Translations under genes and position numbers: made by a program
Source: Hyperoplus lanceolatus
Taxonomy: Eukaryota; Chordata; Actinopteri; Uranoscopiformes; Ammodytidae
DNA length: 64,000 nucleotides
Reading direction: 5' to 3'
Assembly (NCBI GenBank): GCA_026929865.2
Contig: CM049396.1
Span: 25,247,001 to 25,311,000 of the forward strand
Notes under the pieces: model-generated
What the model saw: only the letters and a program-made list of their open reading frames with translations
Database searches by the model: none
Told to the model about the DNA's origin: nothing
Shown: positions 1 through 64,000 of the stretch, piece after piece
How the letters are laid out: every line of letters starts with the position of its first letter
How positions within the stretch are numbered: position 1 is the stretch's first letter

Positions 1-156
1 GGGCGGACTCACACATTCTGGGTCAAGAGCTTGGTAAGCACCCGCACACATTGCACCATGCGTTCTAAAACTGTCAGTTTGCACTGTTGCAACTCTTCTC
101 TGAAACATTCTAAAATAGTTGCGTTGCATTGCTTTGGTGGGAACTGGGATTTACCC

Positions 157-178
157 CACACACACACACACACACATA
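157..178. repeat. (CA)n microsatellite
   Basis: A short run of CA dinucleotides in the presumed first coding-side intron of the calcium channel gene. Confidence 0.9.
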
Positions 179-326
179 CATCTGTGCCTCAAATAGTATA
201 ACGTATAACATGTAACATTAACTTTTAAGTAAATATGATCTGGAGGAGCAACAATCACATGTTATGTTAACTTAAATGTTTTATACAGGAGTCCTTCTTC
301 CTCGGCCCCTTTATCAAGAAGGATAC

Positions 327-514
327 TTCCACTCCACAATGCTGATGGCTGCCTTGCGGATGGGATTCTTCAGTGTCAAGAAGAGGAGAGAGCGTGCGGG
401 CCTCGGGTTGCCTCCTGTAGCCATTAGCTTCTTTAGCTTCTCTTTCTGTTTTCTTTTCAAAGTTTCCTCATCCATGATGTAGGATGACAACGGGGGACTG
501 CTGCTGTCCACCAT
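327..514 (-). CDS. cacna1s: L-type voltage-gated calcium channel alpha-1 subunit, first coding exon (partial gene)
   Basis: This encodes the cytoplasmic N-terminus of a pore-forming Cav1 subunit, the family that senses voltage at the muscle T-tubule and drives excitation-contraction coupling. The exon reads about 62 residues and ends in [18 protein letters not shown], the conserved stretch just before transmembrane segment IS1 in Cav1 channels. The start ATG at 514 sits in a strong context (CCACAATGG). The last codon is split by a GT donor at 326-325; reading past it only adds three residues and a stop. The short N-terminus, with ATG and EWK motif in one exon, fits CACNA1S better than CACNA1C/D/F, whose N-termini are longer and span two exons. 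The remaining exons must lie left of the window. Paralogue choice is inference; Cav1 membership is strong. Confidence 0.85.
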
Positions 515-1488
515 TGTGGCTTCTGGAGAGTATTTGTACTAAGTATACTTTGAAATTGAAGTGGTATTCCAAAAGTTCTGTCAAAGATTGTTAAAAAAAG
601 TGGTAGTCTTGTCTGTCCATTTGTGGCCCTTCAGAACTTGGTTCAATCATCTCTCCCTCTGTCTTGCTGATGGTTTGACTGAGCACCCTCTCTGTCTCTA
701 TCCGTGGAATGGCAGCTGTCGTCTCTACTCGTAAGGGATTGGTTTACTGAACAGCTGTTTGGTCAAGAGAATAAATATAGACAATGAGCATGTCGGTCAA
801 AGCATGAGGTGACAAAAGAGGACCTTTGTACCGGTGGATATTATTATATATATATATATATATCAGTATATTATATTTTTGGGAAGTGAATGCGTGCCAA
901 ATTGAGAGGGGAAAAATACAAATCGTGAAATAAATATCTAATAAAATAAAAGGATAACAGTCCCTGGGGTACTGTGGGAGAACAAAGTGAGAAATCTGCA
1001 TCAAAAGCCACCAGTGACTTTCTTTAAGCTTTTATTTAGTGATAAGATACATAACAAGCTTAACAAAACAAGACACATGATTTTTAAAGGTGGGCTATGT
1101 AACTTTGGGTGAAATATATATTCTCATAACTTAATAAACCAACTTTCCTCAGGAAAATTAATCCCTGAGACAATATTTGTACTTACAAAGCTACATTCAA
1201 AGTTACCGTTTCATGGTTCACATTTTTATTTTTACAATTAAAACTAAAACACATGCAATACACACAATACACAACAACAAAAACAGAAGGCAAAAACATA
1301 GCTTGAAGGTGGATTTCCTAAACATCAGTAAGTGTTGGACCTATTCTGTTACAATATTTAATGACACAAACATTTATTTAGTTTGTTTATTTAGTATAAA
1401 ATTATATATAATATTTATTTGTATTTCCTCATTTGTATTATAAGTTTAAGTGAATTTGTTCATGCTTTTATTTTGAAGTTATTGGGCA
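515..1488 (-). promoter_or_regulatory. Upstream region of the calcium channel gene, with E-boxes
   Basis: Sequence 5' of the cacna1s-like start codon. Two CAGCTG E-boxes lie at 713-718 and 752-757, about 200-240 bp upstream of the ATG. An AT-rich site at 771-780 matches the MEF2 consensus at nine of ten positions when read on the minus strand. E-boxes and MEF2 sites are the known binding sites of myogenic factors. A (TA)n run lies at 844-862. The remainder is AT-rich with no gene seen. No transcription start can be fixed by eye. Confidence 0.35.
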
Positions 1489-1735
1489 GCTGTGACACAC
1501 CGGGTTTCTATACTGTATATAGGGGTAGGCGGGCATAGGTACTACAGGCACGGAAGGGTCATGTTTCTTTCAAGAGAGACAAAGGAGTTGAGGCAGCAAG
1601 TTCCCATTGTTGCACATTTGTTTGTTTGCTTGCATACTGGAAAATAAACCTTCAGAAACCCAAAAGCCTGGCTGTCTGGCTGTCTCATTGCGTGAGATTC
1701 GTCCCCCTGGTGCCTCAGTTTGATTACGTCGCTTA
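1489..1735 (+). other. Possible solo LTR-like fossil
   Basis: The segment starts TGTGACAC, has a TATA-like stretch (TATATAGGGG) near 1516, and an AATAAA signal near 1643 followed by CT- and GT-rich sequence, an arrangement resembling U3-R-U5 of a long terminal repeat. No matching second copy, primer-binding site or clear target duplication was seen. It is best viewed as an uncertain old solo LTR. Confidence 0.2.
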
Positions 1736-2334
1736 TTTTGATTCCTTTTTTTTCAAGTTATCTATTATTGAGGACAAATTGCCATTAGATAAAGTAAAAA
1801 AATAAAAAAAGTATTTCCCCCCTAAAAAAAAAAAAAAAATACATTTGAAAGTTTACGGACTTTGGAGGATGTGCACAGTGACACGCAATACGTCACAAAG
1901 TTCATTCATTTTTTCATTAATTTTTGTTTTGTTTTGTATGATTTAACTGCTTTTATGAAGCATCTTTAAGCATTTAGAGAAGTGCAATATAAATGTGATG
2001 CACTGATGCAGAGGGATGCCCAATGTGTGATAAATGTGTTTTTTCTGTATTGAAGAAGAAAATAAAAGGTGTGGAAATTAACTGAGATTGAAACGAGTTT
2101 GAGACAAAAAAGAAATGTCGGACACTGCATAACAGCAAAAAGTGACACGGCTTCTGTGAGTGCTGGAAGGTCAAATTTACAGCCAAAGGCTTGGCATTTT
2201 TTTTTTATCAAAATGTGCCTAAAAAAGAGGTCTCTGAAATGCAAACAAGCAAAAAGTACAAATGTGTGCCTTGATTTTTCTTGGATCTACAACCTGCCAG
2301 AAAGTGAAGTTGAAAGACAAAATACATATTTCGG

Positions 2335-3045
2335 TAACACTTTACAATAAGGTACACAAAATTGTAGTAGCTACTACATACCTACTACATAGATATGTGT
2401 TACCTACTACATAGGTTTTTTTTGTGCTACCTAACACATGGGTTTTTTTTTGTGTTACCTACTACATAGGGTTTTTTTTGTGCTACCTAACACATGATTT
2501 TTTTTTGTGTTACCTACTACATAGGTTTTTTTTTGTGCTACCTAAAACATGTTTTTTTTTTGTGTTACCTACTACATAGGGTTTTTTTTGTGTTACCTAC
2601 ATAGGTTTTTTTTGTGTTACCTACTACATAGGGTTTTTTTTGTGTTACCTACTACATAGGTTTGTTTTTGTGCTACCTAACACATGTTTTTTTTGTGTTA
2701 CCTACTACATAGGGTTTTTTTTTGTGTTACCTACATAGGTTTTTTTTGTGTTACCTACTACATAGGGTTTTTTTTGTGTTACCTACTACATAGGTTATTT
2801 TTGTGCTACCTAACACATAGGTTTGTTTTTGTGCTACCTAACACATGGTTTTTTTTTTTGTGTTACCTACTACATAGGGTTTTTTTTGTGCTACCAATGT
2901 GTTAGGTAACACAAAAAAAAACTATGTAGTAGGTAACACACAAAAAAACCCAATGTGTTAGGTAGCACAAAAAAAAACCTAACACATAGGGTTTTTTCTG
3001 TGTTACCTACTACATAGGGTTTTTTTTGTGCTACCTAACACGCGC
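2335..3045. repeat. Minisatellite with two alternating subunits and an inverted block
   Basis: Units of about 23-30 bp alternate between two types. Type A contains GTGTTACCTACTACATAGG and type B contains GTGCTACCTAACACATGG, each preceded by a T-run of 7-12. Roughly two dozen units are in one orientation. From about 2893 to 2985 the same units appear reverse-complemented (GTGTTAGGTAACACA), then the array flips back. The left edge begins GGTAACACTTTACAATAAGG, a sequence typical of fish DNA-transposon ends, so the array may be the expanded core of a MITE. Confidence 0.9.
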
Positions 3046-3049
3046 TGGT

Positions 3050-3585
3050 TATCTGATGCTGGTTGCCCATGTGCAAACAAAAGAGACGACAGAACCTCCA
3101 GACAACCAAACTGTGGCTACTGATCCAGAGGAAAGTGCTTCGAAGATTTCATGTCCCAATCAATCTCATTCCAAAGTACATTTTCAGTTATCCAAAGCAC
3201 CACCCACTTCCTCTGCAAGAATAATGGTTGAAGCTGATAAAGCAGCACTAATGGAGCGAATTGCTGCATTAAAAATGATAAAATGTTCTAGAAGCCAAAG
3301 AAGAGAAACTAAGAAAGGGAAAGGAAAAGTTTGCTCTTGAAACTGCATTGGCAGCAGCCAATGCAAAACTGCATGTGCTGTAAATCAACTCAAAGTGTGG
3401 TTCCAAAGCATTCAATGGAATGAACTCTTATTTTGAAAGGAACAGGGCTCAAAGAACAAGCCGACTGATAACATTTTGGGACTTTCTGTCCCAGAAAATG
3501 CAAATAAAAGTGAAATGCTGAGTGAATCACAATCTCAAGGTGTGGTATCCAGGCCTGAAGAAACAGCTGTGACACAGATTGACAT
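3050..3585 (+). other. Broken retroelement-type coding fragment, left piece
   Basis: A short coding-like stretch rich in Ala, Glu, Lys and Arg, suggesting a coiled coil of the kind seen near the N-terminus of BEL/Pao-type retroelement polyproteins. It is clearly broken. The right end is interrupted by the small transposon that starts at 3586. Family assignment is tentative; a decayed host repeat is the alternative. Confidence 0.3.
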
Positions 3586-3730
3586 TAGCCTGGCACCGCC
3601 CGCCAGGGGCGCCGCCAGAGATTTTGGGCCCCATGAAAAGATATCACTCTGGGCCCCCAACCAGGCCACGCCAAGCAAATGCAATGTTCTGTAACGGAAC
3701 GTCCAGAACCCAACAGACCCATTGAAGCTT

Positions 3731-3806
3731 AAGATACCTAAACTACCTATAACTCTATTCATACAGGCAAGATACCTAAACTACCTATAACTCTATTCAT
3801 ACAGGC
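3731..3806. repeat. 38-bp perfect tandem duplication
   Basis: Two identical adjacent copies (3731-3768 and 3769-3806) of a unit beginning AAGATACCTAAACTACC and ending ATACAGGC. They lie inside the hAT element, so the duplication is probably recent. Confidence 0.95.
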
Positions 3807-4187
3807 GTGCACCTATGTTGAAATCCATTTGCCACTGTGCAAATGTTCAACATTCTGCAGACAATTCTCTATACGATGCAAGGTTAATATTCTGGAAAAC
3901 TAATCTGCTACAGGCCATCTCTTATGGTGAAAATCACATTTTATTTTTTCAATTCTCAATGAAAAAAATCTCAACATCAATTGTGGTGTCAATGTACGTA
4001 ATATAACTCTTTAAATTAACAAATTGCGTCATCTACATGAATATCAAAAAGACATACTGTCGCCCTTTAATTCATCTATCTTTCTTTCTTTCCTCTCTTT
4101 TCGCTTTTGATATAATGACTTTTGTCGTTGAGACATGATTCAATCATCCCCCGTTAATCACTCTCGATAGTGGCACGGGATGCGGAT

Positions 4188-4395
4188 AGGGTTGCCACCT
4201 TGGATTTAGGAAAAAAAGGGACACTTGATGTTTGGGGCAGAGGGCTCGGCCATTATTAGGCTACCAGTTCAGTGTAATGACCTATAATAACCATAAACAC
4301 CTACAGTGCTTTTTACAGTAGGATATATAAGGAGACTGAGGTGGGAACCCTGGACCTTGTAAGGGGGTCTGGGGGAGCATTCCCCCGGAAGGAAA
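4188..4395 (+). repeat. Dispersed repeat, copy 1 (second copy near 49.2 kb)
   Basis: Begins AGGGTTGCCACCTTGGATTT and ends in a G-rich then C-rich snapback (GGGGGAGCATTCCCCC). The reverse complement lies at 49085-49303 with high similarity along its length. The layout suggests a MITE end, but no target duplication is clear here. Confidence 0.8.
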
Positions 4396-4774
4396 AAATG
4401 CAACCTTTTAAAGTAAAATTCATCAATCTGGTGCACTTTGAGAAGAAAATTGCATGCAACCAGTCCCAGGGGCTCAGGGGGGCCCTATGCCAGAAATACT
4501 GATAATAACTTTAAATGTCGCATTGTCAAAGAGCTCAGTCATTCATGTCAATAACTGGGTCTAAAAAAAGGAATCGCCTAAAATAAGGAAATAAATCATC
4601 ATGGCCCCTCAACTAGTAGGTGAAAAATAGAAAAGCAAGTGCAAAACAAAAGCATTACGTATTAGCTCTGTCTTCGGGGCTTCATGAGGGGCATTGAAGG
4701 CCCCCTCACACATGCAGTAATAAGCTTTCTATGTGTGAATTCTTTACTGTTCATAAAAAAGTAGCTATCCACCC

Positions 4775-4957
4775 TCTGGGCCCATTATCTCATAATCCAT
4801 CTATGAACCAAATGGTTTTCTCAATATTTTTTTTTATTTCGCGGGGAGCAAGCATTATTAATTAAAAAAAAAAAAAAAAAAAAAGTGGGGGCCCCCCACA
4901 CTGGGTCTTGAACTTGAAACGGGCCCCGAGAACGTTGAGACCGCCCCTGCCCGCTTG
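4775..4957. repeat. hAT-like terminal repeat family, copy 1
   Basis: Runs from GGGCCCATTATCTCATAATC through an A-run to CGAGAACGTTGAGACCGCCCCTG. Related copies lie at 35215-35371 and 50934-51109. Each ends in CGCCCCTG, matching the hAT terminal CAGGGGCG read in reverse. Confidence 0.7.
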
Positions 4958-5738
4958 TTGTGCCGCCTGACACGGAACGCGCCTTCTCTCTGCCCGGCCC
5001 CGCTCGCCTCTCCATTGAGAATTATTTGGTGCAACAAACGCCTCGGCCCATGTGAAACGGCCTTAACTACTGAACGAAGGAAATCAAATGACATTTTGGC
5101 ATTTCCCCTCCAAAAAACTGGACAAATTGTGCAGGTGAAAAAAGAGAACAATTCTGGGAAAAACGAGATGGGTGGCAACACTATGCGGAGCTGTTTGAAA
5201 AGCGGACCAAACCATTACTTCTAAATACAGGGGGGTGTACAGAGTTTTGAAATTGTTACTTTTTGTCAGAAAACTTTTAAATGAACCATTAATTTTATTT
5301 GTTTCACGTTAGATACAATGTTTTATTAATGGAGAGTATTGATTAAAGATTAAGTATTGATTTTTTTTTAAAATCCTTAAGTTCTAATATTTTTGGGCCC
5401 CTGCCAGTCACGGGCCCTTAGAATCGTCCTAACCTTTCACCCCATTACGGCGCCCCTGCCGCCCGCCTACCTACTTCCGCTCAATGTTCGTTTCCCTTCA
5501 GTCGTCTGGGTCAGATTTTTGGCGATCCAATCAGCGAACAGAGGGAGTAGCTCAGAAACGCACAACACATGTCACGACCAAACGTTATGTGATTGGTTGG
5601 CAGATCCACAATAACACTGGGCACATCCAATAGTTTCAAACTTCAAGTGAGTTAACGTTTGTCAATTGAGCAATTCCAGACCTTCTGTACAAATGAAATT
5701 AAGTACGATGGTCTGGTAGGACCAGGCTAGATTGACAT

Positions 5739-5990
5739 CAGACCTGCAACAGATATTCATGATTCACAACCTGCCAGACACAATAAAGCCCCAAATGCAG
5801 ATCATGCTAATCAAAGGAGAAAAAGAAGCACGTTTGCAACCAGTATCACTGCAGTAAATAAAGGAGATTAAAGTTATGAAGACAATGAGATCAAGTCCTC
5901 CTCGTCTGCTCAAAGTAATATCAAATGCTGTTTATTTTGCCAACAAACAAGTCACTCAAATCAAGTCAGTAATTTATCACCCGCACTGTG
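5739..5990 (+). other. Broken retroelement-type coding fragment, right piece
   Basis: Sequence on the far side of MITE copy 1, including a Cys-rich stretch (CCLFCQQ) resembling a zinc-knuckle region. It is probably part of the same fossil retroelement as 3050-3585, separated when the MITE inserted. Broken, old and of uncertain family. Confidence 0.25.
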
Positions 5991-6283
5991 ATTAACAAAG
6001 CCTGAACATATTTATGGACGTTGTGATTGCATCTATATTTAATAAGTTTGAAAAGCAGGTGTTTAACTGTTGCACACAGACGGCTGGTGAGGAGGAAACA
6101 AAAGATGACGGATAAAGCTTTTTTTTCTGCTTGTTTTATGTTTGGATTGACAAACAGAAATAATTCAGACATCGGCCATCCAGCAATGCCACTTTGGAGC
6201 TTTTGGATGAGTAAAGGCTTATTTGTAGCCACTCACAAGAAAGAGTCACACATGCATTTCCTGGTGATACCCCACTATTATAC

Positions 6284-6657
6284 TAGCCTGGTGCTACCAG
6301 ACCATCGTACTTCATTTCATTTGTACAGAAGGTCTGGCAGTGCTTTAATTGGCAAACGTTAACTCATGGAGGCGGGTGTCTGTTAAAGTTTAAAACTATT
6401 GGATCTGCCCAGTGCCACTCTGGATTAGCCAACCAATCGCATAACGTTTGGTCGTCACGTGTGTCATGAGCCGGCTTCTGGCAACTGAAACTGGAGCGCG
6501 ACTTCGACGTCATCGTTCTCAGCCACTCGCTCTGTTCGCTGATTGGACCGGCTGTCGAATCTCCAGCAAAACTGGGAAATGGGCTGTACACCCAGACTGA
6601 CTACTGAAGGGAAAATAAAATTTGGCCGGAAGTAGGCGGGCGGGCGGAGCCAGGCTA
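6284..6657. mobile_element. Mutator-like MITE, copy 2 (374 bp)
   Basis: Ends TAGCCTGG and CCAGGCTA, flanked by the perfect 9-bp duplication CTATTATAC (6275-6283 and 6658-6666). Its sequence matches the flanks of copy 1 in inverted orientation, for example the shared TACCAGACCATCGTACTT segment. It is complete and uninterrupted. Confidence 0.9.
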
Positions 6658-6666
6658 CTATTATAC

Positions 6667-7940
6667 CCCTTTCCAACTGAAAAAAATCCCTGCGTTGACC
6701 CGCGTCAATGTGGCTTTTTTGTTTGATGGGAAAGGTTTCACCCTGCATTTAGATCAGGGAACTTATGGCTAACTTTTCCATGACTTCAGTTTAACTATAT
6801 TCATTCTGACCCACACTCGGACATTATTTTTTTTAATGTGCTCTTCCAAAAAACCAACATACGTCTACTTCTCATCTCTTTTTGGCTGCATACATCGTTC
6901 TGTAAATGGAATGGCATCACAACCTTTGTGGCAATATCTGTTAAACAGGCAGACAAATCGTTAAAACATTTAAATAAATTGCATTTAGTATTTACATGGG
7001 GGAACAAGAAATAAGTTACAGATTAAAAGAGAAACATAAAACATTTTTTATTGTAAAATGGGGGAAAAAAACACTAGAACATTTGTTTTTGATTATTTTA
7101 TTTTAAACATATGTTAATGTAAAAACATCCTACATGTTTTTTTCTTCTTTTGTTTCCGTACTTCTGTCAACCTCCAACCAAGCAGTCCTTTCACCACTGG
7201 TGACAGCACATTAGTAGTGAATGTATTTACAAAGGGATATGGTGCCCCCTTGTGTAAACAAAAAAGCTCCAGGAGCGGAACACAGCAGTAAGATCTGGCT
7301 CCCATTAAAGAGCTGGAATTCCCAGCACTACTCCCCCCCCCCCCCCGGGTCTTTAAATAGGCCTGCTTGGTCTGTGAGATGCAGCTGTCTAGCATGGTTT
7401 GATTGACATTCGTCTTTAAAGGCCAGTATGTAAACCTTTAAACTGCTGATTGTAAATATTATATGCAACGTTGTAATACACATCTTAATATATCATTTAT
7501 CATGTTCTCTAAAATCCTTGGAAAACACTTATTTAGATCTCACTTCATGACTTTATTTAAAAGTCACCTGAAATCTATTCGAACAAAACTTTTAATTGGC
7601 TCATTCAAAGTCAAAAGGATCTTTTACTGGTTTTAGAATATCACAAGTAAAAGTTTCCCAAACCATATTAGAATGCTGGTGAAATATCTCATAGATAAGT
7701 GACCTACTGTAAATTAACCTAATATCCTTGCACTCATTGATTCCTTTGCTCGCCCCCGCCTCTCTACTATTTCACTCCTCCCCCTTAATTGGGCCCCCTT
7801 TCCTCTCTGCTTGTCTTCTGTTCTGTCATTTTTGTTTCAGGTCCTCTGTCTTAACCTTCTGTCTTTATCTACATCTTGTCATCTTAATTATTACTACACT
7901 GACTTTTTGAACCAACACATTTTCAATACAGTTATTCACC
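6667..7940. other. Intergenic sequence upstream of apobec2
   Basis: No gene recognised. It includes a poly-C run at 7331-7346 and a CAGCTG E-box at 7382-7387. Just before the apobec2 ATG, a pyrimidine-poor TTTCAATACAG at 7921-7931 could be a splice acceptor for an upstream untranslated exon. Confidence 0.4.
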
Positions 7941-8152
7941 ATGGCTGAAAGAAATCGTATGCTGATGAGAAGGAAGGAGAGAAGAGAAAAAGATGCAGCT
8001 GAAATGACCAAAGATGTTAAGGAAGAAAAATGCGAAGGTGAGAGGACAGTGGATAATGGAGAGGCTCCAGCAGTTGAGGAGGAAATCACCAACGGTGCAG
8101 AAGTTAACGAAATTGAGCCAATGGAACTGCCTCCATTTGAACTCATCGCAGG
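7941..8152 (+). CDS. apobec2: Apobec2, exon 1
   Basis: First coding exon of a muscle-type member of the AID/APOBEC zinc-dependent deaminase fold. Residues 1-70 form the charged, low-complexity N-terminal tail that varies among APOBEC2 proteins; it is rich in Arg/Lys, then Glu. The ATG lies in CACCATGG, a near-ideal start context. The exon ends in a split Gly codon (GG) before GTAGGT. Together with the exons at 11844-12065 and 13056-13359 it makes 245 residues, slightly longer than mammalian APOBEC2 (about 224), the excess being in this tail. The phases of all three exons agree exactly. Confidence 0.92.
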
Positions 8153-9065
8153 GTAGGTCCATATCACCAAGTTGGGTTGATTGAATGGTTGACAGAGCTA
8201 ATGCATGACACATCTGTTATCTCATTCTACATTTGCTTTATGAATACAGTTTTTATTTGGCTATTGAGACCATTACTCTTGTCTGAAGTCTGAATCTGAT
8301 TCTTTATTATTAAATGTGATGGATACGTAACGTGTTCATGCCTTAAGTGGTCAATCAGCAAGTGCCTTGCAGGTACTGATTATAAGACATTTCACTAATG
8401 CAATATCTACAATAATAACTGAAAACCTGTCCTCTAACCTGCGGTGGTGTATTGTGCGGATTTTGTTGAAGCTACTTTCAAAATGTCCAAACGTAGATTT
8501 GGATCAAACTCTTTCATCAATTAAAATTTGATTTATTTTTCAAACTGTAAACTTCATTAATGGTGCTTGAAGGAACTTTCAGTTTTTTGTTAATTCTAGC
8601 GGCCCCTTTGGACAAAATCAGTAGTGTTTTTATACGCCGGCTGTTGTCAGGGTGAGCCATGACAAAGGCATTAAGAAAAACTATATAAAAATAGCATTAT
8701 TTGCACTGATTGTCTTTGTTGCTGTTACATGTAATTTATGATCATCAGAGGCAAAATGAGACTGTTTCAGAAATATTAAAAAGTTCCTAGTAGCACTACT
8801 TATACTGAGTATCCCCCAGAACTTGTCATTTCAAAATAAAAACTTCATGTCACTGTACTGCTTTGAATTAAAAACATCAGGTTAATGAGATGACTGGGTG
8901 AACAAAAACTCCTGTTTCATTAGGGTTGAGAATAGAATAACAAGCATCATATTAATTTAGCAACATACAGTATGATTTTGTTTAGTTCAGTAAATCTAGT
9001 TGCATATTCACCATAATGATTAATGTTAATGAAAAAAATAAAACCCCAAGGGGCTTTTAGGGGGT

Positions 9066-9275
9066 ATTCACACCTGCCGTGTTTAGTTTGGCTGAAACAA
9101 ACTCAGGTGCACTTCTGCCCTTGGTGCGCATCTTTCAGGAAGGTGTGAATACAGCAATCGCACTCGGGGGCAGACCAAACAAGCGCACCGAGACTCAGCT
9201 GAAGATGTGGTCTTGGTGCGCTTCCTAATGCATTCTGCTGCAGTTCCTTTGTGGTGTGAATTTGTCCCGGCCTCG
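9066..9275. repeat. Small dispersed repeat in apobec2 intron 1
   Basis: Begins GTATTCACACCTGCC and contains GGTGTGAATACAGCAATCGC and GTGGTGTGAATTTGTCCC, a MITE-like arrangement with GGTGTGAAT motifs in both orientations. I associate this pattern with non-autonomous fish DNA transposons; family not certain, and no target duplication was resolved. Confidence 0.4.
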
Positions 9276-10799
9276 ATCCGACCCAAATGCAGGAAGCACT
9301 GTCGTCAGGTTCACATTATGGGAAAGGGTTTTTGTCGCCATTGTTGACAAAATGAGTCGTGGTTTGAGCAGGAGCCCTTAGCCAATATGGCCTATTACAT
9401 TTAATAGAGAAGATGCGTAAAAGGGTGTGTTCCATCACATGAAGGAGAGGGGAACGTCTCCCGCACAGTGTGTGTTTTAACTTTGCTTCTCATGTTAACG
9501 GGTTAGACTGTTAATACTATCCCCGTGTCAGCCACGTCAAACTGACAAACAGAGGACACACAGCTTGAGCAAACTCTTGGGTGATTTTGACTGGGTTCAA
9601 ATTGACCCGGATACATTTGTATTTTTAAAAAGCACTAATTAATGGGGAATCAGAAAACAATTATATGAAGTCAAAGAAAAGATTGACAAAGTCTAGAAAA
9701 ATTGGATTGATAGGGACCTTTAAAATATTTCAAAAAGTGTACCTACTTTTACTGGGGTCAAAACACCCCAGTTGGTTGGATGAGGATTAGGGCATCTACA
9801 TTCTTTGTAAACTGTATGCGTGGGATCGATTAAAGCCTGCATAGTTCATTTTACCTGCTATAACACATTTTTATTTGACTTAAATCCCATTGTAGCTCTG
9901 CAGTCATCATTGTTGGTCTTGCAAATACAAGAGCCACTGTCTTGTAGTCTGTTACTCAAACCTCAGAGAATTCTGACAGATGTTAGGTGTCAGACTGAAG
10001 TCTTTTCCAGAGTATTCTAGTGTATTGTATTACTTGCCAACTCATGGTCTACATCAGGCGGATATAAGGGATAGTCCAATATTTTTGAAGTGGGGTTGTA
10101 TGGACTACACTATAAGCCTTACAGTGACTGCACTGATCGCCATAGTATAAGGAGGTTGGGGGAGATGTCGCTGTTGCTCTAATTATGCCTAAATACCCCA
10201 TTCAACACCTCTCCAATAATACTGAACTATCCCTTTTATGTGGATGCAATAACTACTTACTAATTAAATAAAAGAATTTGCCATCCATGAGAACATTTTG
10301 AAACACAAAAACGCAAGCTTTTCCTTCTCTAACATAATATCTTTGACTGAGCGGACAGACACCAGTTTGCAATGCAAGTGGTGAACAATCAAATGCTAAT
10401 TTTGTAAATAAATTGAAGTATGTATTTTCTGATTTTCTTGAAGTAAAGATGTGTAAAAGTGAGATATGCAGGTTAATAAAAGCTGCATTACAAGAAAATC
10501 AGTCTTACAAAAAGGCAGTCGTGTTTCAGTCTCAGACATGTAGATGGTAAATTTAGCTCTGAGCTGCCGGCTGTTGGCTTGTTGCCCCCACCCTGACAGC
10601 TCAAGTTTCAACCTGACACCCATCATACCATCCTTCATGTTCGATGCAATCTCACACAGAACAGAAACAGGTGTGGCCGCTCTATATCATACCGCTTTCA
10701 ATTATGTGATCTATTTGAAGGACCATTAGTGGTTTTGCATGGGCGGCTGAATGACTACAGCAGGCTAATAGCTTACGTTACTGATGATGTTGGGGTTGC

Positions 10800-10990
10800 A
10801 CATGTTTGCCTTTAATATTACATTAAAGCAATTACCAGACTACAGTTCTATGCGGTTTGGATATGTGAAAAGTGAGGAGGCAAAGATTAAGACTGTCTGC
10901 AAACTCTGTCGTCGATTGGTTCTTACAAGGACGGGAAATACAACTAACATTTTTCATCACATGAAAAGATACCATCCCTGCTACCTTTAA
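10800..10990 (+). pseudogene. BED zinc-finger fragment of a hAT transposase
   Basis: Encodes CKLCRRLVLTRTGNTTNIF followed by HHMKRYHP, matching the BED finger pattern C-x2-C-xn-H-x4-H found at the N-terminus of hAT transposases and ZBED proteins, where it binds DNA. The finger looks intact, but the frame ends just after it and no catalytic domain follows. The surrounding segment in apobec2 intron 1 is probably an internally deleted hAT copy. Confidence 0.6.
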
Positions 10991-11843
10991 TATGCATGAA
11001 ACACGCTTTATCCAAAGTTATCTCCACCAGAGATGAGCCCTATGCCTATGGTGTCGTCTGAACACTTCAGAAGGTTGACTGACAGGTGACTGGAGGTTCA
11101 GCTGTTGGTGTAGAGGGAGAGGAGTAACGGAGGAAGGAGACAGCCTTGAGGAGAAGTAGTGCTGACGGTCCTGGGCCCAAATACATGTTTTCCAAGCGTC
11201 TTGTGCTGCTTCCTCTGTGATCCACCTGCAGGAGGAGTCAGGCACACTCTGAAACCCCAATCACTACACTACGTCCGTTTATGTTGTCTTCTAACTCGTG
11301 TGTGGCTATTTGACAGCAAATGTAATAGGCTACACATGTGCATAGCGAAGCCTGTATGTCATCATTATCACAGGGAATGGCATTGCTATTTACATGGTGA
11401 CACTGGAGTTGGGTTTTCAGAAAATTTCACCCTGGAACCTAGTTTCAAAAGTTTACGTTTTCATGTCCTCACGATTGCTTTACAGAGGCCGCAGACGCCC
11501 AACAAAGTAGACATGGGCTGTGTGGCCCGGGTGTCATCTAATTTTTTAAACAACAACAAACTGAAACTTGCCGAATAAAACAATGTTTGGGACTTTTACA
11601 CCTATTTTAATATACTGCAATATCAATGCAGTGATAAAGACAATGATTTATTTTATTATAGACCATTTGAAAAATGATCTGTCTGACTTGGTTTGGAGTG
11701 TGAGAGAAAACACCAGTTTTATTTTAGTAAAAGATAAATTGCCAACTTCAGATACATAAAACATACCAATATGGGATTTTCATCATGTCAGAATGTGAAA
11801 ACCACTATGCTAATGCTTCTTTCATTTATTTTGTTTTACACAG

Positions 11844-12065
11844 AGACCGGATTGATCCTTTTGCCTTTAAGTTCCAGTTTAAGAATGTGGAATACTCCTC
11901 GGGCCGCAACAAGACCTACCTGTGTTACCTGGTGGATGACAACAAACCAGATGGGCTACTTAGGGGATATCTAGAGGATGAGCATGCAGGGTCTCATGCT
12001 GAGGAGGCCTTCTTCATGCAGTGTATTCCAAACTACGACCCTGCACTCAAATACACAGTCACTTG
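11844..12065 (+). CDS. apobec2: Apobec2, exon 2 (zinc ligand His and catalytic Glu)
   Basis: Residues 71-145. It contains the first half of the deaminase core, from DRIDPFAFKFQFKNVEYSSG to the HAE motif: SHAEEAFF, with His122 as zinc ligand and Glu124 in the catalytic position. The acceptor is TTTTACACAG at 11843. The exon ends after TG of the Trp codon, before GTACGT at 12066; exon 3 supplies the final G. Reading on through the intron gives unrelated residues. A biochemical deaminase activity for APOBEC2 has not been firmly established in the literature. Confidence 0.94.
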
Positions 12066-13055
12066 GTACGTACCTTTCCTAAACTGTCGGATTGTAGGTG
12101 GCAAATTAAAAGATAACTTATTTTTCAGGTGGACAATATTTCCCTGTCGTTTCCAAATTTGGAGAGATATTAATAATACAGACCTTCCTCCAGTCTTGTG
12201 GGGATGCACAAATTAAGCTTATGCTATTTGGAGTTATTGTCAAATACTCTGGATGGATGGATGGATAGATAGATACTTTAGATGGATAGATAGATTCCCA
12301 CTGATTGAAGGAGTCCTCCTCTCTCCTTGATCAGAAGGTTGTTGATAGATGGTTATTGCAGTTGACAGGGATATCTGTACCGGTTGTTATAGCAGCAGAG
12401 CTATAGGAGACTCATTATTAGCACCAAAAGGACTTATTCCGCACGAAAGTGTCAAAAATAAGTTTACTAGGGAAATTCACAAGCATTAATATTTGCTGAC
12501 TCTCATAATAGAATATTTTGTTGCTTACAGTCTTTTGGGATATCATGTGTATAACGCTTTACAAGGACATGTTAAGACATTTTCTTTAATATAGTAAATA
12601 TTACCTGTATAATTTCCCTTACATTCATATCATATCACATGGTAAATTAATTTAGGCAAATGTAGTTGTTGGACATTAAATGTAGCAGTAGACTAGCAGA
12701 ACATCTTTCAATATTACCACACCAGCCTCTCATATTATGTAACTTAATAAAGGTACTACAGTGATTTAGTTGTGTGCTTCCATAAAGCTGGGGAACTTGT
12801 GAGGTACAGAATGAAAACTGCACAAGACAAGATATCCAGATTTTTAACCAATCTCCTGAAACAGTGGGACCTACCTCTTCTGTATTGCAACTCAATAGTA
12901 TCTTCCAGTAGAGTAGACACTTCCTTGCTTTGCTGCTTGTTATAGATACAATGCATTATAGTCTGATTATCCTCATCATACACTTACACAATGATAATCA
13001 TAGACGTGTAAACATAAAATTATTCTGAAATAAAAACTGTTCTATTTCCAATCAG
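12066..13055 (+). other. apobec2 intron 2
   Basis: A 990-bp intron with GT at 12066 and AG at 13054-13055. It holds a GGAT/GATA microsatellite at 12249-12297 and is otherwise unremarkable. Confidence 0.85.
12249..12297. repeat. GGAT/GATA microsatellite
   Basis: Interrupted tetranucleotide run (GGATGGATGGATGGATAGAT) inside apobec2 intron 2. Confidence 0.9.
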
Positions 13056-13359
13056 GTATGTGTCTTCCAGTCCCTGCTCAGCGTGTGCAGCAAAGCTAGC
13101 AGAAGTGTTGAAAGCCCGGAAAAACATCAAGATGAGCATCTTTGCTGCTCGGCTGTTTGAGTGGGAGGAAGCAGAAATCCAGGCCGGGCTGAAGGCCCTA
13201 CATGCTGCTGGCTGTAAGCTAAGGATGATGAAACCTCTGGACTTCGCCTACATTTGGGACACGTTTGTGGAGAACGAGGAACAACCTCTAAACCTTTGGG
13301 AGGACTGCAAAGAAAATTATGAATATTACAGTGACAAGTTGGCTGACATTTTACAGTAA
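13056..13359 (+). CDS. apobec2: Apobec2, exon 3 (zinc ligand cysteines, C-terminus)
   Basis: Residues 145-245 and stop. It opens with YVSSSPCSACAAKL; Cys152 and Cys155 of the PCSAC motif complete the zinc site with His122. The rest follows the APOBEC2 C-terminal pattern: IFAARLFEWEEAEIQAGLKAL, then GCKLRMMKPLDFAYIW, ending YYSDKLADILQ. No frameshift or stop is present, so the gene looks functional. A candidate polyadenylation signal AATAAA lies at 13639-13644. Confidence 0.95.
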
Positions 13360-15962
13360 CTATAGTGAGTATTCTTAGTATGCGCTTTCAAGCATTTATC
13401 TTTTTACAAACAGTAAATGTGAAGCGAAAGGGGAGGGAATATTTCAATTGCAATGTGTGCCCGGTGCAACACTGTCAAACATACCTTACCGGACACTGAT
13501 GTCTCCAGCGGCAGCAGCTCAGGAAAGCAGCAACAATGACTTAAAGCTGATGACAGCAGGGAAATCTGTACCAGCACATAAAGAAACGTACCAGTAGTGT
13601 TACAGTGGGTTGCCACCAAGTAAAATAACTACATAGCGAATAAATTAGAAAGAAGTTTGGTTGATTTTGTGAAAAAGTTAAGCCGTATAGATACATCACA
13701 GTTACATTTAATGACTAAATGCAGTTTTAACATTACCTAAATTGAGCCGTTATCCTGTGTGCTCTCAAACGGTCCTTGACCCTTGATCTGAACTCGATTG
13801 CTCTTCCTGCCGTGAATATGACAACTGAAATTTGATAACTTGAAATTGAATGTCACATTTTGAATAGAAACTGATTTAGATTCTAGTAAAGTAATTCAAA
13901 ATCTAGTTTAAATAATTAAAATTGAACGTGGGTGCTGCCGTTACTGCACTGCATGCAGCTCTGTATTGGCTTTTAAACAGCAGAACCTTTAAACATCCTC
14001 CTTAACTAAGTTACTTAATAAACATTTATACAGTCTTTACATCCCTTTACAGTTTTTCCCCTAGGATTGAAACATAGCGAGAGGGCATTTGGGGGCACAC
14101 AAAAGCATGGACATTTCAAATGTGTGTATCTATTTACCAATATTGAGTCCTAAGTACAAACTTAACCAGTGCTCTTCCCTCCCTTCGTGTTTTGTGTGTG
14201 TTTATATATAAGCAGTGTCTATAGCAAATGCACTGAAGGCATTAAAAAAAAAAAAAAAGTGCTCTTCACTTCACTGCACTGCATTGATCACCTTTCTCTC
14301 TTCTCTCAAAAAAATCCTTCAATAAATCAATCTGCCTTATGTCACAAATTCAGCTGCGAGCAGCCCCACAGTAGGCTACAACAAGGGGAATTCCTTAAAA
14401 AAGTAGGCCTTATGTGGATGCTTGGTGTATATCAGTGTCACCTATGCGCGAGAGCACTCTGAACACAGCGACATCACAGCATATTATGTTGAACATAAAT
14501 AGGATTCATTTAATATTTATTTAAATTCAAATCATTGTAGTCTAGGCTATTTATATGGAGTGCAGAGCAAAGCTTTGATGAGCAGGCAGATTAAAAACGG
14601 AGATGCGGGGTGTCGGCCAAGAAACTTTGTTTTGATTGTTTCTCCTTTTAGTTTATTCTTATTTTTTCTAAATTAAAATGTCTATATAAAATAAAAAAAT
14701 GGGGCATTTTAAATCAGTGAGTTGTACTTAAGAACAATTCAGTATTGTTTTTTAACGCTCTGACTCTCTCACTCTTTCTTTCTCTGTTGACACAGGAATC
14801 CAGTTGGGAACACGTGCACTCTTCATCATCACCAAATTATTATTCAAAGATGATTCATGTTGATTAAATGTAATGTTGATTTAAAGTGATATATATTGCA
14901 TATAATTTATGTATCTGTGTCTGTGTATAAATCTGTGTAGGTTGCCTTTTCTTTAGTGTGTTGGTCAGTGTTGTAATCACCTTATCGCTATAGCATAGTG
15001 AGGGGCCCGACCACACCATCTGACTGTTATCCTCCCATCTTGCTCTACTCTAGGATTGTCCTGCTGGGTGTACTACGAAGAAGGATTTTCGAGTTAGCGA
15101 GGTATGTTAGTCTTAAACCAGACTTTTCAATGTCCGGAAGGTGGCTCTCTTTAAAAATGGCTAGATTACCAATAACACTGGAGATCTGACCTGCTCTGAA
15201 AAGGTAGGCTATTCAGAGTTTGGAATTGCAAACACACTATTTTACCAGCAACTCTTTTGGAAATCTCTTGGAACTGACGATATTCTCTATGAACATAAAC
15301 TGTTTAGCCGGATGTTAATGAACCAAACCCAGCCAAGAATTACAGGAGCGCAAACTGTAGCATCGTGCTGTGATTTTTTTTTTTTTTTGCCACAAGAACC
15401 TACATACATTTTTATTGATGCAGAAAATGTAAAATGCTGTATGCAGTGTTATTCGCAAAGTTGTTCTAACTATCACTGAACATGATTGGACTGTTTTGTG
15501 TATGTTTTATTAAGTGGTTTGCACCATTTTCTTTCAGAATACAATGTGTAAGGGGTGCTAGTGAATTTTCAATTTAAAAAGACTGGGGAAATGAGGAAAG
15601 ACAGGATAGGTTCATATTCAGGACAGACAGCCAGATTTCAATTTTAGAAGGGCCAATGTAACTTTGTTTGGACCTGTTCTAATTATAAATGTCCCCCCCC
15701 ATGCGTAACAAAGCGATAGCCTTCAGTAAACTGCTGAGGTGCACACTCAATCAAAACGAAATTGTAAAGGCCTTTTAAATAAAAAAAAATAGTCTTGTAA
15801 AAAGAGACATAACTGGATAACTGCGTGCATAGCGTGTACTGTATTTTTTTTAATTTGCTGTTTTTCTATGCCTAATGGCACAATCGCTCTCTCTCTGTCT
15901 CTTACCTACTCAGAGTAAAGTGCAAAAAATCCCCCCAAAAAGCACTGGTTGATATAGTCAGG
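13360..15962. other. 3' region of apobec2 and intergenic sequence
   Basis: The AATAAA at 13639-13644 probably ends the apobec2 transcript. The remainder is AT-rich, with poly-A (14244-14258) and poly-T (15368-15388) runs. No gene, RNA or clear transposon end was recognised. Confidence 0.5.
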
Positions 15963-16020
15963 TTACTGCACACGTGATGGCTATCAGGCCACTGCCTGAT
16001 AGCCATCACGTGTGCAGTAA
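15963..16020. repeat. Perfect hairpin, 27-bp arms, 4-base loop
   Basis: The left arm 15963-15989 (TTACTGCACACGTGATGGCT...) is the exact reverse complement of 15994-16020; the loop is CACT. Arms contain CACGTG. No target duplication was seen. Confidence 0.97.
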
Positions 16021-16870
16021 CATGCTGTCTTCGGTGCGATTGTAGCTCTGAAACTTTTCTATATCCATCCTGGAACTTCTGCTTCTTTTCATATTTAATC
16101 ATATTAGTTAACTTTGACACTAAATGGTTTATATTCCCCATGCTTTGGGAGAGATCAATCCGAGTTTGCGCAAGCTTTCGCTAACGTAAAATGGCCTGCT
16201 CTGATTTGACCAAACTTAACACAATTTTAGCCTAATAAGGTTAATAAATGGTGCTTTTACTTTTATTTATTTTTTAGAAGAGAACATATTTTAGGTCTTT
16301 ATTTTGTATTTAAATGTTAATTTGAATGATTAAAAATAATAATTCAGAAAACATATCCTGTCAATGAGTGGGTGGGCCCAATAACATATTTGGTGGGCCT
16401 GGGTCCAGTGGGCCCACCCATAACGCTGCGGCTGATTCAGGAAATAGCATTCATTTAGAAGGTGGATAAATGCACTTTTTAGAGCTATACATGGTTGTAT
16501 GAATCCTCTGTGATAATCTTTCACCTCTGAGCTACCTCAGCAGTTGCGGTTTCCCTTTACTTCTCTGCTGGATTGACAACTGGCTCTGATCTAAATTGTG
16601 TTGGGTGTGATGCTCATGATGAATGTTAAAATAAAATAAAAACAAACATGCTACTGTACAACTGTACCAATTCATGTGCTTACATGGCAAATAAAGAATG
16701 GGTACTCTGTGGGGAATAATAACCTGGTTTGCCCCCTGATAATGTGTCTGTATATGTTTGTCTTCTGCCTCCTGTCTGCTCTGTCCTTTCACTGATAAAC
16801 TGCTTTTAGTAGCCTGTGTAGTCTGTTTATTTTTAGTTTACATGCACTCCACAACACAGGAACGGATATT
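16021..16870. other. Unassigned repeat-like sequence
   Basis: No gene seen. The segment GGTGGGCCCAATAACATATT and CAGTGGGCCCACCCATAACG near 16371-16425 resembles the end of a hAT element, but no partner end or target duplication was found. Confidence 0.3.
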
Positions 16871-16874
16871 TTAA

Positions 16875-17388
16875 AGCTCCCATATTATACACTTTTCGGT
16901 TCTATTATACACCATATTATATGGTCTTAGTGGTCCCTAATTCGTTTTTCTTTAATTGTTTGCTGAAAAAAACTTTCAGATAATTTATTGTACTATGGTG
17001 ATGTTCAGCTAATCTCACAATGGCTTATTTTTTAAAAAGAGCTGCAGTTCCCCTCGTAAATATACAATCTTTGAGCTCCCCCCGCCCCCTGTCCGGAAGC
17101 GAAGCCAGATACGCCTCGCCCTCTGTCTGTCAGGGCCGTGGACCAATAAGAAATAGGGGTGTGGGCTGCACAGTGGAAGCTTCTGGCTTTCCAGTTTTTG
17201 AGGTCAGAAACGAGGAGAATTCTGACTGGAGTATATTGGGGGGAGGGGTGGGGGTTTCAGAAAGGGGGAGAGTGAGAAAAGGAGAGATTGTTATTTTTTT
17301 AAATATTTTGGCAGTCTCTAGGCACACCGTGGACCCATGGATATGTTAGAACACATTTAAAAAGTGCATTTAGCATAATATGTGACCT
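16875..17388. mobile_element. TTAA-flanked MITE (514 bp)
   Basis: Flanked by TTAA at 16871-16874 and 17389-17392. The ends AGCTCCCATATTATAC and GCATAATATGTGACCT form an imperfect inverted repeat. TTAA duplications occur in piggyBac and Kolobok superfamilies. No transposase is encoded. Confidence 0.7.
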
Positions 17389-17559
17389 TTAAGAGTCTTC
17401 TTATTTTATTTCTTCTAAAATAAAAGGCACAATATGCAACATTTCGATGAGTCACACAAAAATAATTCCTCTCAATGATCAGTTCTGCCTCACTAGAATG
17501 TGGTGATTGGGTGTTTATCTGCATAGCTAGAGCAGGTTCATCCACCATAGTGCACCAAC

Positions 17560-17935
17560 CAAGTGGGATGGCACCATCCTGGACATAAATGTCACAATCA
17601 CAGAGTTGCGTGACAAATGTCAGCGTCTTCTCGGGATGCATGCACTGTCAGAATGTGACACTGTCTCCTACCCCTGTGGAAAGGGCAAGGCATCTGCACT
17701 GAAAGTACTCCTAGGAAGTACCATGCCTGGTCTTAATAAAGTACTTGTGGAAACTGATGCCACCCACAGTGACCTAAAAGATACCGGGACTTGCTCTGTA
17801 TGGGCATAAGAAGGCCAAGTCAGAATAAAGCTTGATACCAGATCTAACTGCGGAAGAAAAAGCCACCTGAACTTAAAAAGCTTCCTCCAACTGATGCTGC
17901 ACATCCTGCATGCTCATCTCCAGGTCATAGTGAAA
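17560..17935 (+). pseudogene. Decayed repeat-derived coding fragment (GCDT/GKGK family)
   Basis: Reads HALSECDTVSYPCGKGKASA and, after a frame change, LPPTDA. These motifs recur in multi-copy fish and invertebrate proteins of repeat origin, usually as LTGCDTxS and FGKGK followed by LPPTxDAL. I have no secure family name. The fragment has frame breaks and no start, so it is a remnant. Confidence 0.4.
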
Positions 17936-17949
17936 CGCTAGCGAGACCA

Positions 17950-18125
17950 GCTCCATTGATGAATGAGACTCTAAAAAGCCTCATGAAGGAAAGAGATGAA
18001 GCCAAATCTACATATGCAAAGTCTGAATTAGTGGAGGACAGATTCAAGTACTGTCAACTGAGAAACCAGATTACAAAACTGAATAGACTGATGAAAAAAG
18101 AATATCATATGTGTTACCGGGTGGT
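17950..18125 (+). pseudogene. LINE-like linker fragment
   Basis: Encodes MNETLKSLMKERDEAKSTYA and RFKYCQLRNQITKLNRLMKK, resembling the region between endonuclease and reverse transcriptase in several LINE clades (the 'W-M-N-x-E-L-K-x-L-x-R-x-R-D' linker). Both flanking domains are missing. Confidence 0.35.
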
Positions 18126-18340
18126 ACAGTTATATAGGATGTAGTTTCCACTTGGTGTGTTATGGTTCTCAACCAAAGATGTTTGATTAACCTGTTGTTT
18201 GTAGTTTTCTTTATGAATATAACATTAACAGATGTAGTACTTGGGAATGGGATTGCGGGTGGCTTGCAACAGGTTGTGTTGCCGTCTGGTCACAGAGTGG
18301 CAGTATTGAGTCTTACAATATAATGCTGCGCCCGGTGCAT

Positions 18341-18960
18341 TCAAATCAAATCAAATCAAATCAGTTTTATTTGTATAGCCCAAAATCACAAATAGCATTC
18401 GTCTCAATGGGCTTTACAGTCCATACAATATGATACAGTATGGTACAATATGACACAACATGAAAAAATATGAAACAATATGACACCCTGCCCTTACACC
18501 CTTAGCTCGGCTGAGAAAAAACTCCCAGTAAAAAAACCCTTTACCGGGATTAAAAAAATAGAAGAAATCTCAGGGAGAGTTGACAGAGTAAGGGATCCCT
18601 CTCCCAGGACGGACATGCTGCAATAGATGTCATAGGTAGAGAAAAATCACGAAGGATTTTGATCATTGTCCAGATGTTTAGATGGTAATACTAAAGAAAA
18701 GTGCAAATAGTATGGATGCAGGACGAATTCAGATGATGCCAGAGGATCCACACCGTCTCGTCTCCACCAGGGAAAACTAAGGTTTCCAGCACCGGGATTT
18801 CACCCCACGTCTCCAGGTGGTATCTTTAACCACTGCAACATCTTACGCGTAGGCGATCCAATTCTCAGATGTTGCCAGAGGGGAGACCAGATCCACACCG
18901 TCTCACCACGACCAGGGAAAACCGGAAGAGGACAGACAAGCAACCAATGAGCAAAGCAAA
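18341..18960 (-). repeat. Retroposon 3'-end repeat with (TTTGA)n tail
   Basis: On the minus strand this ends in a TTTGA pentamer run at 18341-18363, typical of LINE or SINE tails. It contains the fish-wide segment TTTGTATAGCCCAAAATCAC and CTCAGGGAGAGTTGACAGAG. No open reading frame. Confidence 0.65.
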
Positions 18961-19700
18961 AATGAATTTAAAGATTGAACAAACAAGCGAGTAGAAATAG
19001 TACTATCCTGATGGACGGTGAATCAGTGCTGATGTGAGGCAACAGCAGGCGGGAAGCATCCGTTCCTAGGACAGCTGATTCCACACAGAGCTCGGAGTCA
19101 GTCGAGCAGGTAGACAGGGGGAGAGAACCCCCGGGGCATCGCTCAGCAATCATGGAAGATAGACAGAAGAGCACAAATGTTAGAGAAATGGAATCAGTTA
19201 TTTTATTTTGCGTCGGCAGGACAATTATTCAGTGGGAGGACAACCGGTACTCAGGCTCTGACAAACCGAGACCGAAGGCAGCTCATCAGGCTGATGATAA
19301 TAACGCTATAACAATGTTCAACAATATGAACACAATTAACATTAAATAACATTGATTTACACTCTACCGTTCCCCACCGACACACAATCAGCGCTAGCCT
19401 CCCAGACCCAGAGCCTGCCCCCCAGCACCCCGCCCCCAGAGAGCACGCCCCAGTGCGGCACTAGTCCAGTGGAGGACCGGGGCCGTAGATAGAGAATAGA
19501 TAGTATAGAATAGGGAAATAGCCAAAATGCACCGCTGCCACGAGGAGCAACCACAGCCGAAACCCCCGGAGGGGCGGCCCGTACAGCCCACTCGGGCCGG
19601 CCAGACCGGCCATGCCCAGCCCATGAGACAAGGCCAGAGGCGCCAAGCACAAAGGGCGCGACGCATCCGCCGCCGCCATCGGCACACCCAGAGCTAGGAC
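18961..19700 (-). repeat. GC-rich LINE-like untranslated sequence
   Basis: The minus strand, from about 19700 to 19150, is GC-rich and then ends near AAATAAAATAACTG, which resembles the 3' UTR of a fish L2-type LINE in the opposite orientation to the LINE that follows. This is a guess from composition and layout. Confidence 0.3.
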
Positions 19701-21161
19701 CGGCCATTCTGGTCCCTTCTTCCATTTGTTTACCTTTGGACAGCGTTGGTCTTTGCCGTGAAGACGAGGTGTATCTCCATTGCATGCGTACAGAGTGGCT
19801 TATGGACATATGCTGCCGGTTGTTGCTGTATGGAACAGTTATATAGCGATACCAGTGAGTATTTGCATCGAGACTGTCTCCTTCCCTCGCCGTGCAACTT
19901 GCTTTCTGTATCCAAATGTTGCTAAGCACAATCATTTAATTGCCATTCCCACACTGGGAGGTGGTAAGCCAAACCCCACTATGACCCTCAAATGTGGGCT
20001 CTTAAATACTAGATCTCTTTCTAGTAAATCCCTATTGATAAATGACTTGATTATTGAACATAAGTTTGATATGATTGGTCTGTGTGAAACATGTCTTCAG
20101 CCAAACTTTTTTCTACCTCTAAATGAGGCCTCTCCTGCTAACTACTCATACTCTCATGTTGCCCGTGATACTGGACGGGGTGGATGTGTTGCCCTTATCT
20201 ATACATCTATTTTAAACCTGAGCTCGAAGAATGACATTAAATGTGATTCATTCGAAGCTATGGTAATGAGGCCACCTCCTGTAAATAGGAAAAATGGCTT
20301 TCATGGGGAGGGTTTCAATCTGGTGGTGGTCTATAGGCCGGTGATTTTAATATTCACCTCAATAAGGCAGCCGATCCCTTAAGGAAAGCCTTTGTTAATA
20401 TTATTGATAACTTTGGTTTCAACCAATTTGTAAATGAACCTACTCACTGTGAGGGAAACACTCTCGACCTCGTCCTCTCCCGTGGGATTTCTGTGACGGC
20501 CCTAAGTGTTTTTCCTGTCACTTCTGTAGTATCTGACCATTTTCTTATTTCTTTCGAGGTTGCCCTGGATTGCCCAAGCGCGGATGATGGAGCAGTGGTA
20601 ACCACTCGCCATATCGGTGCGTCAACTGTAACAACCTTACTGGATCAACTTCCCACGGTCCTGGCCTCCTTAGCACCGGTGACCGAATCTGTCGATAGTC
20701 TGACATCTGCGCTGAACTCAACCCTCTCTACCCTCCTGGATTCTGTGGCACCTCTCTCTGCAAAAACCAGACGAACGATGAGGGCTTCTCCCTGGTTTAC
20801 TCACCACACTCGAGCTCTGAAAAAGGACTGCAGGAGATTCGAACAAATATGGAGATAATCAAAACAAGAGTCCACCTACCGGCCTTGGAGAGAGAGCGTC
20901 TCTATCTACAAACGTGCTTTGAATGTAGCAAAGAAGGCATATTTCTCTTATTAATAGGAATAAGAGTAATCCAAAATTTCTATTTGACACTGTTGCCAAA
21001 CTTACAAAAGAAATGCTATCATCAAATCACTCAATCCACACTGCGCAAAATTTTAATGACTATTTTGATAGTAAAATTACCAATATTAGAAACAAAATCA
21101 GTTCCTTCGGTACAATGAACTGCACGATAGCTACGTGTAAGCGTAATATCGTTTTACTTAA
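19701..21161 (+). mobile_element. L2-like LINE, 5' half (endonuclease region)
   Basis: The apurinic-type endonuclease domain of a non-LTR retrotransposon, which nicks the target DNA to prime reverse transcription. Visible motifs: LLNTRSLSSKSLLIND, IGLCETCLQ (catalytic Glu), DFNIHLNKAADP, and VVSDHFLISF (terminal SDH). The linker ends NFNDYFDSKITNIRNKISS. There are frame shifts near 20345 and 20860-20950 and an apparent small deletion before DFNIHL, so the copy is dead. The frame runs into TTAA at 21158-21161 and resumes at 27570. Confidence 0.85.
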
Positions 21162-21243
21162 AAAGGCCATCTCCGCTCCCACCGCCTGTGCTTCGGCCAT
21201 CTCCGCTTCCCCCCCCCCCCCACAAACCCCACTCCGTTGTGAT

Positions 21244-21310
21244 ACGGCTGTTAAGTCGTGACGTAACACCCTTTCAAAATAAAACTTCCGGGTCCAACCG
21301 CTCCGTCGAA
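21244..21310 (+). repeat. ISL2EU left terminal inverted repeat
   Basis: 67 bp, beginning ACGGCTGTTAAGTCGTGACG. The reverse complement lies at 27138-27203 with two differences. Confidence 0.95.
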
Positions 21311-21333
21311 ATCAAAACAAACATATTGCTACA

Positions 21334-21455
21334 ATGCCGCAGTGCTGTGTTCCCAGCTGTTTGAACAGATCTGAGTAAAAAAAAACGAAGGAATTGTCTT
21401 TTTACCGCTTCCCCATTGATGAAAAGGAGAAGAGGAAATGGCTGCAGCTGATAAG
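21334..21455 (+). CDS. ISL2EU transposase gene, THAP exon 1
   Basis: Encodes MPQCCVPSCLNRSE, then after an in-frame TAA, KTKELSFYRFPIDEKEKRKW. This is the first half of a THAP zinc finger (C-x4-C, the F-Y-R-F-P motif), the site-specific DNA-binding domain of this transposase family. The stop at codon 15 follows an A-run and would end translation, so it may be a recent inactivating change. The exon ends ATAAG before GTAAGT at 21456. Confidence 0.75.
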
Positions 21456-21899
21456 GTAAGTTAAACTTCTTAAACAAAAGAAAAAAGTTTTAGCGCTAGT
21501 GTTTATCTTGTTTAACGTTAACGCTAACGGCTTACTGTTGGCTGTTTAAGTTAACTGGAATTACTCGCAAAAGGTAAACCCTCAAAAAGATATGTGTTTA
21601 AACTGTGTTTTTGTCATATTAATTATACTATCTATGGTCATAATAACCACCCAAGGCTATTTCGGCTATTATTGTCTACAGCCAGCCAGTTAAATTCACC
21701 TGTTTACATTAGGCTACACTCGGCGGCTCAGGTTACTGAACCGTTTCTAAGTCATTATGCACATCTTGGTCGTGATTGTGAATCTTTATGCTCTCCGAGG
21801 ATTTTATCATTGGTACCATTATATTATATTCTGACATGTCCTATGAAGAATTTAGGTAGCCTAATGATGATAATTTTCTCTCTTTCCTTTTTTTAAATA

Positions 21900-23127
21900 G
21901 GCGCAAGAACTTCACCCCAAACTGCAACTCCAGGGTTTGCAGTTGGCATTTCAAAAACGGCAAAGCTGTTGGCCCATCGCGATTTGCCTGGAATGAGGGG
22001 AAGACTTTCCCAACAACAGACAACCTCAGCAAGACCATCAAACACAAGAAGCAAATGGTACCCACCACCAATGAGGAAACTGAAGCCACAGATCAGCCAC
22101 ACTGCCTTGCTAACATTACAACTGCAGATACCCCTAGCACTTCTAAAAGCATTGTGGTGCTTGAAATCGAAAATGATATGCTTAAAAAAGTTGATAAAAT
22201 GATAAACTGAAAAAACAATTGGACATTCAAAAACAAGCTTTTTCCTTCAGGCAGATGTCATCCAACTCTCACAGAGTTCAGTATTTCACCGGATTGCCCG
22301 ATGCTGCCACTGTTTTGTTTTTACAAGCACTTCTTTCTAAATTTGAGCTTCACTATCATTCTGATTGGACTGTCCAATGTATGCCCCTAATTGATCAATT
22401 GTTCCTGACCTTAATAAAATTAAGACTAAATTCTGGCCATGAAGACCTTGCAACACGATTCAATTGTAGCACAGCCACAGTAACAAATATCTTTACCACC
22501 ATTGTTAGTGCGCTTTATCAAATTCTGTATGTCGGTATGCTTGAGAACAACATCCCCTCCACAGCAAAAAATCAAACGTCACTGCCAGAATGCTTTAGAC
22601 CATTCCCAAACTGCAGAATAGTGCTTGACTGCACAGAGGTTGCTGTGTCCAACACCAAGAGACTTGATACACAAAGTCACCTGTACAGCCAGTACAAAGG
22701 GCGGACCACACTCAAAGCACTGATTGGTGTGGCTCCCAATGGCTTCATCACCTTCACTAGTGACCTCTATGGTGGGAGTGCCTCAGACAAGGCAATCACA
22801 GCTGACTGTGGACTTCTCCATCATCTGCAGCCAGGTGACATGGTCATGGCAGACAAGGGCTTCACCATACGGGACATTTTACCAGAGGGAGTTCTGTTGA
22901 ACATCCCATCTTTCCTAATCAACGGACAATTCACACAGGAGGAAGCAAAGAATAACCGCCTAATCTCCTGTGCAAGGATCCATGTGGAGCGCTCTATCCA
23001 GAGACTGAAACTCTACAACATCTTGCGTCACATTCCACACCAGTTTAGAAAAAGCATTAATATGGTTCTGAAAGTATGTGTGTGTCTAACCAACTTGCAG
23101 ACACCCATTCTCCGTGAAATTGAATAA
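21900..23127 (+). CDS. ISL2EU transposase gene, rest of THAP finger and DDE domain
   Basis: After an acceptor TTTTAAATAG, the exon opens RKNFTPNCNSRVCSWHFKNG, supplying the C-x2-H pair that closes the THAP finger. A 1-bp frameshift near 22195-22210 separates it from the long frame. From the Met at 22219 that frame has 302 residues: a helix-turn-helix (LATRFNCSTATVTNIF, about 77-92) and the DDE_Tnp_4 catalytic core, with Asp137 (IVLDCTE), Asp212 (MADKGF) and Glu257 (ARIHVERSIQRLK). This is the IS4/IS5-related nuclease that cuts and joins the element. All three catalytic residues are present. It ends at 23127, convergent with the second gene. Confidence 0.88.
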
Positions 23128-23130
23128 GTT

Positions 23131-23162
23131 GAGCGTGATTATTTACTTCTCCCCTTTTCAGG
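23131..23162 (+). repeat. 32-bp direct repeat, first copy
   Basis: GAGCGTGATTATTTACTTCT followed by CCCCTTTTCAGG, four bases after the transposase stop codon. An identical copy lies exactly 660 bp downstream at 23791-23822. The pyrimidine tract plus CAGG resembles a splice acceptor. Confidence 0.97.
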
Positions 23163-23790
23163 TATTAATGAGTATAATATGGTCTTACATTTTAGAATTA
23201 GTTTGCTTATGTTTCGTGTAAGTTTTGTTAACATTATGACCAAATTTAGAGGTTAAAAGCATTGTTAGAAGCTTTGTTAGAAATTGTTGTATTGACTAGC
23301 TTAAATTGTTTAACTGCTATTCCGCCATGTCCACTAGAGTGCGCCATGAGAGCATGTTTGAGGTTGGTTAAATTAAAATACATGGTGCATATATAAGGTT
23401 GTAATTTAATGCTGAAGTGTGTATTTAGACCTGATTATTGATTTGTTTCATCTATACAATGCAAATCTTTAGAGAGGAACGATAGAAATAACAGAAATGG
23501 GCAATGGCTACAAGTGTAATATTTAATTTATTTCAGTTTACTTCTTTTGAGTTTGTTTAAGGTTTAATAGATTATTATAAACATATTTACATGTTACATT
23601 TGATTTTACTTAGTGAAAAAATGTGAAAATAAAGAAAACAATTAGACAGTTGAGTTTACTATTTGAGTGTGAGGAAATTGTATTATTTTCTGTTTTGATA
23701 CTTTTGTTTTGACAATAATATACCTATGTAAATACTTTTGAAAAAGAAATACAATTCTTGACGAAGCCACGACAGAGAGAGCACTGTGTC

Positions 23791-23822
23791 GAGCGTGATT
23801 ATTTACTTCTCCCCTTTTCAGG
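23791..23822 (+). repeat. 32-bp direct repeat, second copy
   Basis: Identical to 23131-23162. The sequence after it carries AATAAA near 23876 and then a minisatellite, so it may mark a 3' exon or a duplicated segment of the transposon. Confidence 0.97.
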
Positions 23823-23919
23823 GTGCTACATGTTCCCCTTCAAACATATCAAAATACATTATTTGCCGTTTGTATAAATAAACATTTTATTTGTCGAAAA
23901 ACATTGTGTGACTTAATTT

Positions 23920-24040
23920 ATCATTACTGTACAAACTACTTCATTTATCATTACAAACTACTTCATTACTGTAAAAACTACTTCATTTATCATTACTGTA
24001 CAAACTACTTCATTTATCATTACTGTACAAACTACTTAAA
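23920..24040. repeat. Short minisatellite between the two ISL2EU genes
   Basis: About five units of a 17-27 bp motif (TTCATTTATCATTACTGTAC / AAACTAC) in the gap where the two convergent genes end. Confidence 0.9.
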
Positions 24041-24223
24041 AGGACATTAAAGCTGAAGTTGTTAACATATATTTTTCACAGATCATCTAATTCAGCATCA
24101 GTAGTGAAAGTGTAAATAAAATGTACCTACTATTTACAAATTATTAATTCATCTCTGTACAAAAAATAAGGACCAAAAATCATTAATGAACCTGCTCTAT
24201 ATGTGATGGTTGACTTGACAGAA

Positions 24224-24676
24224 CTATGACAGAACATAGGGAAGGAAACACTCTTTAGAAAATGTCTCCAGGGTGTTGATGTTTATGGCCCATGATGGTT
24301 CTTTGAGGATGGGAAGGATGACAAGATCCACAGGAGTCCATACAATGAGGTGACAGCTGCTTGTTCCAGTCAGATGTAGGTTGCCCTGGATTTGATGCCA
24401 ATAATTGTGTGTTGGTTTTAGTGTCAGGGTATCAGTCACTTGGTCCAAGTAAAGATAAAACTCCCTATTCTCTGCTGCCTGTCGGATAGTCTTTGTTCTG
24501 GCTGACCATGGACATTTCACTTCCACAATGCAGTCGTCAGACACCGCCCCATCTGGAGATCCACCGAGCAGGCCACTGTCCGAAAGGAACAAACCCCTCT
24601 CCTGGATGAAGACACTAGTGCTCTCTGTATATTGCTGCTTTGCCCTCGGCTCATGGAGAATTCCCCAATCACATGC
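24224..24676 (-). CDS. ISL2EU second gene, last exon (YqaJ-type exonuclease core)
   Basis: Encodes ACDWGILHEPRAKQQY, then GLLGGSPDGAV, CIVEVKCPWSAR, HNYWHQIQGNLHLTG and HLIVWTP, ending at a TGA/TAG-context stop at 24224. These are the conserved blocks of the YqaJ (lambda exonuclease-like, PD-(D/E)xK) fold; the Asp of SPDG and the Glu-Val-Lys of VEVKCP are the metal-binding and catalytic residues. YqaJ nucleases process DNA ends in phage recombination; their role in ISL2EU transposition is not known. The acceptor is CCCAAG at 24677-24678. No breaks in this exon. Confidence 0.88.
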   Translation of the reverse strand, partial: ACDWGILHEPRAKQQYTESTSVFIQERGLFLSDSGLLGGSPDGAVSDDCIVEVKCPWSARTKTIRQAAENREFYLYLDQVTDTLTLKPTHNYWHQIQGNLHLTGTSSCHLIVWTPVDLVILPILKEPSWAININTLETFSKECFLPYVLS

Positions 24677-24812
24677 CTTGGGAAAGAAACAAAAAATTAA
24701 ATATTATATTAGAAAAAAACCTGCTGATGTTGACAACCACTATTTTATTAAGTGTATTCTTAGGAACACAAATGCTGTCAATTTAAATAATCCCCTACTA
24801 CCTAAAACTTAC

Positions 24813-24944
24813 TTTCGATCCTTGTTTGAGGTTGTACTGGCCAAGCAGTGTTTTAAATAAGGAAGGAGGGTAGGACTTCCGTTTGACTGTTGCCAATACC
24901 AAACCAAAGTTGCTTGCTGTGATCCTTTTTTGCCGATATGCTGA
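24813..24944 (-). CDS. ISL2EU second gene, exon 5
   Basis: Encodes SAYRQKRITASNFGLVLATV and KRKSYPPSLFKTLLGQYNL. The RITASNFG block is the N-terminal signature of the YqaJ domain, placed directly before the exonuclease core in the next exon. Acceptor TTCTACAG at 24946-24945, donor GTAAGT at 24812; phases match the neighbouring exons. Confidence 0.8.
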
Positions 24945-24983
24945 CCTGTAGAAAAACAAAATAAGAGATAGTTCATGTAGACT

Positions 24984-25543
24984 GGGGTCTGTTCCAGAAA
25001 GCAGGTTACATATGTGGACACTCAGAGTAAGTGGATACTCTGAGTTTTCCGTTTCAGTGAGTCAGTTACTCAGGGCAACAGACTCAGCAAACCTAACCTG
25101 CTCGCTGGCAGGTTTGCTTGAACAAACTCTGAGTATGTTTTCATCTTAATGTGAAGAGTGAATGAAGGAAGTGTCAGAACAGCTAGTTCTTCTTTTCAAG
25201 AGCAGATTACTGCAGAAATCTTCATAATTTTTTTTCTATTTAGGCGTGTTCCATAATGATTTGATTTATCATTTAAGATCAATAGCGAATTCTTAGCACT
25301 CATATCTTGTATCTTGATGTTGTAACATCTGTGTTAACATGCTGAGGAATGGGCTTTGGACGTTTAAGTCTTTCATAGTTTCCGATATAAATAAACATCT
25401 GTTTAGAGCACATGGAGAGGGTGGGGGTGTCTCACTTGTCCATACAGTGAATATATCCTACAGTAGGCATACAGTAGCCTAGCCTATACCAGCACAGTTT
25501 TGTGCGAGGACATCTTTTACTTTTACCCCCTGAAACAGACCCC
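24984..25543. mobile_element. Harbinger-like MITE inside an intron of the ISL2EU second gene
   Basis: Ends GGGGTCTGTTCCAG and CTGAAACAGACCCC are inverted repeats. The interior shows CAGAGTAAGTGGATACTCTG and related CTCTGAGT motifs found in a widespread fish MITE. The exact target duplication was not resolved. It sits between exon 4 and exon 5, so it is spliced out and may be neutral to the host transposon. Confidence 0.7.
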
Positions 25544-25681
25544 TGGAGGTCACATACCTGGCTCTTGTTAGAATTTATAATAACTACTACTACTACCACT
25601 ATTATTAACGTGCAGTCGTAAATAACTAGTTTTGTATTGTTTCAGGTTGTTTCTCTTGTTTTTGTTAATGCAGTTTCATAC

Positions 25682-25839
25682 CATAATGCATTCTTTGCTT
25701 GCCCAACCGTGGCTCTTTCGATCTGCTGCTTCTCCTGATCGGTGACCACAAATGAAGACAGCAAATGAAGAGCCTTGTCCTCAGCTTCCGCGTAGTCTGG
25801 GTTGGTCACTAGCCCCTCAAATGTCTTGATAGGGAGAGT
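25682..25839 (-). CDS. ISL2EU second gene, exon 4
   Basis: Encodes TLPIKTFEGLVTNPDYAEAE and HLLSSFVVTDQEKQQIERAT, a charged helical linker preceding the YqaJ domain. It ends with the split Trp codon that joins SAYRQKR in exon 5. Acceptor GAATCTAG at 25841-25840, donor GTATGA. Confidence 0.72.
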
Positions 25840-26018
25840 CTAGATTCAAAGTAAAGTAAACAGATTTAGAAATGCAAATACTTTAATTCCTTTCAAGCCA
25901 ATTACCTTTCAGTTAGGTGGACAAATGTATTGTGAACTCTGTATGCCAAATCGAAATAAATTGTGAGTTCAGTGTATCATTACATCCCTAAACAAACCAC
26001 CTAACACATAAGTCTTAC

Positions 26019-26131
26019 CCGAGGAGTTTCTGGACTCAGAATCCATCCTATTCCAGTAAAACGTCCCAGCTTGGACAGGGTTGCTTGTACCCAGTCTTTA
26101 TCTTCCTGAGTAACAGGTCTTTTAATTCCAG
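26019..26131 (-). CDS. ISL2EU second gene, exon 3
   Basis: Encodes GIKRPVTQEDKDWVQATLSK and LGRFTGIGWILSPETPR. Acceptor CTCATTTCAG, donor GTAAGA. Its first two bases complete the codon split at the end of exon 2, and its last codon is whole, so phases agree with both neighbours. Confidence 0.72.
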
Positions 26132-26468
26132 CTGAAATGAGAAAATGACATGATAAAGCATGAGTGTAAGGTGGCAATGTATGATAAATATGATTCATTG
26201 CATCAGAGAAGCCAGCTTGACAGATATTTTTAAAGGAAAACTTAAATCTATAGCCTAGCATTTCAATAGCTTTCCAATGTTCTCTGCTGAACTTTTAATT
26301 TTATAATTACCTTATTTGACTGACATTTACCTTCTCATTGTTTTATTTACTGCTTTTATTAGTTAATTGCTGTTCTCTGGTCTGAAATATGCTACACACA
26401 TTACGTTAATTATTATGATTACACCACATAACGTAAAAGAAAGCATCACTTGCAAATGAATGACTAAC

Positions 26469-26680
26469 CTTGTGTTGTGGATGGCGTTATCTCAGACACT
26501 CTCTTTGCTGCTATCTGGTCGGTTGTTCGGTGTCTTCGCCCTCTTCCAAGCACACTCCACGTCGGTGCGGGACACATTTTTCTCAACCCATATGAGAACT
26601 GCCGCCATATGGTGGCACTTATCCCGACCGATTGGGCACTGGCAGCTGCTGTACTTTACTGTCTGTCCCTCAACATGAAC
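26469..26680 (-). CDS. ISL2EU second gene, exon 2 (SWIM zinc finger)
   Basis: Encodes VHVEGQTVKYSSCQCPIGRD then KCHHMAAVLIWVEKN. CQC-x6-C-x-H is the SWIM zinc-finger pattern (C-x-C-xn-C-x-H), a nucleic-acid or protein-binding module also found in MULE and other transposases. A 1-bp frameshift near 26500 puts the exon end (VSEITPSTTQ) in another frame; the exon length of 212 bp is one base off the phase expected from exon 3, which confirms it. Donor GTTAGT at 26468. Confidence 0.75.
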
Positions 26681-26942
26681 CTATATTGAACACAATTCCC
26701 TTACACTAGCTCATCTCAAAGAGACTAACCTTAGCCTAACAATACAAGGGGCTGGCAGATGTATGTCAACTTTCATAACTTCACTTAAATTACAAAACAT
26801 GACCTAGGCCTATATATGTTTAGTTTCAGCTTCATTTAAGTTCAACGTTTTACCAGTCCTGTACTGATGTTGAGTATTACTTAATTCAATAACGTATCAT
26901 CTTTAACGGTAACTAGATGTCAACGGCTAACTTCCAACTCAC

Positions 26943-27122
26943 CTCAACCTCGTGAACTTTCTTTTTCTGTGATGCCTGGACGCTACCCTTTATAACTCCC
27001 CCAGGCAAAACAGCTACACTGACTACTCTGTTGGAGTGAAAAGAATTCAATCCTTTCTTGACTCTTTCAGGTGTCTCACTGAAGAAAGAAGTTAATGTAA
27101 AAATGTTCACCGGTTCAGCCAT
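26943..27122 (-). CDS. ISL2EU second gene, first coding exon
   Basis: Sixty complete codons from MAEPVNIFTLTSFFSETPER to KKKVHEVE, ending at donor GTGAGT. The ATG lies 16 bp inside the right terminal repeat, so its promoter is probably in or near that repeat. The N-terminus has no domain I recognise. All six exons together give a protein of roughly 415 residues. Confidence 0.75.
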
Positions 27123-27137
27123 CGTTGTTTGTTTATG

Positions 27138-27203
27138 TTCGACGGAGCGGTTGGACCCGGAAGTTTTATTTTGAAAGGGTGTTACGTCACGCTTAACAGC
27201 CGA
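27138..27203 (-). repeat. ISL2EU right terminal inverted repeat
   Basis: 66 bp; reverse complement begins TCGGCTGTTAAGCGTGACGT, nearly identical to 21244-21310. Confidence 0.95.
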
Positions 27204-27573
27204 ATTGGTTACCTTCCTTCCGGAACTCTTTCAGTGGCGGGAAGCGCGAGCATGGACCTATAAGGGCGTGAGGCAGACGCGAACAGGGAAGTGACAGCAT
27301 TACTATACATGGAAACATCCGTGTGGTGACGACACCAAGTTACATGCGACGTCACAAAGTTACAAAGCCTAAACCGCTTTGAACACGTGACTTCTCGACT
27401 GGCTAGAATAGTGTCTAGTGCTCTGCACGGACACCCCAGACGGTCAGCAGGGAATACGTCGAAATGCATGTAAGTCATTATTTGATAATTTCTTATGGTT
27501 AAGCATGACTATAAATCATCATAACAACGTTTATAGGTCATAATAGTCAAAAAGCATCATAGGTCCTCTTTAA

Positions 27574-29202
27574 TAACTTTGAGCCCGTTCCGTATGAAGA
27601 ACTGACTCACATAGTCAAAAACTCACAACCAACGACCTGCCTTCTTGATCCCTTGCCTGCCAAATTGTTCAAAGAACTCTGGCAAACCCTGGGTCCTACA
27701 ATACATGATGTTGTCAACCTTTCATTAATGACTGATACTGTTCCCACTTCCTTTAAGGCTGCTGTGGTGAAACCCCTTCTCAAGAAACTCAATTTGGATC
27801 CCGATGATCTGAGTATTTATCGCCCAGTGTCAAATTTGTCTTTTTTATCAAAAATACGAGAACGTGTAGTGGCGCAACAGCTCTCTGATCACTTGACTAG
27901 TAATCAACTTTTTGAACCGTTTCAGTCTGCCTTCTCACTCGACTGAAACCGCGCTCCTTAAAGTACTTAATGATACTCTGTTGATGATGGACTCCAATAC
28001 TGCCTCGGTGCTTCTATTGTTGGACCTCAGTGCAGCGTTTGACACCATCGACCATGACATACTCCTGGATCGGCTCGAAAACCTGTTTGGCTTTACAGGG
28101 CCGGCGCACGATTGGCTGAAATCATACCTATCCAGTAGAACTCAGTGCGTCTCCTACAACAACAGTACATCCATATTCACTGACGTGAAATACGGAGTAC
28201 CTCAAGGGTCTGATGGACCTCTGCTTTTCTCTTTGTATATTTCTCCGATTGGTCAAATTATTCATAGCTTCAGGGTCAATTTTCACTGCTATGCGGACGA
28301 TACTCAGCTCTATGTCCCGGTCAAAGTCAATGATGTTACTCAAATCGCTAATTTAGAGGCCTGCCTGTCCGCTGTTAAAAGCTGGATGTCACAAAACTTT
28401 CTGCTCTTAAATTCAGAAAAAACTGAATTGTTATTAATCGGCCCCGCACATGTTAGAAATCAGCTTGAGCAACTGACAATTAATTCCGACAATTGCGTTA
28501 TCTCTCAAAGCTTAACAGCAAGAAATCTTGGTGTTAAGTTCGACTCCAACCTGTCCTTTGATCAACACATCAAAGAGATTACCAAAACTGCGTTTTTTCA
28601 CTTACAGAACATATCAAAAATACGATCCAGTCTGTCCTTGGCTGATGCGGAAATATTAATACATGCCTTCGTATATTCTCGGCTTGACTATTGTAACGTA
28701 CTACTGTCTGGGTTGCCCAGGGCAAGTACTTGAAGTTTACAAAAGGTACAAAATGCTGCGGCGAGGCTTTTGACTAGAACTAGAAAATACGACCTCATCA
28801 CCCCCGTTCTTGCGTCGCTCCACTGGCTTCCGGTTCATGTCAGATCCGACTTTAAGGTGCTGCTATTGACCAATAAGGCATTAAATGGGCTTGCACCTTC
28901 ATATTTGTCTGACCTAGTTGCGCGATATGCCCCATCACGGGCACTACGGTCTACGACTGCAGAGCTCCTGTCTGTCCCCAGAGTTAAGAAAGCGGCCGGC
29001 AGCAGGGCTTTCTCGTATCGTATAGAGATCAGACAATCTGAGTCTATCGAGGTGTTCAAGTCTAAACTTAAGACTTATCTCTTTGAATTTACTTTTGATT
29101 AGCGCTCGTCCACCTCTCTGCTGGCGCGGGGTCGGGTCACCCTGTCTGGGGTCGGTTCTCTGGCCTCTGCTGGGGGGGAGTTTGCTCTGGGGTAGGCAGT
29201 GT
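27574..29202 (+). mobile_element. L2-like LINE, 3' half (reverse transcriptase)
   Basis: The reverse transcriptase domain continues the LINE begun at 19.7 kb. Motifs in order: CLLDPLPAKLFKELWQTLGP, YRPVSNLSFLSK, VLLLLDLSAAFDTIDHDILL, YGVPQGSDGPLLFSLYI and HCYADDTQLYVPV (catalytic YADD near 28290), then the C-terminal LTTRKYDLITPVLASLHWLP region. Frameshifts occur near 27945 and 28735-28770, so it is inactive. A short GC-rich 3' UTR follows the stop near 29102 and is cut by a hAT fragment at 29203. Confidence 0.88.
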
Positions 29203-29574
29203 TAATTTTGTTGACTAAGACTATGACGATAATGATTCGTCAACGAACCTTCGTTAACGAACTAAATAAATTTAATTTTGTCAACAAACTAAATAAATAC
29301 TAAACAAAAAGGCAGATATGATGACGAAGACGGAGACGAATATGACTGACACTATAGTCTACGAATAGGAACGAGACAAAACTGTTAGGGCGGGACAAAT
29401 GGAGAAGAGATCCAATCAGAACTAATCTTTTTGTGGGACAAGTTGGGAAGAAATCCAATCAGTGCAAAGCAGCGAATGCAACCCTGTGTCGGTGGAAATC
29501 AACGGGAGACCTCGTCAGTGTGAGCGGGTGAGTGGCCGTGCAGAAATATGGAGGACGAAACCTGTCATATGTAT
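29203..29574 (+). mobile_element. hAT element fragment (one end)
   Basis: Starts CAGTGTTAATTTTGTTGACT and matches the reverse complement of 51430-51793 closely, including CACTGATTGGATTTCTTCCC read on the opposite strand. The other end is missing: the match stops where (AAAT)n begins. No transposase. Confidence 0.8.
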
Positions 29575-29601
29575 AAATAAATAACTGAATAAATACTGGA
29601 A

Positions 29602-29636
<35 letters not shown>

Positions 29637-29972
29637 ATACACAAATAAATACATAAATAAATAATTAAATACATGATTAAATAAATAAAAGAAGGAATAA
29701 ATAAATACATAAATAATTAAATGTAATTTATTTATTTATATATTTATTTATTTACACATTTATTTATTTATACATATATTTAATTAATTATTTATTTATT
29801 TATTACTTATTTTATTTATTTATTTGTGTATTTAATTAATTATTTATTTATTCCTTATTTTATTTATTTATTTGTGTATTTAATTATTTATTTATTTATT
29901 TATTCATTTTTTTATTTATGCATTTATTCATTTCTACATTTCCACATTTCCTCATTTATTTATTTATGCATT
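29570..29972. repeat. (AAAT)n / (ATTT)n low-complexity block
   Basis: About 400 bp of AAAT units on the left half switching to ATTT units on the right half, so the block is itself a large imperfect inverted repeat centred near 29722. Interrupted by TACA and TTAATT variants. Confidence 0.95.
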
Positions 29973-30197
29973 TCTGTGTCCATATGCTAATGAGGTAGGC
30001 GGGACTTGCCTCAGTCTCATACAGGATTGGTCACAGGGTACGGATCTAAAGAACCAATCACAAGCCTCCGCGTTCTCTCCCCTCTGTGTACGAGCCTGAG
30101 CGCATTCACGGAGGACAGAGAAAGCGTTGTTGCCATGGTAGTGCGTGACAGTGGACTAGACCTAGCCGAGGACGAGGTAGCCTAGCAAGCTTGCACA

Positions 30198-30451
30198 ATG
30201 GAAGAGAAACAAACCGGTAGACAGAAGTTACCACTGCCACCGTTACTTGCCCCTGCTCACCGTTTACAAAAGGCAAAGAAAAGAAAGCCAGAAGCTGAAA
30301 AGGCATCAAGAAAAGAGCAGTTAGGCCTACATACAGCTCGAGGACAAACGCGAGTCAACATTGGAATCACTGTTCAATGATGGCAACAGCTGAGGATGCT
30401 GAATGGCTTGGAAAGTGACGCAATGGTTGCCGTCTTTCTCTTGTTGGACAG
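30198..30451 (+). pseudogene. Transposase-family gene fragment, exon 1
   Basis: Begins MEEKQTGRQKLPLPPLLAPA and reads RVNIGITVQ, a stop (TGA where the family has Arg, as in 'F-Q-R-W'), then WQQLRMLNG and AVFLLLD. The pattern RVNIG-x-A-F-Q-R-W-R-x-L and F-L-L-D-S-Y recurs at the N-terminus of multi-copy fish proteins linked to DDE transposases. A good donor GTAAGC follows at 30452. It is preceded by a CpG-containing stretch that may be the old promoter. Confidence 0.45.
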
Positions 30452-30736
30452 GTAAGCCTTTGTTTCGTTTCCTGTAAAATGTGTGTTATGGCGAAGTCTA
30501 GCCAAGGAAGCTATTTATGTTGCGTTAGCCATATTAGCCCGATGCTAACGTTAGCTCCCCAGTCGTCCTAGGCTAGTAGGCACATTACAAGCTGCATTAG
30601 CTAACGTTGCCATACTATATTATTAGTCTAATGTTATGTGGTCGTCAGCGTCTGAACATGTGTCATTTTAGTATTGGCTTTTCAAAATGTGCTGATGCAG
30701 TGTCTGTTTTTCTTTTTTTTAATTATTGTTTTATAG

Positions 30737-30799
30737 TTATGACAACAAGGCTAATTCATCAACACTTGAAACACCGATCGATGAGACCACCTCGCCTTT
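30737..30799 (+). pseudogene. Transposase-family gene fragment, exon 2
   Basis: Acceptor TTTTATAG at 30736. It completes a Ser codon from exon 1 and continues YDNKANSSTLETPIDETTSP, with a donor-like GTAAAG after. The remaining exons, including any catalytic domain, are not present downstream, so the gene is truncated. Confidence 0.4.
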
Positions 30800-31080
30800 G
30801 TAAAGTATTTATCCAGAGTCTCTCGGTGAGTAAAGGTTGATGTAGAAGGGAATATGTGTGCTACAATACTGTTCTATATGATGGGCAATACATAGGCCTA
30901 AACAATGCGTGATAAATTATATATGTATCAAATATATGTGCAGACAGTGGGTACATGTCAGTTAGTGTATATGGGGGGAAAGAGAAATAAACATGCCAAC
31001 ATACATTTTTAACCATCTTTGGGTATCCTGCTTCGAATTGTCCACCTGTAAAAGCTCCCCTATATAATGTATACACAGTC

Positions 31081-32048
31081 TAAACCGAAATGATTCATAC
31101 CCCTGGCAAATTTTGACTTTAAGTTACTTTTATGAAACCAGCAAGCTTTTTCTTGATTGGAAATGACACAGGCTTCTCCCCAAAGATAATTGTGGAAAAG
31201 TTGAGTTGAGAGTTGGAGCTCATTGCTAAAGATGAATGGGCAAAAATACTAGTGGAGGCAGGGGCGCAACTACCCACTTTCTGGGGTGTATGCAGATATT
31301 TGCCAGGCCAGTTGTGCGCTGGAACGGTGCAAAATATGATAATAGTGGGAAACAGGTGAGTGTGTTGTTTGGGCGCTGACCTGCTATAATCACTACACTA
31401 CCATTCAAAAACTGTGAAAACAGCAATAGTCCAAAACTTGAGGTGACACGTTAATCTGCAGTGACAATCCACGAGTCGCGGCCGGTAATCAGTTTGCATT
31501 AATCAATACAATCGGCCATATAAACAAAGGTTGGCAAATTCCGTGTAGGCTAGGTGTAGGCTATTTATTCTTTCAACCACTTTGAAAAACTTTTTTTTCA
31601 TCCACGCAATATTTCTCCTTCTCAATCTTCCCGTTTTCTGTTTTGTGCCCCCGAGAGCTTTTTTTTCTGCCTCTCCATCTGTAGTTCCCTGTTACCATGA
31701 AAGCTCTCACGCTCCAGCGCGTGCTCGAGGGGGCACTGGAGCGCCTTGTGGGGAGGAGGAGGCGAAGGAGCAGGGGGCGCCTAATCAGTGACATGTCTCT
31801 GTTATTGATCATATAATTTACACAAACGCTGTTAAATACAGAAAAATAACGACTCCGAAAATTTTTCCCCCGATCGCTTTGGCGCCCCTCTTGTGCGGCG
31901 CCGCATATAGCGCATACCCCCTTTTTGCGCCACTGAGTGGAGACATACTAAAAGCTGGTCAGCAATTATAGGAAGCGTTTGATTGCTGTACTAGCAAATA
32001 AAGGCTTTTCTATTGATTATTGAGAAGGGTATGAATCATTTTGGACAT
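31081..32048. mobile_element. Tc1/mariner-like MITE, split by a hAT element
   Basis: Ends CCGAAATGATTCATACCCCT and the reverse complement of AAGGGTATGAATCATTTTGG are inverted repeats, with TA on both sides as expected for Tc1/mariner. About 290 bp belong to it; 31259-31935 is a later insertion. Non-coding. Confidence 0.75.
31259..31935. mobile_element. Non-autonomous hAT element (677 bp)
   Basis: Ends CAGGGGCGCAACTACC and TTTTTGCGCCACTG. Flanked by AGTGGAGG (31251-31258) and AGTGGAGA (31936-31943), an 8-bp duplication with one mismatch. No transposase seen; the interior is partly GC-rich. Confidence 0.8.
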
Positions 32049-32836
32049 AATTTTTTCAAAGTTTTTTCCACAATGACGCCTCTTGTACATTGTCTTATTA
32101 TCTTACTATCTTTGCTTGACAGAATTTGATAATTAGTTCAACAATTTTGTATGTAATGACTCAAGCAATGAAATGAAGACTATTAGTTTTATTGGGAACG
32201 ACTATTCAGCATCCATAAGTATATTTCATTTTGACTGACATGACATAAGCAAATGACAATGTTATAAAACGGCAGAGAATTGTATGAAAGCAACTGATAC
32301 ATGTCCAAAAGCATTTGCAATTTGTTCAGAGGAAGGAGAAATTGCTAGTATGATGTGCTCAAATGACTAAATGTTGCAGAGGTTGAACTAATAGTTATGA
32401 GAATTTTCATTCTGATCTGAGAAAAGCACCAAAGCAACTGAAAGCAAAGGAATGTCTGAAGAATTTCACACGGTGATGCAAAATCAAAAACACAATGAAC
32501 TGTATCATCTGTTGTCAGTGTGGTCCAACACATGCTGGCAATACAATATCAATAGGCCTAATATAGTTAAAATTGGGAAACATTTTAATAGATGCGTTGC
32601 AGGTCTATTTAATGTTTGCCCCTACATTTTCTGCTTGCTCCCCTAAAAATTCTGAGTTAGGGGTGCCAGTGCTCCTAGTAAAAAAAGGTTAGTCTGGAGC
32701 CCTGTTGTATGATCATAAATGTTTAACTTTGCTGTGTAACACAGCACATGAAAATCCATTTAGCTCTGGTCTAAGGAATGCCAAAGTGTAAAGATTTGTG
32801 TCCGGGTTCCACCAACCATCATGACAAATACAAGTT
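32049..32836. other. Unassigned sequence before the piggyBac copy
   Basis: AT-rich, no gene recognised, and no piggyBac-type left terminus (TTAACCCT) found here, so the left end of the piggyBac element is missing or diverged. Confidence 0.4.
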
Positions 32837-32896
32837 GTGAAGTTTGAATATTTTTGTTATGAGATAATGAGACTGATTTCTGTGAATCTGTGGCAG

Positions 32897-33841
32897 CGCC
32901 AGGTCCAGGAGAAGAGGAGAACCACCCGCAAGAGGTCCCGTGTCCCAACTCCACCAGCACCCCCTACGCAGCAGCGGGCTTGGAAGACTAAGGAAGACAC
33001 CGCTCCTCCTGTCTCCAGGTTTCAACCTGCACACACCCCTGGCCCACAGCTAGGCACACACTTCTACACACCAATTGAGCTCTTCAAATTGTGTTTCACT
33101 GCACACACTGTACACACACTCTGTAGCAACACCAACAAACAGGCTGCCAAAAAAATTGCCATGGGTAAAAAGTTTAAATGCACTGATTTGACAGTTGAGG
33201 AGTTTTACAAGTACATTGGACTCCTCTTTTACATGGCCCTGGTTAGACTACACCACATTGCTGATTACTGGAGGCAGAACCACAGTTTAACCTGTCCATT
33301 TGCGGCAACAGTCATGAGTAGGGACAGATTTGGTGTCATCTCCTGGAACTTACACATAAGTGATCCAGATAAAGATGTAAACAATGATAGGAAGAAGGGA
33401 ACGCCACAATTCGACAAACTCTTCAGGGTCAAACCTCTCCTCAATTCGATCAAAACCGCAGCAAAGACCTATTTTCATCCACACTAAAACCTGGCTGTGG
33501 ATGAAAGGATGGTTGCCTCAAAGGTTAAAACCGGAATGACTCAATACATGAAGGCCAAACCTACTAAGTGGGGTTTCAAATTGTTCGTTTTGGCGGACTC
33601 AAGCAATGGCTACACCATAGATTTTAACATTTACACGGGGAAAAGTGACATCCCCTCCGGACATGGCCTCTCTTACGATGCTGTAATGTCACTTGTGCAG
33701 CCATACCTAGGGACAGGGTATCACATTTACACGGATTGTGATGCGTCCCTTTCATTACACATCCCATGGACCTTTTTATATGTGGTATCAAGTCATTATT
33801 CAGTCTCATTTTGCTTAATTCCTCATATGTGGTCAAAGTAG
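32897..33841 (+). pseudogene. piggyBac transposase, broken
   Basis: Encodes much of a DDE_Tnp_1_7 transposase, the cut-and-paste enzyme that targets TTAA. Visible blocks: LTVEEFYKYIGLLFYMALVR, MSRDRFGVISWNLHISD, FDKLFRVKPLLNSI, then NLAVDERMVAS (first catalytic Asp), KPTKWGFKLFVLADSSNGY and GLSYDAVMSL, and GYHIYTD (second Asp). A TAA interrupts the frame at 33485-33487 just before NLAVDERM. After the second Asp the sequence loses similarity, so the third catalytic Asp and the Cys-rich C-terminus are absent. The start lies after a CAG acceptor-like site near 32896. Confidence 0.85.
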
Positions 33842-34276
33842 AGTAAGAGACTCTTTGTATTTGGGCAAATTTGATTTTAGTCATGTTTTTTTGCACTTCC
33901 CAACCTTTTTTTGGAAAATGACAGTGCATTATAGAAGCTAATGCTTTGTAAATGGGGATAATGCTTTCGCTCAGCAGGATAGTACTCTTTTTGTTTTCAT
34001 GCCTGTTCACTTTTCTTGGCTCATTTGTTGTCTGTCTGTTCTCTTCCAGTTTTCCCTGGTGGAGACAAGACGGTGTGGATCAGGTCCTTCCTCTGGCAGC
34101 ATCTGAAGTCCTCCTGCATCCACACTATTCATATTTTATTTTAGTATTAGCATGTTAACATTAGTCAATTATTGTATTTCTTCATGATTTTTTTGTAAGT
34201 GACATCTATTATAAAAATCGGACTTCAAATTTCAGCATTTGGCAAAATATATATTTTTTTTTACATTGGTCTAGGG

Positions 34277-36039
34277 CAGGGGTGGCCAACCAGTCAGAGA
34301 CAAAGAGCCACATTTTTTACTGTGTTACTGCAAAGAGCCACATCGTACACACGGGTACACACAGTGGCGATTCCAGGAAATTTTGACTGGGGGTGGCCAA
34401 GGTGGGCCACAGAGTTAGAGTGGGGTGGCCATCGCACCCCTGAATGAATAGCATGTGATATGCTGTACAACCAATTCAAAGATGATTTATAATCCCAAAT
34501 GCCCAAATCATGTTAGTATCCATTGTAATGTTTGTCAGAAAACTAAACCCCTGAAGGGGGATCTGGGGGCATCTCCCCCCAGAAGATTTTTTTGTGTTTT
34601 TAACATGTAATCTAAGCATTCTGGTGCATTCTCGCGAAGATAATAAAGGAAAAAGTCAATATTTATTTCAGCTCAGATGAATAGTAAAATTATCAAGACA
34701 ACATAACTTGCTAGCAGCCAGATGCCTAACAACTGGACAGAGGGACGGATGACCACTAGCTTTTGACCAAATATCTTGCTAAAAAAATAAACCTTTATTT
34801 ATGAAAGTCTGCCCTTGCTAAGAACATGTTACACTCGCTAACTACAAACTTTAATTTTTTTATTCAGATTTCAAAAATCTGCTGGGACACGTGCCTATAC
34901 ACATGCATGGGTGGCACGCATGTCACAAGCACACTTATGCTGTTTTCAAGACCTTTGCTGACCAGAGACCAGTTCTAGTGGCCACAGTCCTATCATTAAT
35001 TTAGTAATAGAAAATTGCAAACTGATCTCATATCAGTGGATTGGAGTGTTTGTGTGATGAACTTGGCAACTACCTATCAAAAAAAGTTAAGAAAGAAAAA
35101 AATAAATATCATCTCTGAACTAGGATACATATCAGGAAAAAAATTTAATTAAAAAAATAAAATGTAAATAAAAAATAACATTTGAACTGGGGGGGGTCAC
35201 TGGGGTGGCCAGTAAGATTTCAGGGGGGGGGGGGGGGGGTTTTTATTTTCGCGGGAGCTTGCACATGCATGCACAAGCATTATTTATTAAAAAAAAAAAA
35301 AAAAAAAAAAGAAAAAGGGGGCCCCACACTAGGACTTGAAACGGGCCCCCAGATCGTTAAGGCCGCCCCTGTGATAATGACAGGACTGGACGAAAGACGA
35401 CAGGGCAGTCATTTTCAACAATGAACATTGTGTGCACTGCCTCACACACAAACTCTCAGTTCAACCAAGTCCACAAACAAAAATATAACAATTTAAAATA
35501 GCGTTTTTCTCTTACTATGCATGTTGCTTTGTGGGACTTACTTGTAGCATGGAGAGAGCTGAAGTGGCGCTGCAGATTTGAAGCATTGAAATGCGCAAAT
35601 GACACCTGGCAATAAGGCAGAATGGCTTGGCATAACGTTCAACAAAAAATATGAACTCTCCCACTCTGTTTCGGAGCGAACTTGACACAAATAGTTTACT
35701 CACGGAAAACCTCCCTCCAAGCTGAGCGGGCAGTTTTATGTTGCGTCCGCACCAAACGTTTGCGAACGTTATGTTGCGTCCTCAAATAAACATTTGCGAA
35801 CAGGCATACACATAGGGCCTACACATTAATAAAATAAAAAATTAAATAATAGACAACATGTAAAACGAACGTAAGAGCCGCATGAAACGTTTGCGAACAT
35901 GCACACACATAGGCCCACACAAAAAAAAAGTATAAAAAAAATTTAAAAAAAAATTATAATCACATAATTTGATATGAACTGAAGAGCCGCACGAAGCTGG
36001 GCAGAGAGCCGCTCGCGAGCCGCGGGTTGGCCACCCCTG
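34277..36039. mobile_element. Non-autonomous hAT element (1763 bp) in the piggyBac tail
   Basis: Termini CAGGGGTGGCCAACC and GGTTGGCCACCCCTG are perfect 15-bp inverted repeats. The 8-bp duplication GTCTAGGG flanks it (34269-34276, 36040-36047). The interior is composite: another hAT-like start (CAGTGGCGATTCCAGG) at 34362, a poly-G run, and a hAT-like end (AAGGCCGCCCCTG) at 35371. No transposase. Confidence 0.92.
35215..35371. repeat. hAT-like terminal repeat family, copy 2
   Basis: Poly-G, TTTTTATTTTCGCGGGAGC, an A-run, and CAGATCGTTAAGGCCGCCCC. Matches the copies at 4775-4957 and 50934-51109. Confidence 0.75.
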
Positions 36040-37000
36040 GTCTAGGGCAATATTGAACCTTCCTTACTGAGAGCTGAGAGTGTTCTTAACATTTTGATAT
36101 GAATCACCTGGGTATTATGTTATCACTTGCCCTCTAAAATGGTAATTTATAAAAGCATGTAAATCGAGAAAATGCCCTGAAACCTAACCCCGTAAAACGT
36201 TTGGACAAAAAATAATTTTTGTCATGTTTTTTGTACTTCTCAACCTTTTTTTGGAAAAATTCCAGTGTATTTTAGAAGCTAATGTTTTGGAGAGGCAATT
36301 TCAAGAGCCAAAACAATTTGTCCTGGGGAATAAAGGTATTATTACACATAAGTTTCCAAATTTTTCAAAAATCTTACTTCAAATTGCAGTTTCCAAATTT
36401 TTCAAAAATCTTACTTCAAATTGCAGCTTTTGTGTCAAAATATTTTTTTTCACATTGGTCTAGGACAAAATTGAAACTCCCTAATATAGAGCTGGCAGTG
36501 TTCTGAACATTTTGATATGAATCACCTGGGTATTATGTTATCTACTTGCCCTCTAAAATGGTAATTTATAAAAGCATGTAAAATCGAGAAAATGCCCTTA
36601 GATCTCAACCCAAAAAATGTTTGGACAAAAAGATCATTTTAGTCATGTTTTTTGCTCTTCCCAACCTTTTTATGGAAAAATTCCAGTACATTTTAGAAGC
36701 TAATGTTTTGGAGAAGCAATTTCAATAGCCAAAATAATTCAATCAGATGAATAAAGGTATTATTTCACACAAATTTCGAAATTTTTCAAAAATCGGACTT
36801 CAAATTTCAACATTTATGTCAAAATATTTTTTTTTACATTGGACTAGGGCAACATTGAACCTTCCACACTGAGAGCTGAGCGTGTTCTGAACATTTTGAT
36901 ATGAATCACCTGGGTATTATGTTATCTACTTGCCCTCTAAAATGGTAATTTATAAAAGCATGTAAAATCGAGAAAAAGGCCTCAGGGCCCAGAGGGTTAA

Positions 37001-37348
37001 AGGTATAACTGTTCGTGATTATAGCGAGTGTAGTGAAACGACTGTCTGATTATTGACTACTATCATTATAGCTACGAGGAACTTTTAGTTTCGGTCGATC
37101 TAGCGGCACCTTTGGATAAAAGCGGGAATACACCCTCAACACCAGCACCGAGTCATGTTATTACAGAGAGCAAAGCATCACAAACTAATCTTAATCCGGG
37201 GTAGAAGATTCAACATTTCAATTGATTCAGTAGGTTACTAAATGTACGCCTTATTGTGAGTGGTGTGATCTCATGTTTAATCTGAACTAATGTGATTTCT
37301 CTTTTTCAAGATGCATATCTATTCAGGAGGGATCCTCTTTGCCAGAGA
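37001..37348. other. Unassigned sequence
   Basis: No gene recognised. A pyrimidine-rich TTTCTCTTTTTCAAG at 37296-37310 precedes the zinc-finger fragment and may be its old splice acceptor. Confidence 0.3.
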
Positions 37349-37629
37349 TGCAAAGATGGGACTCTTGCTGCCAGCAGTATCATTGTCCGTTCTGCCTCGC
37401 CAGTCAGTATCAGCCGACAAAGCTCTTCAGAGTGAGGACACATTTGGAGACCCATTTTACTCGGACAGTTCCCCATGAAGGGGACGTTATCGCCACGAAA
37501 CAGAAAGTCGCTGTAACTTCTCTCTGCATGGTCCCACTTGCTCCACGGGAATTGCTGCGCGGTCGGCCAGCCGGGACGGCGTCCAGCGCGGTAGTGCGAG
37601 AGCCTGGGCATCTCTGCTTGCAGTTTTAA
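37349..37629 (+). pseudogene. Repeat-derived zinc-finger fragment
   Basis: Reads QYHCPFCLASQYQPTKLFRV then RTHLETHFTRTVPHEG. C-P-F-C followed by H-L-E-x-H is a C2H2-type finger that I associate with multi-copy fish repeat proteins of the form 'YHCPFC...RxHLExHxxxAVxHEG'. The second expected finger is not recognisable and the frame ends in GC-rich sequence. Confidence 0.4.
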
Positions 37630-39285
37630 TTTTAATTTGATGTGGCCCAACACAATGTGATTCCCACATAGCCTACTGGGACAGTGTCAGACATAGGCTA
37701 CAGTAGCCTAAATTACATGATTTAGTGGGACTAGCCTACCGTGTAAAAAATATAGCAAAGTCAGCCTTTATAGTGTAAATTAAATGGTGTAGTGTTTAAA
37801 TCTTCTGAGTCAAGTTTGACGTCTAATTCCTTTTAATGTCACGTTATGCACACCCTTTTTTGGCAAATAAAAAAACACAAGTCTGAGCATATATGTCCGC
37901 ACTCTGCGGGAGACGCTCCCACTTTTTACGCGTCAAATGTAATGTAATGATGATAAAGAGTGTAAAAGCTAGATAAATGGCCTTTCTTTCCTAAATGTGC
38001 AAGTGTTACTTCCTCGAGTTTTGATAAAGGGGCTTTTTCCCTTTTTTTGTGTTTTGTTGAATAAATTACTTTTTTTTCCTGCAATAAAATATTTTTTTTA
38101 ATGGAAGAGACATATTTTAGTATCTTTAATTAACTAAACTACCTTTAAATGCTCTGGGAAATATGTTCCCAAAAGTTAAATTAAATTTGCCAAATTTTGC
38201 CATTTCATACCACGAAGATGCCAGATGAATAACCCAAGTAACTAATGATGTATTGCAAGATATAAATGTACAACATATTTCCTTTTGAGGGCTCTTATTA
38301 TGAAGGGATAAAAGGGAGTGTGGGTGTAATGTTGCTGCTGATTTGATATGTTGGAAGCGCTAAAATAAAGTGGATCTAATTAAGATGACAAATTGTATGT
38401 TCGCCACTGAAAGAAGCACGATAATCCAGGTACTGGATGTGGGTGAGATTCCATAAAGAATGGCTGGACCTTCCAAACCGGATGTGGATGAGGTTGGACC
38501 TGGGCCTGACATCCATTTCTGCCTTCCTGCGGGCTGCAGCCGTTAGTACTTGCAAAACGGTGGGTCCCAAACTAACAGGTTCTAAACTAACGGATCCAAA
38601 ATGTGCAGACCTCCGGCACTGCAGCCAGGTAATATTGGTTAAAACTGTAGTGAGAGCGGAGTGTGTTGCCAAGAAACATGTACACAACATAACGGGTCAT
38701 GATAATAAGCTAAATGTTTCACTGGTCATTCAGTATGGCCAGCAGTCCAATGTGAGTTATTTTGTTGTCAAAAACGATGGTACTTTCTAAGCCTAATTAT
38801 AATAGCGCTACTTTAAAAGTAAGCACATAATGTGCTCGACAGTGTTTACATTTCAACCTAAAATAAAAGGGATATTTTCTATTTTAAAAGCATACTCAGT
38901 CATTGTAATCTAGAACCGATATGCCTAAATTTACATGTACTTCACATTTGTCCATATTATTACAGCAGTTATGTTTATTACTTTTATGCCACAAGCTTAG
39001 CTCAGGAACAATACTGTACAATGTTGTATTCCCTTTTTGCTAATTAAAGCCTAATGAAATGGTTATTTAATTTTGGGGTCACTTTGTTCTAAATCTATAT
39101 AAATAATGCACTTATTTATAATGCATTATTATTTAGGTATGTTTGTCATGTGCACATATTATTGAATCGATATATATATAATCAAAATATGATCTAAAGA
39201 ATCAAATTTAATTGTGAAGTTCCTGACAATACCCAGCCCTAGTGTGTGTGTGTGTCATACACACACACACAGTATATATACAAAT
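37630..39285. other. Intergenic, nothing recognised
   Basis: AT-rich sequence; (TG)n and (AC)n runs at about 39242-39272. No gene, RNA or transposon end could be supported. Confidence 0.4.
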
Positions 39286-40075
39286 ACACAGTGTATACAG
39301 AAAGTATTCACAGCACTTTGCTTTTTCCACATTTCATTAGCCTAGAATACGGCTGGATCCAATTTAATTTTTTTCTCAAAATTCTACACATAATACCCCA
39401 TAATGATAACTTTAAAGAAGTTTCTTTAAGATTTTAGCAAATTTGATAAAAATAAAAAACAAAGAAATCACTGGTACATAAGTATTCTCAGCCTCTGCGA
39501 TCAAGCTTAAAATTGAGGTTCAGGTACGTTCTGTTTCCACTGATAATCCTTGAGATCTTTCTACAGCTTAATTGGAGTCCACCTGTCGTAAATTCAGTTG
39601 ATTGGAAATGATTTGGAAAGGCAAACACCTGTCTATATAAGGTCCCACAGTTAACAGTTAATGTCAGACCACAAAACAAGCATGAAGTCGAAGGAATTGT
39701 GCGTAGACCGCCGAAACAGGATTGTCTCGAGGCACCAATTTAGGGAAGGGTACAGAAAAATGTCTGCTGCTTTAAAAGTCCCAATGAGCACAGTGTCCGC
39801 CATCATCCTGGAAGAAGTTCCTCTGTGGAGAGAGGAGACCCTTCCAGAAGGACGACCATCGTTGCAGCACTCCACCAAAGGCCTCTATGGTAGAGTGGAC
39901 AGACAGAAGCCACTCCTTGGTAAAAGGCACACGCCTGCCTGGAGTACGCACCTGAAAGACTCTCAGACTTTCAGGTGCCATCATAAACCTGATGAGACAA
40001 AGATTGAACTCTTTGGCATGAATGCCAGGACAACAACCCCAAGCACACAGCCAAGATATCAAATTATTCGCCTCT
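39286..40075 (+). mobile_element. Tc1-like transposon remnant
   Basis: A left end CAGAAAGTATTCACAGCACTT and the segment TGATTGGAAATGATTTGGAA precede a degraded Tc1/mariner transposase. From 39661 the frame reads MKSKELCVDRRNRIVSRHQF, the first helix-turn-helix, and SAALKVPMSTVSAII, then later HKPDETKIELFGMNA, around the second catalytic Asp. Much of the catalytic domain is deleted between them and the right end is missing. Confidence 0.75.
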
Positions 40076-40794
40076 TCTCCATAAAGGTTTTAGTCAAGTT
40101 AAATCTTCTTTCTACTCAAGTTGCCTGAGAGATGAACTCATGAGCCCCAAGAAAATAACGCGTGCAAAAAAACAACCCCCGGTCCGACAATAAGCAAACA
40201 CTTGACATGGTCAATGGTCGCAATACCTAGTGAACTTTATAAAACATTTGTAGAGGAACTCAGTCCTGAAATTTTAAAAACATTCAATGCCACTATAGAT
40301 CAAGCCCCAACCACAGCGATTTCTACCAGCATCCAATGAGGAAGTGACCGACATTGCAGTACCCTCCGGTGGCCAAAAGTGAGCAATTTTTCACAGGCCA
40401 TTTTCACAGTCTTATTAAACCTATTTACGGCCTGGTCCAAAAAAACTTTATAGTCTGTATGTTTAGGTCATATCTCCATGACAATACTGAGGGGGGTTAT
40501 TTTTTTTACTAGCAGGCTAGTTTTTTTTATTTTGGAGGTTAAAATGTATGAATAATTAGGGGTGCAATCTCTTGAGGGACAGCTATCCGCCCGTTGTCCC
40601 TCACTTCACCTCGGAGGTATACGTCAGCTAGATGGGCATATCTCCCTCCCCTCCGACGTCACATCAATGCCCATTTTCGGCAAGAGGAGTGAGGCGGAGT
40701 AAAAATCTCAACAGATGGCGACGAGCATAAGCCAGGAGAATTGGATGCAGTAGGAATAACTGAGGTCAGCCCAGATGCTACATCCATTGTATAT

Positions 40795-41455
40795 ACTATC
40801 TATGCTATAGATACAGGGGGCCTATACGGATTCTCTTTTTTGCATAGGAAATTTCCTTTCCTATCGAGATGACCTGGAAGTACTCGGCGGAATAGGTGGT
40901 TTGCATTCTCAAAATACTTAAGAAAGGAGCCTTGATCCATCCTTTAACCCTCCTTTAGCATAGGTTACTCCAGACCAACCTATGCGAAAGGAAAGGAGAT
41001 AGTGGTACCCCATAATCCTTTATGGCGGCAATATTTAAAGCAACAATTGCCACCGACGGAGTTTACTGACTCTACACGAATACGAACGAGAGGTAAAAGA
41101 GAAGAGAGGAAGATTTAACTTGGATAAAACAAATACCCCCCCCCCCATAAAGATAATAAAGAACTAATAAAATACCAACATCATAATAGTTATTTTCGTA
41201 GCACATAATATACACCATAAGAAAATAAAATCAAACGAGCGCTTGTTTCACGCTAGTGACTCACGTCAGCAATACTCGCCATCGTGCAATGATGTCGGTT
41301 AGGAAAAGTGGATTTGAATTAATTCGAAACAGTGCTGTATTTTCCTATGTTCGATAGGAAGCACCTTTTCATCTCTCCTTGACCCCGATAACGTTTAGGG
41401 TTAAGGCATAGGAAAGGAGGCTTAAAGGATAGGAGATTTGACTATTCGTAGATGC
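40795..41455. repeat. Possible MITE with imperfect inverted ends
   Basis: GGAAATTTCCTTTCCTATCG and ATCCTTTAACCCTCCTTTAG on the left have reverse-complement relatives on the right (GCATAGGAAAGGAGGCTTAAAG). No target duplication was resolved. A poly-C run lies at 41137-41147. Confidence 0.35.
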
Positions 41456-42665
41456 CCAGGGAAACTCCCGACCTCTGACCGAGTCAATGATTACCCTTAT
41501 ATTTAAAAAAGGAAAAGACCCCCTAGAACAGGGGTGTCAAACTCATTTTGGTTCGAGGGCCACATACAGCCTCTCTGATCTCAAGTGGGCCGGACCAGTA
41601 AAATAATGGCAAAATAACGTACATATGTCAACTCCAAATCTATAGTTTTATTTTTCAGTAATATGCTTTATCATTCAGCCTACATATGTAACCTACATTA
41701 TCACGGATCAAAAGGGATCTCTGTACCCTCCAGGAAATGTATTAGTAAAGGTTGCTGCTGGCCATGGGAATAAGAGGTGGGGCGTCGCAGCAAAAATGTT
41801 GGGGGTATTTTGCTCAAAGATGCCAATATGCACTAATAATGTAGTATTTGTGTATTCCTTGTTTGAATACACAAATACTACAGGCACTTTTGTCCAATTT
41901 TGTTTACTATATGTACAGGGACACATTTTGTGCAAACATGCAGACAGTACAAAATACACTGTTTTGATTTATTTTTAAATACAATATTGGTTGTTTTGGA
42001 ATAAGTTTTTCCCAATTTAAAACATAAAAATAAAGCAGCATGGAAAATTAGAAAATAAATCTTGTAGGCCTACACTAGCATGCTCCTGCTCGTTTCGCGC
42101 GCAGAGACCGCAGACACACCGCGCTGGCTAGTACATTAATTGTTCAGCACTTAAAAATATATATTTTTTTATTTTATTATTATTTTTTTGGTTTTTACTT
42201 TGCCATAAAGCACTGGAGGAAACATTAATAGCGGTGAAGCAAGATTGCCATTTACCACGTTGCTAAAATCTGCTTTTTTATTTTGGCTGCCCCCTAGCGG
42301 CTGGAGTGAGCAGCTCTTCTTAGATGCAAGTTCATCAATTCATGGCTTAAAATCCTGAGCTGTGGAACTTTCAGCAGACATTCCTAGCTGTAAGCCACGT
42401 AAGTTTCCTAACAGTTGGGAGTGTATGCGACGTGCGGATATGGCACAGACTCGATTAAAAAAAAAAAAAAAAATCATGATTTTTTTTTTTTTCCAGAATT
42501 GATTCAAATCGGCCGAATTGATTCGCGGGCCAGATCAAAACGTGTCGCGGGCCAGGGCCTTGAGTTTGACACATGTGCCCTAGAATGTGGAAGTTATCGA
42601 CCCATTAGCCTTCTGTGTTGTGATGGCAAGCTCTTTACAACAATTTTTGCATTGAGTCAATAATG
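41456..42665 (+). mobile_element. L1-like LINE reverse-transcriptase fragment split by a hAT
   Basis: Before the hAT the frame reads MITLIFKKGKDPLE; after it, ECGSYRPISLLCCDGKLFTT then IFA. Together these match the conserved RT region 'G-S-Y-R-P-I-S-L-L' of L1-type LINEs. Only about 170 bp of LINE remains. The reading frame is continuous across the duplicated 8-bp target. Confidence 0.8.
41529..42577. mobile_element. Non-autonomous hAT element (1049 bp) in the L1-like LINE
   Basis: Begins CAGGGGTGTCAAACTCATTT and ends TTGAGTTTGACACATGTG. Flanked by the perfect 8-bp duplication CCCTAGAA (41521-41528, 42578-42585). The ends also carry inverted GGGCCACA / GCGGGCC segments. No coding capacity. 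Confidence 0.92.
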
Positions 42666-42679
42666 TAATAAGAATAACT

Positions 42680-43765
42680 AGAAAATCCCTCAGGGATTTT
42701 GAAAGTACGGGCCACCCGGAGCCAACTGTCGGCCGGGCTCGAACACTTCTACGAACCGCAGCCGCGCAAACTCAAGTCCCAAATTGTGGCCAATTGAAGG
42801 TTGAAATCGTGGCAAATCTGCAGAAGAATGGCCTGTCTCGCAGAGACGTTTTCGTTAAGGGTGGCCATGTTTTTTGAGCTATCTCGCTAAAACTTTATGC
42901 ACATGTTGGTCGCCTGATGCTGTGTACACAATTTGGTGATGATAGGTTGGAAATCCACTAAGTAGATGACACTTTCTGTATTTCAGGTCATGTAAATGAG
43001 GGAAGAAAAAAAATCACGGCTGACCCCTATGGTCCAAGAGGCTTTATTGTAGAGCACCATGAGCTGTACATGTGAAAGAAATTTCAAGTCAATCAGAGTC
43101 AGGGGGTGAGGGGCGTGGCCTGTCAAACATTGCATTTTTGAATGATGGTTTTCGCATTTGTGGCGCCCCCTATGGGTTAATCCCGACAAGCTTTGAGGGT
43201 CATGCTACCACATGTATTTTGCACATATCCAACAAGTTTGATGATGATAGCACCTATGGTTAATGAGTTATGGCCAATTTGCTGATAGTTTTGGTCAATG
43301 GCGGCCATGTTTTTCAAGCTATCCTTCTAATATTTTTTGGAGACATGCGCCATAGTCCCCCAAGGTTTCGTGAGAAATTTGGTGTCAAATTTCAGGAAAT
43401 TTGTGGTTGTGGTTAAATTGTGGTTAAACCCCTTTTTTTCAGTTTATGCTAATTAGCGGAAAATATTCCCAGGTGGACTTTTATGGTCCCAGAGGCTTTT
43501 TTTGTAGATACACCTCTGTTTTAATTTCAAGTGAATTGGACATACGTTGTGAGGGGCGTGGCCTCTCAAACTTTTTTCAGTCAAGGCTTAATAACAGCGC
43601 CCCCTAGCGGAAATTCAAAAAACTGAATAATAGCACACTCCGTGAGGTGGGGACGCACGCTGTGTGAAATTTTTGCGTTTCTAAGTGCAACAGTGTGGGA
43701 GGAGATAGAGCTAAGAAATGTGGCGGAAGAAATAAGTCAGAAGAATAAGTATGGTGGATAACAAT
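42680..43765. repeat. Dispersed fish repeat with two internal tandem units
   Basis: The block GGTGGCCATGTTTTTTGAGC ... GAGGCTTTATTGTAGA ... GTGAGGGGCGTGGCCTGTCA ... GCGCCCCCTA occurs twice with a period of about 430 bp (roughly 42860-43200 and 43290-43620). I recognise this type of sequence as widespread in fish but cannot place it in a class. Non-coding. Confidence 0.6.
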
Positions 43766-43798
43766 AATTATGGGCCTGTACTTAATTAAACATCCAGA

Positions 43799-43960
43799 CC
43801 AGGGGCCTCATTTATCAAATTGTGCGTAGGATTTGCGTTGGAAGTTTGCTTTCGTAGGATTGAGGGCATTGCGTGTGCACAGAGAGGTTCGGATTTATTT
43901 CCTTTAGTAAATCACAATCACACCAGGTTATTGCTCCAATGTCCCGGAACTATTAAAAGT
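43799..43960 (+). repeat. hAT-like MITE end, truncated
   Basis: CAGGGGCCTCATTTATCAAA followed by TTGTGCGTAGG. This is a common fish MITE terminus. No matching end (TTGATAAATGAGG) was seen downstream. Confidence 0.5.
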
Positions 43961-44591
43961 AATATTAAATTATAAAAAATTAAAAAATAAACTTAACTGG
44001 GATAACACAAAAATATAAATTTACATGTACATATAATGTATGATATACATTTATACAGTATATAAGGGATGTTCATGGTAAACCACGTTTATTTAATTTG
44101 TATTGGTATTGATACCATTTGAGACTCCTTAACAATCCAAGTATTTATTGAGGCTTTTCAATTATTTTGTTGAAATAGAACTTGTGTTATTGCTTTAATT
44201 GCTGATATAATCATAGCTCAAAATAGGACATTAAACAGGTCATAATTCCATCTTTACTATCTATTTTATATTGCTGGGAAAACAAGTTTTCGGCAAAATC
44301 TCAAATTTCTTTTTTTTTTTGCATTTGAACACATCATATTACTGAGCCGTCCTGGACACATCATATTTGACATGTTTGCTACTTTTTTTAAGCTAACTAG
44401 CTCTATATCGTTCCAATTTTAACATGGATTTAAAAACTGGATTACTATTTTTAACTGAAGGGACTTTCTACACCGTCCGGTTGTGTGACTACTACTGCCG
44501 CTGCTTTGAATAACTGTTGATGCGCCGATGCAGACTCTCCGAGCCCGTCTGCAGCAGCAGCAGCTGACAGTTTTTTTTTGGACTAGGGCCT
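43961..44591. other. Unassigned AT-rich sequence
   Basis: No gene or transposon end supported. A GCAGCAGCAGCAGCTG cluster lies near 44551. Confidence 0.3.
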
Positions 44592-44656
44592 AAAAAACTC
44601 CATCAACTCAGTATCCGCCTAATCACTAGGCGGATACTGAGTTGAAGGAGTTTTTT
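44592..44656. repeat. Near-perfect hairpin, 30-bp arms, 5-base loop
   Basis: 44592-44621 and 44627-44656 are reverse complements with one mismatch; the loop is ATCAC. The core is CTCAGTATCCGCCTA. Confidence 0.97.
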
Positions 44657-45183
44657 TTTAACCCAAAGACAGCAAAGGTACAACACTTTTATATAGAGTA
44701 TAGACCTACAGTCCAGTGTTAGATATGACCAAAATACAAGCTGTGGCCGGTCACACTAAGCTTTCCCGCACCACTTCACGTGCGGAAGGCTCTCTGTGGG
44801 CCAGCATGAACCTGTCGGCGGCTGGATGTAAACAGTGCCGCGTCTACGAGGACGTATAAATCGCGCGACTCAACGAATCGATGACCAAATTCGTTGCCAA
44901 CGCTTTTAGTAATTTTTATCTATTTGTTGTTGCAGCCCTGCCCTAGATGCAAGTTTTACGGAAAATATTCATCAAATTCGTGTGAGGTCCCGCGGTGATT
45001 ATCACGTGCTTGGAATGGAGCAATGCAAAGTTTCACATTTGTGTGGACGCAGCATAAATGTGGCGCAGCTTTTAAGGCTTCATGCCACACCACTAAATGC
45101 CTATAACTAGTTTTTGATACGCCCCAAATGAAGTGGGGGGAAAAAGCAATTTTGTTTGGAAGCCAGTGTTAGCATAACAAATG

Positions 45184-45480
45184 CTAAAGAAGCCATGGAG
45201 TGGCAAAATGTGGCAGACACATTGAATGCCTCCACGTCCAAGGCTCAGACAGTGGCCGAAATTTTTTAAAATTGGTCTGACGTAAAGGTGGATGCCAAAA
45301 AGCGCCTGGCGCTACGTGACTGCCACGGGAGGGGGGAAGGGGACACCGGAGCTGACCCCCACGAACCAGAGATTGGCCCACATAATAGGGGAGGCCCTAC
45401 TGTGCCGCGTGGTAACAAGAGGAGGGGTTCTGATGCTCAAGAACCACCTGATTAACCAAGTAAGTGCTGTAGCATTTGCA
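45184..45480 (+). pseudogene. Harbinger-type Myb/SANT-like DNA-binding fragment
   Basis: Reads MEWQNVADTLNASTSKAQTV, AEIF, then NWSDVKVDAKKRLALRDC; in another frame TPELTPTNQRLAHIIGEALL. This is the Myb/SANT-like (NAIF1/MSANTD-like) domain, W-x2-V-A-x-x-L-N ... K-x-x-W-x-D-x-K-x-x-A-K-K, carried by the second protein of PIF/Harbinger transposons. It binds the transposon ends with the transposase. A stop and at least one frameshift make it a remnant. Confidence 0.65.
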
Positions 45481-45623
45481 TTTGTGAAATGAGTAGACAT
45501 GGAAGTTAAATCAACAATATTATTTATTCACAAAAAAAATATTTAAAGGGAGACTAGGGTGAGTTGTGCCACCCCTTGTTTCTAGAAAACCATAGAAGAA
45601 ATTGGAAATGTGACCACATATTT

Positions 45624-45663
45624 AAGAAGAGCCGTTGACGAGCTGTCGTCAACGGCTCTTCTT
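45624..45663. repeat. Perfect hairpin, 18-bp arms, 4-base loop
   Basis: AAGAAGAGCCGTTGACGA at 45624-45641 is the exact reverse complement of 45646-45663; the loop is GCTG. Confidence 0.97.
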
Positions 45664-45671
45664 GCCTTTGC

Positions 45672-46830
45672 CTATTGATTGGCCCCTGAAAGAAAGGCCT
45701 CAGGATTTGATTGGCCCATGATATATGGGACTGGCCATTTCATTGGCTGTAGAAAGATTGTTCTCGGGCTGATAAAACTGGTGCAGTAAAGAGTTTGCGC
45801 TCTTGACCCTTGCTGGATGTGGGGACCATGGTGCTGGACAGATGGGGCTGGAGGCTGAACTGTGGTGAATGGGGGTTTCCTGAGCTTAGTTTTTGCCATC
45901 CCTGCTGTATTTGGTGGCAGTGTGTAACTAAGCAGGAGATGGGGTTGATGTGGTGGTTGTTGCATAACAGGCTTTCTCTGGGCAGGTGGTAGAGGCTGTG
46001 ATGCCACTGGCCGTGCCTCAGGGAGCTACACGTCTTTGATAAGGATGGCAAGCTATTGCTGTTTCGGGCGCTTGTTGTGCCATTGAATTAGTGTATTCTG
46101 ATTAACAACGACTGTCTGTAATGTGGTCTGGTCCGATATGACTGCGTTACAGAGGAGCAGCTGGCGAATTGTCATAATCAGTGATTATTAGAGACCATCT
46201 TGACAGGCTATCTGTCCCCTGCTTCTTTGAGGACTTATGAACTTAGCCTGACAAAGGTCTCAATCACCCGGCAGCAGGAACACCCTCTCTTTGTGCTCTC
46301 CACTCCTGGTGTGAAATCAGACCGCTCTTTGCTGGTTCTGAAGTGCCCATGCACCAGCCTCCCCTGGTGTCGAGCAGCATACTCCACCCTCTGCTTGTCC
46401 AATCCCTCCAAGTTTTGTCACAGACTCAAAATTGTGTGAGTCTGCTGATTGGTTCCGGGTTAGACCTGTATGATGGCGCAGCTCCACCACGTACTCGGCT
46501 AGTGCTTCCACTTTCTCCATGCCAGGAATGCCATGGTTTTCCACGGCCTGGAGATGGGCTGGAAGGAGGAGAGGGAGTAGAGGGAGTAAAGGCGCTGCCA
46601 ACTGCTCAGATGGAGGGATACATGTGACTGATGGCTGCACAGACGGAGGGAGGAGAGGAGCTGCTGGCTGCACATCGAAAAGATTTGCCACTGTTAAATC
46701 ATCTACCGTCACTTCAGCAACTCCTTCATCCTCTTCCTGTTGCCCTTCCACATCCAGCTCCTCCAGTTGCTTGCAGGTCTCTAGGCAACTTGTACTCGAG
46801 ACCTGCAGTGGCACATTATTTTGACTCCCC
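45672..46830 (-). pseudogene. Repeat-derived gene, upstream part (N-proximal region and following exons)
   Basis: The minus strand reads EKVEALAEYVVELRHHTGLT near 46480-46540, preceded by an acidic and Pro-rich stretch. Further on, in shifted frames, it gives FTPGVESTKR. These segments match a multi-copy fish protein family that I know by sequence but cannot name securely. Several frame changes show decay. It lies downstream, on the minus strand, of the better-preserved piece at 46940-48130. Confidence 0.45.
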
Positions 46831-46939
46831 TGAGAAGATAGTAACAGTTCATAAAATTATTATGTATGTTATTATTATTCACATTCAATGTAAATCATTT
46901 TGAAAATGGAAAAAAAATTGCAGTCACTCACTGTAAATA

Positions 46940-47160
46940 TCCTCACCAGTGTACTGCATTGGTGGCATGAACTGAGGAAGCAGTTTTCGCCCAAAAACCT
47001 TCTGGAAGTTTGTTCACAGAATGAAGCAACTCCCCTGTGTAACTACACAGGGGAGTTTGATTCACTGCATCAGCAGCAGCACGGTCGTGGTTCCAGCAGT
47101 GGAGACCTTCCAACAGATACATTTGGTAGTTGATGCTGTTTGCGCTGTTCCCTGAATTCA
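46940..47160 (-). pseudogene. Repeat-derived gene, middle exon
   Basis: Reads NYQMYLLEGLHCWNHDRAAA then TPLCSYTGELLHSVNKLPEG and FWAKTA. 'F-Q-x-Y-L-L-E-G-L-x-R-W-N-x-D-R' and 'Y-T-G-E-L' are family motifs following the CARG block of the preceding exon. No obvious stop inside this stretch. Confidence 0.45.
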
Positions 47161-47344
47161 GTAAAGATAGACAGAAGGAAAGAAAGAGGACAACAAGCAT
47201 AAAATATTAGAGCCAACACTGTATAGAAAATATGTTAAGGAAGTAAACATTGTGAACATTAAAAATTTCTTTATTTGACTGCAAATTGTTATAAAGACAA
47301 GTGTGTTTAAAATATAATCACCATGGATAAAAAAAAACACTAAC

Positions 47345-48120
47345 CTGGAATGAAGCAAACGAGGTGGCAGTGAAACGATTCCAAGGATGGAGCCCCTGGC
47401 ACAGTGGTAGGTTCTCAACAAAACCCCTCCCTTGGTGATCCTTTCGGTGTCTGTGTAAAGCAGCACACCTGGAGTGTCCTGAATGCATGCCACATGCCAT
47501 TTCTGGATCCGCCAGATGTGCTGCATCCGCTGACAGTCTGTCAGAGGAACACCAATTGCATCTTTCCCCTTACTGCTCAGTTCCTCTGTAAGTTGGTCAA
47601 GGAGGAGAGTGGTCTGCTCCTCTCCCCGGGTCCTCCGCCGACAGTGCAGTGCCAGCTCAGCCTTGGTGATGTGGCGATCCAGCCTCAGCCAGTTCTGTTG
47701 TGTTAGCTGCTCTCTTTTGGCCCTTCTCAGCAGAGGCAGATCTTGTGCATCCCATTGAAAAATTGATGCCGACATTCTCGCCATGAAGGTGCCATACAGC
47801 TGATGCACGTCTGTCGTGCAGCCAACTGCCAGACGCTGCTTAAAGTGCCAGATGTCGAGGCGCACGATCAGATCTGGCCACCTGCTGAAGCGCAAATTCT
47901 GTTTGGTCTCCCCCACAGCCTTGCAGCAGCCACAGTCCACATAGAGGAGAGTAGGAGGAGCCTCACCTGCCTGCCGGTACCGGTCGATAAGGCCTGCAGC
48001 CATAAGGTCCAATCCAGGTCCTTCACTGGCTATAAGACACTGACAAGTATCTGACCCGCTACATTGCCAACTGAAGTGAGCCATTGTGCAGTTCATTTAG
48101 CAGGCCCTGTCATTTTCTTT
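47345..48120 (-). pseudogene. Repeat-derived gene, main exon (RLDIWHF family)
   Basis: About 250 residues without a stop: GLDLMAAGLIDRYRQAGEAP, LLYVDCGCCKAVG, WPDLIVRLDIWHFKQRLAVG, TTDVHQLYGTFMARMSASIF, HCRRRTRGEE, IWRIQKWHVACIQDTPGVLL and YHCARGSILGIVSLPPRLLH. The acidic residues in YVDCGCC and RLDIWHF look like the catalytic pair of an RNase H-like transposase, but this is inference. The acceptor before it is TTTTTCAG near 48128. The frame ends at a plausible donor (CAGGTTAGT) near 47345. The family recurs in fish genomes as repeat-derived genes; function unknown. Confidence 0.55.
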
Positions 48121-48361
48121 TGGATCTGAAAAATGCAGACAAATAAACAGTGTTATTAGGAAGCTATGAAGTGTTCAACTGGATTTACTAATCTCATACG
48201 TTGAAGTGTTTTAATACAAAGGTATTCATGAGGATACACCCATTGAGATGAGGAATATATTACCACAAATTGTTGTAGGATCTTGATAAGTATCATATTT
48301 TAAACAAAATTTAGAAGTAAGAACACAGTTATAAAAAACTATTATTCAAACCTTTTTATTG

Positions 48362-49010
48362 TGTTGCATCCACACCAAATGCGTTTGGGGTGGAAGGGGC
48401 GGTCACTTTGCACACAAAGTCAATGCACAGATGCGAATGCTTCTCGCGTTTGGCGCGAACACGCAGAATCCGCATCTACCACTCATTCGCGCAAGTTGAA
48501 AATATTCATCTCACGCAAATTTTCTTGTGACGCTTTGAAGCGAAAGCCAATCATCGTCGACTCTGACGTCAACGTCGCTCGTCATGAAACAACAATGGAG
48601 GACCAGATGATTATAGCCGTTTACTCTACGATACTAGCCTTAAAGAAGTGGCGTGGAGGGCTGTGGCGGAGGAGGTCGGCTTAACTGGTGAGTCATAAAA
48701 ATGTGTATGAGTTATTGTTTACAGCCATATTTGAGCTTCGAACTGAACCAAGCTAGCTACAGTTTGCGTCAACCGCTGTTCAACTGGCATAGTACCGGTG
48801 ATAACAGTTTGCTTTGTTTCTTGTCAGCGGATGTATGCAGGAAAAGGTGGAAGGGTCTCAGGGACACCTATTTAAAGGAGAAAAAGAAGGAAAGTGAGGC
48901 CAAAAGGAGTGGGGCGGCGTCAGGGACAATAAGAAAGTGGAAGTACTGTCTTTCCTCGACCCCCACGTTACACCTAGGGCTACAGGTAGTAACATGGAGC
49001 GGGGGTCGGT
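48362..49010 (+). pseudogene. Harbinger-type MADF protein gene fragment, two exons
   Basis: Starts at a MITE-like end GTTGCATCCACACCAAATGC. Exon 1 (about 48591-48689) reads TTMEDQMIIAVYS, then, after a frame slip, YDTSLKEVAWRAVAEEVGLTG, ending at donor GTGAGT. Exon 2 (from 48828 after CTTGTCAG) reads ADVCRKRWKGLRDTYLKEKK, KESEAKRSG and RKWKYCLSF with a shift to FLDPHVTPR. This is a MADF domain (W-x-x-V-A ... C-x-x-R-W-K-x-L-R-D-x-Y), the DNA-binding partner protein of PIF/Harbinger transposons. The tail is cut by the repeat at 49078. Confidence 0.65.
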
Positions 49011-49077
49011 GAAGATAGGACTGCAGAGGACCCAGGGTCAAGTCAGGCAGAGGATTGGGCTGAGCGGTCTGTGGCCA

Positions 49078-49129
49078 GACCTTGTAGGGGGGTCCGGGGG
49101 AATGCTCCCCCGGACCCCCCTACAAGGTC
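49078..49129. repeat. Perfect hairpin, 24-bp arms, 4-base loop
   Basis: 49078-49101 (GACCTTGTAGGGGGGTCCGG...) is the exact reverse complement of 49106-49129; the loop is ATGC. The copy of this repeat at 4.4 kb has only an imperfect version. Confidence 0.97.
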
Positions 49130-49303
49130 CAGGGTTCCCACCTCAGTCTCCTTATATATCCTACTATAAAAAGCACTGTAGGTGTTTATGGTTATTATAG
49201 GTCATTAGACTGGTCAGTCTGAACTGGTAGCCTAATAATGGCCGAGCCCTCCGCCCCAAACATCAAGTGTCCCTTATTTTCTTAAATCCAAGGTGGCAAC
49301 CCT
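49085..49303 (-). repeat. Dispersed repeat, copy 2
   Basis: Reverse complement of 4188-4395, ending AAGGTGGCAACCCTAGTG on the plus strand. Confidence 0.8.
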
Positions 49304-49919
49304 AGTGCCTACTCTTGTTTATGTGAATCACTTTTTAAATAAATTCTCAGAGTTTGCCAACCGTTGTTTTACAGCCATTTGCATTGATTTATGCGCATGC
49401 TGGCTAACGGCTGCGGTTGGCGGATTGTCACTGCAGATTAACATCCAGACCCCCCTACCGGTGTTTGTTTTCGGACTTCTCACCTTTTTCATGGCTTATA
49501 AATTTGCATGCCTGTATATGGCTCTAAAGTCAGAGTAATCAATAATAGATAATACGCTATAATAAAAGTAAGTATGCCTTTCTGTTTGTAAAAAAAAATT
49601 ATAATGTAGTTGCCACGTTTATGTAGGCTATGGTTTGTACTGTGTTGTTTTGACTGTTGTTGGAGCAGCTGTAATCTCAGAACATCAGCTCTGATCAATC
49701 CAAAGACCAAAGAAACATGCATTTTAACAGTAGTTTGCTTGTTGTCTAGCCCAGTGATTCCCATCCGGGGGTACGCGCAAAGATTATAAATTAGCCTACA
49801 GTATTCACACAAACATTTTTTTTTATATTATATTATGAATTTTATTAAGCCCATAAGTCTATTTTCCATGAGTAACAGTTCATCCACAGTGATTGTAACA
49901 CTACAATGCACATCATATG
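49304..49919. other. Unassigned sequence
   Basis: No gene or element end supported. CCAGTGATTCCCATCCGGGG near 49751 resembles a hAT terminus (CAGTGATTCCCA), but no partner was found. Confidence 0.3.
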
Positions 49920-50225
49920 AAAAGTGGCGAGGTCAGACCTATGCTTCAGACGTCTGTAGTTCACGTTTGCGCTTTAAAAAAAAAAAAAAAAGGTTCACGT
50001 TCTAAACGTCCAGCTACCGCTACTGCTACCGTCGCCCCGGAAAAAAGGAATAGAGAGACCACTGCCAAACACCAGCAGTACAACGATAAATACATTTTGT
50101 ATGGATTTACTGCTTCATCTGATCCCCGAAGGCTCAGTACTTTTTGTTTTCGGTGACGTCCTGTCAAATAATTCAATGAAACCAGCAGCGGCACCAGAGC
50201 ACTAAACACATGGGAAATGTAGGTA
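49920..50225 (+). pseudogene. hAT transposase N-terminal BED-finger fragment
   Basis: Reads AKHQQYNDKYILYGFTASSD, then in a second frame VLSNNSMKP. 'Y-N-D-x-Y-x-x-x-G-F-T' followed by C-x2-C-x-x-x-L-S-N-x-S-M-K-P is the start of ZBED5/SCAND3-like hAT transposases. The finger cysteines and histidines are mostly lost and no catalytic domain follows. Confidence 0.55.
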
Positions 50226-50611
50226 AGACCGAGGACCTATGCTGTGTCTTTACTTGTGGCTAAGTAAAAAAAAAAACACATTCAATTGCGGAAGATCTGA
50301 TTCTCCCTGCCGCTATAGAGCTGTTAAGCGGAAGTGGCTTACTTCCGGGACATGGGACCTCTCGGCTCGAAAAATTACAACGGTAGTCAAGGGAAAGAAA
50401 TGTATTATTTTCTGGTCCCAGTCATGAAATGCCTTCGATTACACATATGTTTTGTATGGATTTAGATAGTATTTTTTCGTGCAAAGAATGGAACAATTTA
50501 GGGGGTAGAAGCTGGATACGGTCAGGTTTTGTGCAGAGCGCTTTTGTGGACTACAGCTCTTCGCTGCTCTTGACACTTATGATATAAGTTTGGTATTACG
50601 AGCGTTTGACA

Positions 50612-51793
50612 CAGTGTTAATTTTGGCCGCAAATTCTGATTTAGTCTTAGTCTTTTGAATATCACACCATTTAGTCCTATTCTAGTCATCTGAAATCTTT
50701 TAGTCTTAGTCTACTAAATATAAGCAGATTTTAGTTGACTAAATCTACAGCAGACTTCGTCGACTAAGTGTTTTTTTCTTCATTGAATGGTATTAAGGTT
50801 TGAATATGCAATACAGACACAGATTTAATGGTTGTAATACAAAACATGTATTCTATTTAATTCTTAATAATCTCACATACAATCAGTGTACCTGACTGGA
50901 TAGGGGGGAGGGGGCTTTAAGAGCCTTTGCCCGGGGGCCCATTATCTCATGATCCGTCTATGAACCAACTGGATTCCACAATCTTTTTTCTTTTTGCGGG
51001 GAGCATGCACAAGCATTATTTATAAAAAATAAAGAAAATTAAAAATATAAGTGGGGGGCGCCACACTAGGTCTTGAAACGGGCCCCGAGATCGTTAAGGC
51101 CGCCCCTGGGCAGCAGCATGCAGTTACGTGCTGATAAAATTGAGTAACTGTGCTTACCTTTAAGCAACACTGCAGCCGCTGTGTGTGTTCGGACTTCTTT
51201 TGCATCAAAGCCTTTTTGATAATAAAATGAGAGGTTTTAATTGAACGCTTTCAATGCGTCGGAGTTGATTGTAACTTACTCGGGTGAAAACAGAAACTAG
51301 GGAGGCGGCAGTTTCACAGTTCATTTCCTATATAGTTTCGCAGTCAGTTTGGGGACCTTGCTCTGTGTATTCAAGCTTGAGACATAGCCTACTACAAACA
51401 GATCGCGGAACTTAGCCGTTCCCCTAGACAACGTTAACGGGCAGGATATCCCTGATTATCATTTTGTCCATCAAACCGCAGAGTTTTTCTGCACGTCGGC
51501 TCACTCCACCCTCTCACAGTTCTCCCGTCGATTTTCACTGACACAGGGTTGCATTCGCTGCTTTGCACTGATTGGATTTCTTCCCAACTTGTCCCACAAA
51601 AAGAGTAGTTCTGATTGGATCTCTTCTCCATTCGTCCCGCCCTAACAGTTTCGTCTCGTTCCTATTCTTAGACTATAGTGTCTGTTATATTCGTCTCAGT
51701 CTTCATCATCATATCTGCCTTTTTATTTAGTTTTCGTGCGTGAAAAAGGTTTGTTGACGAATATTTTAGTCTTAGTCTACGAAATTAACACTG
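50612..51793. mobile_element. Non-autonomous hAT element (1182 bp)
   Basis: Ends CAGTGTTAATTT and AAATTAACACTG are inverted repeats, flanked by the perfect 8-bp duplication GTTTGACA (50604-50611, 51794-51801). Same family as 29203-29574, in opposite orientation. It contains a copy of the CGCCCCTG-ending repeat at 50934-51109. No coding capacity. Confidence 0.9.
50934..51109. repeat. hAT-like terminal repeat family, copy 3
   Basis: GGGCCCATTATCTCATGATC through GAGATCGTTAAGGCCGCCCC, nested in the hAT element at 50612-51793. Confidence 0.75.
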
Positions 51794-51801
51794 GTTTGAC
51801 A

Positions 51802-52323
51802 GAGGCAGTGAATGAGGAGCGGTTGTGATAGAGGAAGCTGAGTCTGGCTTTTACTTTCGACTGCAGAAAGGACAGATGTTCAGTGAAGGAGAGGATGCTG
51901 TCAATCCAGACTCCCAGGTATTTGTAGGAGGACACTAGTTCAGGTTTTTGGCCTGTAGCAGTCAGAATGGTACCATCTTGGAGGGGGGGCTTACGACCAA
52001 ACAACATGACCTTGGTTTTAATGGGGTTTATGGCCAGTCCGAGGGCAGAAAAGCCAGCCTGTATGGAGTGGAAGCTCTGCTGAAGTGTTCCCAGTGCAAT
52101 GTCAGGTAAGGGGCCACTGGCATAGAGAACTGTGTCGTCGGCATAAAGATGGATAGATGAATTGCCAGCTGATTTGATTATGTCATTTATGTAAATTGAG
52201 AAAATAACTGGGGCTAATATGGAGCCCTGTGGGACGCCGTTTAGAATTGACAGGGGTTGCGACGAGATAAAAGCATACAACCCATTTTTTGCTGCTTTTC
52301 TTTCTGAATAACTTGTCTTCACT
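51802..52323 (-). pseudogene. LINE reverse-transcriptase fragment
   Basis: About 175 open residues: LSILNGVPQGSILAPVIFSI then YINDI, HLYADDTVLYASGPLPD (catalytic YADD), LAINPIKTKVMLFGRKPP, YKYLGVWIDSILSFTEHL. This is RT motif 4-7 and thumb of a non-LTR element, more like the Rex1/jockey group than the L2-like LINE at 28 kb. It is 5'-truncated at about 52320 and interrupted after SFTASVK by the hAT element at 51793. Sequence on the far side of the hAT is not clearly LINE. Confidence 0.8.
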
Positions 52324-53597
52324 TTAAAGGGGACATATTATGAAAAACCAAACATTGCCGGTGTTTGGGCACACTGTTTAGGTTATTGGCGTCCCTACCA
52401 GCACACACAAGCTTCAAAAAGACAAATATGTCAGTTTCTTCTGGGACATTTATTTCGAAAAAGGGGGGATTTGAAGGTTTCTTCCAAAAAACACCGACTG
52501 ATGACGTAATCGGTCGGTTTTCATTATCATAAATACTCCCACGGGAAAGCTCACCAGAAACTCGGCAGTTGATTGGCAAATCAAGACGCCCCGTTGGTAA
52601 CCACACACACCTGGCTGAGCCTCCACTCGCTCATGCAACAACAGAGGAGAAGCAAGCTGCAGTGTGAGCTCAACCTCAAGCTACCATCACACCCCAGCCT
52701 CGAAGCACACTAGGGCTGAATGGATTTACTTCATTTTTTGTTAGGCTATCTCCAGCAAAGGTTTGCAATCTTAGTGTGATCAAAGCCTTTTTACTGGAGT
52801 GTGGAGGAGACTGTGCCAGGAAGACTGAGAGACACCATCCGTCCGAAATGTAAGTAGTCCTATTTTAAAAATGATTCTGTCCGTTTGTTAATTCAATGTC
52901 TGTAATGTGCTTTATTTTATCCCTCCTATAATAACCAACACCGACTGAAATGAGAGAATGCGGGGTTTAGTCGTTAGCATTAGCGCCCGCTAGCTTTACC
53001 GTTAGCTTTATGCTAACGGTTAGAGCTGTGAGTCTTTAGCTGTGACTGTTATTTGACTCTTTTGTGAGCTCACGTTAGTCCTGCCGTGACAGCCCCTGAG
53101 TGAAAAACAGACGGTGAAACTGTAGGGTGTGTTGGAAACTGAAGAGTATTTTTTTAATAGCTTCATCCTGCTACCTGCTAGCTGTCTGATTGTATAGCTC
53201 AAGTACACACCGCAATAAGTCTGCGGACAGTGTGTAGTTAGGGTGACCAGATCCCAATTCACCAGATGTGGGACAAAGACTAGGTTTGTGCGGGAGAATG
53301 CGGGACAAAGTACCGTTTTTTTTAAGCAAAATAAACCTGTAGTACAAGCAGCAGTAGGCCTATTACATGATCTCCAGTGTAATGTACACATAGACAGGAA
53401 TACTGTAAGTTGTCTCTGCTGGTGTTTGTTTCCTGTCCATTATATTACAAAAAGCACACAGTATCACTCAGAACTTGTTGCTTATCGAGCCAGGGCTGTA
53501 CTGAATTTGTTGTAGCTTTGCCATAACATGTATGATGTAGGCCTATACATGTCTGCTAGGCTACATGATGTAACATTGAATGTGCCATGTTTTACAG

Positions 53598-53734
53598 GTG
53601 TCTGAGTGACCTGATGGAGCCGGACGGAGCCACCAAGACCGTCACACTATCCGTTCCTTCAAAGGAGGATGTGTTCACTGGGTGGGACAGGTTGTCTTCT
53701 TCAGGGCCCAACAACAACTGGACAGTTACATAAA
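53598..53734 (+). other. Possible terminal exon within the TTAA element
   Basis: Acceptor TTTTACAG at 53597, then CLSDLMEPDGATKTVTLSVP, SKEDVFTGWDRLSSSGPNNN and WTVT, stop, and AATAAA at 53794-53799. An upstream donor GTAAGT at 52850 ends a possible first exon. Coding potential is only suggestive and no family is recognised. Confidence 0.35.
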
Positions 53735-54228
53735 AATTATGGCTTTGCTTCTGTTTGATATGTACACTTCATATTTTCATTCCACTGGCTATGAATAAAC
53801 TGCTTTATTTTTAAGGATGTTTTTGGTCTTTTTAAAATGTAATGATACTGTTTTATCTGAAAATCTTCAGCGAGATGAAAATGTGAGTTTCAAGTAATCC
53901 TTTACTACAGGTAGCAAACAGTGACAGTAAGCAACACAATACATTTTTTAACGGTAAAACTTTATTATGAATGAGTGATCACAATACAAATGATACATTA
54001 TCTACTAGATATTGAAATGTTGTCAGATAATTTGCAGCTCTGACAAACCTAAAGCATAATTATTTCAACCATACATTTTACAAAAGATAATGCCTTTCCA
54101 GTGAATCTTGACATGATTCAGGATACATTCTTTTCAATTATGGTTACTGTACATTTTTACATGTCAACTCAGTATCGGTTCACAACCAAAGCTTTTTCAC
54201 TCCACTGGGCTGTAGATCATTCCACAGA

Positions 54229-54559
54229 CCTGTAAAGACAAACGTAAAACAGGGTGTATGTTACCAGTTTAGAGAGTTTATGCATAACTACTTAGCTCAA
54301 ATTATGTTATTGACTGTGACATAATTAAACAGTATTTACCTGAGGATAATGTCAGGTAAATCAGAAATCTTGATGCCATTTTCACAGTTTTCAGCTCAGA
54401 CTCCTGTCTGAACAGGTTCAGTTGTACATCTTTTAGTTTAGAACTGGTTAGTGTGCCGATATTTGTGGTAGAAATGAAGCTAAACATGTTTACATTGGTC
54501 TCCATGCTGCATTGGCCAAAAGTAAACAAAACTGACAGCTGGGCGTGTGCCATGCCCAT
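54229..54559 (-). other. Possible two-exon minus-strand gene within the TTAA element
   Basis: From ATG at 54559 the frame runs MGMAHAQLSVLFTFGQCSME to FLIYLTLSS, then a strong donor CAG|GTAAAT at 54339. An acceptor CTTTACAG at 54231-54230 begins a short second segment. Seventy-odd open residues could be chance; no family recognised. Confidence 0.3.
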
Positions 54560-54832
54560 GTAGGTAGGTATAGAGTAAATGAGCAGGGCGGTGCATGCAC
54601 GCCCATGTAGATCTGACCAGTCAGAGCAGACTAGTATTCTTGCGAAGGGGGGTAAGCTGTCAAAACCTACCTTTTGAGATAGAGGGCAGAAGAGGCTGGA
54701 AAAGGCGATGAAGAAATGAGAAATGGTAGAAAACTATTGGGTTTTTTGAACAATAAACCAAGAAAACCTTTTCTAGTAGACCTTGGAAATACACCTTTAA
54801 AACCGAGATTTTGCATAATATGTCCCCTTTAA

Positions 54833-55060
54833 GTCAGCCAGGCCCAGGTTTTGAGCTGGCGCTTTCAGAACAGAAGTCCTGTTTGCACTGTTGCGGAAAT
54901 AGAGGTGGAGCTGCTGCAAGTGGTACCTAAATGTTGCCATGTGTTTGAAGATGCATCCATCCTCACATGACAGGGCAAGCCGATGTGTCGCACAGGCAAC
55001 AGACATCTGCAAGGGAAATTCGTCCTGCATAAATAAGCTTAATATGCATACCAGTCATGA
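54833..55060 (-). pseudogene. ZNF862-like hAT transposase-derived fragment
   Basis: Reads MSVACATHRLALSCEDGCIF, MATFRYHLQQLHLYFRNSAN and KAPAQNLGLADL. The CATHRLAL and LHLYFRNSANRT blocks match ZNF862/KIAA1586-type proteins, which descend from hAT transposases. The frame is cut at LADL by the TTAA element. No start codon is apparent upstream, so this is a remnant. Confidence 0.65.
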
Positions 55061-56175
55061 CAGCAGCTCCATACATTCCCAACCCATATAATTTTGAGGT
55101 GGAGAATGTCTTTTTCTTTTTGTTGCAGCAACAGATGTTCTTTTATTTTCAAAAGCCTTAATAAAAACAGCGACGTTTCGATCATTATTGATCTTCCTCA
55201 GGCTAATAAGGCTGTAAACTTATAAAAGTTGTAGAGCGCTGCTGCGCCATACCAGGCATCATGAGCGCCGTTGCTAGAAAGAGACAGAGAAACCGGATGG
55301 AGAGACCAAGAAGGTAAATGGGCGTCTGCCATTCAAGTGTGCGCCAATGCTGCCCTCTCGTGGCGGGGCGGAGGAAAGGCATTCTATAATGATAGTGAGT
55401 GTTCAATGCACTCAATACAATGAGTGAATACATCATTACAGTTTAAAACAATGTTATGTTTTTAAATTATATTAATTAATAAATCATTTTTGTATATATT
55501 TTGTCCATTGTTTTATGTTAAGGCCCGTATTTACCAAAATGGGCTTTTAAATCCAAATGTGCACACTGTGATTTAAGTGGTGTCACAATAAATATGTTTT
55601 TTGGACTCTCCAATGCCAGTATTCTGTTTCTTCCAGTATTGTTACAAAATCATCAAAAACACGTCATGGGACTTAAATGAGACAATCCACTTAACAATTT
55701 CCCTACTAACCAATGAAAAATTTTCTTATTCACATACTAGAGCAATATATACACAATCTTCCACTGTACATATAAACAAGCCTATCTACACAAGATTAGG
55801 TGCTGTGTACTCATGATTCAAATTAAAATTGTAAGACTGGTGGGTACATGAATAGCATCAGCTAGCAGTCTCATATGATAAAATAATAAGTCTAGGAAAA
55901 AGAATATGGTGGTTAGACTGAGGTTTGGTGTAAATAACCCTATGGCAAGGGTTTTGTTAGCTGGTGAGTACATGTTTAGCAGTTAGATCCAGCACTTCCC
56001 AATAGTATGTGCCAAGATGGAATTTTAAGTTCAGGCATGCAGACGAATGGTTAGGGTTAGGGAAAAGGTAATGTTAGGGTATATGGTGGTGTCAACACCT
56101 CGTCAAGGGCCTAAATAAAGCAAGATGCAAGAATAAATAACCCAACAGAGGCGGCTCTGGCGGGTTAGGTTAGAG
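55061..56175. other. Mostly unassigned sequence
   Basis: Contains ACAGCGACGTTTCGATCATT then TTGATCTTCCTCAGG at 55168-55202, a small snapback motif seen at the ends of some repeats; class not known to me. AAGGCCCGTATTTACCAAA at 55521 resembles a MITE end. No gene seen. Confidence 0.35.
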
Positions 56176-57870
56176 CAGTGGTTCTCAACCTTTTTTGAGC
56201 AAACGCCCCCCTAACCTTACCGAGATACTCTAGCGCTCCCACCCCCCAAAAAAAAAACACACACACACAATTAAGAATATGTTTTGGCTACATCCTTTAT
56301 CAACAATAAAACATATTTTCTGTGCTTTTTTGGTTTCTTATAAGAATTATTAAAAAAAAATCCCAATATGAGCCTGTTCTATGATAGGCAGATTTAACCC
56401 ACTGTCAGGTGGCTGGTTGCATAAAAAGAAAAAACACTATCAGCATTGGTTGTAATCTATTTTTTCTTTTTAATCAATAGAAACATTGAACATAGGTAAC
56501 AACATGTGTCATTTTGTAATGGAAAAAAACAGGTGCACATCACGTGAACAGCATGCACATTGTATTAATTATGAGGTGAATAACCGTTAACTGTTCAACC
56601 AATCACGAAACAGAACGTGCACAAGGCCTAATTAGGCCTATTTAAGTTGGGGATGTAAAATGCAACGGTCATTTTGTGAAGACGCTCAGAGCAGCTGGAT
56701 AATAAATTAGTGAGAGCCCTGCGGTTGGTGGCCCGCTGCCAGAGCCTTGACGTTGGGACACTGAGACGTCAATTTCAATCGAAGAGCACCAGAGATGACC
56801 AGGTTGAGACGGTTGCGATATTTTGACTGCATGTGCAGTGCTTGGCTGAATCCCTGCTCAACGAGATAGACGTGGGGAAAGCGAGGAGGAGAAGGTGGAC
56901 TCTCTCCCACAACAGAGGGAAACCCTGTCCGTGTGCTATCCACAATGCTCGCCAACCAGAGGTGCGAAACGTGGCCATTGCCTCAGCGTCATTCTGGAGG
57001 TCAATGAGGCTCTCTTAGATGGCCTCCTCGCTGCTGGCTGCGTCGTGTTGGAGCGGCTCCATCACCCAATCGGGAACGGCCAACTGGTCCAGATCGCTGA
57101 AGTGGACCTCCATATCAGCCTTGACGGCCTTCAAGTGGTCCGCGTACACCACCAGATGGTCATCGGTCAGTTCATCCAACACCTGAATGTAAGTCATTAC
57201 AGTAGGGCCTAAGTTATTTTATTGATGACAATGGCAGACTAATAATTAAGCAATATCACATGCTACAAGGCAGCGGGCCGAATTCCGAAAATAATCACAG
57301 CTAATATTCAGCACGACCTCCGGTGTTATAGGCTATTGCTTTTATACAACAGTAGGCCTACTACATTTATTTGTTAACAGTAGGCTAATCAGCGACAGCA
57401 AAAGATTATGATTTGTTTATGAAATAATTTTTTTGACCCTGCCAACAAAAATAGATCCAGACTGGGATTTAACTGTTGCTAAGCAACACATACTGTGGCA
57501 GTAATAAGGAACACCTGTAGAGCGGAGTGACACATGTAGGCTAGTTAAACGTTTCGGCCAATCAGATTGTATAAATAATTATTAGCCTACCTTAGCCAAC
57601 AGTGGGAAGTTGTTGAACTGACGCCTGCTCAAATTGTGTCCATACAGCTCCAGCTTCGCGAGGAGAGTGTGTATGGCGGCCTTTGAATGGATTAGCATCA
57701 CACCATTTCCCTGGAGCTTAAGCGACACTTCGTTCATCTTCCCAAAGAAGTCGGAAAGATAGAAGACGTTGTGGCGGCAGCCCCATAGCTGGACTTTCAA
57801 AGTGTTGTCGGTCTTCTCCAGGAATTCGAGGACAGTGGGAAACAGCTCACACAGCTTGGCCAAACAGTTA
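56176..57870 (-). mobile_element. hAT element with decayed transposase, right end missing
   Basis: Left end CAGTGGTTCTCAACCTTTTT at 56176. The minus strand encodes pieces of a ZBED5/SCAND3-like hAT transposase: LCELFPTVLEFLEKTDNTLK and FYLSDFFGKMNEVSLKLQGN (57582-57863), LDELTDDHLVVYADHLKAVK (57015-57190), and the C-terminal dimerisation motif FPHVYLVEQGFSQALHMQSK, YRNRLN (56780-56900). Frames are broken between them. The far end is not found; at about 57875 the sequence turns into an unrelated snapback repeat. Confidence 0.75.
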
Positions 57871-57874
57871 CGGT

Positions 57875-58072
57875 CTGGGTACTATCGTATAATTCCTTTT
57901 TTCAATGATATCAAAATTGAAAAAACGGAAAACTTCTGTTGGTTTCAAACCAATAACGGACTGAATTGGTTTTTTTGTCTGAATCGAAAAACAAACAGAA
58001 CTGCCCAAAGTGCTCCGTTTTTCGTTTTTGCCGACTGCCAGCTGATTCCTTTTTTGATTTTGTGCTCTAAAC
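57875..58072. repeat. AT-rich snapback repeat
   Basis: Segments such as AAAACGGAAAACTTC and CCGTTTTTCGTTTTTGCCG are partly complementary. It is continuous across the next hAT: GAAAAACGAAGTCACGTGGT resumes at 59419 after the duplicated CTCTAAAC. Confidence 0.4.
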
Positions 58073-59410
58073 CAGGGTTTCTCAACGGGGGCGTTCGTAC
58101 AACCTAGGGGGGCGCTGGGACCAGGATGGGACACGAGCTTTTTTTTTTTTTAATAAATATATTTTAAACTTTCTTAAAAATCTTTTGACTGCAAAAATAG
58201 GTTACCTGAAATAAACAGCCTATTTTAACTTTTCATGTTTCTAACCCCTCGACCTCTTTTTAACTATTCTCTCCAATGTTCTATGTCTGCTGACTGTCAC
58301 AGCCTTTTAGAAAAGAGAAGGCTCTGCAGACAGCCAATCAGTCTTGAGTCAGAACAACCAGCCAATCAAAGCCTTAGCGGCAGAGGAATCAGCCAATCAC
58401 AGACTAGTATAATGACGTTTACTGATATTGCTAATGCTAATGCTAGCGCAGCGAGATTCAAACTTAAACTAACTATTGTCTCTGAGGTGGAGAAAACACA
58501 GAGTAATCAGCCAAAGCATGGAGTTAACTAACACACAAGCAGAACCATGTTAAAGACACAACCCTCATATGTTGGAGAGGGACAATATACTAAACGCTGT
58601 GCACCGCGAGAGGCTCACTACAGCAGTCCTGGCAACACGCACCGTCTCTATCCTACTCTGCACTGTTAAACTGAAAGCTAAACTATCAGGTGAGGGAGGG
58701 GCCGATCGCACGGCTGGATGATAGGTTTGCTGCATTTAAAAGCCTTCACGTCTTCTAGTTTAACTAGGATTATTTTGTTTTAATGATAAAGGGAAGCAAT
58801 GTTTGTTGTTATCATGTAGTCGCAATGTGTTCTCTCCTCCTGTCGATCATTCACTGTGTTAGTTTCCGGTATTGTGCCGTAAAAATAAAAGCCCCCCGCG
58901 ATATTTCTTTTCTTTTCTCTCCTTTCCCTATCTATTTTTTTACTCAGTAACGCAGGTGATATAAAATGTAGCGAAGTACAATACTTCAGCCCATAAACAT
59001 ACTCAAAGTAAAAGTAAAAGTATAGGTTTTAAAATCACTAAAAAAATTGTAAAGTAGCACGAAAACTACTTCCAATTACAGGAACGCGAGTAAATGTAAT
59101 TCGCTACTTTACACCCCCATTACAACCAATGCTGATAGTGTTTTTTCTTTTATGCAACCAGCCACCTGACAGTGGGTTAAATCTGCCCATCATAGAACAG
59201 GCTCATATTGGGAATTTTTTAATAATTCTTATAAGAAACCAAAACAGCACAGAAAATATGTTTTATTGTTGATAGAGGATGTAGCCAAAACATATTCTTA
59301 ATTGTGTGTGTGTTTTTTTTAATTTTTTTTTTTTTGGGGGGGGGGGGGGGGCGCCAGAGTATCTCGGTAAGGTTAGGGGGCGTATGCTCAAAAAAGGTTG
59401 AGAACCACTG
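58073..59410. mobile_element. hAT element (1338 bp), same end family as 56176
   Basis: Ends CAGGGTTTCTCAAC and GTTGAGAACCACTG, flanked by the perfect 8-bp duplication CTCTAAAC (58065-58072, 59411-59418). Its right about 285 bp are the reverse complement of 56176-56465, so two family members lie in opposite orientation. No transposase seen inside; a poly-G run lies at 59336-59350. Confidence 0.87.
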
Positions 59411-59418
59411 CTCTAAAC

Positions 59419-59540
59419 GAAAAACGAAGTCACGTGGTGTCAAACAGGAAGGAGGTCCTGTGTCATGGCCGCCGTCAAATTCTGTCCTTCAAAATAAAAC
59501 TATGCCACTAGCTGATCAAATAAAATATAACTAAAAATAT

Positions 59541-59574
<34 letters not shown>

Positions 59575-60590
59575 GTATTTTGATATAGATAGGCCTCTGT
59601 TATAAAAAGTCATGAAATGTTATTTTGCTGGCTGTATGGAAATAGCTCATTTTAATTGTAAAGAAAAAAGAAAAAAATGAGAGAGGAGAGGAGACTTTTT
59701 TATTATTATTATAGGCCTAGCCTTCATCTTACCTTTTTGCATACAGGCTATTTGTTGAATTCTGACACACAGAAAAGTTTTCAATTAAACACACACACAC
59801 ACAAACACAATTATGCCTAAACATTTATTTTCGATACAAAAGGCTACTTGAACAAACTGGTAGAAGCAAAGCTCTGGTAATAAGCAATTATTAGGTCACT
59901 GCATACGAGGTCACTTAGGACAGCCAAGTCCGACCAACCCCCAGCATTTGTGTGAATTTTGAGGTATGGCTTTCAGCCTGAAGCACAGGGACATTTTCTC
60001 ACCATCTCTGGTCAGATAAACTTCATGCCGTTTCATAGTTCATATAAGATCTAGCCAGTTCCGTGATAGTCATATTACTATTTTTGTTTATGCCATCTGA
60101 GCCCAATGTGAACATCTAACCACACACATGTCGCTGTGCCAATATGTTATTAGGCTGACAAACCTATGCTTATAGCCTAACGAGAATTGAAATAGCCTAC
60201 TGTATTTCTATTGTCATTTTTCATGCAGTTGAAAGTCCTTTCTGTATAGTATAGTGATGATAAGAGTTGAAAAGGCTATTCCGTTATTAATTCCCCTTCT
60301 AGTTCACCACTTTAACAGGTACAGTCAAGAATGAACGGGACAAGAGGTTGATGGCTCCAAAAACATAAACATTTCATCTGATAATTTGTAAATAATCCCA
60401 TGTCATAGGACAACAATACAATTACCTAGATAATCATCTCGTTTCTGAGTATTCAGCATGTATCCACAAATAGGCTATTGCTTTTAAATCATACACTTGT
60501 TGGTCTAGTAAGGTACTAAATGCAACCAACTTGGTTGGATTCATCAATTTGAATTTGTGAATAAATACAGACTAGCAAATATTAGGTTTC
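59419..60590. other. Intergenic, nothing recognised
   Basis: (AC)n and (AT)n at 59540-59575 and (AC)n near 59790. No gene or element end supported. Confidence 0.4.
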
Positions 60591-60705
60591 CGGTTTCACA
60601 GGATTAAGCCTAGTTCTGGACTAAATTGTACTTTTAATGGACAATCTCCATTCAAAACCCATTTAGTCCAGGGCTAGGCTTATCCATGTCTATAAAACTG
60701 CACCT
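60591..60705. repeat. Short fish MITE with inverted ends
   Basis: GGATTAAGCCTAGTTCTGGA and TCCAGGGCTAGGCTTATCC are inverted repeats around an about 45-bp core. This is a common fish MITE layout; target duplication not resolved. Confidence 0.6.
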
Positions 60706-61490
60706 ACAAATTGGAAGTTTTGTTCTTTCACATTTCTTATGTGATATTATCAGTACCTGTATACCTTTACAATTCTAATTAGATTATCGGGTTTAATTGT
60801 GGATTTTGTGTGCCTATTCCCAGGCAGTTCTGCTAAAGAGCTTACCTTATGTGATGTGTCCAGAAGAACCGCATATTTACAAAGCTTCATATTCATCATT
60901 TCAATGATAAATTAATATCAACCAAAGTTTCACACCATATACCATTTTATGCAGTTTGGAATGTCTATATTTTTAACACATATTGCATAAATAATTAGGT
61001 CTTTGTGCTTCAAAAGCAAGACTAATACATGTCATTTCAATACAAACATTTAATGTATTCTTATATTTATGAATGACAATTAATAATACCTGAATTATTA
61101 CCCATCAGTTGAAATGCAAAGTAAGAGCTTTACCTCCACCAAGAAATCAGAAATTTGGGGCTTTTTAAAATATTTTTTTTGGATTTCAGTACTACTTGTA
61201 TATATGGTCAAAATGGAAAATACAAATTAACAAATTCAAAACTAGAATGCACTCACAATAGCATACCTCCAAGTATAGCTGTGTAATCCCTTAGATATTG
61301 TATTAAGAGAAAACGTTCAATTTTGTATCTGGCTCTAGATTAAAAATACCCACAATCCTCAGGTGTTTGCCAGAACAAGACTTAATAAAACAAAACTAGT
61401 AACTTATCCTTGTGTGGCCCAATTTTCGTCAAAATCTATCTGAGCTTTTATGACATAGTATGTCACCTCTTTGACTGTAATCAATATGAT
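60706..61490. other. Intergenic, nothing recognised
   Basis: AT-rich; no gene or element end supported. Confidence 0.4.
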
Positions 61491-61976
61491 TACAGTGGCT
61501 TGCGAAAGTATTCATACCCCTTGAGATGCTCTACATGTCGTCACGTTACGATCACACGTACATTTATTTTATTGGGATTGCATGTGATGGACCAACACAC
61601 AGTGGCGCATAATTGGGAAGTGGAATGAAAATAAAACACGTTTTTAAATTTTTTTTATGAATACAAATCTGAAAAATGTGGCGTGCATAAGTATTCAGCC
61701 CCCTGAGTCAATGCTTTGTAGATCCACCTATCGCGTACCTGAGCTCCAAGTCTATTGGGTTATGTCTTTACCACCCTTGCAAATCTACAGACTGACATTT
61801 TTTGCCCATTCTTCTTTGAAAAATAGCTCGAATGTCAGATTCAGCATCACAATTATGTCTTCTTTTCTGTTGGTCTATCACATAAAATCCCAATAAAAGA
61901 AATGTACGCATGTGGCTGTTACGTGACAAAATGTGGAAAAGTTTAAAGGGTATGCATACTTTGCAAGCCACTAAGA
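61491..61976. mobile_element. Tc1/mariner MITE (about 485 bp)
   Basis: Begins ACAGTGGCTTGCGAAAGTAT (TTCATACCCC follows) and ends AAGGGTATGCATACTTTGCA (AGCCACTA follows), with TA at both sides. Internal AAGTATTCAGCCCCCTGAGT is typical of this fish family. No transposase. Confidence 0.85.
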
Positions 61977-62065
61977 ATTTGAGAAACGATCTGGGACTTT
62001 GACTAGACTTAATAATCACAATCACAATCTGAAAACTGGAAACCAATTTGTTTGCTTGAGTCAGA

Positions 62066-62230
62066 CTAATAATGTGCTGTGTGAAGCTGTGACAGCCAAG
62101 TGAGTTCCAGGAGAGTTCCAGGCTGGTCCATCTTTAGAGATCTTCTCACAGGATGTGGAGTGGTGCAGTGGAGATGGAGAACCAGCTCTGCTCTCTGATC
62201 TTCTGGCATGTCCTCCTCAGAGAGTCCACA
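62066..62230 (-). CDS. Possible terminal coding exon of an unknown gene
   Basis: After an acceptor-like GTGCCTAG, 54 codons are open: CGLSEEDMPEDQRAELVLHL, TTPHPVRRSLKMDQPGTLLE, LTWLSQLHTAHY, then TAG. A TAG stands immediately upstream in the same frame, as expected if this begins at the splice site. No family recognised; the open frame may be chance. It lies in a stretch that is less repeat-like than its surroundings. Confidence 0.25.
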   Translation of the reverse strand, partial: CGLSEEDMPEDQRAELVLHLHCTTPHPVRRSLKMDQPGTLLELTWLSQLHTAHY

Positions 62231-63043
62231 CTAGGCACATATGCTATGGGATGGAACAAATTTTAGATTCAATTTAGTGATATTATAGTATACCCATGAT
62301 AGGTAATATTTAAGGATTGACCAAAGCTGCTCACTGTACAATGGATTGACATTTGTAAAAACCTATTTTACTGTGGGTGGAAACATAAACACAGTTCACA
62401 ACTTCACATTAATGATCACTCTTTTGTTGGCGTATATCCGCAAAGAATGGACTGATCTTGTGCCGCTAACTTTACACAAACGAACTGATTGCAAGCAGCT
62501 GAGTAAAACAAAAGTGTGTTGCCAACTTCATTCAAGAGGAAGAGTTTGTCAGTCTGAATTATTACAGCAGAAAACAGAGCCGAAAAAAACTCTTACTGCA
62601 AATAAGGAGAGTGGAATGCTGCCAGCATGGAAATTATTTATTTATCTCGCAGTGCGTAACGTGACATTATAAAACAATGAAACGTTGAACTCGGATTTAA
62701 ACACTATACCATTTAGCCTAATATATATAGGCTACTTTGCCATATTTATATCACTATAGTCCCACACTTAAAGCGGCAACGAGTAACTTTTAAATATCTT
62801 TTAAACAGCCTCATGTTTTCTCTCATAATCATAAATTACCTTTAACAGCAAACGAGACCATCAGTGCAAAGAAAGACGTTTTTATATAGTTTTTATTACT
62901 GCATTTGATCTGGTCGCTACACCCAGTCCGATTTTCGGTTCACGCGTGCATGCTCTATGGTCACATATCCGTATTGGTCGCAGATTTCAGTGTGGCGCAG
63001 GAACGCGATTTGAGAAGCCTATGGCTCCAGGTGAGGGCAAGAT
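62231..63043. other. Unassigned sequence
   Basis: TTAAAGCGGCAACGAGTAAC at 62768 resembles a repeat terminus. No gene supported. Confidence 0.3.
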
Positions 63044-63530
63044 GTGGAGACCAGATCCCAATTCACCAGATGTGGGACAAAAGACTACGTTTGTGCGTGG
63101 ACAAAGTGCCGTTTTTTAGTAAAATAAACTGGCGTCACCACCGGTAATGCCAGAGACACGCTTTCTATATTAAAAACACTCATCTTTAGATCAGCGCGCA
63201 GCAGTCAAGTTAGCTACTGTTAAACAAATAGAGCATTAAGGCTGCGGCTTCACATTAAAAGCATTTCACTGGCTTCACATTAGCATTTCACTTGACAAAC
63301 GTGAGTTGGCTTTTATTTTGAAGTAACAGAAAGGTAAACGCTGAAGAGACAAACGGAGAGACGCACACTCACACAGACAAACGGAGACTGCTGTTTCCAC
63401 ACAGCTATCGGATAAATGCCAGATTATAAAACACGCATTTAAAAAGGGGGGCTCACTTTCAATCAATGCGGACAACGCCTCACTTGCGGGACGTGTGAAA
63501 AGTAATGGAAATGCGATCTGGTCACCCGAG
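63044..63530. repeat. MITE-like repeat with GACCAGAT ends
   Basis: GACCAGATCCCAATTCACCA at the left and GCGATCTGGTCACCCG at the right are inverted. The left segment also occurs at 53245 inside the TTAA element. Target duplication not resolved. Confidence 0.5.
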
Positions 63531-64000
63531 AAGGGGAGCGGGAGCCTTGTTTGAGACAGTTATTTGTCGTCATAATGACTGATAACGGGGCTGAACCATC
63601 AAAGAAAAAAAAGAAAATGCAATGAAGAAAAGCTAAAATGGAGAGTGATAGGCGGGCGGGAGGGCGTGTATACAATTTCACGGAGTGAACCTGGACTGCA
63701 GTGTTTACTCCTAAATGAACTACATCATCAGATGACCATTATTCATCTGAAATAGTAATTATTACAACAACATAAACACATTACCTCATTGTGATCCATA
63801 CTAACTAACTGCCATCTCTCGTTCATTCGCTTTGTGTTAGGAGACGGACTCGTTCAGCTCCGTGAGAGGTGACAATGCATCATCAACTCATTGCAATCAG
63901 GTGTGTTTAGCACGTCTGACTGGCATTAGTTGATGCTGTGTCACTAACCACTCTCACCGAGCCGGAATGAGTCCGGTGCCCACACACTTTCAACACACGG
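63531..64000. other. Right edge, nothing recognised
   Basis: GCATCATCAACTCATTGCAA and GCATTAGTTGATGCTG near 63875-63940 are loosely inverted. No gene supported. Confidence 0.3.

Follow-up and report, generated by a model that had tools for sequence, protein, structure and literature searches.

A fairly recent, inactivated ISL2EU transposon of Hyperoplus lanceolatus and a tentative role for its YqaJ exonuclease

The closest described relatives of the element analyzed here are the ISL2EU transposons. In the accessible parts of the source, these are two-gene elements that encode a transposase with DDE, HTH and THAP domains and a second, YqaJ protein, and that insert into A/AT/T targets (PMC4482050). 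Their terminal repeats range from 6-259 bp and usually start with GG, and their mean length is about 4840 bp (PMC4482050, in part). For this group, the combination of a THAP-DDE transposase and a YqaJ exonuclease has already been published (PMC4482050, PMC9179366, both in part). Expression of teleost ISL2EU elements has been reported and is testis-biased in medaka gonads; the second-protein alignment in the accessible part of that paper covers Harbinger only (PMC9179366). PIF/Harbinger elements have a TWA target and a second protein of the Myb/SANT type (PMC4482050, in part). ISL2EU is a eukaryotic transposon group with a phage-type exonuclease for which no function was reported in the portions of the literature covered by a limited search, in agreement with the first-pass annotation of the present locus, which had called the role of this exonuclease not established (PMC4482050, PMC9179366).

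The DNA under study, referred to as the window, is a stretch of 64,000 nucleotides from Hyperoplus lanceolatus contig CM049396.1, and all coordinates are positions within it. The region 21244-27203 (5960 bp, nested insert included) is almost certainly a two-gene ISL2EU cut-and-paste transposon that is fairly recent and inactivated (Table 1). The earlier classification as ISL2EU-like is supported by the DDE, HTH and THAP domains of the transposase, the YqaJ second gene and the AT target duplication, and the convergent arrangement of the two genes by their exon structure and domain matches. The whole statement, comprising this identity and the exonuclease role proposed below and weighted to the identity, is probable.

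Table 1. Features of the element, with positions in the window.
Feature	Position	Strand	Remarks
Left target-site copy AT	21242..21243	.	AT flanks; empty sites of paralogues
Left terminal inverted repeat, 67 bp	21244..21310	+	Extra base vs right arm in 5/5 left ends printed
Transposase exon 1, THAP start	21334..21455	+	In-frame stop at codon 15
Transposase intron, GT..AG	21456..21900	+	
Transposase exon 2: remaining THAP, HTH_Tnp_4, DDE_Tnp_4; one frameshift	21901..23127	+	
HTH_Tnp_4 match	22378..22527	+	E=1e-14, residues 61-110 of frame from 22198
DDE_Tnp_4 match	22624..23094	+	E=1.3e-40; aligned with other families
35-bp direct repeat, first copy	23128..23162	+	
35-bp direct repeat, second copy	23788..23822	+	
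Exonuclease exon 6, holding the YqaJ core (SPDG, EVK residues)	24224..24676	-	
Exonuclease exon 5, YqaJ domain start	24813..24945	-	
Nested 558-bp MITE-like insert, intron 4, ends GGGTCTGTTYCAG	24985..25542	.	Ends read by eye
Exonuclease exon 4	25682..25839	-	
Exonuclease exon 3	26019..26131	-	
Exonuclease exon 2, SWIM-type motif; frameshift downstream of motif	26469..26680	-	
SWIM-type motif CxCx6CxH	26609..26644	-	
Exonuclease exon 1	26943..27122	-	Start codon 15 bp inside right arm
Right terminal inverted repeat, 66 bp	27138..27203	-	Complementarity of arms
Right target-site copy AT	27204..27205	.	AT flanks; empty sites of paralogues

The terminal repeats, described previously as almost identical, are indeed 100% complementary over 54 bp, and the full arms (67 bp left, 66 bp right) differ by one inserted base and by their outermost base. 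Their lengths lie inside the ISL2EU range, they begin with ACGG and TCGG, and both genes start at most 25 bp from the inner end of a repeat. The AT target is duplicated, and the outer base matches A/AT/T on the right side only (G/AT/T). Searching the genome with the terminal repeats gave 13 left-arm matches, among them both ends of the window copy, and nine loci with these ends, the present one included. Empty sites in paralogues carry a single AT at the insertion point (11 of 11). AT borders five of five left ends. It also borders the right ends of the window copy, L040, L041 and L044 and of two diverged copies with common flanks, L045 and L046; the right ends of L039 and L047 are damaged. 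The window copy is inserted, with an AT duplication, in a high-copy repeat of the host. Noncoding divergence of 1.0% and 1.1% from the two closest copies points to a fairly recent copy, so that the label 'young' given in the first-pass annotation is reasonable.

'Nearly intact', in turn, was too generous, as the transposase carries an in-frame stop and a frameshift and the exonuclease a frameshift. The transposase breakage was absent from that annotation. In transposase exon 2 the frame set by exon 1 ends after 102 residues, and in none of four checked copies without a shared deletion (window copy, L039, L042, L043) is the gene open throughout. The THAP profile matches with E=3.7e-15 when the stop is read as X and with 1.4e-10 for the part after the stop. 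D144, D219 and E264 (frame from 22198) are taken by us, on motif grounds, as the candidate DDE triad. No solved structure similar to the transposase was found up to E=10, and 7 stretches in viral contigs and 28 in prokaryote contigs were pattern matches with no confirmed relative.

The six exons proposed for the exonuclease gene are bounded by GT..AG and consistent in phase, the one exception being the frameshift inside exon 2. All six exons are open in two (L039, L040) of the five copies in which each of them was found at least in part. A fragment, L065, has open exons 3-6, no visible end and a border with unreadable sequence; it was left out of the dN/dS counts. The product matches the YqaJ profile with E=5.7e-19 and, more weakly, Viral_alk_exo (4.5e-08). 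Among solved structures it best matches exonucleases of the phage type (3syy at 7.1e-07 and lambda exonuclease at 7.1e-05), and its SPDG and E-x-K stretches are aligned with theirs in the alignments shown. It also matches a phage exonuclease family (5.1e-12), a RecE-like family (1.9e-10) and 16 records in phage genomes (best 7e-11). Four stretches in viral contigs were pattern matches with no confirmed relative. Phage Red systems carry an annealing-protein gene; none was seen in the element.

The proposed fusion of a SWIM zinc finger to the YqaJ domain held for YqaJ, as judged by the profile. For SWIM it is favoured by the CxCx(n)CxH motif and by relatives, while this copy's own profile score falls short (PF04434, E=0.0015, 18.5 bits vs a Pfam gathering threshold of 19.6). 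A SWIM-type motif precedes YqaJ in the family of the window copy and in four of four other families checked (one locus each), of which Pfam accepts one: family B passes with 22.7 bits, D reaches 12.5 bits, and C and E give no match.

The likeliest role of the exonuclease, which we put forward tentatively and at somewhat less than even chances, would be resection of the donor break so that repair recopies the element. Binding of the terminal repeats would fall to the THAP domain, and excision of the element to the DDE domain. The SWIM part may recruit the exonuclease to element DNA, where the YqaJ domain would resect the 5' ends left at the donor break. Homologous repair templated by the sister chromatid could then restore the donor copy and raise the copy number. 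Alternatively, the SWIM-YqaJ protein might be mainly a DNA-binding or recruitment partner of the transposase, like the Myb-like protein of PIF/Harbinger, with nuclease activity secondary. This reading, possible and still rather unlikely, would fit the position of the SWIM-type motif upstream of YqaJ in every family checked and the requirement of PIF/Harbinger transposition for a DNA-binding second protein (PMC9179366, in part). However, across deeply split families E-x-K is retained in all 12 rows and SPDG in 11 of the 12 that cover it, the remaining row having a stop at that place; pure binding would need neither, and the THAP and HTH parts of the transposase already provide DNA binding.

Lambda exonuclease, representing the lambda-type fold, degrades DNA processively in the 5'-3' direction. 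The resemblance to its structure would also suit an enzyme that clears by-products, such as excised DNA and unligated flaps, or that acts in integration and not in donor repair. The clean AT duplication here and the AT beside other ends give no sign of end trimming at the target, which makes this improbable.

A reading of the exonuclease gene as passive cargo, or as a chance neighbour of the transposase, is disfavoured and very improbable. In nine of the 30 loci fetched around DDE matches, no YqaJ match fell inside 1.5 kb; the exonuclease may thus be dispensable for some Harbinger-like elements in this genome, although the flanks covered were short. All 21 fetched loci holding both genes (about 19 distinct elements), by contrast, are convergent, and the A-B and C-D groups recur in the transposase and exonuclease trees alike. 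Genome-wide, 30 of 34 YqaJ matches begin less than 5 kb from the point where a DDE match begins.

Purifying selection, which also argues against passive cargo, acted on the two genes in the lineage from which the copies arose, for the exonuclease in most comparisons. Its dN/dS is 0.17 between the window copy and L041 (p=1.6e-8) and 0.09-0.21 between L041 and L039, L040, L043 and L044, and no constraint is seen between the window copy and L039 (0.59, p=0.44) or L041 and L046 (1.27, p=0.8); the p-values are uncorrected and the comparisons overlap in sequences. Codon patterns thus suggest that the phage-like exonuclease has been maintained in working state by natural selection, a signal that does not identify the step it serves.

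Two copies, L040 and L044, have one common transposase deletion with identical breakpoints, which makes mobilisation of a transposase-less derivative probable. Changes on their stem number 2 synonymous and 0 nonsynonymous for the exonuclease, and 0 and 4 for the transposase remnant (p=1/15), a non-significant hint that the exonuclease persisted longer than the transposase. It is doubtful that the exonuclease helps the element in cis even after loss of its own transposase catalytic domain; if it did, copies of this type would be elements that keep the exonuclease and borrow a transposase. Selection within the derivatives, first hinted at by comparison with the window copy (dN/dS 0.27 and 0.26), was rejected: the direct L040-L044 value is 0.82 (p=0.76), so the signal does not stem from after their split, which leaves just the stem counts. 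The terminal exonuclease branches are relaxed (L040 1 synonymous and 6 nonsynonymous, L044 1 and 4), as expected for decaying copies.

The MITE-like insert, flanked by CTG at 24982-24984 and 25543-25545 (read by eye), was rejected as a date for the window copy. It is found in all six other comparable copies (L039, L040, L041, L043, L044, L046) and hence predates their spread. Copy L043 lacks the stretch between the two 35-bp direct repeats. Deletion breakpoints were not used as a sign of annealing repair, as the other junctions in the alignments overlap by 0-3 bases (by eye), apart from a tandem-repeat stretch.

The element is of an ordinary kind and a useful lead. Several such families, with about 1% copy divergence, empty sites and transposase-less derivatives, would allow a test of donor-repair steering. 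New here are the convergent layout, the SWIM-type motif upstream in other families and the codon-level purifying selection on the exonuclease.

Among known systems, PIF/Harbinger likewise combines a DDE transposase with a second protein, which there is DNA-binding; this locus has an AT duplication instead of TWA and a YqaJ second gene instead of Myb/SANT. Lambda-type phage exonucleases (YqaJ family PF09588) share the YqaJ domain and the aligned catalytic stretches, whereas here a SWIM-type motif is fused, the gene has introns and belongs to a eukaryotic transposon, and no annealing-protein partner was seen in the element. Teleost ISL2EU elements have the same two-gene plan (PMC9179366, in part), in a text that contains no word beginning with 'SWIM'. 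Compared with ISL2EU as described in the accessible parts of PMC4482050, which do not name SWIM, the element differs in its ends (ACGG/TCGG vs usually GG), in the base left of AT (G vs A), in its length (5960 bp with the nested insert vs a mean of about 4840) and in its six-exon exonuclease gene with a SWIM motif, and it shares the two genes, the transposase with DDE, HTH and THAP domains, the YqaJ second gene and the AT duplication.

The 5960-bp transposon that the first-pass annotation had placed at 21244-27203 is real: terminal inverted repeats (arms), two genes and an AT duplication were found. The arms of this family A element measure 67 bp (left) and 66 bp (right) and are perfectly complementary over 54 bp. 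The left arm's additional base looks like a family trait: all five left ends printed have it (the window copy and copies L039, L040, L042 and L043), and the right ends of the window, L040, L041 and L044 all lack it. The transposase and exonuclease genes are convergent. The splicing proposed for the six exonuclease exons was borne out, with GT..AG at all introns of the window copy and a single frameshift, which falls within exon 2 on the downstream side of the SWIM motif; the introns of eight further copies or fragments likewise read GT..AG wherever an alignment of the bases was possible. Since the start codons of the transposase and the exonuclease lie 23 and 15 bp, respectively, from the inner arm ends, the arms probably provide promoter or leader sequence for both genes.

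Features in and around the transposon (window positions)
Feature	Position	Strand	Remarks
Transposon, family A	21244-27203		5960 bp
Left arm	21244-21310		67 bp
Right arm	27138-27203		66 bp
Transposase gene, exons	21334-21455, 21901-23127	+	encodes THAP, HTH_Tnp_4 and DDE_Tnp_4 domains
Exonuclease gene, six exons	27122 down to 24224	-	encodes N-terminal part, SWIM-type motif and YqaJ domain
Direct repeat, 35 bp	23128-23162, 23788-23822		97%
MITE-like insert, 558 bp	24985-25542		intron 4 of exonuclease gene
Host repeat	27204-27563
LINE-like stretches, farther flanks	20337-20858, 27563-27946		Pfam matches below cut-off
Other repeated stretches	36038-36985, 2379-3041		window self-comparison

Several non-coding features accompany the genes. 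The terminal repeat, which precedes both start codons, contains TGACGTAA and ACTTCCGG (seen in the left arm); these resemble CREB/ATF and ETS promoter motifs. The 35-bp direct repeats flank 625 bp between the two genes; both are present in L039 and the older copy L046, and L043 has a single one without the intervening stretch. A deletion shared by L040 and L044 has one end inside the second repeat. The MITE-like insert, also found in six other element copies, has the ends GGGTCTGTTYCAG and CTG on both sides, to be compared with the CWG target published for NuwaI (accessible text of PMC4482050).

The right flank of the window element is part of a host repeat present in high copy number (1267 candidate matches, of which 40 were scored). 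In all 11 other repeat copies fetched (L049-L059) one alignment crosses the joined flanks; it reaches the end of the right flank, or nearly so, and takes in the innermost 57-79 bp of a left flank of 200 bp. A single AT stands at the empty site in the four of these 11 paralogues in which the letters were read, which shows that the element inserted with AT duplication. AT likewise borders all four further left ends and the right ends of L040, L041 and L044, as well as those of two diverged copies with similar-looking flanks, L045 and L046; the right ends of L039 and L047 are damaged. The far end of the host repeat is TTAAAGAGGACC in paralogue L049, with an almost identical reading in L052; the repeat is possibly a TTAA-target element. 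The farther flanks resemble LINE endonuclease and reverse transcriptase, so that a LINE may enclose both the element and its host repeat.

A search of the 807-Mb genome (527 contigs), whose repeats and ISL2EU content point to a probable teleost, with the left arm confirmed other copies with the same ends, yielding, as lower bounds, at least 13 matches at at least nine loci, window included. Non-coding divergence from the window is 1.0% for L039, 1.1% for L043, 2.1% for L040, 2.0% for L044, 5.2% for L041 with L042 and 6.3% for L046. As read here, the window copy cannot make either protein whole: besides the exonuclease frameshift, its transposase gene is interrupted by an in-frame stop at codon 15 and by a frameshift, the frame ending 102 residues into exon 2. 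The codon-15 stop is also present in L042, the 5% diverged C15 copy, and thus may be old, recurrent or converted. All six exonuclease exons were at least partly found in five copies, and two of these, L039 and L040 (the latter having lost part of exon 2 in frame), are open throughout. Of the others besides the window, L041 has lost the frame in exon 1, carries a stop in exon 4 and has its catalytic glutamate changed (K for E), and in L044 exon 1 contains a stop and exons 4 and 6 have suffered losses. L043, which is without exon 1 and the right end, is open in exons 2-6. The transposase is open throughout in none of window, L039, L042 and L043; L043 has an open exon 2 (406 residues) and a stop in exon 1, and L039 shows the reverse. 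The same central segment (element positions 1281 to 2555) is missing from both L040 and L044.

Selection was estimated from dN/dS, with codons near frameshifts excluded. For the exonuclease, the window gave 0.17 with L041 (p=1.6e-8), 0.27 with L040 (p=0.0019), 0.20 with L043 (p=0.013), 0.26 with L044 (p=0.0069), 0.40 with L046 (p=0.022), 0.33 and 0.30 with fragments L045 (p=0.011) and L047 (p=0.0047), and 0.59 with L039 (p=0.44). Seven of nine further pairs gave 0.09-0.30, the other two being L040-L044 (0.82, p=0.76) and L041-L046 (1.27, p=0.8). Transposase values were 0.23 with L041 (p=9.9e-6), 0.34 with L046 (p=1.1e-5), 0 with L039 (p=0.00049), 0.35 with L043 (p=0.11), and 0.82 and 0.80 with the deleted copies L040 (p=0.73) and L044 (p=0.76). 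The p-values are not independent, since pairs share sequences. From these substitution patterns we conclude that the exonuclease was under constraint in the lineage from which the copies descend, and that individual copies decay once inserted. L040 and L044, sharing the internal transposase deletion and retaining most of the exonuclease gene, form a derivative class that lacks a transposase of its own. With changes polarised by means of L041, L039 and the window, their common stem carries two synonymous and no nonsynonymous changes in the exonuclease and none and four, respectively, in what is left of the transposase; on the separate branches of the two copies both genes are relaxed. This would fit retention of the exonuclease after transposase loss, but the stem also spans pre-deletion time and the counts are too small (p=1/15).

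The two-gene plan recurs elsewhere in the genome. Searches with the transposase and with exonuclease exon 6 gave 72 and 34 matches, and for 30 of the latter 34 the start lies no more than 5 kb from that of a transposase match, some being pieces of one gene. At the 30 loci retrieved, which surround the best transposase matches, the layout is convergent in all 21 with both genes (about 19 elements, as some loci are pieces of one), and nine have no YqaJ match within 1.5 kb on each side. Besides family A, the loci were grouped into B (L015, L016), C (L021, L025, L027), D (L022, L023, L029, L038), E (L034) and F (L031). Family B arms share the core GCTGTTAAGCG with the right arm of family A, and gene trees of 13 loci join the two (support 99/98 for transposase, 84/90 for YqaJ). 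C and D form one group (100/99 and 100/100), within which the YqaJ tree does not separate D from C; a number of the YqaJ rows are short, the tree program issued a long-branch warning, and the placement of E and F is unreliable. In family B (L015, L061) a single reading frame runs from SWIM motif through YqaJ, so that the family A introns are no general feature.

Profile searches support the YqaJ assignment; SWIM is supported by the motif and by relatives. YqaJ exceeds the Pfam cut-off in families B, C and D; Pfam SWIM (cut-off 19.6 bits) scores 22.7 in B, just misses in the window copy (18.5), reaches 12.5 in D and has no match in C and E. A CxCx(n)CxH motif lies upstream of YqaJ on the same strand in all four further families examined (B, C, D and E, one locus each); two chance-like hits in locus L062 make this motif alone weak. 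Our reading is a real but divergent SWIM finger. SPDG is present in 11 of 12 rows covering the site, the twelfth having a stop there, and E-x-K is kept in 12 of 12 rows, a set without the dead copy L041.

By its domain content, the transposase would act by cut-and-paste. The best solved-structure matches of the exonuclease are phage-type exonucleases, including lambda exonuclease, and such enzymes resect 5' ends for homologous recombination. Our best guess is that the exonuclease would resect the donor break and so favour repair that copies the element back. The main rival is a recruiting role, as played by the Harbinger Myb-like protein; donor-break resection promoting re-copying is the reading preferred here.

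In the literature searched, without most subscription papers and without Repbase reports, we found no text that names a SWIM component for ISL2EU; in one paper containing both terms the SWIM wording concerns something else. ISL2EU is included in the phylogeny of PMC12730594, in whose accessible text the words 'YqaJ' and 'exonuclease' do not occur. The accessible portions of other sources place ISL2EU and Spy as sister clades (PMC11304231) and report YqaJ families, among others, that vary in number in a scallop and a clam (PMC10225492, PMC7826175). As described in the available text of PMC4482050, ISL2EU elements are characterised by AT duplications, a transposase of the DDE-HTH-THAP type and a second protein with YqaJ, all of which have their counterpart in the window element, and the same plan, with transcription, is reported for teleost ISL2EU (PMC9179366, available text). 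The window element is very probably a member of ISL2EU, whose two-gene THAP-DDE/YqaJ kind is already published.
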